Of a stretch of DNA of 54,446 nucleotides, positions 1 through 54,446 are shown piece by piece. Location of the stretch: positions 1 to 54,446 of the forward strand of contig PWJZ01000070.1 in the NCBI GenBank assembly GCA_003559855.1, read 5' to 3'. This DNA is from Bacteroidales bacterium (GTDB lineage: Bacteria; Bacteroidota; Bacteroidia; Bacteroidales; UBA7960). How positions within the stretch are numbered: position 1 is the first letter of the stretch; every line of letters begins with the position of its first letter. Position numbers and translations under genes: made by a program. Below the pieces are notes generated by a model. That model saw only the letters and a list, made by a program, of their open reading frames with translations. It was not told where the DNA came from and searched no databases.

Positions 1-80
1 CATCCGCACATCTTCCTTTTATTTTTAAAGCTTGTTTTAATTAGTTGACTAACATACAAGATTTGTATCCTTGATAAAAA

Positions 81-140
81 TTTAAACCAACTGGTTATAA
101 AAAAAACCAACTGGTTATAAAAAAAACCAATTAGCTATGA
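81..140. repeat. 20-bp tandem repeat with dyad symmetry
   Basis: Three consecutive 20-bp units lie just before the transposase-like ORF. Two are nearly identical (core AACCAACTGGTTATAA) and the third has diverged (AACCAATTAGCTATGA) and contains the ATG of that ORF. Each good unit holds AACCA and TGGTT as an inverted pair around two bases. This may be an operator or part of an IS end. No function can be assigned. Confidence 0.6.
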
Positions 141-574
141 ACAAAAAACAAATAGGTAAACCCGTGGACTTATCAGGTATAAATATCAATGAGCTTGAAA
201 TATGGCTAAAAGCAAATAAAATGACAAGAAAAATATTAATATGTCTAGCTATGACTGCATTAAACCGTGGAGCTAAAATGACGGAAGTATGCAATGTGTT
301 GAATATAACAAGGGAAGGAGTGCGATTATCGAAGAACCAGCTTCGCTGGGAGGGTATTAAGGGTTTATTAAAGCATAAGAAAGCAGGTAAATGATCTAAA
401 TTAAACCAACAGAGAAAGAGTGAACTGAAAAAAATTACAAAAAAGTCTTTTGCAAAAAAAGGATATAAAAACAAAAAATGGACCGGATTGGTTTAACAGG
501 ATTATGCCAAAAAGGTATGGGGGCTGGATATAAGCTTGAGAACAGCCCGGCTTTGGCTATCCAGAATGCGGTGA
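137..574 (+). pseudogene. IS630-like transposase N-terminal remnant with in-frame stops
   Basis: The first 85 codons encode a helix-turn-helix-like protein containing NITREGVRLSKNQLRWEG. Past the TGA at 392-394 the same frame continues with a basic stretch ending in WTGLV. After a TAA at 494-496 it continues again with DISLRTARLWLSRMR before a TGA at 572-574. The order HTH, basic linker, WTG motif and second HTH matches the N-terminal DNA-binding half of IS630/Tc1-like transposases. No frameshift is needed, only two substituted stop codons. The DDE catalytic half is missing and pyrG follows directly. It is a dead fragment, or at most an 85-residue DNA-binding relic; family membership is recognised by eye only. 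Confidence 0.6.
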
Positions 575-630
575 TTTTTTTTATGCGTTTGCCCTGATGA
601 TTGCCTGATATTTCAGGCAGGAAATTGTAA

Positions 631-2262
<1,632 letters not shown>

Positions 2263-2514
2263 TTAACAGGTTTAAGTTTATAAAAAAAAGAAAAATAGAA
2301 GCTGCTAAAGTAAAAAAAGATTAAATATAATGGTATTTTTTTTTAAGTGGTGCCGGCAATAACTCTTAAAGTAGCACTTGTCAGGCTGTATATAAAGAAA
2401 GGTATGAAGAAGCATGTAACAATAACCGGTTAAACTGCTCCATAAAACATTGAAAGTGTCATAGAAACAGTTAAAGTTATAATGTAAGCAGATGAAAAAA
2501 AATTGCTCAATATC

Positions 2515-2826
2515 TTATCTCCTGCAAAGATCCGGTCTTTTGTTTTTAATGAAATCAGGATACTCTTCTGCTTCTTCGGGTTGTGACATATTTGTTATGA
2601 ATTTTAAAATTTCTTCGCGGCTATTTTCAATTTCATGATTTTTACCGATAATTTCCGAAGTATCAAATGGCAGTTGTTCGTCAGGTTCTGTTATAACGGG
2701 CAATATTAAATGACTATCATAATAATGTATTTTTATGAATTCGTCTGAGGAATAGACCGGGCGATCTGCAAAAATATAAGAACCCGGTATTAATATCATC
2801 GAAAGCGCTATTACAAAGGTTTTCAT
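2515..2826 (-). CDS. small secreted protein of unknown function
   Basis: This 103-residue ORF starts with a plausible signal peptide (MKTFVIALSMILIPGSYIFA, cleavage expected after Ala20). The mature part is about 80 residues, mixed-charge and acid-rich, with two prolines near PVITEPDEQLPF and a basic Cys-containing end. No family is recognised. It is separated from pyrG by about 260 bp of A+T-rich sequence and has no partner on the same strand. The signal peptide and the ATG argue that it is real. The function is unknown. Confidence 0.5.
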   Translation of the reverse strand: MKTFVIALSMILIPGSYIFADRPVYSSDEFIKIHYYDSHLILPVITEPDEQLPFDTSEIIGKNHEIENSREEILKFITNMSQPEEAEEYPDFIKNKRPDLCRR

Positions 2827-3194
2827 AGTTTTGGATTTTTCAGGTTTATAAATATTTTATTTTTATTTAGATTAAATTAATATAATAACCTTGTAGTATA
2901 ACAGGTCTTCTAGCAAATTGTTCAATAAGAGATAGTGGTGTTGGTGAAATAAGTGTTTATTTTTGCTTAAGATAATGTGTTTCTGATATTATCAAAATCA
3001 AAAAGATAAAAACGTTTATTTCATAACATAAAACCTTTGATTTTCAGGGTTTTTTTGGAGAGTTGGCGCTATATTTGACGGTATTGAGCAGAAAATAATA
3101 AACATCAGGATATTGTTTTCATATCGGGATTATTTCATATTTTTGATTGTTTTGGTTTAACAAATAAAATTAAATACACAAAAAACAGGAAGTT
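2827..3194. other. non-coding gap between divergent genes
   Basis: No ORF or RNA gene is visible in these 368 bases. Near 3031-3057 AAACC and GGGTTT flank a short loop followed by seven T, a weak terminator-like structure. The promoter of the DoxX-like gene lies at the right end. Confidence 0.4.
3113..3145 (+). promoter_or_regulatory. Bacteroidota-type promoter for the DoxX-like gene
   Basis: TTG at 3113-3115 is followed after 22 bp by TATTTTTG at 3138-3145, matching the phylum consensus TAnnTTTG. Transcription would start about 45 bases before the ATG at 3195. Confidence 0.5.
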
Positions 3195-3584
3195 ATGACA
3201 GAGAGGTTTATAATAAATATTGCAAGGTTTTTGCTTGGCGGGATATTATTGATCTTTGGTTCGAATTACTTTTTCAATTTCATGGCGATACAGCCACTTG
3301 AGAGTGAGGCTGCCCTGAATTTTATGGCTGGGTTGCACGGTGCTGTTTATTTTATGCCATTTTTGAAAGCTGTTGAAACGGTTATGGGTGTGCTTTTGAT
3401 TACGGGGTTTTATGTGCCGTTGGTTTTGGTCATTCTGATGCCGGTTAATTTGAACATTCTTCTTTTCAACATATTCCTTAATCCTGGCAGTTTGCCGCTT
3501 AGCCTGGTGATGATGGCATCTCATTTATATTTAGCGTGGGTCTATCGTCATCATTATTCGGCTTTGTTTAGGAACCGTTTATAG
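3195..3584 (+). CDS. DoxX-like membrane protein
   Basis: A 129-residue inner-membrane protein with four hydrophobic segments (roughly residues 5-25, 45-70, 70-92 and 98-118). The N-terminal IARFLLGGILLIFG and the following Asn/Phe-rich loop are typical of DoxX/DoxD-type proteins. Members are linked to quinone-coupled redox chemistry or have unknown roles, so no substrate is claimed. It stands alone on the plus strand between minus-strand genes and has its own promoter. Confidence 0.7.
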   Translation: MTERFIINIARFLLGGILLIFGSNYFFNFMAIQPLESEAALNFMAGLHGAVYFMPFLKAVETVMGVLLITGFYVPLVLVILMPVNLNILLFNIFLNPGSLPLSLVMMASHLYLAWVYRHHYSALFRNRL

Positions 3585-3605
3585 GAATATAGCGGCAGGA
3601 GTTTT

Positions 3606-4268
3606 TTATTGTTCATTTGTTATCCGCTTAAATTCAGCAATTGTTTCTGATGGATTTCGGGTGCTGAATATGCTGTTTCCTGCTACCAGGATATTTGCGC
3701 CTGCATCGGCTAGTTGCCGGGCATTGCTCAGATCTACGCCGCCGTCTACTTCGATCATGGCTGTTGAATTGTTTTCTGAAAGTATATTTTTCAGCTTCCC
3801 TATCCTGTTGATGGTTTGCTCAATGAATTTTTGCCCGCCAAAACCAGGATTTACACTCATAATCAGTATATAATCGGCAACATTGACAATGTCGCTCAAA
3901 AGCTCAACGGGATTATGAGGGTTGATTACAAGCCCTGCTTTCATGCCCAAGTTCTTTATGTAATCAACAGTCCTGTGAAGGTGGGGGCAGGTTTCGTAAT
4001 GAACCGAAAGATAATCGGCACCGGCATTTTTGAAGTCTTGCAAATATCTGTCGGGGTCTTCAATCATCAGATGAACGTCAAGAGGTTTTTCGGCTATCGA
4101 TTTTATTTGTTTGATGATGTTAAAGCCAAAGGTGATATTTGGTACAAACCTGCCATCCATAATGTCCAAATGAAAAAGGTCAGCCCGGCTGTTGTTTATC
4201 ATCCGTATCTGTTCGCCAAGCTTTAAAAAGTCAGCCGAAAGAATAGAGGGCGCTATAAGTATTTCCAC
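3606..4268 (-). CDS. rpe: ribulose-phosphate 3-epimerase
   Basis: It interconverts ribulose 5-phosphate and xylulose 5-phosphate in the pentose phosphate pathway. At 220 residues it is the normal length for this TIM barrel. The metal and catalytic residues are present: His33 and Asp35 in HLDIMDG, His66 in VHLMIEDP and Asp175 in IEVDGGV. The phosphate-binding loop SVNPGFGGQ and the NILVAGNSIF end are also present. The ATG before EILIAPSILSADF is the natural start. It lies downstream of pnp on the same strand across a gap of almost 290 bp. Confidence 0.96.
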   Translation of the reverse strand: MEILIAPSILSADFLKLGEQIRMINNSRADLFHLDIMDGRFVPNITFGFNIIKQIKSIAEKPLDVHLMIEDPDRYLQDFKNAGADYLSVHYETCPHLHRTVDYIKNLGMKAGLVINPHNPVELLSDIVNVADYILIMSVNPGFGGQKFIEQTINRIGKLKNILSENNSTAMIEVDGGVDLSNARQLADAGANILVAGNSIFSTRNPSETIAEFKRITNEQ

Positions 4269-4394
4269 ATATATAAATTTTAGTATATTATTTTTATTAG
4301 TTTGTATTACGAAGCCGTTCGGCTTTCAAATTTATTAATAATATCAGTACGTTTTAATAGTTGCAGGTAAATAAAAGGGCTCAAACCGGCCAGC

Positions 4395-4485
4395 CCCTGA
4401 AAGGCAAGGCGAGATAACGAACACAAATAAATTCAACGCTATGTGAATAAAATACAAATAAATAATTTGATAGCGGGTTTCAGGG
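4395..4485. repeat. nested inverted repeat between pnp and rpe
   Basis: CCCTGAAA at 4395-4402 is mirrored by TTTCAGGG at 4478-4485, and inside it CGCTAT is mirrored by ATAGCG. The enclosed part is A+T-rich. A small separate hairpin (GAAGCC/GGCTTT) lies near 4310-4327, just upstream of rpe on the minus strand. No T-run follows either, so neither is a convincing terminator. Confidence 0.3.
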
Positions 4486-4556
4486 TTAAGGCTGAGGTTT
4501 ATCATTTAGTGCTGAGTCGCTTGCTCCCGGCTTTTGCATAAGCAGCCTGTAATATT

Positions 4557-6695
4557 TTATCTTCTTTTCGGTCTTGGCAGAAGGGCTTTCCTGGATAATT
4601 TCAGTTTACCTGTTTTATTATCTACGTCTAGCAGTTTTACTTCAATTTCGTCACCTGCACTGAAGCCTGCGTCTTCAACTTTATCAAGTCTTCTCCATTC
4701 AATTTCGGATATATGCAGCAGACCTTCCTTGCCGGGTAATATTTCCACGAACATGCCGAAGGCCACTATACTTTTTACAGTGCCTTTGTATATTTGCCCG
4801 ATCTCGGGTACGGTGGTAATGCCTTTTATCTTGTTTACCACCCAGTCTATTGATGCTTTGTTCTCTGAAACTATATCAACCACTCCATATTCGCCTACCT
4901 CTTCAACGACTATTGTGCTTCCGCTTTCTTTTTGCATTTCCTGTATCACTTTACCGCCGGGCCCGATAATTGCTCCGATAAATTCTTTAGGAACAGTAAG
5001 TTTGACGATCCTGGGCACGAAGGGTTTATAATCTTCGCGTGGTTTGGATATTGTTTTGCACATTTGCTCAAGAATGTGTAATCTGCCTTTTTTGGCTTGT
5101 TCCAGTGCTTTTTGCATTAATTCATAGCTTAATCCTTCAATTTTTATATCCATCTGGCATGCGGTAATTCCGTCGGCGGTTCCGGTAATTTTGAAGTCCA
5201 TATCGCCCAGTGCATCTTCATCGCCCAGTATGTCTGAAAGAATTGCGTGTTTTTTTGATTTGGGGTCGGCAATAAGCCCCATGGCGATTCCCGATACCGG
5301 TTTGGATATTTTCACTCCGGCGTCCATCAGTGCCAGGGTTCCGGCACAAACCGTAGCCATGGAAGAAGAACCGTTAGATTCCAGGATATCCGACACTATC
5401 CTTATTGTATATGGATTTTCCTGCTCGTCGGGCATAACCGGTTTTAGTGAACGCAGAGCAAGGTTGCCATGACCTATTTCCCTGCGGCTGGTAAATCGCA
5501 TCATTTTTACTTCACCGGTAGAAAATGGCGGAAAGTTGTAGTGCAGCAAAAATTTACTTGTTCCTTCAACAACGGCACCGTCAACAACCTGCTCATCAAG
5601 CTTGGTGCCTAAGGTAACGGTTGTCAGTGATTGGGTTTCACCTCTTGTGAATATTGCTGAACCGTGTGCCGCGGGAAGATAATTGACCTCAGTCCATATC
5701 GGTCGTATTTCCCCGGGTTTTCTGCCATCAACACGTATATTCTTGTCAAGGACAAGTGTCCTTACGGCTTCCTTGTGCAATTCATCGAAATATTTTTCAA
5801 TCAATACCTTCTTTTCAAGAAGTTCTTCCTCTGTAAAAGATTCAATAAAATTTTCTTTTATCTCATTAAAAGCGTTTTTTCGTTCCTGTTTGTTCTTTAT
5901 TCCTTTTTTAGCTACTTTGTAAATTTTTTCATAAAGCTCTTTTCTTATTTTTTCAGCGAGTTCACTATCTTCTTCCATAGGCTCATATTCTCTTTTTGTC
6001 GCGGCTTTTTCCACTTTTGAGGCAAGGTCTGATTGAGCTTTGCATTGAACCTTGATGGCTTCATGACCGAAGCGAATAGCTTCCAGGAGCTCCTGTTCGG
6101 ATATTTCCTGCATCTCTCCTTCAACCATTACTATATTATCTTTTGTGCCTGCTACTATTATGTCTATGTCGGCTTCGGTAAGTTGTGAAATCGACGGATT
6201 GATGATGAATGTGTTGTTTATTCGGCCAACCCTGACTTCCGAAATAGGTCCGTTAAAGGGTATGTCGGATACGGCAAGTGCAGCGGAAGCGGCAAGACCT
6301 GCAAATGCATCGGGCAAAGTGTTTTTGTCGGCGGAGATCAAAGATATAAGCACCTGTGTTTCGGCATAGTAGTTGTCTGTAAACATAGGACGTAATGCTC
6401 TGTCAACCAATCTTGATATAAGTATTTCGTGCTCCATCGGTCGTGCCTCACGCTTGAAAAACCCGCCCGGAAAACGCCCGGTGGCAGCATATTTCTCCTG
6501 GTAATCTACTGATAATGGCAAAAAGCTTGTGTTTTCAGAAAGCTCCTTTTTTGCCATTACAGTAGCTAAAAGCATAGTGTCGCCTATAGAAAGAACAACT
6601 GATCCGTCAGCTAGTTTGGCAAGCTTGCCCGTTGATAAAGTAATTTCCCTGCCATCTCCTAAATCAATGGTAGTCTGAATTTCCATAATATTCAT
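4557..6695 (-). CDS. pnp: polyribonucleotide nucleotidyltransferase (PNPase)
   Basis: A 3'-5' phosphorolytic exoribonuclease, trimeric and cytoplasmic, that degrades mRNA to nucleoside diphosphates. The 712 residues are full length. The order is: RNase PH domain 1 (about 10-145, with [14 protein letters not shown]), helical linker, RNase PH domain 2 (about 325-480, with the acidic [12 protein letters not shown]), KH domain with the IGPGGK loop (about 560-610) and S1 domain (about 625-695, containing [20 protein letters not shown]). A second ATG lies three codons into the gene, so the start is uncertain by three residues. rpsO lies upstream on the same strand but pnp has its own promoter. Confidence 0.97.
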
Positions 6696-7014
6696 ATGTT
6701 ATCCTGATTATTTAATGTTATGTTATGTTAGTGTTAAGAATTTGTAATCTTTATTAAGGTCGAAATGATCACTGTCCGAAAATTTCAACTGCTAAAAAAC
6801 ACAAAGGTAATAGATAGTACAAAAAAATGCAAAAACAATTGATAAAACACTACTGAAATTTAATACGGATGATGTGTTTTCCGAAAGAGTAAAACCTCCC
6901 CGCCCCGCCTGGCTGCCCGGTATGCTTTGTCAATGCACATGTCATGCCAATGCCTCCCGCACAACAGGGTCTTTGCCTGTAACGGTTATTTGCCGGATTT
7001 GAAGATTTTTGTCG
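6696..7014. other. rpsO-pnp intergenic region
   Basis: These 319 bases hold the pnp promoter and an A+T-rich leader. They also include a short G+C-rich patch at about 6895-6975 that differs in composition from its surroundings. No ORF with recognisable content was found in the patch on either strand. Confidence 0.4.
6802..6832 (-). promoter_or_regulatory. Bacteroidota-type promoter of pnp
   Basis: On the minus strand TTG (6832-6830) is followed after 20 bp by TACCTTTG (6809-6802), an exact match to TAnnTTTG. This gives a leader of about 100 nt before the pnp ATG. Confidence 0.65.
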
Positions 7015-7284
7015 CTATTTTCTGAGCCCAAGTTCTTTTATTAGCGCCCGGTATCTTTCAATATCTTTGTTTTTCAGGTAATTAAGCAATCGTCTGCGTT
7101 TCCCTACCAGCAATACAAGAGATCTCCGAGTTACTTTGTCTTTTTTGTTCTTTTTCAGATGTCCGGTCAGGTAGTTGATCCTGTGAGTGAACAACGCTAT
7201 TTGGCTTTCCGGAGAACCGCTGTCATTTGACGATTTGCCATGTTTTTTAAATATTTCTTTCTTAATTTCAGGTGTAAGATACAT
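7015..7284 (-). CDS. rpsO: 30S ribosomal protein S15
   Basis: An 89-residue primary 16S rRNA-binding protein of the small subunit, at the usual length. Conserved features are the N-terminal EIFKKHG, the [21 protein letters not shown] segment (quoted only in part: [16 protein letters not shown]), the [19 protein letters not shown] helix and the [11 protein letters not shown] end. pnp follows on the same strand, the classic rpsO-pnp order, but with over 300 bp between them. Confidence 0.97.
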
Positions 7285-7345
7285 GCTTTAATTTGACTTA
7301 CTGTTGTTATTAGCTTTTGTTTTGAAACAGACCGTAAAAGGCATG

Positions 7346-7375
7346 CAAAGTTATTTGAAAAATTTGTAATTGCAA
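7346..7375 (-). promoter_or_regulatory. Bacteroidota-type promoter of rpsO
   Basis: On the minus strand TTG (7375-7373) is followed after 19 bp by TAACTTTG (7353-7346), matching TAnnTTTG. The leader to the rpsO ATG is about 55 nt. Confidence 0.65.
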
Positions 7376-8138
7376 ATTTTTGCATGGCTTTTTCTCGTTT
7401 TTTCTGTTTTAAAATGGTGGTAGTTCTTTTTTTGATGTGTAAAAGAATTATGAAAGATGTCTTTATGGATAAATTTTCAGGTCTGAAATAGCAACAGGTA
7501 AGATAACAAAAGCTATCTTTCAACTATCAGAAACTTTGGCATACAATGAGACGTGCATTAAATATAAATAAGAAACCCTGCAATATAAAAGGATTATACA
7601 GACCAATTTGTTGTTCAGTATGACAGTAATGAGTTATTTAAAGGAAAAAAAGCGTTGTGCTAAGTTCATGACAAGCGACAATATAAGCCGTAATGCCAGT
7701 GAACCCGGTCAGGAATTGGTTACACAACTTTGCGTGGTCCAGCCTTATATAGAGTAAAAGGCAACAAGGTTTTCAAAAGCAAAGTAACCGGCAGTTATGC
7801 CGCTTTTGACCTTTTATGCCTGCAACCCGTCATTTATAATACCAACCATGAACCCGGTATTAAAGACACCTTTTTGCTTTAGAATGTTCTTATTAACTTG
7901 CCGGAGTTTGATCATAATGCCGTTATTATAAAGCGTTATTACCGATGCGGCAAATATTTGCTACATTTGTCCGAAAAAATAAGTTTTGTGAATTCCGGAA
8001 TTGAATTTTGTTTTAGCTTGATTCTTATAAAAAATTCTTATTTTGTGATATCAAATGGAGTTCGGCCACGGAAAAACACTTAATTTTTTGTTGATTGCCG
8101 GCTTTTTACAAAATAAAATGCCAAAAGATTAGTTGTAA
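7376..8138. other. long gap with possible gene remnants
   Basis: Over 750 bases separate the rpsO promoter from the PorW-like gene. A 45-codon plus-strand ORF starts at 7620 and stops at 7757. In another frame an open stretch follows at about 7719-7881, reading TTLRGPALYRVKGNKVF and ending at a TAG. Together they could be a frameshifted relic, but no family is recognised. TACATTTG at 7962-7969 fits the promoter consensus and could serve the downstream gene, although no good TTG lies upstream of it. Confidence 0.35.
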
Positions 8139-10829
8139 ATAAAAAAAAGCAGTAAAGATTCGAAAAGAGCACTACAAAATAGTCATTCAGGAATTCTGTT
8201 TTTACTGGCAGTTGTAATTATTTTTGCCGGTTGTTCTACACAAAAGAACAGGTTTGTAAATCGTGCTTATCATACCATCAATGCCAAGTACAATGGTTAC
8301 TTCAATGCCCGTGAGAGTTACCGTGAGGGTTTGAAGCGTCTTGAAGAAGCTCACCAGGATAATTATGAGCAAATACTCGACATATTTCAATATGGTACGG
8401 CGCAAGACGTAAGTGCTATCACTTCACATATGGATGTTGCTTACAAAAAATCGAGCATTGTAATACAGCGTCATTCGATGAACATCAGGGGTGTTGAATA
8501 TAACAGGATGATCGATAATGCATATTTTCTTATTGCCAAGTCACATTTTTTCAAACATGATTATCACCTGGCTATATTGACTTTCGAATATATTATCCGT
8601 CAGTATGATACTCCCTTAAAGTATGAGTCGAAGATATGGATAGCCAAGACCAACAATGCTATGGGTCGTTTCAATAATTCCCGCCAGGTACTGGATATTT
8701 TGCAACGCAATTATGAAAACGGGGTGTTGCCGGAAGGTTCGCACAGGTTTTATTTTCTTGTTTATGCCGATTATTATTATAAGCAGGGCAGGTATGAAGA
8801 GGCTATTCCTTACATGAAGAAGGCGATAGAAAATGCCAGGCGAAGAAGCGACAGGACGAGATTGGTTTTCATACTGGGTCAAACATATCAGGAGATCGGC
8901 GATTATGGCAATGCCCAGGATACATATGCGAGGGTTTTGCGCCTTAATCCGGATTTTGATATGGAGTTTCGTGCAAGGATCAATATGGCGATGTCGTATG
9001 ATCCTGATCTGGGCGGAGGGTCAGAGATAAGGGAAAAGCTTGAAAGAATGTTAAAGCAGGAGCGTAATCGCAATTATCGTGACCAAATATATTATGCGCT
9101 TGCAAAACTTGCTGAAAACCAAGACTCAATGGATGAGGCGATAGATTATTACAAAAAATCAACACAGGTAAGTGAAGGGAATAATCTGCAAAAGGGGATC
9201 TCTTTTTTACGTTTGGGGCAGATACATTATGATAGGGAAGAATACTATAGGGCGCATATATATTACGACAGTACCGCATTGTTTTTGCCCGCCGATTATC
9301 ATGAGATTGATAAAATAGTTAGCAGGCGTGATCTGTTAAGTGAACTGGCTTTTTACATAAACCAGATCAACAATGAGGATTCATTGCAGCATATTGCATC
9401 TTTACCGGAAAGTGAAAGGAACAAGATCATTGAAGAAATTATTGCCGAGGAGCGTGAACGTGAGCGAGAGATGCGCGAGCGCGAAAGCGAGATGATGTAT
9501 ACAGGCAGAATGACCAGAAGAGGAGAGCAATTTGAACTGCCGGGTGCCGGCCGCGGAGGCTGGTATTTTTATAATCCTACAGCAATAAATTTCGGTAAAA
9601 CCGAATTTGCAATGCGATGGGGAGAAAGAGAACTCGAAGACCTGTGGAGGATCAGCAATAAACAAACATATTCGTTTGACGGCATTGCCATGGATGGTGA
9701 TATTGAAATGCCGGATGAACGTACGGAAGAACAAACAGACAGGTTCAGCCGGGAAACCTACCTTAGCAATTTGCCTCTGGAACCCGAGCAACTTCAGCAA
9801 TCCAATAAAAGGGTAATGTTGTCATATTATAATAAAGGACTGTTATACAAAGACCGTTTTAAAAATGAAAGAAAAGCCGCAGAGGCTTTTGAAACTTTAA
9901 ATAAAAGATTTCCCGATAATGATCATAAACTTTATTCATATTATTTCCTTTATGATATCCATGCAAAAAATAATAATTACGCCCAGGCAAACATTTATAA
10001 GAACAAAATCATGGAGGAGTTTCCTGATACTGATTTTGCAAAAATATTATCAGATCCTGACTATGTTCAAAACCTGACAGAAAGACATAATCGTGGTAAG
10101 CAACTATATAAGTATGCTTATTTTGCATACAAAAACAGAGAATTTGACCAGGTGATAAATTACTGCAGCCAGGCAGATACCATGGAGTTAAGCAAAGACC
10201 TTGCAGGCCAGTTTAAATATTTGAAAGCGTTAACTTATGGTGCCAAGGGAGATAATAAATATTTAATTCAAAATCTAAATGAAGTGGTTGACCGGTATGA
10301 AGGAACACTTGTTTATGAACCTGCAAGATCAATTCTTGCATACCTGAGCGAAGATGATCATTATGTTTCCGGCACTGATACATTGGATAAAAAAGAGCAA
10401 ATGGAAAGAAGTGAAGAAACCCAAAAAGACCGGGCAGAAAAATCTGCCGGAGAGCTTCATTCTATATATGATTATAAGCCCGATGCCATTCATTTCTTCG
10501 TATTTGTTGTATACACCGATAAAATAGACATACGTCAGCTCAGAAACGCCGTGAACGGTTTTAATCGTGAGAAATACCCTGAAAAAAACCTTACTTTGAG
10601 CAATATATATCTTGAAGATAAAAAACAGATATTGACCGTAACAAACTTTGAAAACAGTGAAGAGGCTTCCGATTATTATGAAAAAATCACCAGAAGCCGT
10701 AATTTAGCCGACTATGATAAAAAATATCTTGAATCATTCATAATTTCAGTTGAAAACTATCCGGTATTTTATCAGGACAAGGACGTTAACAATTATTTGA
10801 CCTTCTATAATCACTACTATAGAAGGTGA
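8139..10829 (+). CDS. porW: PorW/SprE-like TPR lipoprotein (no standard start codon)
   Basis: A large TPR lipoprotein of the PorW/SprE kind, which in Bacteroidota supports type IX secretion and gliding. Evidence: a lipobox (VVIIFAGC, Cys codon at 8232-8234), then NRAYHTINAKYNGYFNARES, the conserved opening of this family. Many TPR helices follow to about residue 300 and again after residue 530, with a low-complexity Glu/Arg stretch (EEREREREMRERESEMM) between. The first start usable by standard rules is TTG 8331, which would remove the whole signal peptide. Upstream the frame is open to ATA 8139, which would give a basic n-region (KKSSKDSKR). Further up, an in-frame ATG at 8118 is cut off by TAG and TAA. 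The start is therefore an ATA or a mutated or mis-sequenced ATG. A C-terminal domain of about 90 residues ends the protein. Confidence 0.75.
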   Translation: MKKSSKDSKRALQNSHSGILFLLAVVIIFAGCSTQKNRFVNRAYHTINAKYNGYFNARESYREGLKRLEEAHQDNYEQILDIFQYGTAQDVSAITSHMDVAYKKSSIVIQRHSMNIRGVEYNRMIDNAYFLIAKSHFFKHDYHLAILTFEYIIRQYDTPLKYESKIWIAKTNNAMGRFNNSRQVLDILQRNYENGVLPEGSHRFYFLVYADYYYKQGRYEEAIPYMKKAIENARRRSDRTRLVFILGQTYQEIGDYGNAQDTYARVLRLNPDFDMEFRARINMAMSYDPDLGGGSEIREKLERMLKQERNRNYRDQIYYALAKLAENQDSMDEAIDYYKKSTQVSEGNNLQKGISFLRLGQIHYDREEYYRAHIYYDSTALFLPADYHEIDKIVSRRDLLSELAFYINQINNEDSLQHIASLPESERNKIIEEIIAEEREREREMRERESEMMYTGRMTRRGEQFELPGAGRGGWYFYNPTAINFGKTEFAMRWGERELEDLWRISNKQTYSFDGIAMDGDIEMPDERTEEQTDRFSRETYLSNLPLEPEQLQQSNKRVMLSYYNKGLLYKDRFKNERKAAEAFETLNKRFPDNDHKLYSYYFLYDIHAKNNNYAQANIYKNKIMEEFPDTDFAKILSDPDYVQNLTERHNRGKQLYKYAYFAYKNREFDQVINYCSQADTMELSKDLAGQFKYLKALTYGAKGDNKYLIQNLNEVVDRYEGTLVYEPARSILAYLSEDDHYVSGTDTLDKKEQMERSEETQKDRAEKSAGELHSIYDYKPDAIHFFVFVVYTDKIDIRQLRNAVNGFNREKYPEKNLTLSNIYLEDKKQILTVTNFENSEEASDYYEKITRSRNLADYDKKYLESFIISVENYPVFYQDKDVNNYLTFYNHYYRR

Positions 10830-10951
10830 CGGGGCGATTTGTATAATGTTTGGATTTAGTCCGGGTCTTATGTCGGTAATTTTCTGTCCGGAAATATTGA
10901 CTCTTGTATAGAAACTTAAAATTATTATGAACGTAATATATATTTGATAAA

Positions 10952-11392
10952 ATGAGTATTGACAGGAAAAAAAGTAATAAAAAGATGACAAAAAACTCCG
11001 AAACCGACCATACTTCTATAAATCTTATAGGAGCGGGTACAAAAATAAAAGGGGAAATAGATTCAAGCGGTGACATCAGGATTGACGGAATACTTGTGGG
11101 GCCTGTTCGATCAAAAGGGAAGATCATAGTTGGCGATACAGGTGTTGTAGAAGGTGAGATTTATTGCCAGAACGCTGATATTTTTGGCAAAGTGGATGCT
11201 AAAATAGAGGTTGATGAGCTGCTGTCGTTAAAATCAACTGCAAAACTTACGGGTGAAATTTCCTCTGATAAATTGTCGATAGAACCAGGAGCAGTTTTTA
11301 CAGGCACCTGTACTATGGAAAAAGAAAAATCTTCGCAGTTTGCTCAAAAGCAAAAGGGAGAACAAAAATTGCAGGAGGAAGAAATAAAATAA
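10952..11392 (+). CDS. bactofilin family protein
   Basis: A 146-residue polymer-forming cytoskeletal protein. The central about 100 residues are the right-handed beta-helix repeat typical of bactofilins (GTKIKGEIDSSGDIRIDG, then GVVEGEIYCQNADIFGKV). The flanks are charged: a Lys-rich N-terminus and a Gln/Glu/Lys-rich tail. A second in-frame ATG lies 11 codons downstream (10985), and TATATTTG at 10939-10946 is so close to the first ATG that the second may be the real start. It sits between the PorW-like gene and the atp genes, an arrangement common in Bacteroidota. Confidence 0.88.
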   Translation: MSIDRKKSNKKMTKNSETDHTSINLIGAGTKIKGEIDSSGDIRIDGILVGPVRSKGKIIVGDTGVVEGEIYCQNADIFGKVDAKIEVDELLSLKSTAKLTGEISSDKLSIEPGAVFTGTCTMEKEKSSQFAQKQKGEQKLQEEEIK

Positions 11393-11444
11393 AATTTAAA
11401 AAAATCAAATTATAAAAGAAGTGTATCAACTTTAAGGAGTTGAT

Positions 11445-11852
11445 ATGCTTAATTTTTACGGTATGTATACCAAGGATTTCAGGAAATACCTGATAAGATT
11501 ACTGATATTGACAGCGGTAACCTGGATAATCAGTGTGTTTTTTAAATTATTTGCGCCTGAACAATATGTTTCGGAAGTGATCTTGTTTTTAGCGCCTTTT
11601 TTCCTGGTTATTTCAGCAGCAGGCAGGATACTGCTTGAATACCTTGTCAGTAAAAACAGTAAATGGCTCAATTATTCGCTACTTGGCATCAGGGCCGCCA
11701 AATTTTTTATCTATATTATTGTAGTTGTTATATATGCTTTTTTAAACAAGGATGATGCAGTCAGCTTTATTCTTGCTTTCTTTATTTTCTACTTGATATA
11801 TACCTATTTTGACATTAAAAGCATGTATCCGTTACTACGAAAAAATCCCTGA
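11445..11852 (+). CDS. AtpI-like membrane protein of the atp operon
   Basis: A 135-residue protein with four hydrophobic helices (about residues 15-33, 42-65, 80-101 and 107-125). It ends with the polar DIKSMYPLLRKNP. It has no sharp sequence motif. The size, topology and position just upstream of atpB suggest the AtpI-like protein found there in relatives, thought to help assemble the c ring. The small AtpZ gene that often accompanies it is not visible here. Function is inferred from context. Confidence 0.6.
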   Translation: MLNFYGMYTKDFRKYLIRLLILTAVTWIISVFFKLFAPEQYVSEVILFLAPFFLVISAAGRILLEYLVSKNSKWLNYSLLGIRAAKFFIYIIVVVIYAFLNKDDAVSFILAFFIFYLIYTYFDIKSMYPLLRKNP

Positions 11853-12104
11853 CAGAATATGTTGTTAATAACTTTTTGAGGCATTAGGAAATTGTCTTCC
11901 TGTTATTTAAAACCGGTACAAAAAACTAAACCAAGTCGCTGACAACCATTTTAATAGCAACACAACACATTAGAGCTACCATAATTTTTTTCGACAACAT
12001 AATTGTTTCTGATTGCAAATATTTACTTAAAAAAAAACGATTATTACGTAATTTTTTATTTAAAATATTTAATACATTGCGCTTCTTAAATTTGATAAGC
12101 AAAT

Positions 12105-13244
12105 ATGTTTGCATTTAGACAAAAACCGGGATTTTCTGGCAACATTCGGTTGATCATATTGATAATCGTATTTATATTTCCGGTTTTTACCGGATTCGGT
12201 TTTGCCGGTGTGGTGGAGGATAATGATAAATCCGGTCCTGTTAAAGAGGAAGAGGGGTTTGATGCGGGCAAGTTGATAATAGGTCACGTTTTGGATGCAT
12301 ACGAGTGGAAGATAGCAGAGATCGGCGACACCTACATATATTTACCATTGCCGGTTATTCTTTATTATGAAGGTGAGCTGCACTTCTTTTTTTCCAATAA
12401 AATCAAAAAGGGTAAGGGTACTTACAGGGGTTTTGGTATAGCTACGGAAGGCCCTAAAAAAGGGCGTTTGATTAAAATGCTTGATGATGGTATTACCGAA
12501 GACCCCGAGGCCGGTACGCTTATAGACCTGTCAATTACAAAAGTTGTTTTTTCGGCATTTATAAATGGAGCACTCTTGTGCCTGATATTTGTTAAAGTAG
12601 CTAAAGCTTATAAAAAAAGAGGGTCGAGGAAAGCCCCGTCGGGTTTGCAATCATTTATGGAGCCTATAATAATGTTTGTACGCGACGATATTGCCAGATC
12701 CGCTATCGGCGAAAAGAAATATGAAAAGTTTGTTCCATATCTCTTGACCCTGTTTTTCTTTATTTTCTTCAACAATTTGATGGGCCTGGTGCCTTTTTTC
12801 CCTGGCGGGGCAAATGTTACAGGCAATATTTCGGTTACATTTACCCTGGCGTTTTTTACTTTTATCGCTACACAGGTTTATGCGAATAAAGGACACTGGA
12901 AACATCTTTTTAACACACCCGGCGTACCGGTTTTTTTAAAAATACCCATACCTTTGATGCCGGTTATTGAGATAGTAGGTATCCTGATAAAGCCTTTTGT
13001 GCTGATGGTCAGGTTGTTTGCCAATATCACGGCAGGGCATATGATAATAAAAGGTTTTTTATCTTTGATATTTGTTTTGGGAGGTGTAGCCGCAGCTATG
13101 GGGATGGCAATTTCGCCGGTCACGCTGATTTTTCTGATATTTATGAATTTTCTTGAACTTCTGGTAGCTTTTATACAGTCATATATATTTACGTTCTTTA
13201 GTGCAATATTTTTTGGCATGGCTGTACCGGATGAGCATCACTGA
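12105..13244 (+). CDS. atpB: ATP synthase Fo subunit a
   Basis: The membrane subunit forming the proton half-channels next to the c ring. At 379 residues it is long because, as in other Bacteroidota, it has an N-terminal signal-like segment and an extra extracytoplasmic region (about residues 35-145) before the core. The core holds five or six membrane helices with the conserved NLMGLVPFFPGGAN and the essential Arg in VLMVRLFANITAGH. The C-terminus is AVPDEHH. It begins the structural genes, 37 bp ahead of atpE. Confidence 0.95.
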   Translation: MFAFRQKPGFSGNIRLIILIIVFIFPVFTGFGFAGVVEDNDKSGPVKEEEGFDAGKLIIGHVLDAYEWKIAEIGDTYIYLPLPVILYYEGELHFFFSNKIKKGKGTYRGFGIATEGPKKGRLIKMLDDGITEDPEAGTLIDLSITKVVFSAFINGALLCLIFVKVAKAYKKRGSRKAPSGLQSFMEPIIMFVRDDIARSAIGEKKYEKFVPYLLTLFFFIFFNNLMGLVPFFPGGANVTGNISVTFTLAFFTFIATQVYANKGHWKHLFNTPGVPVFLKIPIPLMPVIEIVGILIKPFVLMVRLFANITAGHMIIKGFLSLIFVLGGVAAAMGMAISPVTLIFLIFMNFLELLVAFIQSYIFTFFSAIFFGMAVPDEHH

Positions 13245-13281
13245 TAATTAATTGAGTTTGTTTAACTAATACTTAAAAACT

Positions 13282-13545
13282 ATGCTAAGTTTTATGATTT
13301 TACTTGATACGACAATAGAGGTTATCCAGCAATGGAGTAAACTTGGAGCTGCTTTTGTTGCTGTTGTGGCAGTTTTTGCAGCGGCCTGGGGTATTAGCAG
13401 GATCGGGGTGCGGGCCCTGGAATCTATTGCCCGGCAACCCGAAGCCGGAAATGATATACGTTCTTCTATGATCGTATCGGCAGCCCTTATCGAAGGTGTT
13501 ACATTCTTCGCTATTGTTGTCTGTTTATTAGTACTTTTTGTATAA
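13282..13545 (+). CDS. atpE: ATP synthase Fo subunit c
   Basis: An 87-residue hairpin of two membrane helices that forms the rotor ring. The polar loop is ARQPEAG, and the ion-carrying carboxylate is Glu71 in AALIEGVTFF. The next residues are Gly-Val rather than the Ser-Thr of sodium-type rings, so proton coupling is likely. The N-terminus has a short extra hydrophobic stretch before the first helix. A gap of 333 bp follows before atpF. Confidence 0.95.
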   Translation: MLSFMILLDTTIEVIQQWSKLGAAFVAVVAVFAAAWGISRIGVRALESIARQPEAGNDIRSSMIVSAALIEGVTFFAIVVCLLVLFV

Positions 13546-13878
13546 TAAATAGTTGCAAAAAAAAGTATTATATAATTGGAAAATTTTGTCAATTTTGAAA
13601 TGTGCAAAATAGACCGGTTAAAAAATATGTCTTGTCAGACCAGCATTTTGTAATGGTCGTTAAACAGCAGGAAATTTGCATGTTCAGAATTATTTTGTAA
13701 TATCAGACAAAATTGGGTAAAATATAGAAACAGAGCGGCTAAAAATATCAGTGTCGCAAATTGAATAACAACTCAATTGATGAGCTGTTGGATTTATACA
13801 CTCTGTTTGGTGAAAATGAGTCTGATGATTTTTATTTAATGATTCTATTATTCAGTGTAGAATTAAATATTTAATGCT
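13546..13878. other. unusual gap between atpE and atpF
   Basis: The other atp genes are 16 to 65 bp apart, but atpE and atpF are 333 bp apart. The first about 200 bases are A+T-rich with stops in all frames and no recognisable remnant. The last part contains the small ORF at 13761. No terminator with a clear T-run was found. Confidence 0.4.
13761..13874 (+). CDS. possible 37-residue ORF in the atp operon
   Basis: A TTG-started ORF encodes an acidic peptide (SIDELLDLYTLFGENESDD) with a hydrophobic end (FYLMILLFSVELNI). It stops 4 bp before the atpF ATG. Its composition is protein-like and its position would allow translational coupling to atpF. There is no ATG, no known family and no strong ribosome-binding signal, so it may be chance or the tail of a decayed gene. 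Confidence 0.2.
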   Translation: MNNNSIDELLDLYTLFGENESDDFYLMILLFSVELNI

Positions 13879-14373
13879 ATGGAACTTATAATGCCGGGTT
13901 TGGGAGTGATCTTTTGGATGACACTCGCATTTGCAATTGTTTTGTATGTTTTACGCAGGTTTGCATGGAAGCCCATTCTTAATACAATAAAGGAAAGGGA
14001 AGACGGTATCAGACGGTCATTGAAAAATGCCGAAAAAATAGAAAAAGAAATAACGCAGCTTAACGAAACCAAAGATCGTATCATCGCAGAAACCAACCAT
14101 GAAAAGGTTAATATCATTGAGCAGGGCAAAAAAGCGGGCGAGGAAATTTTAAGAGAAGCAAGGAGAAAAGCTGAAGATGAAAGCAAAAAGATTATTGAAG
14201 AATCGAAAAAGATAATAGAGACTGAAAGGAAAAAGATCGAAGACCAGATAAAAAAGGAGATAGCTGTATTGTCAATTGATATGGCAGAGAAAATATTAGT
14301 TGCAGAATTATCTGATAAGCAAAAACACAAACAGCTGGTATTGGACAACCTCGAGAAGGTTCATCTTAATTAG
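13879..14373 (+). CDS. atpF: ATP synthase Fo subunit b
   Basis: The peripheral stalk subunit, 164 residues. One N-terminal membrane helix (LGVIFWMTLAFAIVLYVL) is followed by RRFAWKPI and a long charged coiled coil (about residues 35-140) rich in Glu, Lys and Arg. The C-terminal LSIDMAEKILVAELSDK segment is the contact region for subunit delta. Both ends are normal. It begins 4 bp after the possible small ORF. Confidence 0.94.
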   Translation: MELIMPGLGVIFWMTLAFAIVLYVLRRFAWKPILNTIKEREDGIRRSLKNAEKIEKEITQLNETKDRIIAETNHEKVNIIEQGKKAGEEILREARRKAEDESKKIIEESKKIIETERKKIEDQIKKEIAVLSIDMAEKILVAELSDKQKHKQLVLDNLEKVHLN

Positions 14374-14437
14374 GGATATTGTGCAATTTATGGTGCCGGC
14401 AACAGATATGGACATATAAAAATACTGAAGGTATTAT

Positions 14438-14986
14438 ATGAAAAATCGCAGGATAGCCAAACGTTATGCGAAAGCTTTGTTATCTCTGGCTGAAGAAAAC
14501 CGGATAATGGACGAGGCTTATAAGGATATGAGCACTATTCTCGATACGTTTGAAAAAAACCGTGACCTGAAGATCATACTTAACAGCCCGATAGTACGTG
14601 AATCGAAAAAGATGAATATAATCAAAGGAGTCTTTGAGGGTAAGATCGATGAACTGATTCTTAAGTATTTGTTGATAATTACAAGAAAAAAGCGCTCGGT
14701 AATGATAGAGCCGATTGCTGAGGAATACAGGATATTGCACAAGCAAAAGCTTAACATTGAAACGGTAATTGTTATCACTGCCCAGAAGCTTGACACCGAA
14801 ACTCAACAGCAGGTATTGAAAGTTGCACGGAAAGTAACTGACAAGAAGATTGAATTTCAGAACGAAATAGATACCTCCATCATTGGTGGTTTTATATTGA
14901 AAGTAGGGGATTATTTTTATGATGCCAGTGTCAAAAGATCATTAATTAACATTAAAAAGAAGCTTTACCATTCTGTTGAATGGTAG
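14438..14986 (+). CDS. atpH: ATP synthase F1 subunit delta
   Basis: It links the b stalk to the top of the F1 head. The 182 residues start with the family signature IAKRYAKALLSLAEE, continue with the six-helix N-terminal domain, and end with a C-terminal domain containing DTSIIGGFILKVGDYFYDAS. Length and both motifs are normal. It lies between atpF and atpA on the same strand. Confidence 0.94.
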   Translation: MKNRRIAKRYAKALLSLAEENRIMDEAYKDMSTILDTFEKNRDLKIILNSPIVRESKKMNIIKGVFEGKIDELILKYLLIITRKKRSVMIEPIAEEYRILHKQKLNIETVIVITAQKLDTETQQQVLKVARKVTDKKIEFQNEIDTSIIGGFILKVGDYFYDASVKRSLINIKKKLYHSVEW

Positions 14987-15025
14987 ATAAAGATAATTTG
15001 CTGAATAATTTAAAACATATAAAAC

Positions 15026-16615
15026 ATGGCTGCATTAAAACCCGCTGAGATTTCTGCCATATTACGCCGTGAGATGGCAGGCTTCCAATCGGAAACCGAG
15101 TTTGAGGAAGCCGGCACCGTTCTTCAGATAGGCGATGGTATAGCAAGGATTTATGGATTGACTAATGCGCAGGCAGGCGAATTGATATCATTTAATGAAG
15201 AGGGCTTGAAAGGTGTTGTGCTGAATCTGGAGGAAGATAATGTTGGGGTTGTTCTGTTTGGAGACCCCAAAAATGTTAAGGAAGGAGATATTGTCAGGCG
15301 AACCAAGACCATAGCGTCTATCAATGTTGGTGAAGGACTTCCGGGCAGGGTGCTTAACACATTGGGAGTACCACTTGACGGCAAGGGACCTGTTGAGGGC
15401 AAACTTTACGAAATGCCTTTGGAGAGGAGAGCGCCCGGTGTGATATTTCGTCAACCTGTCAACGAACCACTACAAACTGGCATAAAAGCTGTTGACTCCA
15501 TGATACCTATCGGCAGGGGTCAGCGGGAACTCATTATTGGTGACAGGCAGACCGGCAAAACGGCAATAGTTATAGATACTATAATAAATCAAAGGGAATT
15601 TTACGAAAAGGGCGAACCTGTCTATTGTGTTTATGTTGCTACCGGTCAGAAGGGATCGACAGTGGCAGGAATTGTTGATGTGCTTGAAAGACACGGTGCC
15701 ATGCCTTATACCGTTGTTATATCAGCTACTGCAGGTGATCCTGCGGCAATGCAGTTTTTTGCCCCTTTTGCCGGAATGGCTGTCGGAGAATTTTTCAGAG
15801 ATACCGGCAGGTCGGCACTTGTAGTTTTCGATGACCTGTCAAAACAGGCCGTATCCTACAGGGAAGTCTCGCTTTTGCTTAGAAGACCACCCGGCCGCGA
15901 AGCATACCCGGGCGACGTTTTTTACCTGCATTCAAGGTTGCTGGAAAGAGCAGCAAAAATTATCTCATCCGACGAAGTTGCCAAACAAATGAATGATATA
16001 CCCGAATCAATAAGGCATATGGTAAAAGGCAGCGGATCACTGACAGCATTGCCCATAATTGAAACACAAGCCGGCGACGTTTCTTCGTACATTCCAACTA
16101 ATGTTATCTCAATTACCGATGGTCAGATCTTTCTCGAATCATCATTGTTTAATGCAGGTATACGTCCTGCAATCAACGTTGGTATTTCGGTATCAAGAGT
16201 AGGAGGTAATGCGCAGATAGCACCTATGAAAAAAATTGCCGGAACACTTAAACTTGACCAGGCGCAATACCGCGAATTGGAAGCCTTTGCAAAATTCGGC
16301 TCGGAACTTGATGCCAGCACAAAAAATGTTTTGGATAAAGGCGCACGAAACGTCGAAATACTAAAACAAGGGCAGTATTCACCCATGTCCGTTGAACACC
16401 AGATAGCAATCATTTATTGCGGAACAAAACGATTACTGCAAAAACTGCCCCTCGAAAAAGTTGGTGAATTCGAAAAAGAATACCTGAAGTATCTTGAAGC
16501 AAATCATAAAAATATACTTGATGAACTTAAAGCAGCTAAATTCAATGATGAAATAGAAAGAATTCTCAGGGAAACCACTGAAGCAATAATTGAAAAACTG
16601 CAAAAAGTAAAATAG
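15026..16615 (+). CDS. atpA: ATP synthase F1 subunit alpha
   Basis: The non-catalytic nucleotide-binding subunit of the F1 hexamer, 529 residues. The Walker A motif is GDRQTGKT (residues 172-179) and the Walker B strand is [13 protein letters not shown]. The arginine-finger region is present in [14 protein letters not shown]. The N-terminal [11 protein letters not shown] helix contacts subunit delta. All regions are intact. atpG follows after 16 bp. Confidence 0.97.
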
Positions 16616-16631
16616 ATCATTATAAATAGTT

Positions 16632-17525
16632 ATGGCAAACCTCAAGGAAGTTAGAACAAGGATAGCATCCGTAAAATCAACCCGGCAGATTACCAGTGCC
16701 ATGAAAATGGTATCTGCTTCCAAAATGAGGAAAGCGCAAAATGCCATTGAAAAACTCAGATATTACGCCGGCCATCTTAAAGATATTCTGAACGAGGTTT
16801 ATAAGACGTATCCTTCATTGCAAAATCATCAGCTGACATTACGAAAGGAAGGGAAAAAAGCATTATTGCTGATATGTTCATCAAATAAAGGATTGTGCGG
16901 ACCATACAATACGATGATACTCAAAAAAGCCGTAACTTTTATAGAGTCGCTGAAAGAACAGAATTTTGAGATATTCCTATATATTATAGGAAAGAAGGCA
17001 AATGATTTTTTCAAAAAAAAGGAATTTGAGATAATAAATTTTGAACAGGAATTGAGTGAAAAAGTCAGCTTCGAAAATGCAGCAAGTGTTGCAGATCAAC
17101 TGAAGAAAAAATTTGTTGATGATGATTTTACTCGTATTGATGCGGTATACAGTAGTTTTAAAAATGTTGTTGTGCAACAACCCGTTTCAGAAAATATAAT
17201 GCCGCTTGATGTTTTTAAAGACGTTATCAAACCGGAAAAACAAAATGATTTCAATGAAGAAGAACATCTGAAACATATTCTTGAACCAGCACCAGAAGAT
17301 ATTATCGATGAAATCATACCTAAAGTTATAGATATTGAGGTTTTTAGAATATTCCTCGATTCATATGCGAGTGAACAGGGAGCACGCATGACCGCAATGC
17401 ACAAGGCAACCGAAAATGCAAGTGAATTGATACGCGAATTAACTCTAACCTACAATAAAGTAAGACAAGCCACCATAACAAGAGAACTGGTTGAAATTGT
17501 TTCAGGAGCTGAAGCACTGAAGTGA
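16632..17525 (+). CDS. atpG: ATP synthase F1 subunit gamma
   Basis: The central rotor shaft, 297 residues. The N-terminal helix begins MANLKEVRTRIASVKSTRQI and continues TSAMKMVSASKMRKAQ. The C-terminal helix contains SEQGARMTAMHKATENA. The middle Rossmann-like part has CSNKGLCGPYN. It is the last gene of the operon. No beta or epsilon gene follows, which fits the split atpDC arrangement usual in Bacteroidota. Confidence 0.96.
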   Translation: MANLKEVRTRIASVKSTRQITSAMKMVSASKMRKAQNAIEKLRYYAGHLKDILNEVYKTYPSLQNHQLTLRKEGKKALLLICSSNKGLCGPYNTMILKKAVTFIESLKEQNFEIFLYIIGKKANDFFKKKEFEIINFEQELSEKVSFENAASVADQLKKKFVDDDFTRIDAVYSSFKNVVVQQPVSENIMPLDVFKDVIKPEKQNDFNEEEHLKHILEPAPEDIIDEIIPKVIDIEVFRIFLDSYASEQGARMTAMHKATENASELIRELTLTYNKVRQATITRELVEIVSGAEALK

Positions 17526-17667
17526 TCCTTTCGCGGCGTGTAAATTTCTTAATCAATATTAAAAATTAGAAGTTAATTGCTATCCATCTCTACCATTAAA
17601 TATATTTTGGTTTTTGTTGATTTTTTTTTAAATTTTTAAAAATATTTAATTATATAATTTTTTATAG

Positions 17668-17675
17668 TAATTTTG
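17668..17675 (+). promoter_or_regulatory. -7 element before the lipoprotein gene
   Basis: TAATTTTG matches TAnnTTTG about 60 bases before the ATG at 17737. The upstream sequence is almost pure A/T and holds no clear TTG. Confidence 0.3.
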
Positions 17676-17736
17676 AAAAGTTTTTAATAAATCTATTTAA
17701 TTAATTAATTTAATTACTAATTTTAAAAAAATAAAG

Positions 17737-18408
17737 ATGAAAAAACTCTTTTCGATTCTGGTAGTTGCAGTAGTTGTATTCTCTTTCAGTTCGTGTACGG
17801 AGGATTGTGAAAAAAACAATACAGGCGAGGTGGAAATATATAACAGAACTGAAACTAATCTGTATTTTGATGTAACAGGTTCCAATGAGGCAACTTATGA
17901 ACAGCGTGAGGTTGTAGCAGCATCTTCAACCAGGTATAAAGAAGTACCTGCGGGTGAAATAAAAATTTTAGGATCTTTTACAAATGAGAAAAAAGATTTT
18001 ATTGTTTTGGATAACAGAATTCTTAAACAGTGTGGAAGCGAAAGCTATACCACAGCAACTGAATCATGCCAATTGTTTAATGTAAGCGACATTACTGTTA
18101 ATAATTATGATGACTACCCCTGGGTAATTGACGTTTTTGTTTCTACTGATGCACATGGTAATGGTTTTTATCTCGGAGAAAAACACCTGGCAAGCGGTCA
18201 AAATCATACCTATAAAAATGTCGATGTAGGATTTGGTTTAATAGCATTCGGAATTTACCTGGGAGCAGGAATTGGTTGGTATTGGGATGGCTGGTATGTT
18301 TTCAAGGTTTGTGAACCCGTTACCTATACATGGACTTATAAGAAAAGCGATGGGGTTGCATCAGCTGATAAATCTTCAGACAAGATGAATATGGATGTTT
18401 TTAAATAA
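17737..18408 (+). CDS. lipoprotein of unknown function
   Basis: A 223-residue protein with a lipoprotein signal (MKKLFSILVVAVVVFSFSSC, lipidated Cys20). The mature part is beta-rich with several Cys residues (CTEDC, KQCGS, TESC, KVCEP) that could form disulfides. A Gly/Trp-rich hydrophobic stretch (GIYLGAGIGWYWDGWYVFKV) lies near residues 172-191, and the tail is Lys/Ser/Asp-rich. No known family is recognised. A second, broken lipoprotein gene follows at once and the two may form one transcription unit. Confidence 0.7.
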   Translation: MKKLFSILVVAVVVFSFSSCTEDCEKNNTGEVEIYNRTETNLYFDVTGSNEATYEQREVVAASSTRYKEVPAGEIKILGSFTNEKKDFIVLDNRILKQCGSESYTTATESCQLFNVSDITVNNYDDYPWVIDVFVSTDAHGNGFYLGEKHLASGQNHTYKNVDVGFGLIAFGIYLGAGIGWYWDGWYVFKVCEPVTYTWTYKKSDGVASADKSSDKMNMDVFK

Positions 18409-18456
18409 TAATTTTTGCCTTTATTTAAAATGGAATTTTTTTTTAATTCTGTATAT

Positions 18457-19229
18457 ATGAAAAAATCGTATTTGCATTTTGCCCTTCTTTTAATTATTAT
18501 TATCAGTAATGCAGGATGTTCTCAGATGCACTTGCGACAAATAAATGTTCAAAAGGGAATAAAGGGCGGTTTTGACAAAATTGCCGGGGCAGCCATGTTG
18601 TATCAGAACCGAATAAAATAAAAGTAAATATTGTTATGCCCGGAGATTTCGGATGCTATCTGGAATCTGTCGAGGATGAAACTGAACGGGAAGAGAAAGG
18701 AAGATACAGGTGCAATGCATTTATCGTTAATAAAGATATAGCGAAAACTGAGATTTCTGAAAAAAGAAACAAAAGTTGCGAGGGTTTAAACAGGGGTTTC
18801 TTTTTTCTTAATTTCAGAGAAGTTTTGCAAAGCATGCTGGAGGTTCATTTATCACAATATTTTGATAGTGCTGAAATAGAATTTTCGAAGAGTGTCGATA
18901 ATGAAGCTATAAATATTGATCCTTCTTTTGTTTTTTACGAACCTTCAATGAGAACCGGAGCTAAAAGGGCTATAGTGGAGCTTCAAATAAATTTTATGAC
19001 AAGCGATAGATCAGAAAATGTAACAAGTAATGTTTCTCATAAAATAGGAAGTGGTCATTTAGCCTGGTTAATACCTCTTGGTGCATTAACCTTCCCTGTC
19101 GGGTTTTTAATAGGTTCGATGATTTTCGACAATATTGAACAGAAAAAAATGGAAGAGGCAGTTGCAAATGCTGTTAAAGATGCTGCAGCTGAAGCGGCAA
19201 AGATCATTGCAGAACATGAATACCCTTAA
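18457..19229 (+). pseudogene. frameshifted lipoprotein gene
   Basis: The first part encodes a lipoprotein start (MKKSYLHFALLLIIIISNAG followed by Cys) and runs to a TAA at 18619-18621. The second part is open in another frame from about 18576, reads HVVSEPNKIKVNIVMPGDFG across the first ATG of that frame (18636), and runs to 19229. It ends with a membrane-like stretch (LAWLIPLGALTFPVGFLIG) and an Ala-rich helix. The frame switch must lie between about 18576 and 18620, possibly at the GGGG run near 18586-18589. Reading both parts as one protein gives a lipoprotein of about 255 residues of unknown family. A sequencing indel is an alternative. Confidence 0.55.
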
Positions 19230-19465
19230 ATGTTACAATTTATGATTAGGGTTTGGTTTAATTTATAACAATCAACCCTCAACAATCATACAATCTTATT
19301 ACCTTATTTTTTTAAGAAAAGGGGTTTACACAACATTTAATTGTCCACATAATTTGTTTTATGATTTTTTTTATTATTTATCCACGTCAAACGTTATAGA
19401 ACCAAATATAAAAAGATTATTTGCCGGATTTATTATTTTAGAAACAATAACATGGGATTATTTGT

Positions 19466-19473
19466 TACATTTG
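19466..19473 (+). promoter_or_regulatory. -7 element of the ferritin promoter
   Basis: TACATTTG matches TAnnTTTG, 47 bases before the ferritin ATG. A TTG at the right distance is not present, so activator help is possible. Confidence 0.35.
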
Positions 19474-19519
19474 TTGTAATAAAAAATTTAATAAATAATA
19501 ACTTTAAAATCATAATAAT

Positions 19520-20011
19520 ATGTTGTCGAAGAAAATTGAAAATATTTTAAATGAACAGGTTGAAAAGGAAGGGTATGCTGCACAATTATACCTTGCAATG
19601 GCATCGTGGAGTGAAACGCAGGGATATGACGGAATTTCACAATGGTTTTATGCTCAGCATATGGAGGAGATCGAGCATATGCTTAAAATTATTAAATATG
19701 TAAACGAAAGGGGCGGGCATGCAATAATTCCTAAAATTGACAAGCCTCCAAAAGATTTTGAAGGAATAATGCAAATATATGAAGCCGCATTAGAGCATGA
19801 GCAGATGGTAACACGTTCAATAAATAATATTGTGGGGCTTTGCCTCGAAGAAAAAGACTATACAACCCACAACTGGATACAATGGTTTGTTGATGAGCAG
19901 CTTGAGGAAGAATCCTCGGTAAATGCTATCATTGATAAGTTAAATATGCTGGGAGATAAAAACATGTATATTTTTGACCGTGATATTATGAAGATGCGCA
20001 ACGATGATTGA
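19520..20011 (+). CDS. ftnA: bacterial ferritin (non-haem)
   Basis: A 163-residue four-helix-bundle protein that assembles into a 24-mer cage and stores iron as ferric mineral. The ferroxidase ligands occupy canonical positions: Glu17, Glu50, His53, Glu94, Gln127 and Glu130. Sites A and B are therefore complete, and Glu130 may serve the third site. Length is normal. It stands alone downstream of the lipoproteins. Confidence 0.95.
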   Translation: MLSKKIENILNEQVEKEGYAAQLYLAMASWSETQGYDGISQWFYAQHMEEIEHMLKIIKYVNERGGHAIIPKIDKPPKDFEGIMQIYEAALEHEQMVTRSINNIVGLCLEEKDYTTHNWIQWFVDEQLEEESSVNAIIDKLNMLGDKNMYIFDRDIMKMRNDD

Positions 20012-20147
20012 TAATAAATTCAGACAAACAGCTGTGTTAATTTAAAAGACCGGTTCAGAAAAAAATGAAAAAAAATTTACTGGAAATACAAAAAAAATAT
20101 ATCTTTGTTTCTGAAAAAACCAAAACTAACTAAAAAAGGACAAAAAA

Positions 20148-20525
20148 ATGAAAAAATTATTTATTTTATTTGCGTTCGCTGCTTTTTTAATATTTCCGGC
20201 ATGCGAAGTTATTGAAGAGCACTCTGTTAAATTCACAGTTTTTGATGAAGAATTAAACCCGGTTGAAAATGCTGAAATTTACATTGAGGGAGAAGAACCT
20301 TTAACTACCAATGTTGACGGAAAAGCTGCCATCGAGCTTAGAGAGGGAGATTATTCTTTCGACGTATCAGCTGAAGGATTTTTGCCTTTAACAGATCAGA
20401 AATTTAAGCTGAAGGAAGAAGACAAGGAACTTGAGCTTGCACTTGTTTCAGACATTGAAGTAGAAGAGGAAGAAGTAGAAGAGGAAGAAGTAGAAGAGGA
20501 AGAAGTAGAAGAGGAAGAAGAATAG
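20148..20525 (+). CDS. small lipoprotein with acidic repeat tail
   Basis: A 125-residue protein with a lipoprotein signal (MKKLFILFAFAAFLIFPAC, Cys19). It then has one beta-sandwich resembling the carboxypeptidase-regulatory or PEGA type (about residues 28-100: VFDEELNPVENAEIYIEG and GDYSFDVSAEGFLPL). Its tail is made only of Glu and Val, encoded by a 15-bp tandem repeat. The fold is inferred from the pattern of Gly and hydrophobic residues. The tail may bind cations or act as a spacer. A terminator follows. Confidence 0.65.
   Translation: MKKLFILFAFAAFLIFPACEVIEEHSVKFTVFDEELNPVENAEIYIEGEEPLTTNVDGKAAIELREGDYSFDVSAEGFLPLTDQKFKLKEEDKELELALVSDIEVEEEEVEEEEVEEEEVEEEEE
20457..20521 (+). repeat. 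15-bp tandem repeat coding an EVEEE tail
   Basis: GAAGTAGAAGAGGAA is repeated four times and trails off into more GAA/GAG codons just before the stop. The unit is a multiple of three, so gain or loss of copies keeps the frame. Confidence 0.85.
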
Positions 20526-20605
20526 GAAAAGCCGGAGAAAAAAAATGAACGATTTACCATCCGGTTTTTGAAAAAATAAGTATTAAAAGATAACATCAAA
20601 AAATG

Positions 20606-20645
20606 GTGCCTTGCCTTTATTGATTAATGAGGGAAGGCACTGTTT
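20606..20645 (+). terminator. intrinsic terminator after the acidic-tail lipoprotein
   Basis: GTGCCTT at the left pairs with AAGGCAC at the right, with an additional CCT/AGG pairing inside. The stem is followed by TGTTTTATTT. It fits the end of the gene at 20525. Confidence 0.6.
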
Positions 20646-21062
20646 TATTTATAATGACTTATATCTACAGGTCATTATCCTTGCCCTGTACATGCAATGT
20701 AAAACTATCTTGACCGTTTATTGAAATGCTATATCCGAACGAAAGACGTTGCTTTCAGCCTGTTTGAATTATACAAGTAAAACTTGCAGTGATTGCTTTA
20801 ATTGATTTAAATCCCTTTTTTACAGGGCTTTTTAGGAAATAAATCAAACATAATTGTATTTGATATAAAATGTATGATAAGTGCATATTACTTTATGCAC
20901 TGTCTTGAAAATGCGTAATAATACTGTTTTTTGCCATTTTTGCCCATGCTAAATTTGTTTTCCATCATTTAAAAACCGGTAAACGCATTAATTATAAAAT
21001 CGATAATTGAGTTAAATAAAATCGATATAAAATATGATTTGTTTTTACAATTTTGAGTAACT
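20646..21062. other. non-coding leader region before the signalling cluster
   Basis: About 420 bases with no plausible ORF. It holds a perfect 8-bp inverted repeat (ATAATGAC at 20651-20658, GTCATTAT at 20671-20678) and a GTGCAT/ATGCAC hairpin near 20880-20900. A repeated decamer lies closer to the gene and is listed separately. Regulatory content is likely but unassigned. Confidence 0.4.
20996..21027 (+). promoter_or_regulatory. paired AAAATCGATA sites
   Basis: The decamer AAAATCGATA occurs at 20996-21005 and again at 21018-21027, 22 bp start to start (about two helical turns). It ends 35 bases before the first gene of the signalling cluster. The spacing suggests a paired binding site. The protein that would bind is unknown. 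Confidence 0.35.
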
Positions 21063-22775
21063 ATGGAAAAAGCTTTGAGAATAAATAATTCGAAGCATTC
21101 TGTATTGTCAGAAATAACTTCTCTGTTTTTTGAAATTGAAAATAAGATAATTTCATTAAATCAGTGTTCTTCGGATGATTTTCAGGAGCTTAATAACTTG
21201 ATAAAAGCTAATTTGTCAATTTCAAAAATAGTGTCCTCCAACATTGAATTGATTTTTGAATTATCTGGCAAGGATGGCAACAGGGAATACCTGGAACAGA
21301 TATATGAACATATAAGTACTTTAAAACTGCACCTTGATGAACTGGAAGAAGTTTTTGATGTTTCTGTTAAATCGTTTGACGGTTTAATAAAACATCTAAA
21401 TATGATATCCGCACCACTGAATAATTTCAATCAAAATTTGTCATCTTTAAAGCTTTTACTAGCCAATCTGAAACTTATTTCTACGTGTTGCAGCCGAAAT
21501 CCGGATGGTTTCAATGTTGAAGAATCCGACCTGATAGAAAAAACCATTGGTAAGGTTAAAAACGTATGCCCGATTATAGATGAAAACATTTACGTTTTGA
21601 AAGGCCACCTGGAAAAAACAAAAGAAGATATTCTGAGCCTGAAAAACAAAAAACTGCCGGATCTGAGAAAAAACGCCGAAATAACGCAAGTCGATATAAA
21701 AGAAATTATAAGCCTTACAGACAAAGCATTAAAGGAAAAGCCCCCAATAGAAAAATTAATTAAAAGTCTTAGGAATGATCTGAATAACACATTACCTGTT
21801 TTACTCAAACAGGATGACATTTGCCGTGACGTTGAGATATTTCATAAAACTCATGATGCAATATTAAAAGAATTGGTAATGGTTAAGGCTGATAATGAAA
21901 ATTCAGCAATTAACAATTTCAGTAACAAGTTGAATAAACTGCAAATACCCAGGATCTCGGATAATCAGATTTCAAGAATTTTAAGTATCAATGAACAATA
22001 CCAGTGTTCGGTGGAGAAAATTACCAACGAAATGATAAACAGCAAAAACGGAATAAAAGAGATATTTACCAGGTCGGAGAAGTTTTTATTGAATAATAAA
22101 AACATAGATAATACATGTGCCGATAAACATTTTGAAAGTTTTAACCGGAAGCTGTCGGAGTTTATGGAAGGATATTTTAAATATACAGACGAAATAGTTA
22201 TTATAAACAGGGTTGTTAACGAGCTTTATGAGAAATTTTCAGATGTTGAAATGATAGAAAACGCCATTGAGCAAAGAATTATTGATAAGATTTACGTTGG
22301 TGAATTACTGATAAGATCAGAAGAAGAAATAGCAGGGCAAGCGCAAAACATATTTAAGATATATTGCGATAATCACATTCATAAAAGCAAGTTGATAAGG
22401 ATTTTTGGCGATGCAATTGAAGCAATTAATGAATCTATACGTGCTAATGCGGCTTTTTCTTTCAAAAATGGCAATGTTAATTGTTTTGAGTCAAAATTGA
22501 AAGATTTCAAAAAAGAATTTGAAAAGTTTGACTCCAACAGGCAATTAATAAATAAAAAATATATTGAAGCAGCAGAGCAGGAGCAACAATTTACCGAAAA
22601 CGTGAATAATGCAGTAAACCAAACAAAATATTATGGTTTTTTCGATAATACAGTAAAACAGGTTGTTTTGCTACTTGAGAATATTAATGAAAAGATAAAA
22701 TCAGATGTTGTAAAACAGGTCAATAACGAGCCTAACTATCAGAAATTGAACGAGAGAGAATTTGCAATTAAATAA
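21063..22775 (+). CDS. large coiled-coil protein of the signalling cluster
   Basis: A 570-residue, mostly alpha-helical cytoplasmic protein with no signal peptide or membrane helix. Hydrophobic heptads run through most of it. Around residues 245-270 the segment LLKQDDICRDVEIFHKTHDA resembles the Gln/Asp-rich helix of CheZ-like phosphatases and chemoreceptor-like helical proteins; this is a weak similarity by eye. It shares an operon with an HPt-like protein and a hybrid kinase, so a scaffold, sensor or phosphatase role in that pathway is plausible. No family can be named with confidence. Confidence 0.6.
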   Translation: MEKALRINNSKHSVLSEITSLFFEIENKIISLNQCSSDDFQELNNLIKANLSISKIVSSNIELIFELSGKDGNREYLEQIYEHISTLKLHLDELEEVFDVSVKSFDGLIKHLNMISAPLNNFNQNLSSLKLLLANLKLISTCCSRNPDGFNVEESDLIEKTIGKVKNVCPIIDENIYVLKGHLEKTKEDILSLKNKKLPDLRKNAEITQVDIKEIISLTDKALKEKPPIEKLIKSLRNDLNNTLPVLLKQDDICRDVEIFHKTHDAILKELVMVKADNENSAINNFSNKLNKLQIPRISDNQISRILSINEQYQCSVEKITNEMINSKNGIKEIFTRSEKFLLNNKNIDNTCADKHFESFNRKLSEFMEGYFKYTDEIVIINRVVNELYEKFSDVEMIENAIEQRIIDKIYVGELLIRSEEEIAGQAQNIFKIYCDNHIHKSKLIRIFGDAIEAINESIRANAAFSFKNGNVNCFESKLKDFKKEFEKFDSNRQLINKKYIEAAEQEQQFTENVNNAVNQTKYYGFFDNTVKQVVLLLENINEKIKSDVVKQVNNEPNYQKLNEREFAIK

Positions 22776-22785
22776 AAAAAACCTG

Positions 22786-23220
22786 ATGAATTCAAAATTT
22801 ACTAATAATAATTTGTTTGTTTTAACAAACGAAAATATTAAAACCACTGACAATTATGATCTGGCGGAATATGACAAACACCATGTGGTTGAAATGAAAA
22901 CTTTTGATATGATCAAAAAACAATCGGAGGATAACGATTCAATCATAAGGGATATTTATTTGTCATATTTTTCACAGGCAGAGGTTTTGATAAAGCTTAT
23001 CAATGGACATATTGACAGAAACAGGTATGATAAGTTGAGACCTTCAACCCAATCATTGTTGGAACTTTCCGCAGTAGTTGGTGCAGCTAAACTTAAGGAG
23101 GTGATCAAGGATACCGTGTATGCATTGATGAGAAGTGAGTATGAAAAAGTTTCGCGGTTAACGCCGGTATTAAACTCATCATACAATGAATTTAAGAAAT
23201 CGATAAACGAAATGATATAG
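22786..23220 (+). CDS. HPt-like protein lacking the phospho-histidine
   Basis: A 144-residue protein whose start is taken as the ATG at 22786, 10 bp after the coiled-coil gene. A longer ORF from TTG 22762 would overlap that gene. Residues about 40-144 follow the helical pattern of a histidine phosphotransfer domain, including the conserved back part LSAVVGAAKL at 94-103. At the position of the phosphorylated histidine in (A/T)HxLKG it has TQSLLE, with Gln89 for His and Leu-Glu for Lys-Gly. It cannot carry a phosphoryl group by the usual chemistry and may be a docking decoy. The domain call rests on pattern only. Confidence 0.6.
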   Translation: MNSKFTNNNLFVLTNENIKTTDNYDLAEYDKHHVVEMKTFDMIKKQSEDNDSIIRDIYLSYFSQAEVLIKLINGHIDRNRYDKLRPSTQSLLELSAVVGAAKLKEVIKDTVYALMRSEYEKVSRLTPVLNSSYNEFKKSINEMI

Positions 23221-23249
23221 AATATTGTTGAATTATTACTTTATACATC

Positions 23250-25991
23250 ATGTTAAACAAGATCCTGCTTGTTGAAGACGAAACATCAACATCTAATTAT
23301 ATTTATCATAAGCTGGAGCAATTGGATTGCGATGTATTGGCCAAGGCAAGCAACAATAAGGATGCGATCAGGATGGCAAGGGAGCTTAAGCCGAATTTGA
23401 TCCTGATGGATATTTTTCTTGAGGGCGAAACAGATGGCATTGATACTGCTTCGCAGATACTTTCTTTTCTGGATGTTCCTGTGGTATTTATTACCGAGCG
23501 ATCAGACGAGGATACCATTAAACGTTTAATGAGAATTGAACCTAATGCTTTTATCATAAAGCCTTTTGATGAACGTATATTACGCTCGGCAATCAACATT
23601 GCAATTTACAGGCATCAAACCAAAAAAGAACTTCTCCAGGCTAAGGAAATGCTTCGCACTACTTTAGAATCTATTGATGATATAATAATTTCTTTTGATA
23701 ACGAAGGACACCTGACATATATACATTCAAATCAAAGGATACCCTTTTTTACATCCGGCAACCAGTTGCAAAAGCATTATAACGAGGTTTTCCCTAATTA
23801 TCTCGTAAGCTTGCTTGATGTTTGTTTTGATAATGTGATGAAAACAAAAAAAGTACAGGAGTTTGAATTTGAAATGCAAATAAAAAACTCTGTCAGGTGG
23901 TTCCAGGCAAAAGCATCCTTAAGAAAAGATGCGACCGGAAAAGCTATAGGTGTTACTTTGCTGGTCGGCGATATATCAAAACAAAAGAAGCTTGAAAAAG
24001 AACTAAAGGGTTACAGTGAAAAACTGAAGGAAGCACATGAGGTGACACAACTTGGGACTTGTGTAATTGATTTTTCAAAGAACACATTTACTCATAATGG
24101 AATATTCTTTGAATTGCTTGATATTGAAGATTATGATGATATTAAGAGCCATGATGATGAGAAAATTTTAAGGTCAATATATTATGAAGATAAAATCAGG
24201 TATGTTGATTATCATAAAGATGTCTTTAAGAAAAATGTCAGAAAATTTTCCATTGATTTCCGTATAGTTGATAAAAGGAAAAACATAAGGTACATACATT
24301 CGGTTGGTAAAGTAGATTATGATATGAATAATAATCCGGCTTTCATGTTGCTGACCATTCAGGATGTTTCCTGGCAAAAGCAAAGCCAGCAGCTTTGGAA
24401 GGATTTATTTACAGCGCGCAAGGCAGCCGAGATCAAGCAACAGTTTTTCACGAATGTCAGCTATCAGTTGAGAACTCCGCTTACTGAAATAATCGGCATG
24501 ACAGAGCTTTTAAATACAACAGATCTTAAGCCTCATCAGAAGAAATATCTGTCAACATTGCGAAATTCATCTGAAACGCTTATTAACATGATAAGCGACA
24601 TTTTGGATGTGTCAAGGATCGAGGCGGCGAAAATGGATCTCTATCCTGTCGAATATGATATAAGGAAAGATATAGAAAAAATATTTAAAGAATCACAACA
24701 TATTGCCGAAGAGAAGCAAATTGAGCTAAAATACACCGTCGATAGTAAATTACCCGATATACTGTTAGTGGATCAGAAACGCGTTAACCAGATCATAATT
24801 AATCTGATGTCGAATGCCTTGAAATTTACCAGCGAAGGTTCGGTAATTATCAGGGTAATGCACGTTTCAAAGAAAGGTAAGGAATTTACAATTCGTGTTG
24901 AAGTAGAAGATACTGGTGTCGGCATCAGGAAAGAAGACCATGCTGATCTGTTCAATGCATTTCAGCAAACATATCATAAAAGAAAACGCAGTTCATTGGG
25001 CTCGGGATTGGGTTTGTATATTTGCAAAAATCTGGTGAACCTTCTGGGAGGGGAGATTGGTCTGGATAGTGAAACCGGTCATGGAAGCACATTTTGGTTT
25101 ACATTTAAAGCCAGGGAATGTAAAGGATCAGTTGATACCAAAAGACCTGTTATAACCAAAGAATCCGTTCCTAAAGAGCTGGATATTTCTGTTCTTCTTG
25201 TTGAAGACAAGGAGGAAAACCAAAAGGTCCTTTCTCTGATGCTCGAATGTATTGGTTGTAATGTAGAGGTTGCTTCCAACGGTAAAGAAGCGATTGAGTT
25301 ATACCAGGAATCGATAGTTAATGCTTTCGGTATTTTTGGAAATACCGAATATGATATCATTATCATGGATATGTATATGCCGGTAATGGATGGCATAGCT
25401 GCCACACACGAATTGCGTGAAAATTTTGATGAACCGCCGCCAATAATTGGATTGAGCGCCAGCGTGTTAGACTGTAAAACCAAAGTCTACGAAGAATTGG
25501 GATTTGATGACTATTTGACCAAACCCGTGGAAATTGAAATACTTGCCAAGAAACTGTTCTATTGGAAAAATAAAAGAAAAAAACAACTGGCAAAAAAGAC
25601 TGTTGTCTCCGATGAAATGTTTATCAGAAATATAGAAAAATACCCGCTGATCAATGAACATACAATTAATAATATAATCAAAAACATTGGCGGAGATGCC
25701 CTTAACGTTAAAAAACTGATCAATTCCTTTAATGAAGACATGGACGATTATTATCAAAGATTCGTAAAAGCATTTAAAAATAATGATAAAAAAGTTCTTA
25801 AAAAGATAATAATGGATGTTAAAGGATTATCAGCTATTATTGGAGCTATACAGGTTTATGAGGTAACAAAAAAAATGGAATATCATGCCGAAGAAGAAAA
25901 CTTTGACCAGGTTAAAAAGCTTTTCAGGATCATGATAAATAAATACAGGATATTTAAGAATTATGTGGTAAAAAGATATCTGAAGCATTAG
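23250..25991 (+). CDS. hybrid sensor kinase with degenerate H-box
   Basis: A 913-residue cytoplasmic multidomain protein. Order: receiver 1 (about 1-120; Glu9, Asp10, phosphoacceptor Asp54, Thr82, Lys104), PAS (about 135-250), PAS (about 262-375), dimerisation domain (about 390-455), ATPase domain (about 495-620, N-box NLMSNALKF, G-boxes DTGVGI and SGLGLYI), receiver 2 (about 645-770, acceptor Asp707 in IIMDMYMP) and a C-terminal HPt-like domain (about 800-910). The H-box reads NVSYQLRTPL: Tyr405 replaces the autophosphorylated His and Gln406 the catalytic acid. The HPt motif reads IMDVKGLSAIIGA, with Met855 for His. Receivers and ATP site look functional while both histidines are gone. The ATG is directly before a normal receiver start. 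Confidence 0.9.
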   Translation: MLNKILLVEDETSTSNYIYHKLEQLDCDVLAKASNNKDAIRMARELKPNLILMDIFLEGETDGIDTASQILSFLDVPVVFITERSDEDTIKRLMRIEPNAFIIKPFDERILRSAINIAIYRHQTKKELLQAKEMLRTTLESIDDIIISFDNEGHLTYIHSNQRIPFFTSGNQLQKHYNEVFPNYLVSLLDVCFDNVMKTKKVQEFEFEMQIKNSVRWFQAKASLRKDATGKAIGVTLLVGDISKQKKLEKELKGYSEKLKEAHEVTQLGTCVIDFSKNTFTHNGIFFELLDIEDYDDIKSHDDEKILRSIYYEDKIRYVDYHKDVFKKNVRKFSIDFRIVDKRKNIRYIHSVGKVDYDMNNNPAFMLLTIQDVSWQKQSQQLWKDLFTARKAAEIKQQFFTNVSYQLRTPLTEIIGMTELLNTTDLKPHQKKYLSTLRNSSETLINMISDILDVSRIEAAKMDLYPVEYDIRKDIEKIFKESQHIAEEKQIELKYTVDSKLPDILLVDQKRVNQIIINLMSNALKFTSEGSVIIRVMHVSKKGKEFTIRVEVEDTGVGIRKEDHADLFNAFQQTYHKRKRSSLGSGLGLYICKNLVNLLGGEIGLDSETGHGSTFWFTFKARECKGSVDTKRPVITKESVPKELDISVLLVEDKEENQKVLSLMLECIGCNVEVASNGKEAIELYQESIVNAFGIFGNTEYDIIIMDMYMPVMDGIAATHELRENFDEPPPIIGLSASVLDCKTKVYEELGFDDYLTKPVEIEILAKKLFYWKNKRKKQLAKKTVVSDEMFIRNIEKYPLINEHTINNIIKNIGGDALNVKKLINSFNEDMDDYYQRFVKAFKNNDKKVLKKIIMDVKGLSAIIGAIQVYEVTKKMEYHAEEENFDQVKKLFRIMINKYRIFKNYVVKRYLKH

Positions 25992-25998
25992 CAGCTGA

Positions 25999-26526
25999 TT
26001 ACATATAAATATCAAGCAAACCATTTGGGGTAGTTACCAATATTTCTTTTAAGTCGCGTTTCACTTCTTTAATCAATTCATCACATACAGGTATCAAAAC
26101 TTCATTTTCATCACGTTCTATCTGAAAAAGAGGGTTGCCGGGATAATCAAGGACCTGCTTTATTTTCCCGATATATCCGTGACGGGTGTCATATACGGTA
26201 AATCCTTCAACTTCATGAAAATAAAACTGATTGCCCGATAATGGCGGCAGATTGTCTAACGGAAGGTGAATTTTGCAATTAATCAAATATTCCGCCTTTT
26301 TTTCATCGTCTATGTCCCTGAATCTGATAATTGCCTGGTTGCTGTTGGGCCGTAAAGATATTTTGTCAATAAAAAAAGGTACCAGCTTTTTGTCTATTAA
26401 AAGAAAAACAGAGTCAAGCCCGGAGTACTTTTCAGGATCATCAACATCCAGGATCATGATTAAGTCTCCTTTGTAGCCGAACTTTTTTGAAATAAAACCA
26501 AGGTAAAATGTGTCATCAATATTCAT
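25999..26526 (-). CDS. rimM: 16S rRNA processing protein RimM
   Basis: A 175-residue assembly factor for the 30S head that binds S19. The N-terminal domain has the family start FYLGFISKKFGYKGDLIM. The PRC-barrel-like C-terminal domain has VYDTRHGYIGKIKQVLDYPG and ends with TTPNGLLDIYM. Length is normal. It faces the kinase gene tail to tail with 7 bp between. rpsP, a frequent neighbour, is not in the window. Confidence 0.93.
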   Translation of the reverse strand: MNIDDTFYLGFISKKFGYKGDLIMILDVDDPEKYSGLDSVFLLIDKKLVPFFIDKISLRPNSNQAIIRFRDIDDEKKAEYLINCKIHLPLDNLPPLSGNQFYFHEVEGFTVYDTRHGYIGKIKQVLDYPGNPLFQIERDENEVLIPVCDELIKEVKRDLKEILVTTPNGLLDIYM

Positions 26527-26677
26527 AAGATAATTCTTAATAAAAGTGGCGTATGTTATGTATTTGATCTGTTTACGCTTAAAGTGTAACTATATTGCAT
26601 AACACTCTAAACTTTCTTAACGGCAAAATTAATCAAATGTGTGATTTCAATTAGTAAGTGCGGCAAAAAATAATTAA

Positions 26678-26917
26678 AACAAAGGATATCAGAAAAAACT
26701 TGAACTCACCCCATTTTTCAACGAAAAAATTCTTAGTGGAAAAGGGACAGGAGAAAGCTTATCTTATCAGCTATGGCTATTTGCAGTAAAACTGCCCGGC
26801 AGAGATAAACAACTTTACATGCTGGTTGTAAAAGGATTTTGCAGTAAACCCATGATGCTATTAACTACCGAACCTTTAAGGAGAAACAGGAAATTTAATG
26901 TACAGCAGGTCTTTTAA
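26678..26917 (+). pseudogene. DDE transposase fragment (IS4-like)
   Basis: After a TAA at 26675-26677 an open frame of 79 codons runs to TAA 26915. It lacks an ATG start. It reads LWLFAVKLPGRDKQLYMLVV, then KGFCSKPMMLLTTEPL and an RRNRKF segment. This is the pattern of IS4-type DDE transposases in the part before the catalytic Glu (…LVVVRGFGxxPLMLLTT…). N- and C-terminal parts are missing, so the fragment is dead. Confidence 0.6.
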
Positions 26918-26940
26918 ATTATTAAATCAAAGTCAAATAT

Positions 26941-27071
26941 AGCCACGAATACACGAATCGAAACATACCCGCCAACGGGAGATCGCGATCGAAGGGAGTA
27001 ACATTGTGTAGCCCGGCAAAACCAATTGAATACGAATATCATTCGTTTTTATTATTCGTGCATTCGTGGCT
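26941..27071. mobile_element. 131-bp element with 18-bp inverted ends
   Basis: AGCCACGAATACACGAAT at 26941-26958 is the reverse complement of ATTCGTGCATTCGTGGCT at 27054-27071 with one mismatch. The interior holds a 10-bp palindrome GATCGCGATC (26981-26990) and has a different composition from its surroundings. It contains no ORF. The ends resemble the CCACGAAT-type repeats scattered through many environmental bacterial genomes. It could be a MITE-like or REP-like element; no target duplication was identified. Confidence 0.55.
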
Positions 27072-27195
27072 TTTTATTATTCGAATTGATTATTCGTTTT
27101 AATTCCATAGCGTAAAAGTTATTTATTTCTCCGACACATCAAAATATTCTTTTAGCCAAAAAATGGGGTAAGTTCAAAGAAAAAACTGATTTCCG

Positions 27196-27226
27196 TTGTG
27201 AGGATAAATTAAAAGTTGTATCTTTG
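27196..27226 (+). promoter_or_regulatory. Bacteroidota-type promoter of rpmG
   Basis: TTG at 27196-27198 is followed after 20 bp by TATCTTTG at 27219-27226, an exact TAnnTTTG match. The leader is about 30 nt to the ATG at 27262. Confidence 0.75.
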
Positions 27227-27261
27227 CAGTCTTAAAAAAAACCATATAAAAGTTTTATAAA

Positions 27262-27450
27262 ATGGCAAAGAAGACAAAGGACGTAAGGATACAGGTTATA
27301 CTTGAATGTACGGAACATAAGAAGAGCGGCTTGCCTGGGGTATCAAGGTATATTACAAAAAAGAGCAAGAAAAATACTCCGGAAAGGCTTGAGTTGAAAA
27401 AATATAATCCCGTATTAAGGAAAATGACTATTCATCGTGAAACAAAATAA
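27262..27450 (+). CDS. rpmG: 50S ribosomal protein L33
   Basis: A 62-residue large-subunit protein. It has the family features [33 protein letters not shown] and [15 protein letters not shown]. The zinc-binding Cys pairs of some L33 types are absent, as in the zinc-free form. It is the first gene after a strong promoter and is followed by the DUF4295 gene after 11 bp. Confidence 0.95.
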
Positions 27451-27461
27451 TATAGAGTGAT

Positions 27462-27617
27462 ATGGCTAAGAAAGTTGTTGCAACATTAAAAACAGATACC
27501 GGTAAAGGATTTGCCAAGGTCATTAAAGTAAAAAGATCGGGTAAAACCGGGGCCTACATTTTTAAGGAGGATATTGTAGCTTCCGATAAAGTAAAGGAAT
27601 ACTTTGCAAAAAAGTAA
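27462..27617 (+). CDS. DUF4295 family protein
   Basis: A 51-residue basic protein starting MAKKVVATLKTDTGKGFAKV and continuing IKVKRSGKTGAYIFKE. It matches the small DUF4295 family that in Bacteroidota lies between rpmG and ftsY. The size, charge and linkage to L33 suggest a ribosome-associated protein, but its function is unknown. It is followed by a strong terminator. Confidence 0.85.
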   Translation: MAKKVVATLKTDTGKGFAKVIKVKRSGKTGAYIFKEDIVASDKVKEYFAKK

Positions 27618-27683
27618 CATTGCTGTTTCGGTTATCTATATAGAAAATCCAGTATTTTGAGTTTTGACGATATGATCATTTAT

Positions 27684-27708
27684 AACCCGGTATAAGCCGG
27701 GTTTTTTT
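27684..27708 (+). terminator. intrinsic terminator of the rpmG operon
   Basis: AACCCGG (27684-27690) pairs perfectly with CCGGGTT (27697-27703) around a 6-base loop, and seven T follow. It separates rpmG-DUF4295 from ftsY. Confidence 0.85.
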
Positions 27709-27799
27709 AGTTGGTTGCATATGATTTTTATTACGATGGTTGATTTTGTTTTTTATGCTATCTTTATGGGATGTTTGAATAATTAAAAGTTCAATAAAA

Positions 27800-27895
27800 A
27801 TGGGAGTGTTTGATGTTTTTTCAAAAAATAAAGAGTAAAAGCTTGAGAAAGGCCTATCCAAAACACGCAATGATTTTTTTTCAAGGCTTTCAAAA
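27800..27895 (+). other. original ftsY start region, cut by an in-frame TAA
   Basis: ATG 27800 begins a frame reading MGVFDVFSKNKE, then TAA (27836-27838), then KLEKGLSKTRNDFFSRLSK, and runs straight into the FtsY ORF. This is the expected FtsY N-terminus, so only one codon is wrong. Whether the stop is real or an assembly error cannot be told from sequence alone. Confidence 0.8.
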
Positions 27896-28753
27896 GTGAT
27901 CGTCGGGAAATCGAAGGTTGACAGTGTAGTTTTAGACGATCTTGAGGAGGTTTTGATAAGCTCGGATGTTGGTGTTGATACCACGGTTAAGATAATAGAA
28001 CGTATAGAGGACAGGGTTGCACGTGATAAATATATAAATACCGGTGAGCTTAACCAGATCTTAAAGGAAGAGATAATTGGTATGCTTGCTGAGAATGAAA
28101 AAAGTGTTTTTACCGAAATTGGTTTTGAGAACCGGAGTGAGCCATATGTAGTCATGGTAGTTGGTGTTAATGGTGTTGGCAAAACAACCACTATAGGCAA
28201 GCTGGCACATAAATTCAAGACGGCAGGCAAAAAGGTGGTGCTTGGTGCTGCCGACACTTTTCGTGCAGCAGCTGTTGACCAGCTTGCAATATGGTCGGAA
28301 AGAGCCGGAGTGGTGCTTGTTAATAAAGGAATGGGTGCCGACCCGGCTTCCGTGACATATGAAACACTTGATTATGCAGTGAAAAATAAAGCCGATGTTG
28401 TTATCATAGATACTGCCGGAAGACTGCATAATAAAGTTAACCTTATGAACGAGCTGGCAAAGATAAAAAGGGTGATGAAAAAAGTTATCCAGCAAGCACC
28501 ACACGAAATATTACTGATACTTGACGGCTCTACCGGACAAAATGCTTTTGAACAAGCCAGGCAATTCAGCGAGGTAACAGAAGTCAATGCACTGGCTGTC
28601 ACCAAACTCGACGGCACAGCAAAAGGAGGTGTTGTTTTGGGTATCTCAGATCAGTTTAAGGTGCCTGTAAAATACATCGGAGTCGGAGAAACCATTGATG
28701 ACCTGCAGGTGTTTGACAGGGTAGCATTCGTGGAAAAATTATTTCAGCAGTAA
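27896..28753 (+). CDS. ftsY: signal recognition particle receptor FtsY
   Basis: The SRP-receptor GTPase that docks ribosome-SRP complexes at the membrane. From the GTG at 27896 there are 285 residues: an N domain lacking its first helix, then the G domain with GVNGVGKTT (90-98), the GAADTFRAAAVDQL insertion-box region, DTAGR and TKLDGTAKGG. The natural start is probably ATG 27800 (317 residues, normal length), but a TAA at its codon 13 blocks that. If the stop is real, the cell must start internally, for example at this GTG, or read through. The gene is normally essential. rimO follows after 9 bp. Confidence 0.9.
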   Translation: MIVGKSKVDSVVLDDLEEVLISSDVGVDTTVKIIERIEDRVARDKYINTGELNQILKEEIIGMLAENEKSVFTEIGFENRSEPYVVMVVGVNGVGKTTTIGKLAHKFKTAGKKVVLGAADTFRAAAVDQLAIWSERAGVVLVNKGMGADPASVTYETLDYAVKNKADVVIIDTAGRLHNKVNLMNELAKIKRVMKKVIQQAPHEILLILDGSTGQNAFEQARQFSEVTEVNALAVTKLDGTAKGGVVLGISDQFKVPVKYIGVGETIDDLQVFDRVAFVEKLFQQ

Positions 28754-28762
28754 AAAAACTCT

Positions 28763-30058
28763 ATGTCAAAAAGTATAAATATTATCACACTGGGATGTTC
28801 AAAAAACCTGGTTGATTCGGAAAAGATCATGGGAAACCTTGGTAATGGAGATCATATTGTTACCCATGAATCTTCAGATCCATCAGATATTGTTATAATT
28901 AATACCTGCGGCTTTATAAATGATGCCAGGGCTGAATCGGTAGAAACCATACTTCATTTTGTGAATGCCAAAAATCGTGGTGAAGTTGAAAAGCTGATAG
29001 TTACAGGGTGCCTTTCGCAAAGATATAAATACGAGCTTAAAGAGGAAATACCGGAGATTGATGCTTTTTTTGGTGTTGATGACTACACCCAACTTTTGAA
29101 ATATATTGATAATGGTAATGCCGGAATGAGCGACACGGAAAGGGTTGTCACAACGCCCGGTCATTATGCTTACCTGAAGATTGCCGAAGGATGCGATCGT
29201 AAATGTTCGTTTTGTGCCATTCCACTTATAAGGGGCAGGTATCGTTCGAGATCAATAGAAAATATTGTTTCTGAAGCAGAAATGCTTGCCGGCAAAGGTG
29301 TTAAGGAGTTGTTGCTTATAGCACAGGATATAAGTTACTATGGTATTGATATTGCAGGAAAAAGTTTGCTGCCGCAGCTTTTGGATAACCTCGCAAATAT
29401 TGACGGAATAGAATGGATAAGATTACATTATGCTTACCCGCTTGACTTTCCGGATGAAGTGACTGAAAGGATTGCATCTAATCATAAAATATGCCGGTAT
29501 CTTGATATTCCTTTACAGCATATTAACAGCAATATATTGAAATCGATGAGAAGAGGTGTGGATAAAACCGCTACACTTGCATTTTTAAAACGTTTGAGAG
29601 AGCGGGTTCCCGAAATAGCCTTGCGTACAACTCTTATGGTAGGCTATCCTGGTGAAACAGACAATGAATTTGATGAATTGCTTGAGTTTGTCAAAAATGC
29701 ACGTTTCGAGAGGCTCGGCGTATTTACATATTCACCGGAAGAAAACACACCCGCATACCGGTTTGGCAATTCCCTGCCGATAAATGTGAAGCAAAAACGT
29801 GCCGATATAATTATGGAGGAACAGCAGCGTATTTCGCTGCAGCTGAACCGGCAAAAGATCGGTAAGGTTTACAAAGTAATTATCGATGGTAAAGAAGGAG
29901 AATATTTTACCGGAAGAACAGAATCAGACTCACCCGAAATAGATAATGAAGTGTTTATTACAGGCCATGAAAACCGTCTGGTTCCGGGCATGTTTTGCAA
30001 TGTCCGCATTCATAATGCATCGGAATTTGAGATTTTTGGAACCATCACCCCGTGTTAA
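28763..30058 (+). CDS. rimO: ribosomal protein S12 methylthiotransferase
   Basis: A radical-SAM enzyme that adds a methylthio group to an Asp of ribosomal protein S12. At 431 residues it is full length. The N-terminal methylthiotransferase domain has Cys12, Cys49 and Cys83 for one 4Fe-4S cluster. The radical-SAM domain has C144-x3-C148-x2-C151 (CDRKCSFC) for the second. A C-terminal TRAM domain is present (about 365-430). It forms a pair with ftsY, as usual in this phylum. Confidence 0.96.
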   Translation: MSKSINIITLGCSKNLVDSEKIMGNLGNGDHIVTHESSDPSDIVIINTCGFINDARAESVETILHFVNAKNRGEVEKLIVTGCLSQRYKYELKEEIPEIDAFFGVDDYTQLLKYIDNGNAGMSDTERVVTTPGHYAYLKIAEGCDRKCSFCAIPLIRGRYRSRSIENIVSEAEMLAGKGVKELLLIAQDISYYGIDIAGKSLLPQLLDNLANIDGIEWIRLHYAYPLDFPDEVTERIASNHKICRYLDIPLQHINSNILKSMRRGVDKTATLAFLKRLRERVPEIALRTTLMVGYPGETDNEFDELLEFVKNARFERLGVFTYSPEENTPAYRFGNSLPINVKQKRADIIMEEQQRISLQLNRQKIGKVYKVIIDGKEGEYFTGRTESDSPEIDNEVFITGHENRLVPGMFCNVRIHNASEFEIFGTITPC

Positions 30059-30119
30059 TATGCGGAATTTTAAAATGCCCAATGTAATTGGCTATGGCAA
30101 TAAAGATTGCGCTTTACTG

Positions 30120-30617
30120 CTATTTAACCCTGGGATATTCAACAACCTCAAGGTTATCAATTTTTTCGCCCCTGATGGTTAACCTGATAAATGTGATTAC
30201 CTGATGGCTGCCGGACTTGCCTGCGGCGCCGGGATTTATGTATAACAGATCATTTTGCTGATCGTGCATTACTTTCAAAATATGTGAATGCCCGCAAACA
30301 AACAAATCCGGCTTTTCTTGAATGATGAGGCGAAAAACATCGGAATGGTACCGTCCGGGGTAGCTGCCGATGTGGACCATAATCACTTTTATCCCTTCAC
30401 AGTTAAATATTTGTTGCCCGGGAAATTCAGAACGTATCCATTGTCCGTCAATATTGCCGTAAACTCCTTTCAGAGACTTGACCGATCTTAGATGATGAAC
30501 GACATCCGTTGAACCAAAATCGCCGCAATGCCAAATTTCATCACATGTTTCAAATATCTCAGGAATCATTGGATGAAAATAACCGTGAGTGTCGGATAAT
30601 ATGCCTATTTTCTTCAA
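30120..30617 (-). CDS. YfcE/MJ0936-type metallophosphoesterase
   Basis: A 165-residue cytoplasmic phosphodiesterase or phosphatase with a two-metal site: Asp9 and His11 in SDTHG, Asp33 in CGDFG, Asn in YGNIDG, and His residues in VHIG and CGHSH. Small enzymes of this family cleave various phosphodiesters in vitro; the natural substrate is unknown. It is transcribed on the opposite strand to rimO and ends 61 bp from it. Confidence 0.88.
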   Translation of the reverse strand: MKKIGILSDTHGYFHPMIPEIFETCDEIWHCGDFGSTDVVHHLRSVKSLKGVYGNIDGQWIRSEFPGQQIFNCEGIKVIMVHIGSYPGRYHSDVFRLIIQEKPDLFVCGHSHILKVMHDQQNDLLYINPGAAGKSGSHQVITFIRLTIRGEKIDNLEVVEYPRVK

Positions 30618-30836
30618 GGTTTATAGTATTTTATTTTCAAAGGTTTGAAAACGGTTATAAAAACAGGACTTTATCAGCAAAAATCAAGTGGCAAACAAAT
30701 ATACACAATTGCACATTCATTACATTTTTGCCATTTAAAACAGGTTAAACCTGATAAACAAAAAATGCAAATTACAAAATAAATCCTTCGTTAAAAAACA
30801 TAAATTTGTAATTTAGCCCCTTTGTATTTCCTTTTA

Positions 30837-30844
30837 TACTTTTG
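30837..30844 (+). promoter_or_regulatory. -7 element of the hpt promoter
   Basis: TACTTTTG matches TAnnTTTG 23 bases before the hpt ATG. The nearest upstream TTG (30806-30808) is 28 bp away, longer than usual. Confidence 0.35.
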
Positions 30845-30867
30845 TAATATTATATCGTCAATATCAA

Positions 30868-31407
30868 ATGAAAAAGCTGAAAATAAGGGATAAGGTTTTT
30901 GTTAAGTGTATAGACCATGCTGAAATTCTTGCTGCTGTCAAAAGGCTTGCCAGTGAACTCAACAGGGATTACAGTGAAGATATACCTGTTTTTGTGGGTA
31001 TTCTCAACGGGGCTTTTATGTTTGCCGCCGATCTTCTCAGGGAATTTGAAGGGTTATGCGAAATAACATTTATTACAGTGGCTTCATATAAAGGAACTGA
31101 ATCCACGGGTGAGGTTAAAATATTGTCAGACTTTGTCAAGGACATAAAAAACCGCAGGGTAGTGATTCTTGAAGATATCGTTGACAGCGGAACAACTATC
31201 AGTTATATGCTTGATGAAATGTATAAATACCGGCCAAAAGATGTTAAGGTTGCAACCTTGCTGCTTAAACCCGATGCTCTGGAAATCGATGTAAAACCTG
31301 ATTATGTGGGAATTGAAATACCGGATGAGTTCATTGTGGGTTATGGATTGGATTATGATGGTTATGGACGTAATAACAAAGACATATATAAGATCACAGA
31401 TAATTAA
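30868..31407 (+). CDS. hpt: hypoxanthine phosphoribosyltransferase
   Basis: It salvages hypoxanthine (and often guanine) with PRPP to give IMP or GMP. The 179 residues contain the PRPP-binding motif VVILEDIVDSGTT (about 98-110) and the flexible-loop region TVASYKGTESTGEV. The purine-pocket segment PDYVGIEIPDEFIVGYGLDY is near the end. It leads a compact unit with adk and obgE. Confidence 0.93.
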   Translation: MKKLKIRDKVFVKCIDHAEILAAVKRLASELNRDYSEDIPVFVGILNGAFMFAADLLREFEGLCEITFITVASYKGTESTGEVKILSDFVKDIKNRRVVILEDIVDSGTTISYMLDEMYKYRPKDVKVATLLLKPDALEIDVKPDYVGIEIPDEFIVGYGLDYDGYGRNNKDIYKITDN

Positions 31408-31444
31408 AGCTTTTGTATAAATTAATACTTAATAATAAGCGGTT

Positions 31445-32032
31445 ATGTTGAATATTGTAATTTTTGGTCCTCCTGGTTCGGGAAAAGGTACGCAATCAGA
31501 AAAGATTGCCGAAAAGTACCGGTTGATTCATTTATCTACCGGCGATCTGCTCCGTGAGGAGATGAAGAAAGGTTCAGATTTGGGCATAAAGGTGAAGAAC
31601 TATATTAATAAAGGTGAGCTTGTACCGGATGAAATTATTATTGAAGAGCTTCATCTAAAGGTGTCGGAACACAAAAATGCCAAGGGTTTTATTTTTGATG
31701 GTTTTCCGCGGACAATAGTACAAGCTGAAATGCTTGACGAAATGCTCAGTAAAAAGGATATTAAAATTGACATTGTTCTGAATATTCAGGTTGAAGAGGA
31801 AGAGCTTGTCAGCAGGATGATGGGAAGAGCGAAAGATTCAAATCGTTCGGATGACAAGGAAGATGTTATTTACAAGCGTATAGATATTTATAAGGAACAA
31901 ACTTTTCCTTTAATAAAGTACTATAAAAACCAGGGGAAAATAGTTAACATAGATGGTATGGCGGAGATCGGCAAGGTCTTTGAAAAAATTTGTCATGCAA
32001 TTGATATTTATAATTCCGTGAAGGACCGGTAG
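31445..32032 (+). CDS. adk: adenylate kinase
   Basis: It equilibrates ATP plus AMP with two ADP. At 195 residues it is the short type with a reduced lid and no zinc-binding cysteines. The P-loop is GPPGSGKGT (8-16). The AMP-binding DLLREEM and FDGFPRT motifs and the lid MGRAKDSNRSDD are present. It lies 37 bp after hpt and 42 bp before obgE. Confidence 0.95.
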   Translation: MLNIVIFGPPGSGKGTQSEKIAEKYRLIHLSTGDLLREEMKKGSDLGIKVKNYINKGELVPDEIIIEELHLKVSEHKNAKGFIFDGFPRTIVQAEMLDEMLSKKDIKIDIVLNIQVEEEELVSRMMGRAKDSNRSDDKEDVIYKRIDIYKEQTFPLIKYYKNQGKIVNIDGMAEIGKVFEKICHAIDIYNSVKDR

Positions 32033-32074
32033 ACATCTGGCGTGATTGCTTTTTAAAGGATAAAGTAATTATTA

Positions 32075-33064
32075 ATGACCTCGTCCAATTTTATAGATTA
32101 TGTAAGGATTTGCTGCCGTTCGGGCAAGGGCGGTGCGGGTTCGGTACATTTTCACAGGGCCAAGTTTATTCCAAAGGGAGGTCCGGACGGTGGCGACGGT
32201 GGCAGGGGAGGAAGTGTTATTGTCAAAGGAAACAAACAGCTGTGGACGTTGCTTCATCTTAAATATTCAAAACATGTCATTGCAGGCGACGGGCAGCCGG
32301 GCAGCGGTAATAACCGCACCGGGGTTTCAGGAAAGGATGTTGTTGTCGAAGTGCCGGCAGGTACGGTAGTGAAAAGTGCCGAAACCGGTGAAATGATATT
32401 TGAAATTACGCAACATAATGAAACCAGAATATTGTTGGAGGGAGGGCGCGGCGGACTGGGCAACACCCGTTTTAAATCGGCGGTCAATAAAACACCACGC
32501 TTTGCCCAGCCAGGAGAACCAGGAACAGAAAAATGGATGATATTTGAACTTAAAATGCTCGCGGATGTCGGCCTGGTTGGATTGCCAAATGCAGGAAAAT
32601 CAACACTGCTTTCCGTACTCTCTGCCGCAAAACCCAAAATAGCCGATTATCCCTTTACAACCCTTGTGCCCAACCTAGGTATTGTCCCTTATTATGATAA
32701 CCGCTCATTTGCTATGGCTGATATACCCGGTATAATTGAAGGTGCACATGAAGGTAAAGGATTAGGTCATAGATTTTTAAGGCATATTGAACGAAATGCA
32801 GCCCTGCTGTTTATCATACCAATCGATACTGAAAGTATCGCAAATGAGTATGAATTGCTTCTCGATGAACTAAAGCAGTATAACCCCGAACTCTTGGATA
32901 AAGAAAAAGTGCTTGCTGTAAGTAAATGCGACCTGATTGATAAAAAAGAAATATCTGTGATAAAGAAAAAAATTCCTGAAATTGAAACGGTATTTATTTC
33001 TGCACATGAAAATTTCGGTTTGAATGAATTGAAGGATTGTTTGTGGAAAAAGCTTAATGAATAA
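32075..33064 (+). CDS. obgE: Obg GTPase
   Basis: A ribosome-associated GTPase involved in 50S assembly and stress control. The Gly-rich Obg domain (1-158) contains the repeated GGPDGGDGGRGG loops. The G domain follows with GLPNAGKST (169-177), the switch region TTLVPNLGIV, DIPG and SKCDLID. At 329 residues it lacks the C-terminal extension of some Obg proteins, as is usual in Bacteroidota. Confidence 0.95.
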   Translation: MTSSNFIDYVRICCRSGKGGAGSVHFHRAKFIPKGGPDGGDGGRGGSVIVKGNKQLWTLLHLKYSKHVIAGDGQPGSGNNRTGVSGKDVVVEVPAGTVVKSAETGEMIFEITQHNETRILLEGGRGGLGNTRFKSAVNKTPRFAQPGEPGTEKWMIFELKMLADVGLVGLPNAGKSTLLSVLSAAKPKIADYPFTTLVPNLGIVPYYDNRSFAMADIPGIIEGAHEGKGLGHRFLRHIERNAALLFIIPIDTESIANEYELLLDELKQYNPELLDKEKVLAVSKCDLIDKKEISVIKKKIPEIETVFISAHENFGLNELKDCLWKKLNE

Positions 33065-33136
33065 AGTGTAGTGAACATTTTTATGGTTATTGGGGTTTGA
33101 TAAAAGAAAATGTATTATTAATTATATTTTGAAGTC

Positions 33137-33733
33137 ATGATTGAGTGGTTGATTAATGCTGATGTTGAATTGTTTCTGTTTTTGAATAGTTTCAATTCCA
33201 ATTTTTTTGATTTTGTAATGTTCTGGATCAGCGAAAGGTTTATATGGATACCGTTTTATGCATTTTTGCTTTTCTTGCTCGCAAAGCATTATAAATGGGA
33301 AGTTCTGGCGATAATTGTTTTTGTGACCTTGTTGATAACAATAACCGATCAATCATCAGTACATCTGTTTAAGAGGGTTTTTATGCGTTGGAGACCTTGT
33401 TTTAACCCGGAAATAAAAGATATGGTACATCTTGCTTATGACACATGCCGTGGCAGCTATGGTTTTGTTTCTTCCCACGCTGCCAACAGCTTTGCTTTTA
33501 GTTGCTTTATTATATATTTTCTTTATAAAAAAGTAAAGTATATCGTACCGGTTATGATTATTTGGGCTATGTTGAAAAGCTACAGCAGGATATATCTTGG
33601 TGTACATTATCCCGCCGATATTGTTGTAGGCGCAATGCTTGGAATCGTCTCTGCCTTTTTGGTGATATTATTGTATGTATTTGTCAAAAAAAATGTTTTT
33701 CCCTTCATTAAAAAGAATATTACTGGAAAATAA
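33137..33733 (+). CDS. PAP2-family membrane phosphatase
   Basis: A 198-residue protein with five or six membrane helices and the three PAP2 signature motifs: KRVFMRWRP, SSHAANS and SRIYLGVHYPAD. These build the vanadium-haloperoxidase-like site of lipid phosphatases. Possible substrates are undecaprenyl diphosphate, phosphatidylglycerol phosphate or lipid A; the sequence does not decide. It lies 72 bp after obgE on the same strand. Confidence 0.88.
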   Translation: MIEWLINADVELFLFLNSFNSNFFDFVMFWISERFIWIPFYAFLLFLLAKHYKWEVLAIIVFVTLLITITDQSSVHLFKRVFMRWRPCFNPEIKDMVHLAYDTCRGSYGFVSSHAANSFAFSCFIIYFLYKKVKYIVPVMIIWAMLKSYSRIYLGVHYPADIVVGAMLGIVSAFLVILLYVFVKKNVFPFIKKNITGK

Positions 33734-33804
33734 GGTGATTTGAAGAGCAATGTTTTCCAATTCCATCTGTGCCGGATCAGGTCTTATGGTAATCCGCTCT
33801 ATTT

Positions 33805-33990
33805 TTAATCTGTAACAGCCGGCAGATTATTTTTGCTTATAAGATTTTCAACCTTATTTTTCAATGAACGACAAGTTTTTTCTGACCATGATAAAAGGTC
33901 TGTATGATTAATTTTCATTTTCAGCCTGCACAAATCGTTATAAAGCTCCAAAAAATAAACATATAAATTAATTGATAATTTTTTATAATA
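33805..33990 (-). CDS. possible small protein opposite parA
   Basis: A minus-strand ORF of 61 residues from ATG 33990, with a mixed hydrophobic and charged composition (INLYVYFLELYNDLCRLKMK, then a Lys-rich half). The frame is open further upstream into the parA start, but the ATG at 33990 keeps it clear. It has no known family, and chance cannot be excluded. A divergent pairing with parA is possible. Confidence 0.22.
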   Translation of the reverse strand, partial: YYKKLSINLYVYFLELYNDLCRLKMKINHTDLLSWSEKTCRSLKNKVENLISKNNLPAVTD

Positions 33991-34038
33991 TTGCATTTCA
34001 GCGGTTATTTGTGCTTTATAATCCAAAAATTCAACTTT

Positions 34039-34803
34039 ATGGCAAAAGTTATAGCTGTCAGCAATCACAAGGGTGGTGTAGGTAAGACCACATCTGCAAT
34101 AAATATAGGTGCGGGTTTGGGTTTGAAAGGTAAAAAAGTATTGTTGATTGACCTTGATTCACAGGCAAATTTAAGTCAAAGTTTGGGTATCGAGGAGCCC
34201 GAATTTCATATTTATGGTGCCATTAAGGGCCGTTATCCTTTACGGCCGGTTGAGGTATTTAAAAATTTGCATGTGGTTGCTTCGGTAAGTGAGCTTTCGG
34301 CAGCCGAGCCGGAGCTTACGGCAGAAGCAGGTCGTGAATTTATATTGTCGGAACTGCTTGAACCTGTTGTTGAAGATTATGATTTTGTATTTATCGATTG
34401 TCCGCCATCGCTGGGTTTATTTACAATAAATGCTTTTACTGCCGCTGATGAGATTTACATACCTATGCAGGCGCAATATCTTGCTTTACAGGGGATAGGG
34501 AAGCTTCTCGGCTTGAAAGAGGTTATTAAGAAACGCATGAACAAAAAGCTTAATATTGGCGGTGTTTTTATAACCCAGTTTGATCGCCGGAAAGTTCTTA
34601 ACCGTTACGTGCTGGAAACTATCATGTCGCATTTCGGCGATAAGGTTTTCAAAACCCATATTCGTAACAATGTAGCGCTGGCAGAAGCACCCAATGCAGG
34701 AGTGGATATATTTCGCTACCAGAAGAACAGCATAGGTGCTGCCGATTACAGGCGATTAACCCAAGAGATATTAAACAGGTATAAACAGGGATCGGCCAGT
34801 TGA
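34039..34803 (+). CDS. parA: ParA/Soj-family ATPase
   Basis: A 254-residue ATPase of the ParA/MinD superfamily. The deviant Walker A motif HKGGVGKTT (residues 10-18) holds the signature Lys. LIDLDSQANLSQSLG and FIDCPPSLGLF follow. The start is set at ATG 34039, directly before AKVIAVSNHKGG; an in-frame ATG 16 codons earlier adds sequence foreign to the family. No parB lies next to it. It could still serve chromosome segregation, or position another cargo. Confidence 0.88.
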   Translation: MAKVIAVSNHKGGVGKTTSAINIGAGLGLKGKKVLLIDLDSQANLSQSLGIEEPEFHIYGAIKGRYPLRPVEVFKNLHVVASVSELSAAEPELTAEAGREFILSELLEPVVEDYDFVFIDCPPSLGLFTINAFTAADEIYIPMQAQYLALQGIGKLLGLKEVIKKRMNKKLNIGGVFITQFDRRKVLNRYVLETIMSHFGDKVFKTHIRNNVALAEAPNAGVDIFRYQKNSIGAADYRRLTQEILNRYKQGSAS

Positions 34804-34806
34804 ATA

Positions 34807-36396
34807 TTACAACATTGCCATAAGCTGGCTGGCAATAATCATAAACACCAGGGCAACCGGATAAACTGTTGCATATCCAATGGCAGGGGCATCGGTTTTT
34901 GAACGTGAATCTATGGCAGCCAAACCCGGTGTGCTGGTCATACTGCCCGCAATAACACCCAGCAACAGTGCAAAATTAATTTTAAGGATATACCTTCCAA
35001 AAAGTATGCTTATTACCAGGGGAACTACCGTAATGGTTGCTCCTATAAAGAAAAGGTTCCATCCATAGTTTGCAAAAGCATCGACAATGTGAGCTCCCGA
35101 ATGTGTGCCTACGGTGGCTAAAAATAATAACAGACCTAATTTTCGTAATAACTGGTTGGCTGAACCTGACATTGCCCATATTATAGGGCCTGTTTTTCCA
35201 AGATTGCTTAAAATAATTGCCGTTGTAAGAATACCGCCCGTTATACCAAGCGAAAAATCAAATAAACCGAAAAAAGGAATATTCAGCGAGCCTATCAATA
35301 TACCTATAACTATACCAAGCGAAACGGGAAGAAAATTTGTTTCGCTGAGCCTCCTTTCTTCATTACCCAAAAGCTTCATAACTTTACCTATGTTTTCATT
35401 GTCGCAGGCAACCATTACCTTGTCGCCAAAGCGTAAAGTGCTGTTGCCGTCAGGAGTAAGGTCAATATCGCTCCGGCGAATACGGGTAATCGTTGCATTA
35501 TGATATCCCGTGAGATTTAATTCTTTTAAGGGTTTGTTTATTACACTTTTGTTTGTTACCAAAATCCAGTTAACAGTGTAATCGCCCGAAAGCGGAAGCT
35601 TTTCTTCTGTCGGCTTTCCTATCAGAAATTCAATTTTTGCAAGTGCTTCGGCTGTGCCCACGACTTTTATTATGTCGCCAACATGAAGCCTGGTTTTATC
35701 GTTGGGCGTTACGGTCTTATTTTTATGCTTTATACGCGATATGACAGCATGCGTCATGCTGCCTATTTCCAGTTCATGGATCGTCTTACCGTCAATATTC
35801 TTGTTTTCAACAACGAAATTTCTATTGATAACTTCAGGGTGTTTACTTTCCCGCTGTTTTTTATAGTCTTCCTCTTCCTTCTTCATATCTATTTTCAAAA
35901 TATTGGAAAAAAATGTAAGGAAAAGGATCACCCCAATTACACCGACCGGATAAGCAACACCATACCCGATCGAAACGAGCGGTGAATCTGTGGCATCTAT
36001 AGCCGCGGCTAACCCCGTGGAGCTGGTCAACGCCCCGGTAAACACCCCTATGCCAAGACTGATTTCAATACCGAAATATTTTGAAAAACCCACACCTAAC
36101 AAAGCAGCAGAGATTATAAGTAATAAACAGATATAAATAAGCTTTCTGCCCATCTTTTTAAATGCATCAAAAAAACCCGGACCTGCCTGCATACCAACTG
36201 TAAAAATGAAAAACACCAGGCCTATGGTCTGAAACTCAATAGGTACTTCAAATCCAAGATGACCCAAAAAAAGTGCAACGAAAATTACTGCAGACAGGTC
36301 AAGTGAAAGACCTTTGACTTTCAAGTTACCTATAAAAAGTCCTATGGTTATGATCAGAAAAAGGGCAAAATAACCCTCATGAAATATACCGGGCAT
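34807..36396 (-). CDS. YidE/AspT-type transporter with two RCK_C domains
   Basis: A 529-residue inner-membrane protein. Two repeated halves each have about five membrane helices and a GxxTSSTGLAA-like or GSMTSTPGLAA loop (GALTSSTGLAAAI and AGSMTSTPGLAAI). Two cytoplasmic RCK_C/TrkA-C ligand-binding domains lie between them (about 205-350). This is the architecture of the AspT/YidE/YbjL family, which includes the aspartate:alanine antiporter. The substrate here is unknown. It faces parA tail to tail with 3 bp between. Confidence 0.85.
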   Translation of the reverse strand: MPGIFHEGYFALFLIITIGLFIGNLKVKGLSLDLSAVIFVALFLGHLGFEVPIEFQTIGLVFFIFTVGMQAGPGFFDAFKKMGRKLIYICLLLIISAALLGVGFSKYFGIEISLGIGVFTGALTSSTGLAAAIDATDSPLVSIGYGVAYPVGVIGVILFLTFFSNILKIDMKKEEEDYKKQRESKHPEVINRNFVVENKNIDGKTIHELEIGSMTHAVISRIKHKNKTVTPNDKTRLHVGDIIKVVGTAEALAKIEFLIGKPTEEKLPLSGDYTVNWILVTNKSVINKPLKELNLTGYHNATITRIRRSDIDLTPDGNSTLRFGDKVMVACDNENIGKVMKLLGNEERRLSETNFLPVSLGIVIGILIGSLNIPFFGLFDFSLGITGGILTTAIILSNLGKTGPIIWAMSGSANQLLRKLGLLLFLATVGTHSGAHIVDAFANYGWNLFFIGATITVVPLVISILFGRYILKINFALLLGVIAGSMTSTPGLAAIDSRSKTDAPAIGYATVYPVALVFMIIASQLMAML

Positions 36397-36467
36397 ATGA
36401 TCGTATATGATTAGTTATGTTTATATTAGCCTCCCGGAAATATCCGGTTTACAATAAACTCCGGTTA

Positions 36468-36475
36468 CAAAGTTA
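36468..36475 (-). promoter_or_regulatory. -7 element of the YidE-like gene
   Basis: TAACTTTG on the minus strand matches TAnnTTTG about 70 bases before the ATG at 36396. No TTG lies at the right distance upstream. Confidence 0.3.
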
Positions 36476-36519
36476 ATCTTTCTTTGATTTTTTGCTGATT
36501 AAATATAAGTTTTCTCATT

Positions 36520-37779
36520 ATGATAACGAATATTTTATTGTTTCTTTCAACGGTGATACTTCTCAACGTGTATGCATTCCGTGGAATATGCATACTTGCC
36601 GGCATGTTGAAAAACAACTGGCTAGGTAAGATAATCATCCGTTCTTATTTCATAATAGATATTTTGTTTATAATATTTTCCCTGGTCTGGATAATTATTG
36701 TCAGATACTCTGAATGGCATGATTTTGTCAGGTACAGAAATTATTTTTATATATCCGGTGCTTTTGCGTTGATATATTTTCCCAGATTTGCTTTTGTGCC
36801 GTTTGTTTTTATCAATGATTTAAAAACTTTTTTTGTTTTTTTAACGAGAAAGGCGATATATCCTTTAAAAAATCTGTTTGGCAGGCTGAAAGGCTTTTCT
36901 GTTGCCGGGCTGTTATTATCTTCGGGTTTGCTGGTAAGTACAGCGGTTTTTTTAATGGTTGTTTATGGCATATCAATTGGCAAGACCAATTTTAAAATTA
37001 ACGAGGTTGAGATTCATTTTGATGCATTGCCGTCATCTTTTGACGGGCTGACGATTGCGCATATTTCGGATACTCACCTGGGGAGTTTCAAATGCAAAGA
37101 TAATGTTATCAGAGGGCTGAATAAAATAGCTTGTCAGGAACCCGATCTGATATTGTTTACCGGCGATCTGATAAATAATGAAGCCGTTGAAGCAGCACCT
37201 TTTATAGATGCTTTCAGTGATCTTGAGCCTCCATATGGGAAGTTTTCGGTTTTAGGCAATCATGATTTGGGTGATTACCGGCGGTGGTATATGATTGAGG
37301 AGAAAGATCCGGATATGGATGCTGTCGTGGAGGTTTACAGGAAAATGGGTTTTGACTTGTTGCGCAACCGTCATGTTTTTCTTTATAATGGTGGGGATTC
37401 TATAATGATTGCCGGCGTTGACAGTTGGGGGCTTCCTCCGTTCGAAAAGGCAGGCGACCTTAAAGAGGCTTTGTCGCCACACCATAACTATGAATTTATT
37501 ATTTTACTTTCGCATGATCCTTCACACTGGGCTGAAAAGATTCAGGGCAGAGAAAATATCCGTTTGACTTTATCGGGTCATACCCATGGTATGCAATTCG
37601 GGATCAACATATGCGGCATACGCTGGAGCCCGGCTAAATATTACATCCCATACTGGAAAGGACTTTACCGGTATAACGGGCAGTATTTATACGTCAATCC
37701 GGGCTTCGGATTTGTAGGGATGCCGCTAAGGATCGGCATGCCACCCGAGATAACCATGATCACCCTGAAAAAAGAATGA
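36520..37779 (+). CDS. membrane-anchored metallophosphoesterase
   Basis: A 419-residue protein: four hydrophobic helices (about residues 1-24, 40-65, 78-110 and 128-155), then a calcineurin-like phosphoesterase domain. Its metal ligands lie in HISDTHLG, FTGDLIN, LGNHDLGDY, LSHDPSHW and SGHTHGMQFG. This is the YkuE/YaeI-like arrangement, with several members acting on lipid-linked phosphates. The domain may face the periplasm or the cytoplasm; topology cannot be settled by eye. It is divergent from the YidE-like gene. Confidence 0.88.
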   Translation: MITNILLFLSTVILLNVYAFRGICILAGMLKNNWLGKIIIRSYFIIDILFIIFSLVWIIIVRYSEWHDFVRYRNYFYISGAFALIYFPRFAFVPFVFINDLKTFFVFLTRKAIYPLKNLFGRLKGFSVAGLLLSSGLLVSTAVFLMVVYGISIGKTNFKINEVEIHFDALPSSFDGLTIAHISDTHLGSFKCKDNVIRGLNKIACQEPDLILFTGDLINNEAVEAAPFIDAFSDLEPPYGKFSVLGNHDLGDYRRWYMIEEKDPDMDAVVEVYRKMGFDLLRNRHVFLYNGGDSIMIAGVDSWGLPPFEKAGDLKEALSPHHNYEFIILLSHDPSHWAEKIQGRENIRLTLSGHTHGMQFGINICGIRWSPAKYYIPYWKGLYRYNGQYLYVNPGFGFVGMPLRIGMPPEITMITLKKE

Positions 37780-37849
37780 CCGGCTTCTGCATAATGGCTT
37801 AATGCCAGGGCATTTTATCATACGGTATTTGTTCAATATTTCAAACCGT

Positions 37850-39178
37850 TCAATAAAGCCTTTCAAACACAACAAGGAAACTGTCGGAAAAATGAGTTTG
37901 CCTCAGTTGGTCGCGAAAAGATTCGGCACTTGTGCGGCTTTCAAACTGGCCTATAATGATACGGTATATCTTTTGCCCGTTTATGTGGCTTACATTAATG
38001 AAGACAGGCTTTTCAAATTGTTCTTCGTATGCGCCGGCAAGATTTTGCAAGTTGTCGGTGTTGACATAACTTGCCACTTGTACCCCGAAACCTCTTGGTT
38101 TTATGTTCTCAAGCATTTTAGTGTAAAACCCGGAGCTTAATTTTGTTATGTCAGGTATGGCTTTTTCATCGGGAGTTGCCGGTGTTGGATATTTTTCCTT
38201 TTCTGGTTCGGGTTCGGCAATATGTTTATCAGATAAAAGATCTTCTTCAATATCCTTAACGGAAGACGGTTTTTTGCCGGCAACCCGCTTGTCGGAAGAA
38301 AAGAAAGCTGCGATATCGAGCATATCTTCATCAGCTTTTTTTATTTCAGGTTCTTTTTTCTTTTCAGCAGTTTCTGCTTCAGCTAAAAGGGTTTTTGCTA
38401 TATCCAGGTCAACTTGAGCGGCATCGTGATTGCCTGTATTTTGCCTGGCCTTTGCCCTGGCCGTGTAGGCATTGCTGTTATCGGGAGAGAGCTCAATGCA
38501 ACGGTTAAGGTCTTGTATGGCTGCATAGCTGTTTTGTAAACCTATCCTGGCAAGGCCGCTGTAGTAATATACCGATGGATTGTCAGGCATTATTTTTTTT
38601 GCACTGTCAAGGTCTTTAACAGCCTCTTCATACTGCCCTACATGATAGAGAGCTTTACCCCTGTAAAGAGGCGTTTTGTCAAAATCGGGGTTTAACCTGT
38701 AGGAAATATCAAGGTCCTGCAGAGCTCTGCCATACTCTCCTATCATAAGATATGTCTTTCCGCGTTGAAAGAAAGAAATAAAATCGGGGTTCAGCCTTAT
38801 TGCAATGGTTAAATCCTGTGCCGCTTCATTATAATCACCCTTGCCGTATTTGGCAAGCCCCCTGAAATAATGAGCCTGATCAGAATACCCGGGATCAAGC
38901 TCAATGGTTATGGTAAAATCCTTAATAGCACCTTCATAATCGGATAACTCCGTCCTTGTAAGACCACGATACAAAAAAGCCTTGGTGTAAATGGGATTAA
39001 TCTCTATGGCCTTGTTAAACGATTCAAGGGCATTTTCATAGTTTTTGTCAATACCATATTGAACTCCCCGGTTGAAAACTTTTCTCGAACGGCTTATATC
39101 CTCCCCGGATGGCTGTGCGCTTGAAAAGCCCGTAAAGAAGAAAAAAATGATAAATATTGATAAGATGTTGCGGTACAT
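37850..39178 (-). CDS. TPR protein with C-terminal SPOR domain
   Basis: A secreted protein of 442 residues with a signal peptide (MYRNILSIFIIFFFFTGFSS, then AQ). Its eight or so TPR units (about 35-285) are followed by a charged low-complexity linker (about 285-355) and a SPOR domain (about 360-440: GFGVQVASYVNTDNLQ to RDQLRQTHFSDSFLVVF). SPOR domains bind denuded peptidoglycan at division sites, so a cell-wall scaffold role is likely. The start is ATG 39178; an ORF from 39277 would have to begin upstream of the promoter. Confidence 0.85.
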   Translation of the reverse strand: MYRNILSIFIIFFFFTGFSSAQPSGEDISRSRKVFNRGVQYGIDKNYENALESFNKAIEINPIYTKAFLYRGLTRTELSDYEGAIKDFTITIELDPGYSDQAHYFRGLAKYGKGDYNEAAQDLTIAIRLNPDFISFFQRGKTYLMIGEYGRALQDLDISYRLNPDFDKTPLYRGKALYHVGQYEEAVKDLDSAKKIMPDNPSVYYYSGLARIGLQNSYAAIQDLNRCIELSPDNSNAYTARAKARQNTGNHDAAQVDLDIAKTLLAEAETAEKKKEPEIKKADEDMLDIAAFFSSDKRVAGKKPSSVKDIEEDLLSDKHIAEPEPEKEKYPTPATPDEKAIPDITKLSSGFYTKMLENIKPRGFGVQVASYVNTDNLQNLAGAYEEQFEKPVFINVSHINGQKIYRIIIGQFESRTSAESFRDQLRQTHFSDSFLVVFERLY

Positions 39179-39219
39179 GACATTGAGTTTAGTTAAATAG
39201 ATTATTGTTGTTGCAATAA

Positions 39220-39249
39220 CAAAAATATACAAAAAGCCTTTAGCTTCAA
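39220..39249 (-). promoter_or_regulatory. Bacteroidota-type promoter of the TPR-SPOR gene
   Basis: On the minus strand TTG (39249-39247) is followed after 19 bp by TATTTTTG (39227-39220). It lies 42 bp upstream of ATG 39178 and supports that start. Confidence 0.65.
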
Positions 39250-39357
39250 TGATAAATGAAGATGGATTTATCAACAATGATGTTAATAACTGTTTTTATC
39301 ATTTCAATATTAAGTCAATGAATATATTATTTGATTATGAGTGGTTTTGCAGGGATA

Positions 39358-41823
39358 TCAAATGTTTTTTTTATTTTTTCGTTTTTGCAGCTTTTCCTTT
39401 TGTTCAAAACATTTTTTCAATTTCTCTTCTGTTTCTTTCTTTTCCTCCTCAAGTTTTTTGATAGCCATTTTGCTTTCGGTAATGTTATATGCTATTTTAA
39501 ATATTTTGTAAGGTTTTCCGTTTTGGTCAAACATCGGAGCGTATGTTTCGGCAACATGTATGGTTTTTCTTTTTATGTTCAGCTCTGTTTCCTGTTTTCT
39601 GATTTTGCCGTTTCTCAGGTCTTGCAGGAAATGGTCATATTCTTTTTTTTGTTCCCGGGTAAATACTATTTTATCGGAGTGGTGTGTTCCTATAACTTCT
39701 TCTTTTTCCATTCCGACAAAATTCAGGAATGAGTCGCTTATTTTTTGAATGTAGCCGTTGAGATCATATTCAATAATAAAGCTTGATGCGTCCAGAGCAT
39801 CGAGTATGCTTTTCATTTCACTGGTTTTTCTTGCCATTTCTTCCTGTGTGGCAGCAAGCTCCTCCATATTCTGACGCATTTCCTCTTCTTGTGCTTTCAA
39901 TTCTTCGGCTTGTTTTTGTGATTTCCTGAGCAGAGCCGCAGTACGTATGTTGATCTTGAGCGATGATATGGTAGATGCTATGCTTTCACAAATTTTTTCC
40001 AGAAATTCAATTTGATATTGTTCAAACTTGTTGAGTGAAGCCAATTCTATGACACCGTATATTTCTTCATTAAGTTTTAGTGGAACCAGGATGAGGGAGC
40101 TGGGTTTTTCTTCACCCAGTCCCGAAGTAATTTTAACATATGACTCGGGTATTTCGGTTATATAAGTGGTTTCTCCTTCCAAAAAACATGTTCCTAAGAG
40201 TCCTTCACCTATCATTATCTTTTTTTCCAGGAATTTTTGCCTGTCGTATGCATAGCAGGCTGTCAATTCCAAAAACTTGTCATTTTCATCTTCATCATTA
40301 ATAACAAAGATGCCGCCTTGAACAGAGTCGAGATATTCAACCAGGTTTTTGATGATCTTATAACTAAGGGTTTGAAGATCATCATTGTCATAACGCAGTA
40401 TTTCGTTGAATTTGGCATAACCCTCTGTTGCCCATCTTCGTTTTTTGTCTTCTTCTTTACGCTTGATTTCTTCTTTATTTGCTTTTATAAGGCTATCCCT
40501 CATGCTGAGCAAGGCTTTACCGAGCATGTCCTTATTGCTTAGCAAATTGAATTCTAAATCCAGCTTTCCCTGACCTATATCGCGAGCAAATGAGACGGTG
40601 TTTTTCAAACCTTCTATCAGGGTGTTTGTAGCTTTAGCCATTTGTGCAAGTTCATCTTCCTCTTTACGTATTTCCAGAGGTTTTACGTTATTCAGGTCGC
40701 CAGCTGAAAGGGTATTTAGCACATCAGTTGTTTTTACCACCGGAGAGGTGATATACCTTGCAATTTGCCATATTACTGTAAACAGGATACCCAGGGCTAA
40801 TAAACCTAGCAGGATGCCTATGATCAGTCTTTGGTTGGCGGCAGCTTTTATTTCAGAAACCGGCACCTCCAGGGTGAAAGACCATGGGGTAGGGGCATTG
40901 CCAACCTGTATCGGCGTATATATCCTTAATGCCTCTTCACCAAGATCATAACTGTGTTCCGTAATGATCAGCGGCTTTCCTTCCTGAACCGCCTCTATCA
41001 CTTCAGTTTCCTGTTTTATGTATTCATAAGCAGGTTCTCCGATGAAATGCATCTGTGGATGCGCCACCAAAGTCCCGTCTGTTGATATAAGCTTTCCAAA
41101 CCCGCTTTCATATAATTCAATGCCGGCAGTAATGTCGAAAAAAGATTCCAATTCAATGTCAACAGCCAGCACACCATGATAAACACCGTCAATTATAACC
41201 GGAACAGACGCTGTTGTCATAAGTATCTCATCTTCCGGTTTGTTGGTAAAAGAATAGTAATAAGGGTCAAGTAAAGCCTCCCGCATTGTCTCCTTAGGAA
41301 TGGTAATATATGGCCCGTATTCTATCTCTTCTTCTTCCTCAGGGTCTGTGGTCATATCAACATAACGTACGATATCACCGTTTGAATAATAAAAGTTCAG
41401 ATCGAACACACCGCTTAAAGTACCCCAATCGCTTGCAATGTAAGCAGAGTCAAGCCCGTCAAATGCGTTTGGCTCCCATCTTGTCCAAACTGCCAGAAAT
41501 TCAGGATTCTCCTTAAGGGTTCTTTCAAGCATCTTGTCAAGAACAACCCTCTGTGGATCACCCGCTTCAACCAAAGCTTTTGAATTATGCGCCAGAGACC
41601 GTGCAATATCCATACTATAGTTGAGATATCCGGAAAATTCATTGGCATAGTTTTTTCCCGTACTTTCAGTAAGATCCTTGGCATTGGCTATCTCAACCGA
41701 TCTGCTCCTGCTTGTTAAATAAACAATAACCGCGAAGAAAATAACAGAAGTTGTCAATAAAATGAGAAAGATCATCTTGTTTTTTAACTTCATCTTTAAA
41801 AAAAAGTTTTTCATTGGGGTCAA
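39358..41823 (-). CDS. dCache-HAMP-GAF-PAS sensor without output domain
   Basis: An 821-residue membrane sensor. Order: membrane helix (about 17-38), extracytoplasmic double-Cache domain (about 40-335, with FLAVWTRWEPNAFDG and GVLAVDIELESFF), membrane helix (about 335-358), HAMP, coiled coil, GAF (about 470-620), coiled coil rich in Glu and Gln, PAS (about 685-790) and a Lys/Glu tail. No histidine kinase, GGDEF or methyl-accepting signalling tip is visible, and sequence after the stop adds none. It may signal through its coiled coil to a separate partner. It is isolated on the minus strand. Confidence 0.85.
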   Translation of the reverse strand: MTPMKNFFLKMKLKNKMIFLILLTTSVIFFAVIVYLTSRSRSVEIANAKDLTESTGKNYANEFSGYLNYSMDIARSLAHNSKALVEAGDPQRVVLDKMLERTLKENPEFLAVWTRWEPNAFDGLDSAYIASDWGTLSGVFDLNFYYSNGDIVRYVDMTTDPEEEEEIEYGPYITIPKETMREALLDPYYYSFTNKPEDEILMTTASVPVIIDGVYHGVLAVDIELESFFDITAGIELYESGFGKLISTDGTLVAHPQMHFIGEPAYEYIKQETEVIEAVQEGKPLIITEHSYDLGEEALRIYTPIQVGNAPTPWSFTLEVPVSEIKAAANQRLIIGILLGLLALGILFTVIWQIARYITSPVVKTTDVLNTLSAGDLNNVKPLEIRKEEDELAQMAKATNTLIEGLKNTVSFARDIGQGKLDLEFNLLSNKDMLGKALLSMRDSLIKANKEEIKRKEEDKKRRWATEGYAKFNEILRYDNDDLQTLSYKIIKNLVEYLDSVQGGIFVINDEDENDKFLELTACYAYDRQKFLEKKIMIGEGLLGTCFLEGETTYITEIPESYVKITSGLGEEKPSSLILVPLKLNEEIYGVIELASLNKFEQYQIEFLEKICESIASTISSLKINIRTAALLRKSQKQAEELKAQEEEMRQNMEELAATQEEMARKTSEMKSILDALDASSFIIEYDLNGYIQKISDSFLNFVGMEKEEVIGTHHSDKIVFTREQKKEYDHFLQDLRNGKIRKQETELNIKRKTIHVAETYAPMFDQNGKPYKIFKIAYNITESKMAIKKLEEEKKETEEKLKKCFEQKEKLQKRKNKKNI

Positions 41824-42061
41824 TTTTTGTTTGTTATTAAAACATTTTTTAGTGTCAGGAAATTCCGACCGGCGCTTTATTGTATGTGGCGTAAAATTAT
41901 GAAAAAAAGTAAATCTTATGAATAGATAGTTTTTGATTCCATGCCATTAACAATAAGACCGGTTGGATCATTATCGGCATAATATTTACATTTATAATTT
42001 GGCCGTCAAACAATGTAGCTGCTTAGTGATCAAAGTTTTACGGTTTTTCCGGATAATCTTG

Positions 42062-42916
42062 TTAAACTATCTGCAGATCAAACTGCTCATTGAGTTTTTT
42101 TGTCAGTAATTTAGAAACATTATAAGATAATTGTTTTTCTTTATATTTATTCACCCATTTTATTCCGGCAATTGCATTTGTAAGAAATATTTCATCAGCA
42201 TCTTTCAGCATATTTTCTTTTACGGCACATTCAATAACGGGAAAGCCTGACTTTCGGGCAATTTTTAATAGCAAACGTCTCATCGTACCGTTAACGCAGC
42301 CTTCAGAGAGGTCAGGAGTAATAATGTCGTTGTTTTTAACGATAAATAGGTTTGATGACGTTGCTTCCACAGGGTTGCCGCGATCGTTCAGGATATAACA
42401 ATCGTTGAGACCTTTTTCTGCAGCGAATATCTTAGCCATCACATATATAAGTGCATTGCATGATTTCAGACTGCTTAACGGGGACGGCAATTTTTTTACC
42501 CGGTCAAATATATCAACGGCAAGTTCTTTTTCATTAAGCACAAAATGGTTTTGTTTCAATGGCAAACTTTCTATCAAGAATTTTCCTTTGTTTGATAGGG
42601 GTTGATACAGACCACCGTCATCTCTGAACAGGGTAAAACGAACTCTTGCTGCAGGAAGGTGAGAGTTTGTTTGGAGGAGGATTTCTATTTGTTCCGAAAA
42701 AAATGACAGCTTCATATTACCGGGCATCTCGATCTTAAGGGTTGAGGCACCATTTATCAAACGGCTGTAATGATTTTCAAGGTTAAGAGGTTTCCCTCCT
42801 GCGACCCTTATGCTTTCGAAGATTCCGTCGCCGTATAAAAAAGACCTGTTATTCACGGTTAATATTTTTTTATCTGCGGCTTGCAGGATGCCGTTATAAT
42901 TGACGTGTAATGTCAT
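42062..42916 (-). CDS. class IV aminotransferase / aminodeoxychorismate lyase-like
   Basis: A 284-residue PLP enzyme of fold type IV. The N-terminal FLYGDGIFESIRV and the segment LPSPLSSLKSCNALIYVMAK hold the likely PLP lysine. The phosphate-binding EATSSNLFIV and DEIFLTNAIAGIKWV are typical of PabC and D-amino-acid or branched-chain aminotransferases. The DEIFLTNA motif favours an aminodeoxychorismate lyase (folate pathway), but the substrate is uncertain. It is 12 bp from the rhomboid gene and likely co-transcribed. Confidence 0.82.
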   Translation of the reverse strand: MTLHVNYNGILQAADKKILTVNNRSFLYGDGIFESIRVAGGKPLNLENHYSRLINGASTLKIEMPGNMKLSFFSEQIEILLQTNSHLPAARVRFTLFRDDGGLYQPLSNKGKFLIESLPLKQNHFVLNEKELAVDIFDRVKKLPSPLSSLKSCNALIYVMAKIFAAEKGLNDCYILNDRGNPVEATSSNLFIVKNNDIITPDLSEGCVNGTMRRLLLKIARKSGFPVIECAVKENMLKDADEIFLTNAIAGIKWVNKYKEKQLSYNVSKLLTKKLNEQFDLQIV

Positions 42917-42928
42917 TTATAGATTCAT

Positions 42929-43537
42929 TTAGAGAACATATTCAATAAATTCAATAAAAAAGTCGGGTCTGAACACGATTGTGAGCAATATTCCATAAAC
43001 AGCACCCCAGAAGTGAGCGTCGTGCCCTACATTATCGGATGCCCGTTTAGCCATGTATGCAGAATAGACAAGATATAGTATGCCGAAAATAAACGCAGGT
43101 ATGGGAATCGGTAATAACACCAACCTGATCGTACTGTCAGGATGTATAATAATGCTTGAAAACAGGATTGCCGAAACGGCTCCCGAAGCACCTACCGCAT
43201 TATAATAACTGTTGTTCCTGTTTTTTATGTATGAGGCTATAACCGAGAATATCAACCCCCCTATGTATAACAGCAGATAATAAGGTATGGCACTTGACGC
43301 AAAATAAAATTCAAAAGATTGTTCAACAATTCTTCCAAAGCTAAACAGGACAAACATGTTGATGATAAGATGCATCCAGTCGGCATGCAGCAGACCATAT
43401 GAAAAAAACCGGTACCACGATTTTTCGGTCCGGATCAGATAGGCATTGAATTTCATCCTGTTAAACACCTCCTGGCTCCTGAAAGCTGTTATAGACACAA
43501 TTGCCGTAAGTAAAATAATGAATAACGTAACACTCAT
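42929..43537 (-). CDS. rhomboid-family intramembrane protease
   Basis: A 202-residue protein with about six membrane helices. Rhomboid marks are the WMHLIINMFVLFSFG helix, the catalytic serine in GASGAVSAILF and the catalytic histidine in GHDAHFWGAVYG. It cleaves membrane-embedded helices; substrates are unknown. It is the first gene of a two-gene unit with the aminotransferase. Confidence 0.85.
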   Translation of the reverse strand: MSVTLFIILLTAIVSITAFRSQEVFNRMKFNAYLIRTEKSWYRFFSYGLLHADWMHLIINMFVLFSFGRIVEQSFEFYFASSAIPYYLLLYIGGLIFSVIASYIKNRNNSYYNAVGASGAVSAILFSSIIIHPDSTIRLVLLPIPIPAFIFGILYLVYSAYMAKRASDNVGHDAHFWGAVYGILLTIVFRPDFFIEFIEYVL

Positions 43538-43615
43538 GGGTAACTTTTTTAAATGGTATTATAATTCATGGCGAAGTTATAATATTTATATAAAAGTTTA
43601 AATTTATTAAAATTG

Positions 43616-43623
43616 TATTTTTG
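43616..43623 (+). promoter_or_regulatory. -7 element of the HAD gene
   Basis: TATTTTTG matches TAnnTTTG. If used, the mRNA starts near 43630, so the in-frame upstream codons before ATG 43752 would lie in a leader of about 120 nt. Confidence 0.35.
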
Positions 43624-43751
43624 TCCGGATTAAAGAGATTGAAACGGAGCTTTTGTGGTTGAAAAGAACGCGGGCAGGGAAAAAATGGGTGGTGACAGGC
43701 GAACCTGCAATAATACACATCCGGCCATCGGCAAACGATAACGATAAAGCT

Positions 43752-44417
43752 ATGATAGAAAGATCAAAGAAAGCGATAATCTGGGATTGGAACGGAACTT
43801 TGCTCGATGATGTTCAAATTTGTATAAAAAGCATAAATCATCTGCTGAAAAAAAGAAATTTGCCTTTACTGACATTATCGGGATATCGTGAGGTATTTAC
43901 TTTTCCGGTGAGGCATTATTATGAGAAACTTGGTTTTGACTTTAATGCCGAGCCTTTTGAAAAGCCCGCATGGGAGTTTATTGATCAATATACGGAGCGT
44001 CTGAAAAATACCGGTTTACATTTTAGGACCCATGAAACACTCCAATATTTTAAAGATAAAGGTTTTAAGCAATTTATTATTTCGGCTATGGAGCATAAGA
44101 TGCTGGTTGATGCTGTTGAGCAAAAAGGCATAATCGATTTTTTCAATGATGTGTTGGGGATAAAAGATATCTACGCTGTGGGAAAGATGGATATTGCCGG
44201 TAAGCTGGTCAGCAGGCTTGATGTAAAACCGGATAAAATTGTTCTTGTGGGCGACACTCTTCACGATCATGAAGTTGCCGCTTTTTTCGGATTCCATACA
44301 ATATTGGTATCTCACGGTCATCAATCGCCGGAAAGATTGAAAAGTTCAGGTGCGATAGTAAAAGATGATTTTTTGCAAATTATACCTGTTATTGAAGATA
44401 TTTTTCGGGATAATTAG
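43752..44417 (+). CDS. HAD-superfamily hydrolase (phosphoglycolate-phosphatase-like)
   Basis: A 221-residue phosphatase of the HAD fold. Motif I is WDWNGTLLDD with the nucleophilic Asp, motif II has the Ser in FIISAMEH, and the Lys and acidic motif IV are in GKMDIAGKLV and VGDTLHDHEVA. The cap is helical. The start is taken at ATG 43752; the frame is open about 47 codons further up (containing a TTG at 43653), but that sequence is not typical of the family. The substrate is unknown; a small phosphorylated metabolite is likely. Confidence 0.85.
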   Translation: MIERSKKAIIWDWNGTLLDDVQICIKSINHLLKKRNLPLLTLSGYREVFTFPVRHYYEKLGFDFNAEPFEKPAWEFIDQYTERLKNTGLHFRTHETLQYFKDKGFKQFIISAMEHKMLVDAVEQKGIIDFFNDVLGIKDIYAVGKMDIAGKLVSRLDVKPDKIVLVGDTLHDHEVAAFFGFHTILVSHGHQSPERLKSSGAIVKDDFLQIIPVIEDIFRDN

Positions 44418-44755
44418 AAAATTTATTGTAGATTCAAATATAACAAAACTGAAAAGTTGTCAAATATGTGAATCGTCAGACAATTCAATCTTTTAAATTC
44501 ATCTCATAGCTGCCAAAATTATCGTTATGACCAACTGCCAGATATTTGCCGTATGGGTTTTATCTTCTTGTAATCCGAGCCAAAATTCAGTACTGTTTCA
44601 AAAATAAAGACGGAAAATCCTAATAATATCAGTCGTAATAGATCTATTCCCTTGAGAATTTAACTTATATTGGTTTGGGGAATAAATGTCTCTTTGGTTA
44701 GTTTATATATACTTTTGTGTGTTGCCAATTGTTTTTTTTTATGTTCAATATTTAT
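44418..44755. other. gap with a likely gene remnant on the minus strand
   Basis: No intact ORF spans these 338 bases. On the minus strand two adjacent frames give protein-like pieces: a membrane-like stretch LLRLILLGFSVFIFETVLNF and, after a frame change, NPYGKYLAVGHNDNFGSYEM, then a stop at the edge of the HAD gene. They could be one decayed gene. No family is claimed. Confidence 0.3.
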
Positions 44756-46234
44756 TCATTGACAATAATACTTAAGAACCCTGTCGGTTGTAAGTTTAGA
44801 GCTGATGATCACCATTGGCAAACCTGCTCCCGGTATGGTGGAGCTTCCTACATAAAAAGTGTTGTTAAATTCTTCATCATAATTTTTAGGACGCAGTGCT
44901 CCAATTTGCAGCATTTTATGTGACAGACCCAGGCCTGCCCCCGCGTACAAATTGAACATATTCTGCCAATCTTCAGGAGTGTATTCCATCCTAAGCACAA
45001 TGCTTTCAGAAATATCCTGTTTTATTCTCTTTGAGAAATCCCTGATAATGCTGTCAACTATAATGTTTTTGTCATTCCAGTTTGATTTGTATAGTAGATT
45101 TGGGACAGGGCAAACGAAGAATAAAGCTTCATGACCATCTGGTGCACAATCATCATTATGTTTTGAAAGCACATTCACATAATAATAAGGTTTTTCAAGT
45201 GTGCCAGGGTTTTTTATCACTCCTTTTGAATATTCTTCGTAGTTGCTACCCAGAAAGTAATTATGTTGCTCTACCTGCGGCAGCTTTACATTAATTCCAA
45301 GGTAAAATGTAAGGTACCCCATTGTCCAGCTCATTTTATTCAGTTTGGAGTCATTAAACTTTTTTCTTTTAAAAACACTGTTTCTGAATTGTGCAGCATC
45401 TGCATTTATTATAAAGGTATCCGCCTGCCATTTCTTTCCTTTATTGTCTGTAAAATATTTTAACCGGTTATTATTGCTTTCAAAATCTACGATTTCAGTG
45501 TTATAATGGAAAATGGCATTTTTCTTTTTTAGTTCATTTACAAGGCCTTCAACTATTTTATACATTCCGCCCTTTACATTGTAATAACCATTGTGTTTAA
45601 ACTCAATGTGCGAAAGTAAAGTATAAACAGCATTGGTATCGAAAGGGGTTCTGCCAAGGAAAAATGCAATAAGAGAGATTATTTGGCGAACTTCTTTTGA
45701 TTTGAAATACTTTCCGGCCTGCTTCCAAAATGTTTTGTATAATACCGAAATGTGAACCGGATTGACCTTCATTAATGCTTTCAGATAATCAGTTTTACTA
45801 TCGAAATTTTGTTTTATTACTATATCTAACGTATCGTTAAAAAGAGCTTCGCATTTTTTCAAATATTTTCTGAATTTTTGTTCAAAGCCGGGTTCTATAT
45901 CATCAAACTGTTGGGTTAGTTTCTTTATGTCTTTATACAAATAAAACTTTCTTTCACTATTACTGAAATTTACAGTATATAATGGATCAAGTTCCGTAAA
46001 CTCAAATGGCAAATCAATACCACAATCCTTTACCAGTTCTTCAAATTCGTATGGCATGCTAAAGAAACTTGGCCCGATATCAAAAGTAAAGCCATCTTTT
46101 TTTATCTGATTGAGCCGGCCACCGGGTTTTTCATTTTTTTCAACAAAGGTAATTTTATAACCTCTCGAGGCCAGTCTTAAACCGGTAGCAAGCCCACCTA
46201 AGCCTGTCCCTATTATTATTACCTCTTTGCTCAT
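44756..46234 (-). CDS. crtI: CrtI/CrtD-type carotenoid desaturase
   Basis: A 492-residue FAD enzyme. The dinucleotide-binding motif is GTGLGGL near residue 8. RPGGRL-like PGGRL follows at about 42, then FDIGPSFFSMP. The C-terminal flavin motif is YVGSSTIPGAGLPMVIISSK. It introduces double bases into phytoene and its products; as the only desaturase in the operon it probably makes lycopene, though a CrtD role (3,4-desaturation of a hydroxylated carotenoid) cannot be excluded. Its ATG overlaps by 4 bp (ATGA) the TGA that closes the reading frame of the glycosyltransferase upstream. Confidence 0.9.
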   Translation of the reverse strand: MSKEVIIIGTGLGGLATGLRLASRGYKITFVEKNEKPGGRLNQIKKDGFTFDIGPSFFSMPYEFEELVKDCGIDLPFEFTELDPLYTVNFSNSERKFYLYKDIKKLTQQFDDIEPGFEQKFRKYLKKCEALFNDTLDIVIKQNFDSKTDYLKALMKVNPVHISVLYKTFWKQAGKYFKSKEVRQIISLIAFFLGRTPFDTNAVYTLLSHIEFKHNGYYNVKGGMYKIVEGLVNELKKKNAIFHYNTEIVDFESNNNRLKYFTDNKGKKWQADTFIINADAAQFRNSVFKRKKFNDSKLNKMSWTMGYLTFYLGINVKLPQVEQHNYFLGSNYEEYSKGVIKNPGTLEKPYYYVNVLSKHNDDCAPDGHEALFFVCPVPNLLYKSNWNDKNIIVDSIIRDFSKRIKQDISESIVLRMEYTPEDWQNMFNLYAGAGLGLSHKMLQIGALRPKNYDEEFNNTFYVGSSTIPGAGLPMVIISSKLTTDRVLKYYCQ

Positions 46235-46350
46235 TTCTCTGTTTCTTTTAAGTTTTCAGGATGCAATTCATTCTTAACCCCATCAAAACCGGGTACTGTA
46301 TTAAATACTTTATTGCTATAATATACTGCTTTTGAAAAGTATAACAATGA
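46231..46350 (-). other. in-frame C-terminal extension of the glycosyltransferase gene
   Basis: Beyond the TAA that ends the glycosyltransferase, the same frame stays open for 39 codons (SLLYFSKAVYYSNKVFN and so on). It closes with a TGA that overlaps the crtI ATG as ATGA, the usual translational-coupling arrangement. This suggests the TAA at 46351-46353 is a recent premature stop and the gene originally encoded about 404 residues. Confidence 0.6.
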
Positions 46351-47445
46351 TTAAGATTGGTATATTTTTCTTCCTTTCCACATGTACTTTTTGGTGTATT
46401 TAAATTGAACAGACTTTATAATAACATGCAACAAAAAAAATTGCTGTGGTATTAACAGCAGTATGTTATATCCCACATGCTGTTTGCTGATTATTGATAC
46501 AAGAGTCCTGGTAATCAGAACAAGTACAACATACAACACAAACCAGCAGATATTTATCAACAAAACAGGTATAAACCCCAAAGTAGTAATAAACCAGAAC
46601 AGAATAGCCAAAACCGGTTGATTTCCAAAAAACACAAGTACATTTTTTGAAAACCCTTTTAATGCTTCAGTGTATGATTTATACATGCGGCAGACTATCC
46701 TGTTGTCACCTGGCAGGCATGCAACTTTCACTTTGTTTCTTTTCAGATACCTGGCTGTTAATATATCTTCAACCGGTGAGCTTTTAAATTTAGAGTGTGG
46801 TTTATATTCATGGTACACATCTGCCGAAAAAAGCATAAATTGTCCATTAGCTGCTGCATGCGAAGCAAACGGGGAAGTGCGTACAAATATTAAAGGAAGC
46901 AGGGTTAGTAAAATATAATTCATTATGGGCACTGTAATTCTTTCGCCGGTTGTTCTCATTATTTGTTTTGGGAATATGGTTAACAAACCCAAATCCTGGC
47001 TATTAAGCTTAAAAACAGCATCTTCAATAATGCTTCCGTTCAACATCACATCACAATCAATAAATAGCAGATACCTGCCTCTGGCCATATTAGCCAGCTG
47101 ATGACAGGCATAGTTTTTTCCCAGCCAGCCTTTTTCCAGGTGTTTTGATTCAATAAGCCGGATGCGATTATCATTTCCGGCAAATTTTGAAACAATTTCA
47201 GCTGTCCGGTCATCCGAATGGTCATCAAATACAATTATTTCTAAATTTTTATAGCTTAACTTTTGCAAGCTATTTAATAAAGCAGTAATGTTTTTTTCTT
47301 CGTTCCGTGCCGGAATCAATATAGAAACCAAATCATTGCCCGCATATTTTGCGCGCCTTAATTTCTGTACAAAAAACAAGTTAAGTAAAGCATTGCCAAG
47401 TTGAAAAAATGCAAAAAAAAGTACTATGTAAGCAAGGTGTAACAT
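46351..47445 (-). CDS. carotenoid glycosyltransferase-like GT2 protein
   Basis: A 364-residue membrane-associated glycosyltransferase of family 2. The N-terminal membrane helix is followed by the nucleotide-sugar site VSILIPARNEEKN, IIVFDDHSDD and the metal-binding FIDCDV. Three or four membrane helices occupy about residues 265-345. In a carotenoid operon this matches the CruG/CruC-like enzymes that add a sugar to a hydroxycarotenoid. The start abuts the stop of the acyltransferase gene (TAA then ATG). The stop appears premature (see the extension). Confidence 0.78.
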   Translation of the reverse strand: MLHLAYIVLFFAFFQLGNALLNLFFVQKLRRAKYAGNDLVSILIPARNEEKNITALLNSLQKLSYKNLEIIVFDDHSDDRTAEIVSKFAGNDNRIRLIESKHLEKGWLGKNYACHQLANMARGRYLLFIDCDVMLNGSIIEDAVFKLNSQDLGLLTIFPKQIMRTTGERITVPIMNYILLTLLPLIFVRTSPFASHAAANGQFMLFSADVYHEYKPHSKFKSSPVEDILTARYLKRNKVKVACLPGDNRIVCRMYKSYTEALKGFSKNVLVFFGNQPVLAILFWFITTLGFIPVLLINICWFVLYVVLVLITRTLVSIISKQHVGYNILLLIPQQFFLLHVIIKSVQFKYTKKYMWKGRKIYQS

Positions 47446-48066
47446 TTACTCCGAGATATTTTTCTGATAATTATGAGCTTTGCTATAGAAAATATTGTAT
47501 GCTTGCTGCAATGAATCTCTGTCTCTCATATTGTTTGTATAGCTTTCAATATGGATATTCAAACCAGGTTTGCGATGCGACAAATATTCTATAAAGTTGG
47601 CCGCAAATAATATATGTAATTCATTATCCGCTTTTTCCAGGATTTTTTCAATTCCGGATTCAAAAATTATCCGGTTTTGATGCATTGATGTAATTTTCCC
47701 CTGTGGAAAAATTAAAACCATGTTCGATGAGTATTGCAATAAATTTGCAGTATATTGTATGGTTTGCAAAACACTTCGTGAACTTTTGCGTACGGAATAT
47801 CCGCCGGCATAGTTAAAATACCAATACTTTTGCAGTTGTTTTTCAAACATCATGAAATAGAATTTTCTTTTTATTATTTTCTGGTTCAGGTACATTATCC
47901 AGAATCCATCCCACCAGCTTATATGATTGGAGATAACCAGCACCGGTTTACCACTGTCTTCAAATTCACCTAATATTTTTACCTGATAGAAATTCTTTCT
48001 GAGCAAAAAGCGCGTAAGCCATTTAAATAAGGGGTATATGAAAAAATGGTGTTTTGCCTTGATCAT
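47446..48066 (-). CDS. acyltransferase of the PlsC-like family
   Basis: A 206-residue membrane-bound acyltransferase. It has the catalytic NHISWWD (the NHx4D motif) and the FPQGK block, which stands for the FPEG motif of PlsC proteins. In this operon it most likely esterifies the sugar of a glycosylated carotenoid with a fatty acid, as CruD or CrtO of other bacteria do. An ordinary phospholipid role is possible but less likely given its position between the hydratase and glycosyltransferase genes. Confidence 0.75.
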   Translation of the reverse strand: MIKAKHHFFIYPLFKWLTRFLLRKNFYQVKILGEFEDSGKPVLVISNHISWWDGFWIMYLNQKIIKRKFYFMMFEKQLQKYWYFNYAGGYSVRKSSRSVLQTIQYTANLLQYSSNMVLIFPQGKITSMHQNRIIFESGIEKILEKADNELHILFAANFIEYLSHRKPGLNIHIESYTNNMRDRDSLQQAYNIFYSKAHNYQKNISE

Positions 48067-48070
48067 ATTA

Positions 48071-48721
48071 TTAGTTTAATAAGAATGATAGCATGAAAAA
48101 AAACAAAAACTGACTAACGAATAAAACTTTTGCAATCGGATTGTTTGGTTCAATTTTAAAAAGCTTAAAAAGAGCTACAAATACAACCCCAATTATATAC
48201 CATGCAAAATAGTTCTTAATTGGTACCGAAGAGCTTTGCCAATTCCACATATCCATTTTTGGGGCAACTTGCTCTAAAACAATGTCGTATATCAACATCA
48301 GTAAGGGCGCTGATAGTATAGTAACCCACGGTTTTGTCTTAAAACTGTTCATTATAGACACACTAATGTATGTTAAATACAACCAGTTAATACCAATTAT
48401 AAGAGGTGTTTCAAGAACTTTAACTCCCATGGCCTTCCCGTATTCGTAAGAACCAAATATGAGGGAAGTCTTAACACCGGCTACCTCAATAAAATAACCC
48501 AGGAAGTAAATCAGCAGGAATAACAGTACGGTGTTTTGGGTATACGGCTTATGATATATGGCTAGTAAATAAACACTTAGAAGTAATGCCAGGGGCGTTA
48601 TAAGAATAAAAATATGTTTTGTTTCAGGAATTAAAAATCCAATAAGGCCTATAATATAAAAAATCACTATAAACCTTTTTACGCTTGCTACTGAAATTTT
48701 ATTCTTTGGGTATAAATCCAT
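48071..48721 (-). CDS. cruF: CruF-like carotenoid 1,2-hydratase
   Basis: A 216-residue protein with about seven membrane helices. The region LIFGSYEYGKAMGVKVLETP followed by LIIGINWLYLTY, and the polar MDMWNWQ, match the PF04240 family of carotenoid-synthesis membrane proteins. This family includes CruF, which adds water across the 1,2 double bond of a psi end. The hydroxyl it makes is the acceptor for the sugar. It lies 4 bp before the acyltransferase gene. Confidence 0.78.
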   Translation of the reverse strand: MDLYPKNKISVASVKRFIVIFYIIGLIGFLIPETKHIFILITPLALLLSVYLLAIYHKPYTQNTVLLFLLIYFLGYFIEVAGVKTSLIFGSYEYGKAMGVKVLETPLIIGINWLYLTYISVSIMNSFKTKPWVTILSAPLLMLIYDIVLEQVAPKMDMWNWQSSSVPIKNYFAWYIIGVVFVALFKLFKIEPNNPIAKVLFVSQFLFFFMLSFLLN

Positions 48722-48856
48722 TTAATGTGTTTTGCCCGATTAATGTTAATATCATATTTATCATGCCTGCTATATTAATTATTGCCCGAGATCGTTAATG
48801 CCAGGTTGAAAATTGATCTTGCCATAAAGACATTCACCCTTTTGGATATATGTTTT

Positions 48857-49441
48857 TCATATTTTTGAATTCTTAACCGGGCACGAGTGACCATGGATAA
48901 TGTTTGGTTCAAAAGATTGGTAATGCAGGACAGCTAAATTGGATACTCTTTCTGCAATTTTTCTGAACCACACGGTAAAATTATCGGGAATCTCTTTTAT
49001 CCGATTCAAAACCGAATCGATATCAACATATTTAAACTCACAAACTTCAGCTGGGTCGGGATCAGGTATTTTATCGGAAAATCCAATAAAAACATGGTCA
49101 AATTCATACTCTGTTAAATTATTGTCAAGTCTTTCTTTATATGTAAAATCAAAGATTTTAATTAAATCAGTATCTATTCCCATTTCTTGTTCTGATCTTC
49201 TTGATGCGGCCTCAATTGTTGTTTCGCCGGGATAAGGATGGGTGCAGGCAGTATTAGTCCATAATCCGGGTGAATGGTATTTTGTGAGTGCACGACGTTG
49301 AATCAACATCTGCTTTTTCGAATTAAATATAAAAACAGAAACGGCCCTGTGTAGCAGAGCCTTTCTATGAACTTCAATTTTCCCCATTTCTCCTATGTCA
49401 TTATCATCATTATCAACAAGTATTACTTTTTCTGATTTCAC
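48857..49441 (-). CDS. idi: isopentenyl-diphosphate isomerase, type I
   Basis: It converts IPP to DMAPP, the isoprenoid starter unit. The 194 residues have the Nudix fold with the catalytic Cys in WTNTACTHP and the acidic EYEFDHVF motif. Metal-binding residues are present in AASRRSEQEMGI. The start is GTG 49441, one base after the TGA of crtB, so coupling is likely. In the operon it supplies precursor for carotenoids. Confidence 0.92.
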   Translation of the reverse strand: MKSEKVILVDNDDNDIGEMGKIEVHRKALLHRAVSVFIFNSKKQMLIQRRALTKYHSPGLWTNTACTHPYPGETTIEAASRRSEQEMGIDTDLIKIFDFTYKERLDNNLTEYEFDHVFIGFSDKIPDPDPAEVCEFKYVDIDSVLNRIKEIPDNFTVWFRKIAERVSNLAVLHYQSFEPNIIHGHSCPVKNSKI

Positions 49442-49442
49442 T

Positions 49443-50309
49443 TCAAATTAGTTTAAGTTGATACATAACAAATACCCGCAAAAAAATAAAATATTTTTTT
49501 ACGTTTGATATTCGGATTCTTTCTGTAATAACTTTATCAGGAGGAGTGCGTCTGATTTTTTTTAGTAAACTTTTATAGTAAAAGTATGCCAGGGCTACTG
49601 CTAATTTAGACCTGCCCGGTAATTGTTTTATTCCACTCCAGGCTCCATTGAATTCTTTGTCAATTGACTCCTCGATTAAAGTTTTACTATCCTTATCTAA
49701 TTCAGGGCCTGTGATCTCAGGGAAATAGGTTCGTCCTAGCTCATTTATATCAGTTTTCAGATCACGTAAGAAATTTACTTTCTGGAATGCCGAACCCAAT
49801 TTTCTAGCCGGCTCTTCCAGATTTTCGTAAAGTATTTGCTCTCCATTGCAAAACACTTTTAAGCACATTAGACCTACCACAGAAGCAGAGCCATATATGT
49901 ATTTCCCTAATTCTTTTGAGCTGGCATAATCAGTTTTTGTTAAATCATATTTCATGCTTTTCATAAAAGCATAAATATGCTCCTTATCAATGCTGTACTT
50001 TTCAACTGTATCAGCAAAAGCAAGCAAAACAATATTCGTGCTGACATTGTTTTTAAGGGCATATTCCAGGTCTTTATTCAACTTTTCCAGTAAAAGACCT
50101 TTATTATATCCGTGAAAACTATCTGTAATTTCATCGGCCAGTCGAACAAATCCATAGATGGCATAAATAGCCTTACGTTTTTCTTTTTCTAATAATGAAG
50201 TTGCCAATGAAAATGAAGTGCTATACTTTTGAGTAATTAATCTGGAAACGGTGTAACTGTTTTCCAAAAAAAAATCAAAATTCGTAAAGGTTTTTTTCCC
50301 AGTGTTCAA
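49443..50309 (-). CDS. crtB: phytoene synthase
   Basis: It joins two geranylgeranyl diphosphates to phytoene. The 288 residues carry the two Asp-rich motifs: DEITD at 59-63 and DLKTD at 183-187 within FLRDLKTDINELGRTYFP. Other family features are YGFVRLADE and the YIYGSASVVGLMCL helix. It overlaps the glycosylase gene by 35 bp, so the two are translated from one message. Confidence 0.94.
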   Translation of the reverse strand: MNTGKKTFTNFDFFLENSYTVSRLITQKYSTSFSLATSLLEKEKRKAIYAIYGFVRLADEITDSFHGYNKGLLLEKLNKDLEYALKNNVSTNIVLLAFADTVEKYSIDKEHIYAFMKSMKYDLTKTDYASSKELGKYIYGSASVVGLMCLKVFCNGEQILYENLEEPARKLGSAFQKVNFLRDLKTDINELGRTYFPEITGPELDKDSKTLIEESIDKEFNGAWSGIKQLPGRSKLAVALAYFYYKSLLKKIRRTPPDKVITERIRISNVKKYFIFLRVFVMYQLKLI

Positions 50310-50715
50310 TTTCTCCTTCTGTTAAGTAAAACAATGGATGTATGTCTGCCTTTATAACATCCTTATGTGCTTTGTAGCGTTGTATGTCCCTGTTTTTTAA
50401 TTTGCTCATCAAAGATAAAAATTCATATTGTAATTGCCCTTTTGTAACAGGAATTTTATCTGTTTTGTTTTCAGGAATAAACTTTTCCGGATTAAAAAGA
50501 TAATTTCTTTCCCGGGCTTCTTCCCAGATAACCTGTAAATAATAATGAATGCATTTTATGGGATGGTGGGATTCTTTAAAGCGAATTAGCTGAGGGTGAT
50601 TTCTGTAACCTTTTGTATTGCCTTTCAGAACATTTTTAGCCAATAAAGCTTCTCTCCAAAGCGCAACAAGGCCTTTTGCGTCGAGGTATTTTGGATGCAA
50701 TGACCAGATTCTCAT
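50275..50715 (-). CDS. pyrimidine dimer DNA glycosylase / endonuclease V-like
   Basis: A 146-residue protein of the PF03013 family. It begins MRIWSLHPKYLDAKGLVALW and continues REALLAKNVLKG with the KGYRNHPQLIRF motif typical of bacterial members. These enzymes cut at UV-induced pyrimidine dimers and then nick the abasic site. The N-terminal amine is the reactive group in the T4 enzyme; here the second residue is Arg rather than Thr, as in its bacterial relatives. It is the first gene of the carotenoid operon and overlaps crtB by 35 bp. Confidence 0.8.
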   Translation of the reverse strand: MRIWSLHPKYLDAKGLVALWREALLAKNVLKGNTKGYRNHPQLIRFKESHHPIKCIHYYLQVIWEEARERNYLFNPEKFIPENKTDKIPVTKGQLQYEFLSLMSKLKNRDIQRYKAHKDVIKADIHPLFYLTEGEIEHWEKNLYEF

Positions 50716-51241
50716 TAAACAGTTTTTTATGTATTAATAATATATCATAGCAGAATTGAAATTGTAAACGTTTATGAGGTTTGGTTTGTTTGACGGCTTG
50801 TAAGATTTTAAAATTTGTGTCATTTTCCCCTTTTAACTTAAATTGCCATTTCATACCTTTCGTCATGTTTTGCTTCAAGGTCAGGCCATGGCTTTAAAAA
50901 TAAAAGTTTTGCAAGAAAACATAATTTTCTTTTGCTGTTGTTTGTAAACGCATAATTTGTTTCAGTACAGATGCTGCCTTATCGATCATTTCAGCATCCA
51001 TCTCTTGCCGGTTGGATGTTGCAAAAGGCTGGTTTATAGCAAACTTTAAATAACTTTGGTCTCTTATATCATGGCTTTCGCCAAACCGGTCTATACGTAG
51101 TTTTTTTATAATTATGACGGTTTCAATGATAATTGTTGGGTAAACTTCTCGTGTAGTTCTTTGTCATCGTGAATAATTTTGCACGGATGACTTGATAACT
51201 CTGCCTGTTTTTATATACATTAAGGTGTGTGTAATACAGAT
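50716..51241. other. gap upstream of the carotenoid operon
   Basis: The first 180 bases (50716-50893) should hold the operon promoter, but no TAnnTTTG was found on the minus strand; ORFs there are not convincing. The rest holds the gene remnant described next. Confidence 0.4.
50894..51220 (-). pseudogene. remnant of an unrecognised gene
   Basis: A minus-strand frame runs open to TAA 50894 and gives a protein-like C-terminus (RFGESHDIRDQSYLKFAINQ, then EMDAEMIDKAASVLKQIMRL). Upstream it meets a TGA in its own frame, or continues in another frame as HDDKELHEKFTQQLSLKP. One frameshift or one stop therefore breaks the ORF, and no intact start exists. No family is recognised. Confidence 0.4.
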
Positions 51242-52831
51242 CTATTCTACTATTAATTTTTCAGAGTCCAATAAGACACCTTTTTCATCGAATATTTGAA
51301 ACAAATACAAACCACTCTTAAAATTACTTAAATCTATATTTAATTCACGGTGGATATTTATGGATCTTTCAACTATTTTTATGCCTGCAATATTGGTAAT
51401 TATTAACTTGTAATTTGTTAGATGATCTGAATTGATCCGAACTGTCACTAAATCTTTCGCCGGATTGGGAAATAGGGTCAAAATATTTGTTTTACCGGTA
51501 TCTGTTGTTTTTATGGAAGTTGTTATAAAACCACAAAAACAACCATCGCCGAACGGATTATCCAAATAAAGTATTGTGTCATTCTGCTTAAAACAGGCAA
51601 ACTGGTAACTGTCTCCGGATTCTGTAAAATTAGAGATTAAGGGATTAAACAGACCATACCAGTCAATACTCCCGACACCTTCAACCCATGTTGTTTCACC
51701 CCATTCAGATCCTTCCAATAACCAACTTTTTCGATATTGATCGTTTTCAAGTAAAACCGAATCAATTTCAGCAACTACCTTATAATGAGTTTGTTCCCAG
51801 AATTTTACATTATCATAATGCAATGCTCCTCCTATATCGTACCAAATCGTATCACCAACTCTAAGGCTGAAATCGTATAACATAGTTTCTGAAAATCCAG
51901 TAATTAATGCAAACACCTGTTTATTATCATTTTCCCGTATGGCAGCAAAATAGGTATCTTTGGGGTTTACAATTATAGTATCACGCATCTCATAAATTTT
52001 GGAATATTCCACAGAATTTATCACCGTGTCGCCATAGACGGCATACCTGAAACTCCAGGTGTCTTCAGTAAACAAATTTTCGCCGACTGTATGCCATGCA
52101 GCATTAGATTCAGGGAAAGGATGGTAAAACAGCGTATCCCAACTACAAAGACAATCATCGCAATATGGATTATCCAAATACAAAACTTCATTATCTTGCA
52201 TAAAACAGACAAACTGAAACTGGTCGCCATTATCAAAAAGAAATACAATAACCGGATTAATCAAACCTAACCAGTCAATACTTCCAATACCTTCTACCCA
52301 TGATGTTTGTATATATAGATTACCATATTGCTCAAGATAACTATCAAGTATCAATCGCTTTCTGTACTGACCATTCTCCAATAAAACAGAATCTTTTTCC
52401 ACTACTACTTTGTAATGCGGCGTTTCTTCAAGATAAAGCGGATTGCCTTCGTATCCAACGATTATGGCACTTGCATATTCATACCAAATAGTATCACCTG
52501 TTTCTAAGTTAAAGTCATACAAAACGAATTCAGGATAACCAGGAAATTTTGCAAGGATTTGTTTGTTATCATTTTAACGGATAGCGGCAAAATATTGCCA
52601 GTCACTGCGCAAATCCAATTTCCTTTTAAAAGAATATATCTTACTCCAATTTTCATTGTTTATAACAGTATCGCCATCTAACATATATTGATAAGAATAG
52701 AGATCCTCACAAAAATTGTTTGAACCTATAGAATGCCAAATACCGTTTGTTTGAGGAAAAGAATGATGATTTTGAGATTCCAATACGCTACTTAGTGCAA
52801 TTAGAATGATTCCAATTAAAATATTTTTCAT
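51242..52831 (-). pseudogene. T9SS cargo protein interrupted by a TAA
   Basis: The reading frame from ATG 52831 has a signal peptide (MKNILIGIILIALSSVLES), then two tandem modules of about 210 residues. Each has an AAIR.NDNKQ segment and ends with WVEG(I/V)GSIDW and a YLDNP, Cys-rich part. A C-terminal type IX secretion sorting domain follows (TLFPNPAKDLVTVRIN to the ending EKLIVE). The first module is cut at AAIR by TAA (52574-52576) where the second module has Glu, so GAA to TAA is the simplest change. Both parts are otherwise open in one frame, so it is either a recent pseudogene or a sequencing error. Function is unknown. Confidence 0.75.
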
Positions 52832-52961
52832 GGCGGTTTGTTTTTTAGTTTGGATTACACACAAAAGTTTCTGATGTACATAAAGCAGGCAAGCTGCGGG
52901 CTGCTTCCATGTCCGCATTAAAAAATAAACTGAAAAATCGTTTCAAGTGTCTGTGTAAATT

Positions 52962-54023
52962 TTATTCTTTCATACATTTTAAAGTTTCCGGGTACTTAGC
53001 CTTATATATCAAAGCTTCTTTCGGAAAATTGTCTTTCAAAAAATCAAGGCTTGAAACAATTTGTTCTATAAGATGCAAATTTACTTCATAATTTAATTTA
53101 TTAATACTGTTTTTTTCTTTAATATCAGAAGAGATATCGGCAAATAAAGTTTTTTTGTTACATGAAAAATCAAATTGATTCATTTTAATTTTCTGTATTG
53201 ATTCATTTAATCTTGTATGATAGTGGATTTCTCTGTTTGTTATATCATAAACAATGCTCCATTGAGTGCCTTTATCCTGAGAGACACTGTCTAGTATATC
53301 AAATGAGTAGTTTATAATATTTTTTTCTTCAGAAAAATTATCTATTAATAAAGCGGCTGTTTTGAATCGTCCGGATGAATTAACAGTCCAGTTATCAAAC
53401 TGTTCTTGTTCTTTCTTATCACTATTTTCTATATAATTTAAAGAGTGCTCATAAGTGCAATTCGATAAAACAGGATAAGGCAAACTCTCACCTTGATGTA
53501 CAATCATTTTTCCAGATAAGTATTCAATAGTTGCAACATTACCTTCAGCATCTGCAACTAAAAAATGGAGTGGTGCTAATGATGTATAAGATATTCGTAT
53601 CAGTGTGTCGCTGTCAATTACTTCTTTAACAGTAGCAGCATTATCCAGTTGATATTGTATCCACTGTAATTCGGTAAAACCAAACCTTTTATCGGATTGC
53701 GGATATTCTGCTTGCTCCAGCCACATTTGTTCAATCACTAAACCGGCTTCATTCATGCCTCCGTATGGAAATTCTTTTCCCATTTGATTGAAAGTGATAC
53801 TGCCATATTTTGATATCCACTCAAATGTTTTTTCGGGTGGTTGGACGAATGATACTTTTTTTACATTTCTTTGGTTAAAATGGATATGACCTTCTCCCGC
53901 AGGAAAGTCAAAGTTTCGCCCGAAAACAACATTTCCTTTATGGTCTGAAAACGAAAATGTTGTACAAGATAAAGCTGAATTTGTTGTTAATATTAGTAAA
54001 ATTAATAGTGATACTTTTTTCAT
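52962..54023 (-). CDS. secreted choloylglycine-hydrolase-family amidase
   Basis: A 353-residue N-terminal-nucleophile hydrolase. The signal peptide (MKKVSLLILLILTTNSALS) is expected to be cut just before Cys20, which then becomes the catalytic N-terminal nucleophile. Other family residues are Arg in FGRNFDF, Asn in GMNEAGL and Asn in NCTYEH, plus Arg in SSGRF. The family includes bile salt hydrolases, penicillin V acylases and acyl-homoserine-lactone acylases. The substrate is not apparent. The C-terminus ends TLKCMKE. Confidence 0.88.
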   Translation of the reverse strand: MKKVSLLILLILTTNSALSCTTFSFSDHKGNVVFGRNFDFPAGEGHIHFNQRNVKKVSFVQPPEKTFEWISKYGSITFNQMGKEFPYGGMNEAGLVIEQMWLEQAEYPQSDKRFGFTELQWIQYQLDNAATVKEVIDSDTLIRISYTSLAPLHFLVADAEGNVATIEYLSGKMIVHQGESLPYPVLSNCTYEHSLNYIENSDKKEQEQFDNWTVNSSGRFKTAALLIDNFSEEKNIINYSFDILDSVSQDKGTQWSIVYDITNREIHYHTRLNESIQKIKMNQFDFSCNKKTLFADISSDIKEKNSINKLNYEVNLHLIEQIVSSLDFLKDNFPKEALIYKAKYPETLKCMKE

Positions 54024-54208
54024 AATTATTTCTTTTTAAATCGGTTGTTAATTGAATTGAGTAACATTTTGTATGTATTCGCTGTGGCTGTAGCTGTTGA
54101 CGGGCTCCGTTACTATCACCCGGGAAAAAACACTACGCGGATTGCAAAACCGGAATAACTTGCATTCTTGTCTGTTCAACATACATCATATTGCCGCCAT
54201 GTGCTTTA

Positions 54209-54446
54209 TTATTTTCTATGAATTAGATTAATTTCAGATAATTCTTTGCCAATTTGATGTATTCCGGATAATATTTTTTCAGTTTGCTTTTCAGATGGTT
54301 TTTTGTGTCCTCGTATATATTGAGATAATAATGTGGGATTCATGCCTATTTTATAGGCAAGAAATTTTGAGTTGAGTATTTTGTAGTACTGAAAAAACTG
54401 TTTAAAGTCAACCTCAAATGTTATATTTTCATGTGTTAGCTTAACG
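54209..54446 (-). CDS. small HTH protein, cut by the window edge
   Basis: The minus-strand frame is open from the window end to TAA 54209 (79 codons visible, start missing). It contains an XRE-like helix-turn-helix: FLAYKIGMNPTLLSQYIRGH, then KKPSEKQTEKILSGIHQIG and KELSEINLI. Small proteins with this pattern are common in Bacteroidota and may regulate or act as antitoxins. The 5' part lies beyond the window. Confidence 0.6.
   Translation of the reverse strand, partial: VKLTHENITFEVDFKQFFQYYKILNSKFLAYKIGMNPTLLSQYIRGHKKPSEKQTEKILSGIHQIGKELSEINLIHRK

Follow-up and report, generated by a model that had tools for sequence, protein, structure and literature searches.

Positions 21063-25991 of the window (the whole stretch of 54,446 nucleotides that was analysed) hold three co-directional genes on the forward strand, encoding a 570-aa helical protein, a 144-aa protein with an HPt fold and a 913-aa hybrid kinase, and all three frames are open. 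The set has the outline of a phosphorelay, except that every position at which a phospho-accepting histidine is expected carries another residue. The questions are therefore where such a module comes from, and what it might still do.

The window is contig 78 of the host genome (G000), an assembly of 2.97 Mb in 131 contigs which is 96% complete. Relatives of the kinase, the HPt protein and the helical protein (here called the coil) were drawn from 47 genomes of the host family. The genus of the window was sampled as four genomes, namely G000 itself and G001, G002 and G003, whose kinases are approximately 53%, 61% and 64% identical to that of G000, respectively. The named relatives are Bacteroidales or Bacteroidetes MAGs, several of them from sediment according to their isolate names, from which we also take the setting to be soda lakes. 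The features are listed in Table 1. The name rimM is our reading of the protein encoded downstream. Just upstream of the triad, at 20148-20525, is a gene for a small secreted-looking protein with a C-terminal run of VEEEE repeats.

Table 1. Coordinates of the triad, its key residues and the adjoining gene in the window
Feature	Position	Strand	Basis
Helical coil protein, 570 aa	21063..22775	+	Alignment, synteny; AF2 model all-helical, low confidence
HPt-fold protein, 144 aa, Gln89 for His	22786..23220 (ATG)	+	Alignment, model, fold search
Hybrid pseudo-histidine kinase, 913 aa, Rec-PAS-PAS-HisKA-HATPase-Rec-HPt	23250..25991	+	Pfam domains, alignment
Receiver 1 phospho-acceptor Asp54, intact	23409..23411	+	Alignment
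H-box Tyr405-Gln406 (TAT CAG) for His-Glu	24462..24467	+	Codons; congeners have CAC/CAT CAA (His-Gln)
Receiver 2 phospho-acceptor Asp707, intact	25368..25370	+	Alignment
C-terminal HPt, Met855 at His position	25812..25814	+	Alignment with relatives
rimM-like gene, conserved neighbour, convergent with the triad and outside the system	25999..26526	-	BLAST orthology across genomes

The kinase and the two HPt domains

Pfam matches in the kinase are to Response_reg (two stretches), PAS_4, PAS_3, HisKA (6e-18) and HATPase_c (9e-27). Those to HisKA, HATPase_c and the receivers are all above the Pfam cut-offs, while the Hpt match at the C-terminus is below threshold (0.034). The best NCBIfam matches are the BarA and TorS profiles, far below their cut-offs. 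Hybrid kinases of the BarA/TorS type have the same HisKA-HATPase-Rec-HPt order, but the window kinase differs from them in that all its phospho-His sites are replaced, in its extra N-terminal receiver and in its origin, which is probably a chemotaxis operon. According to the alignment, the nucleotide boxes N, G1, F and G2 are preserved, as are the Lys residues of the receivers and T409, which occupies the H+4 phosphatase position. Codon 405 (24462-24464) is TAT, encoding Tyr, which is one base from CAT, and is followed by CAG for Gln406. The protein has neither the phospho-acceptor His of the H-box nor the acidic residue after it, both of which are expected in a HisKA hybrid kinase. Its fold is conserved and its phospho-His replaced, as in a pseudo-histidine kinase (Pfam and alignment), and it is predicted to be unable to autophosphorylate at the canonical site. 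The replacements Tyr405-Gln406, Met855 and Gln89, together with the intact ATP-binding boxes and receiver aspartates, had been reported in the initial annotation, and codons, Pfam and alignment bear them out.

Of the 12 HisKA domains of G000, 11 keep the His, the window kinase being the sole exception. Across the aligned relatives the H-box is mostly SHEIRNP in other genera, SHQL[RK]TP in G001, G002 and G003, SYQLRTP in the window kinase and NNEIQNP in G013. Gln406 is thus common to all four members of the window genus, and Tyr405 is found in G000 alone; every other relative that retains the domain has the H-box His except G013, which has Asn. In CrdS, the E372Q mutant has no kinase activity and full phosphatase activity, and H371A keeps most of the phosphatase activity (PMC3510030). 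If this result applies here, the kinase would have been dead in the whole window genus before Tyr405 appeared, and Tyr405 would then have cost little. His-Gln alone is no proof of a dead kinase, because another HisKA protein of G000 (C61:13601-13750, L156) also has His-Gln in place of His-Glu (AHQLGTPL).

In the C-terminal HPt of the family kinases the His column is occupied by M, V or L, and by His in none of the relatives found; reduced forms consisting of a receiver and an HPt have T, V or I. Since a hybrid kinase from a different family (G185, an outgroup) keeps His in its C-terminal HPt (IHTVKG), we infer that this His was lost before the forms of the host family diverged. On this view, kinases whose H-box is intact would pair a terminal pseudo-HPt with a true HPt encoded by the adjoining gene.

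No usable Pfam match was found for the standalone HPt protein. Its model has a pLDDT of 86.6, and the first 27 Foldseek matches are all HPt proteins, with probabilities of 0.99-1.00 and E-values all >0.001; HPt profile A1 matches it at 2.4e-12. A four-helix HPt fold is confidently predicted. The open reading frame begins at TTG 22762 (152 aa), counted from which Gln89 would be residue 97. The residues at +2/+3 from Gln89 are Leu-Glu, where Ser/Ala-Gly is usual. Neither this protein (Gln89) nor the kinase C-terminus (Met855) has the phospho-accepting His of an HPt domain. In the standalone protein the His is kept in nearly all relatives, with Gln only in G000 and G001. Since G001 is a more distant relative of G000 than either G002 or G003, the simplest account is that Gln arose independently in G000 and in G001. 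When the HPt profile was searched across the whole order, the pseudo-HPt came up in the host family only; strong matches occurred in three further genomes, and in these the His is kept. The best fold matches of the window protein include plant HPt structures, and AHP6, an Arabidopsis pseudo-HPt which inhibits the cytokinin relay, is likewise an HPt without His (PMC3572949). The likeness between the two is taken to be convergent. Elsewhere in G000, a canonical standalone HPt with His (C123:13003-13368; L001, L120) occupies a 159-aa frame and is the only match of the Pfam Hpt search in the genome. It is a possible phosphate donor or partner.

A consistent loss of His throughout a conserved three-gene cluster, the test put forward at the outset, therefore holds for the cluster itself and for the C-terminal HPt, but is rejected at two of the three sites, the H-box and the standalone HPt, where relatives keep His. 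The replacement of every phospho-His is not a shared design: the relatives show separate events, and stepwise decay in the lineage of the window.

The chemotaxis operon beside rimM

The same locus is marked by rimM in genera g1, g4, g5 and g6, and a coil-HPt-kinase triad adjoins it in G000, G002, G003 and G013. In sister genera the HPt and the kinase lie within a chemotaxis operon next to rimM. The operon is complete in G059, where it runs coil-STAS-CheY-CheY-CheA-CheW-MCP-HPt-hybrid kinase-CheR-kinase-CheD-CheB and then rimM, the second gene encoding a 109-aa protein that we take to be STAS-like. In G007, Pfam places MCPsignal on the upstream side and CheR, a kinase, CheD and CheB on the downstream side. 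The last five residues of the operon MCP, EYEKF, resemble a tether.

G013 (100% complete) is nested in the genus of G059 and retains the triad at rimM, uninterrupted by che genes. Its coil is sister to the che coil of G017 (tree support 100/98). Because this coil groups with a che-operon coil, the G013 triad is read as a product of chemotaxis-operon erosion, and a coil-HPt-kinase triad evidently does arise in this way. Partial remnants are also seen: coil-STAS-HPt in G022 and G061, HPt with pseudoRec-pseudoHPt in G006, and pseudoRec-pseudoHPt only in g6. The triad of the window may likewise be a remnant, or may possibly have been separate from the che genes already when chemotaxis disappeared, because in G001 and G002 the che cluster lies elsewhere, with a second, motif-bearing coil. 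In some species of g1 and g8 the genome has both the triad and a separate che cluster. Proteins of 283-301 aa with a degenerate receiver and a His-less HPt are encoded next to rimM (L117:7888-8736, L118:3046-3894, L119:7876-8778 and L066:16628-17506), and they appear to be reduced, phospho-dead descendants of the hybrid kinase.

Alignment and synteny relate the coil protein, though divergent, to the product of the first gene in the chemotaxis operon of the family. That gene (in the operon at L114:2-13982 of G059, and in L053, L057, L060 and L067) encodes a helical protein of ~610 aa with YHDIIRQ and GNDVEFF. The che-linked copies read NLQYHDIIRQK and have the GNDVEFF tail wherever the end is present (that of G019 is cut by the contig), and in the alignment both motifs are seen in che-linked copies only. 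The window coil reads DDICRD where che+ relatives have the CheZ-like DxxxQ of YHDIIRQ, and its C-terminal GNDVEFF tail is absent; motif and tail are also missing in G003, the triad copy of G002, G013 (HDVIRR), G022 and G061.

DxxxQ is the active-site pattern of CheZ (PMC7750401; PMC3035606), and the che+ coil relatives resemble CheZ AxxF(Y)Q-DxxxQ (PMC7750401) in having a conserved D-x-x-x-Q after an aromatic-polar pair. Searches by sequence and fold gave no match to CheZ, and the window copy has lost the motif. The coil proteins are also long, at 570-620 aa, CheZ being much shorter. A coil profile searched against PDB chains gave coiled-coil noise only, and thus no support by sequence for the coil as a CheZ homologue. 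A 41-aa query containing the motif gave no match for CheZ similarity, and Pfam gave no consistent match across 11 coil members. The coil model, built from a 4-sequence alignment, was of low confidence (pLDDT 67.9, pTM 0.50), and no structure, CheZ included, matched it in fold at E <0.001. Because of these negative matches to CheZ, the che-operon coil with its DxxxQ and tether-like tail is put forward as a lead only, that is, as a candidate unrecognised CheY phosphatase of Bacteroidales.

Chemotaxis loss, constraint and the lost histidines

A genome search of G000 (96% complete) and G003 gave no match to CheW/CheA (PF01584) or MCP (PF00015); G001 and G002 gave matches to each. The H-box His, or the kinase core as a whole, has been lost in 6/7 genomes without chemotaxis (che-) and in 0/9 genomes with it (che+), the latter being the nine family genomes with a readable H-box and CheA (the CheA of G015 is a contig-edge fragment). 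The che- genomes comprise G000 (Tyr), G013 (Asn), the four without a kinase core (G006, G008, G062 and G014) and G003, which is che- yet retains the H-box His and thus speaks against the link with operon erosion. The tree places the losses in three separate places, implying about three independent events. Fisher's test gives p = 0.0009 raw, 0.005 with g6 counted as one and 0.014 by three loss clades against one, in each case ignoring kinship and for a small sample (16 genomes) of incomplete MAGs. The graded series at the rimM locus suggests that loss of the pathway precedes loss of the phospho-His, and makes this order testable.

The confinement of the losses to che- genomes is also what would be expected if the triad were a decaying relic, left jobless when chemotaxis was lost and now in the first stage of pseudogenisation, with catalytic residues lost at random and H405Y and Q89 neutral and recent. 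The differences between lineages in what is left (coil-STAS-HPt in G022 and G061, pseudoRec-pseudoHPt in g6) fit such decay, as do the dN values between G000 and G003, which are higher for the HPt (0.43) and the coil (0.42) than for the kinase (0.24). Against it, all three frames are open; for the window kinase the neutral expectation is ~6.6 stops per 0.05 substitutions/site, and none is observed. Further, of ~136 sites at which all the other kinases agree, only 2 differ in the window kinase, the second lowest count of 12; the corresponding counts are 6, 7 and 12 for the congeners and 11 for G013. This count of private changes took the place of a branch dN/dS, since comparison with the nearest relative showed saturation at synonymous sites (pS 0.77). 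Leaving the His aside, the kinase thus shows no relaxation of constraint. Finally, the pseudoRec-pseudoHPt proteins of G008 and G062 (g6), in which the HPt has no His and the receiver has lost the conserved acidic pocket along with further key residues, are under purifying selection as judged from this one close pair (dN 0.014, dS 0.059, p = 0.0045), which independently supports the view that such phospho-dead proteins can be kept. We consider decay rather unlikely as the explanation of the triad.

A kept non-catalytic role would explain the small number of private changes, but so, equally well, would a very recent H405Y or a consensus error. Tyr405 could be a strain-level mutation or an assembly error, a single C-to-T change in a population whose kinase keeps the His of the congeners (CAT/CAC), and the conservation of nearly everything else in the kinase would agree with this. 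It is improbable, given that G013 has independently lost the same His (to Asn), and that Gln406, Met855, Gln89 with its flanking residues and the loss of DxxxQ are independent of Tyr405 and mostly shared with relatives. Because of that independence, the relay would be degenerate even if Tyr405 were an error.

A putative role as a receiver reader

To our knowledge, only a handful of pseudo-histidine kinases from bacteria are well understood, DivL being the foremost. DivL acts in the CckA-CtrA cell-cycle pathway and, unlike the window kinase, has no receivers or HPt. DivL of Caulobacter (Tyr550) and the window kinase both have HisKA/HATPase and PAS domains, with Tyr in place of the phospho-His and the core folds kept; the relation is one of analogy, the likeness being known from the shared HisKA/HATPase core alone. 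Tyrosine autokinase activity was once proposed for DivL. Such an activity, in which Tyr405 would take phosphate from ATP in place of His, is very improbable for the window kinase even though Tyr can be phosphorylated and the ATP site is intact, since Gln406 removes the acidic neighbour, Asn at the site in G013 makes Tyr no shared solution, and purified DivL, which has Tyr at the H-box position and, without being a kinase, reads DivK~P, has no autokinase activity (PMC4211667).

On balance, we think that the window kinase is probably a DivL-like, non-autophosphorylating reader of receivers, possibly a phosphatase, left by the erosion of a chemotaxis-linked relay. Of the parts of this reading, the identity of the module and its chemotaxis-linked origin are highly probable, and a DivL-like mechanism of docking and sensing, which we infer by analogy, is tentative. 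Directly established are the residues at each site, the synteny, the missing genes and the constraint, and from them the order of events, the biochemical activity and the partners are inferred in the following scheme.

The relay module would have belonged to the chemotaxis operon, as it does in sister genera, and G000 would have lost the chemotaxis core. The His of the C-terminal HPt would have gone first, before the forms of the family diverged, followed by the change of the H-box Glu to Gln in the ancestor of the genus, and then by loss of the DxxxQ site of the coil within the genus lineage. The His of the standalone HPt would have been lost fourth, in the window species and separately in G001, and the H-box His would have become Tyr last, in the window species alone. 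What remains in the kinase is the ATP pocket, the dimerisation helices, T409 and both receivers. The receivers would be phosphorylated by another donor, for example via the canonical HPt on contig 123. The HisKA/HATPase core may then dock to and sense the phosphorylated receiver, signalling by conformation, with the pseudo-HPts serving as docking surfaces; the phosphorylated receiver might also be dephosphorylated through T409. The phosphatase is the weak part of this mechanism, since DivL is reported to have no phosphatase activity either.

A non-kinase scaffold or allosteric role, with receivers phosphorylated from outside, had been offered in the initial annotation. It is still the leading putative function, and the strong residual constraint adds support. 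We hold as quite doubtful the broader statement that a complete phosphorelay-shaped module, made up of hybrid kinase, HPt and a phosphatase-like partner but without any phospho-His, has been kept by selection after the loss of chemotaxis and works only by docking that depends on nucleotide and receiver state, the same rimM locus having independently given other phospho-dead products.

The locus beside rimM presents, within one family, a graded series from an intact che-operon kinase, through His-Gln and Tyr/Asn, to a kinase-less pseudoRec-pseudoHPt. The triad and its relatives are thus a natural series for what a 'dead' signalling relay still does.
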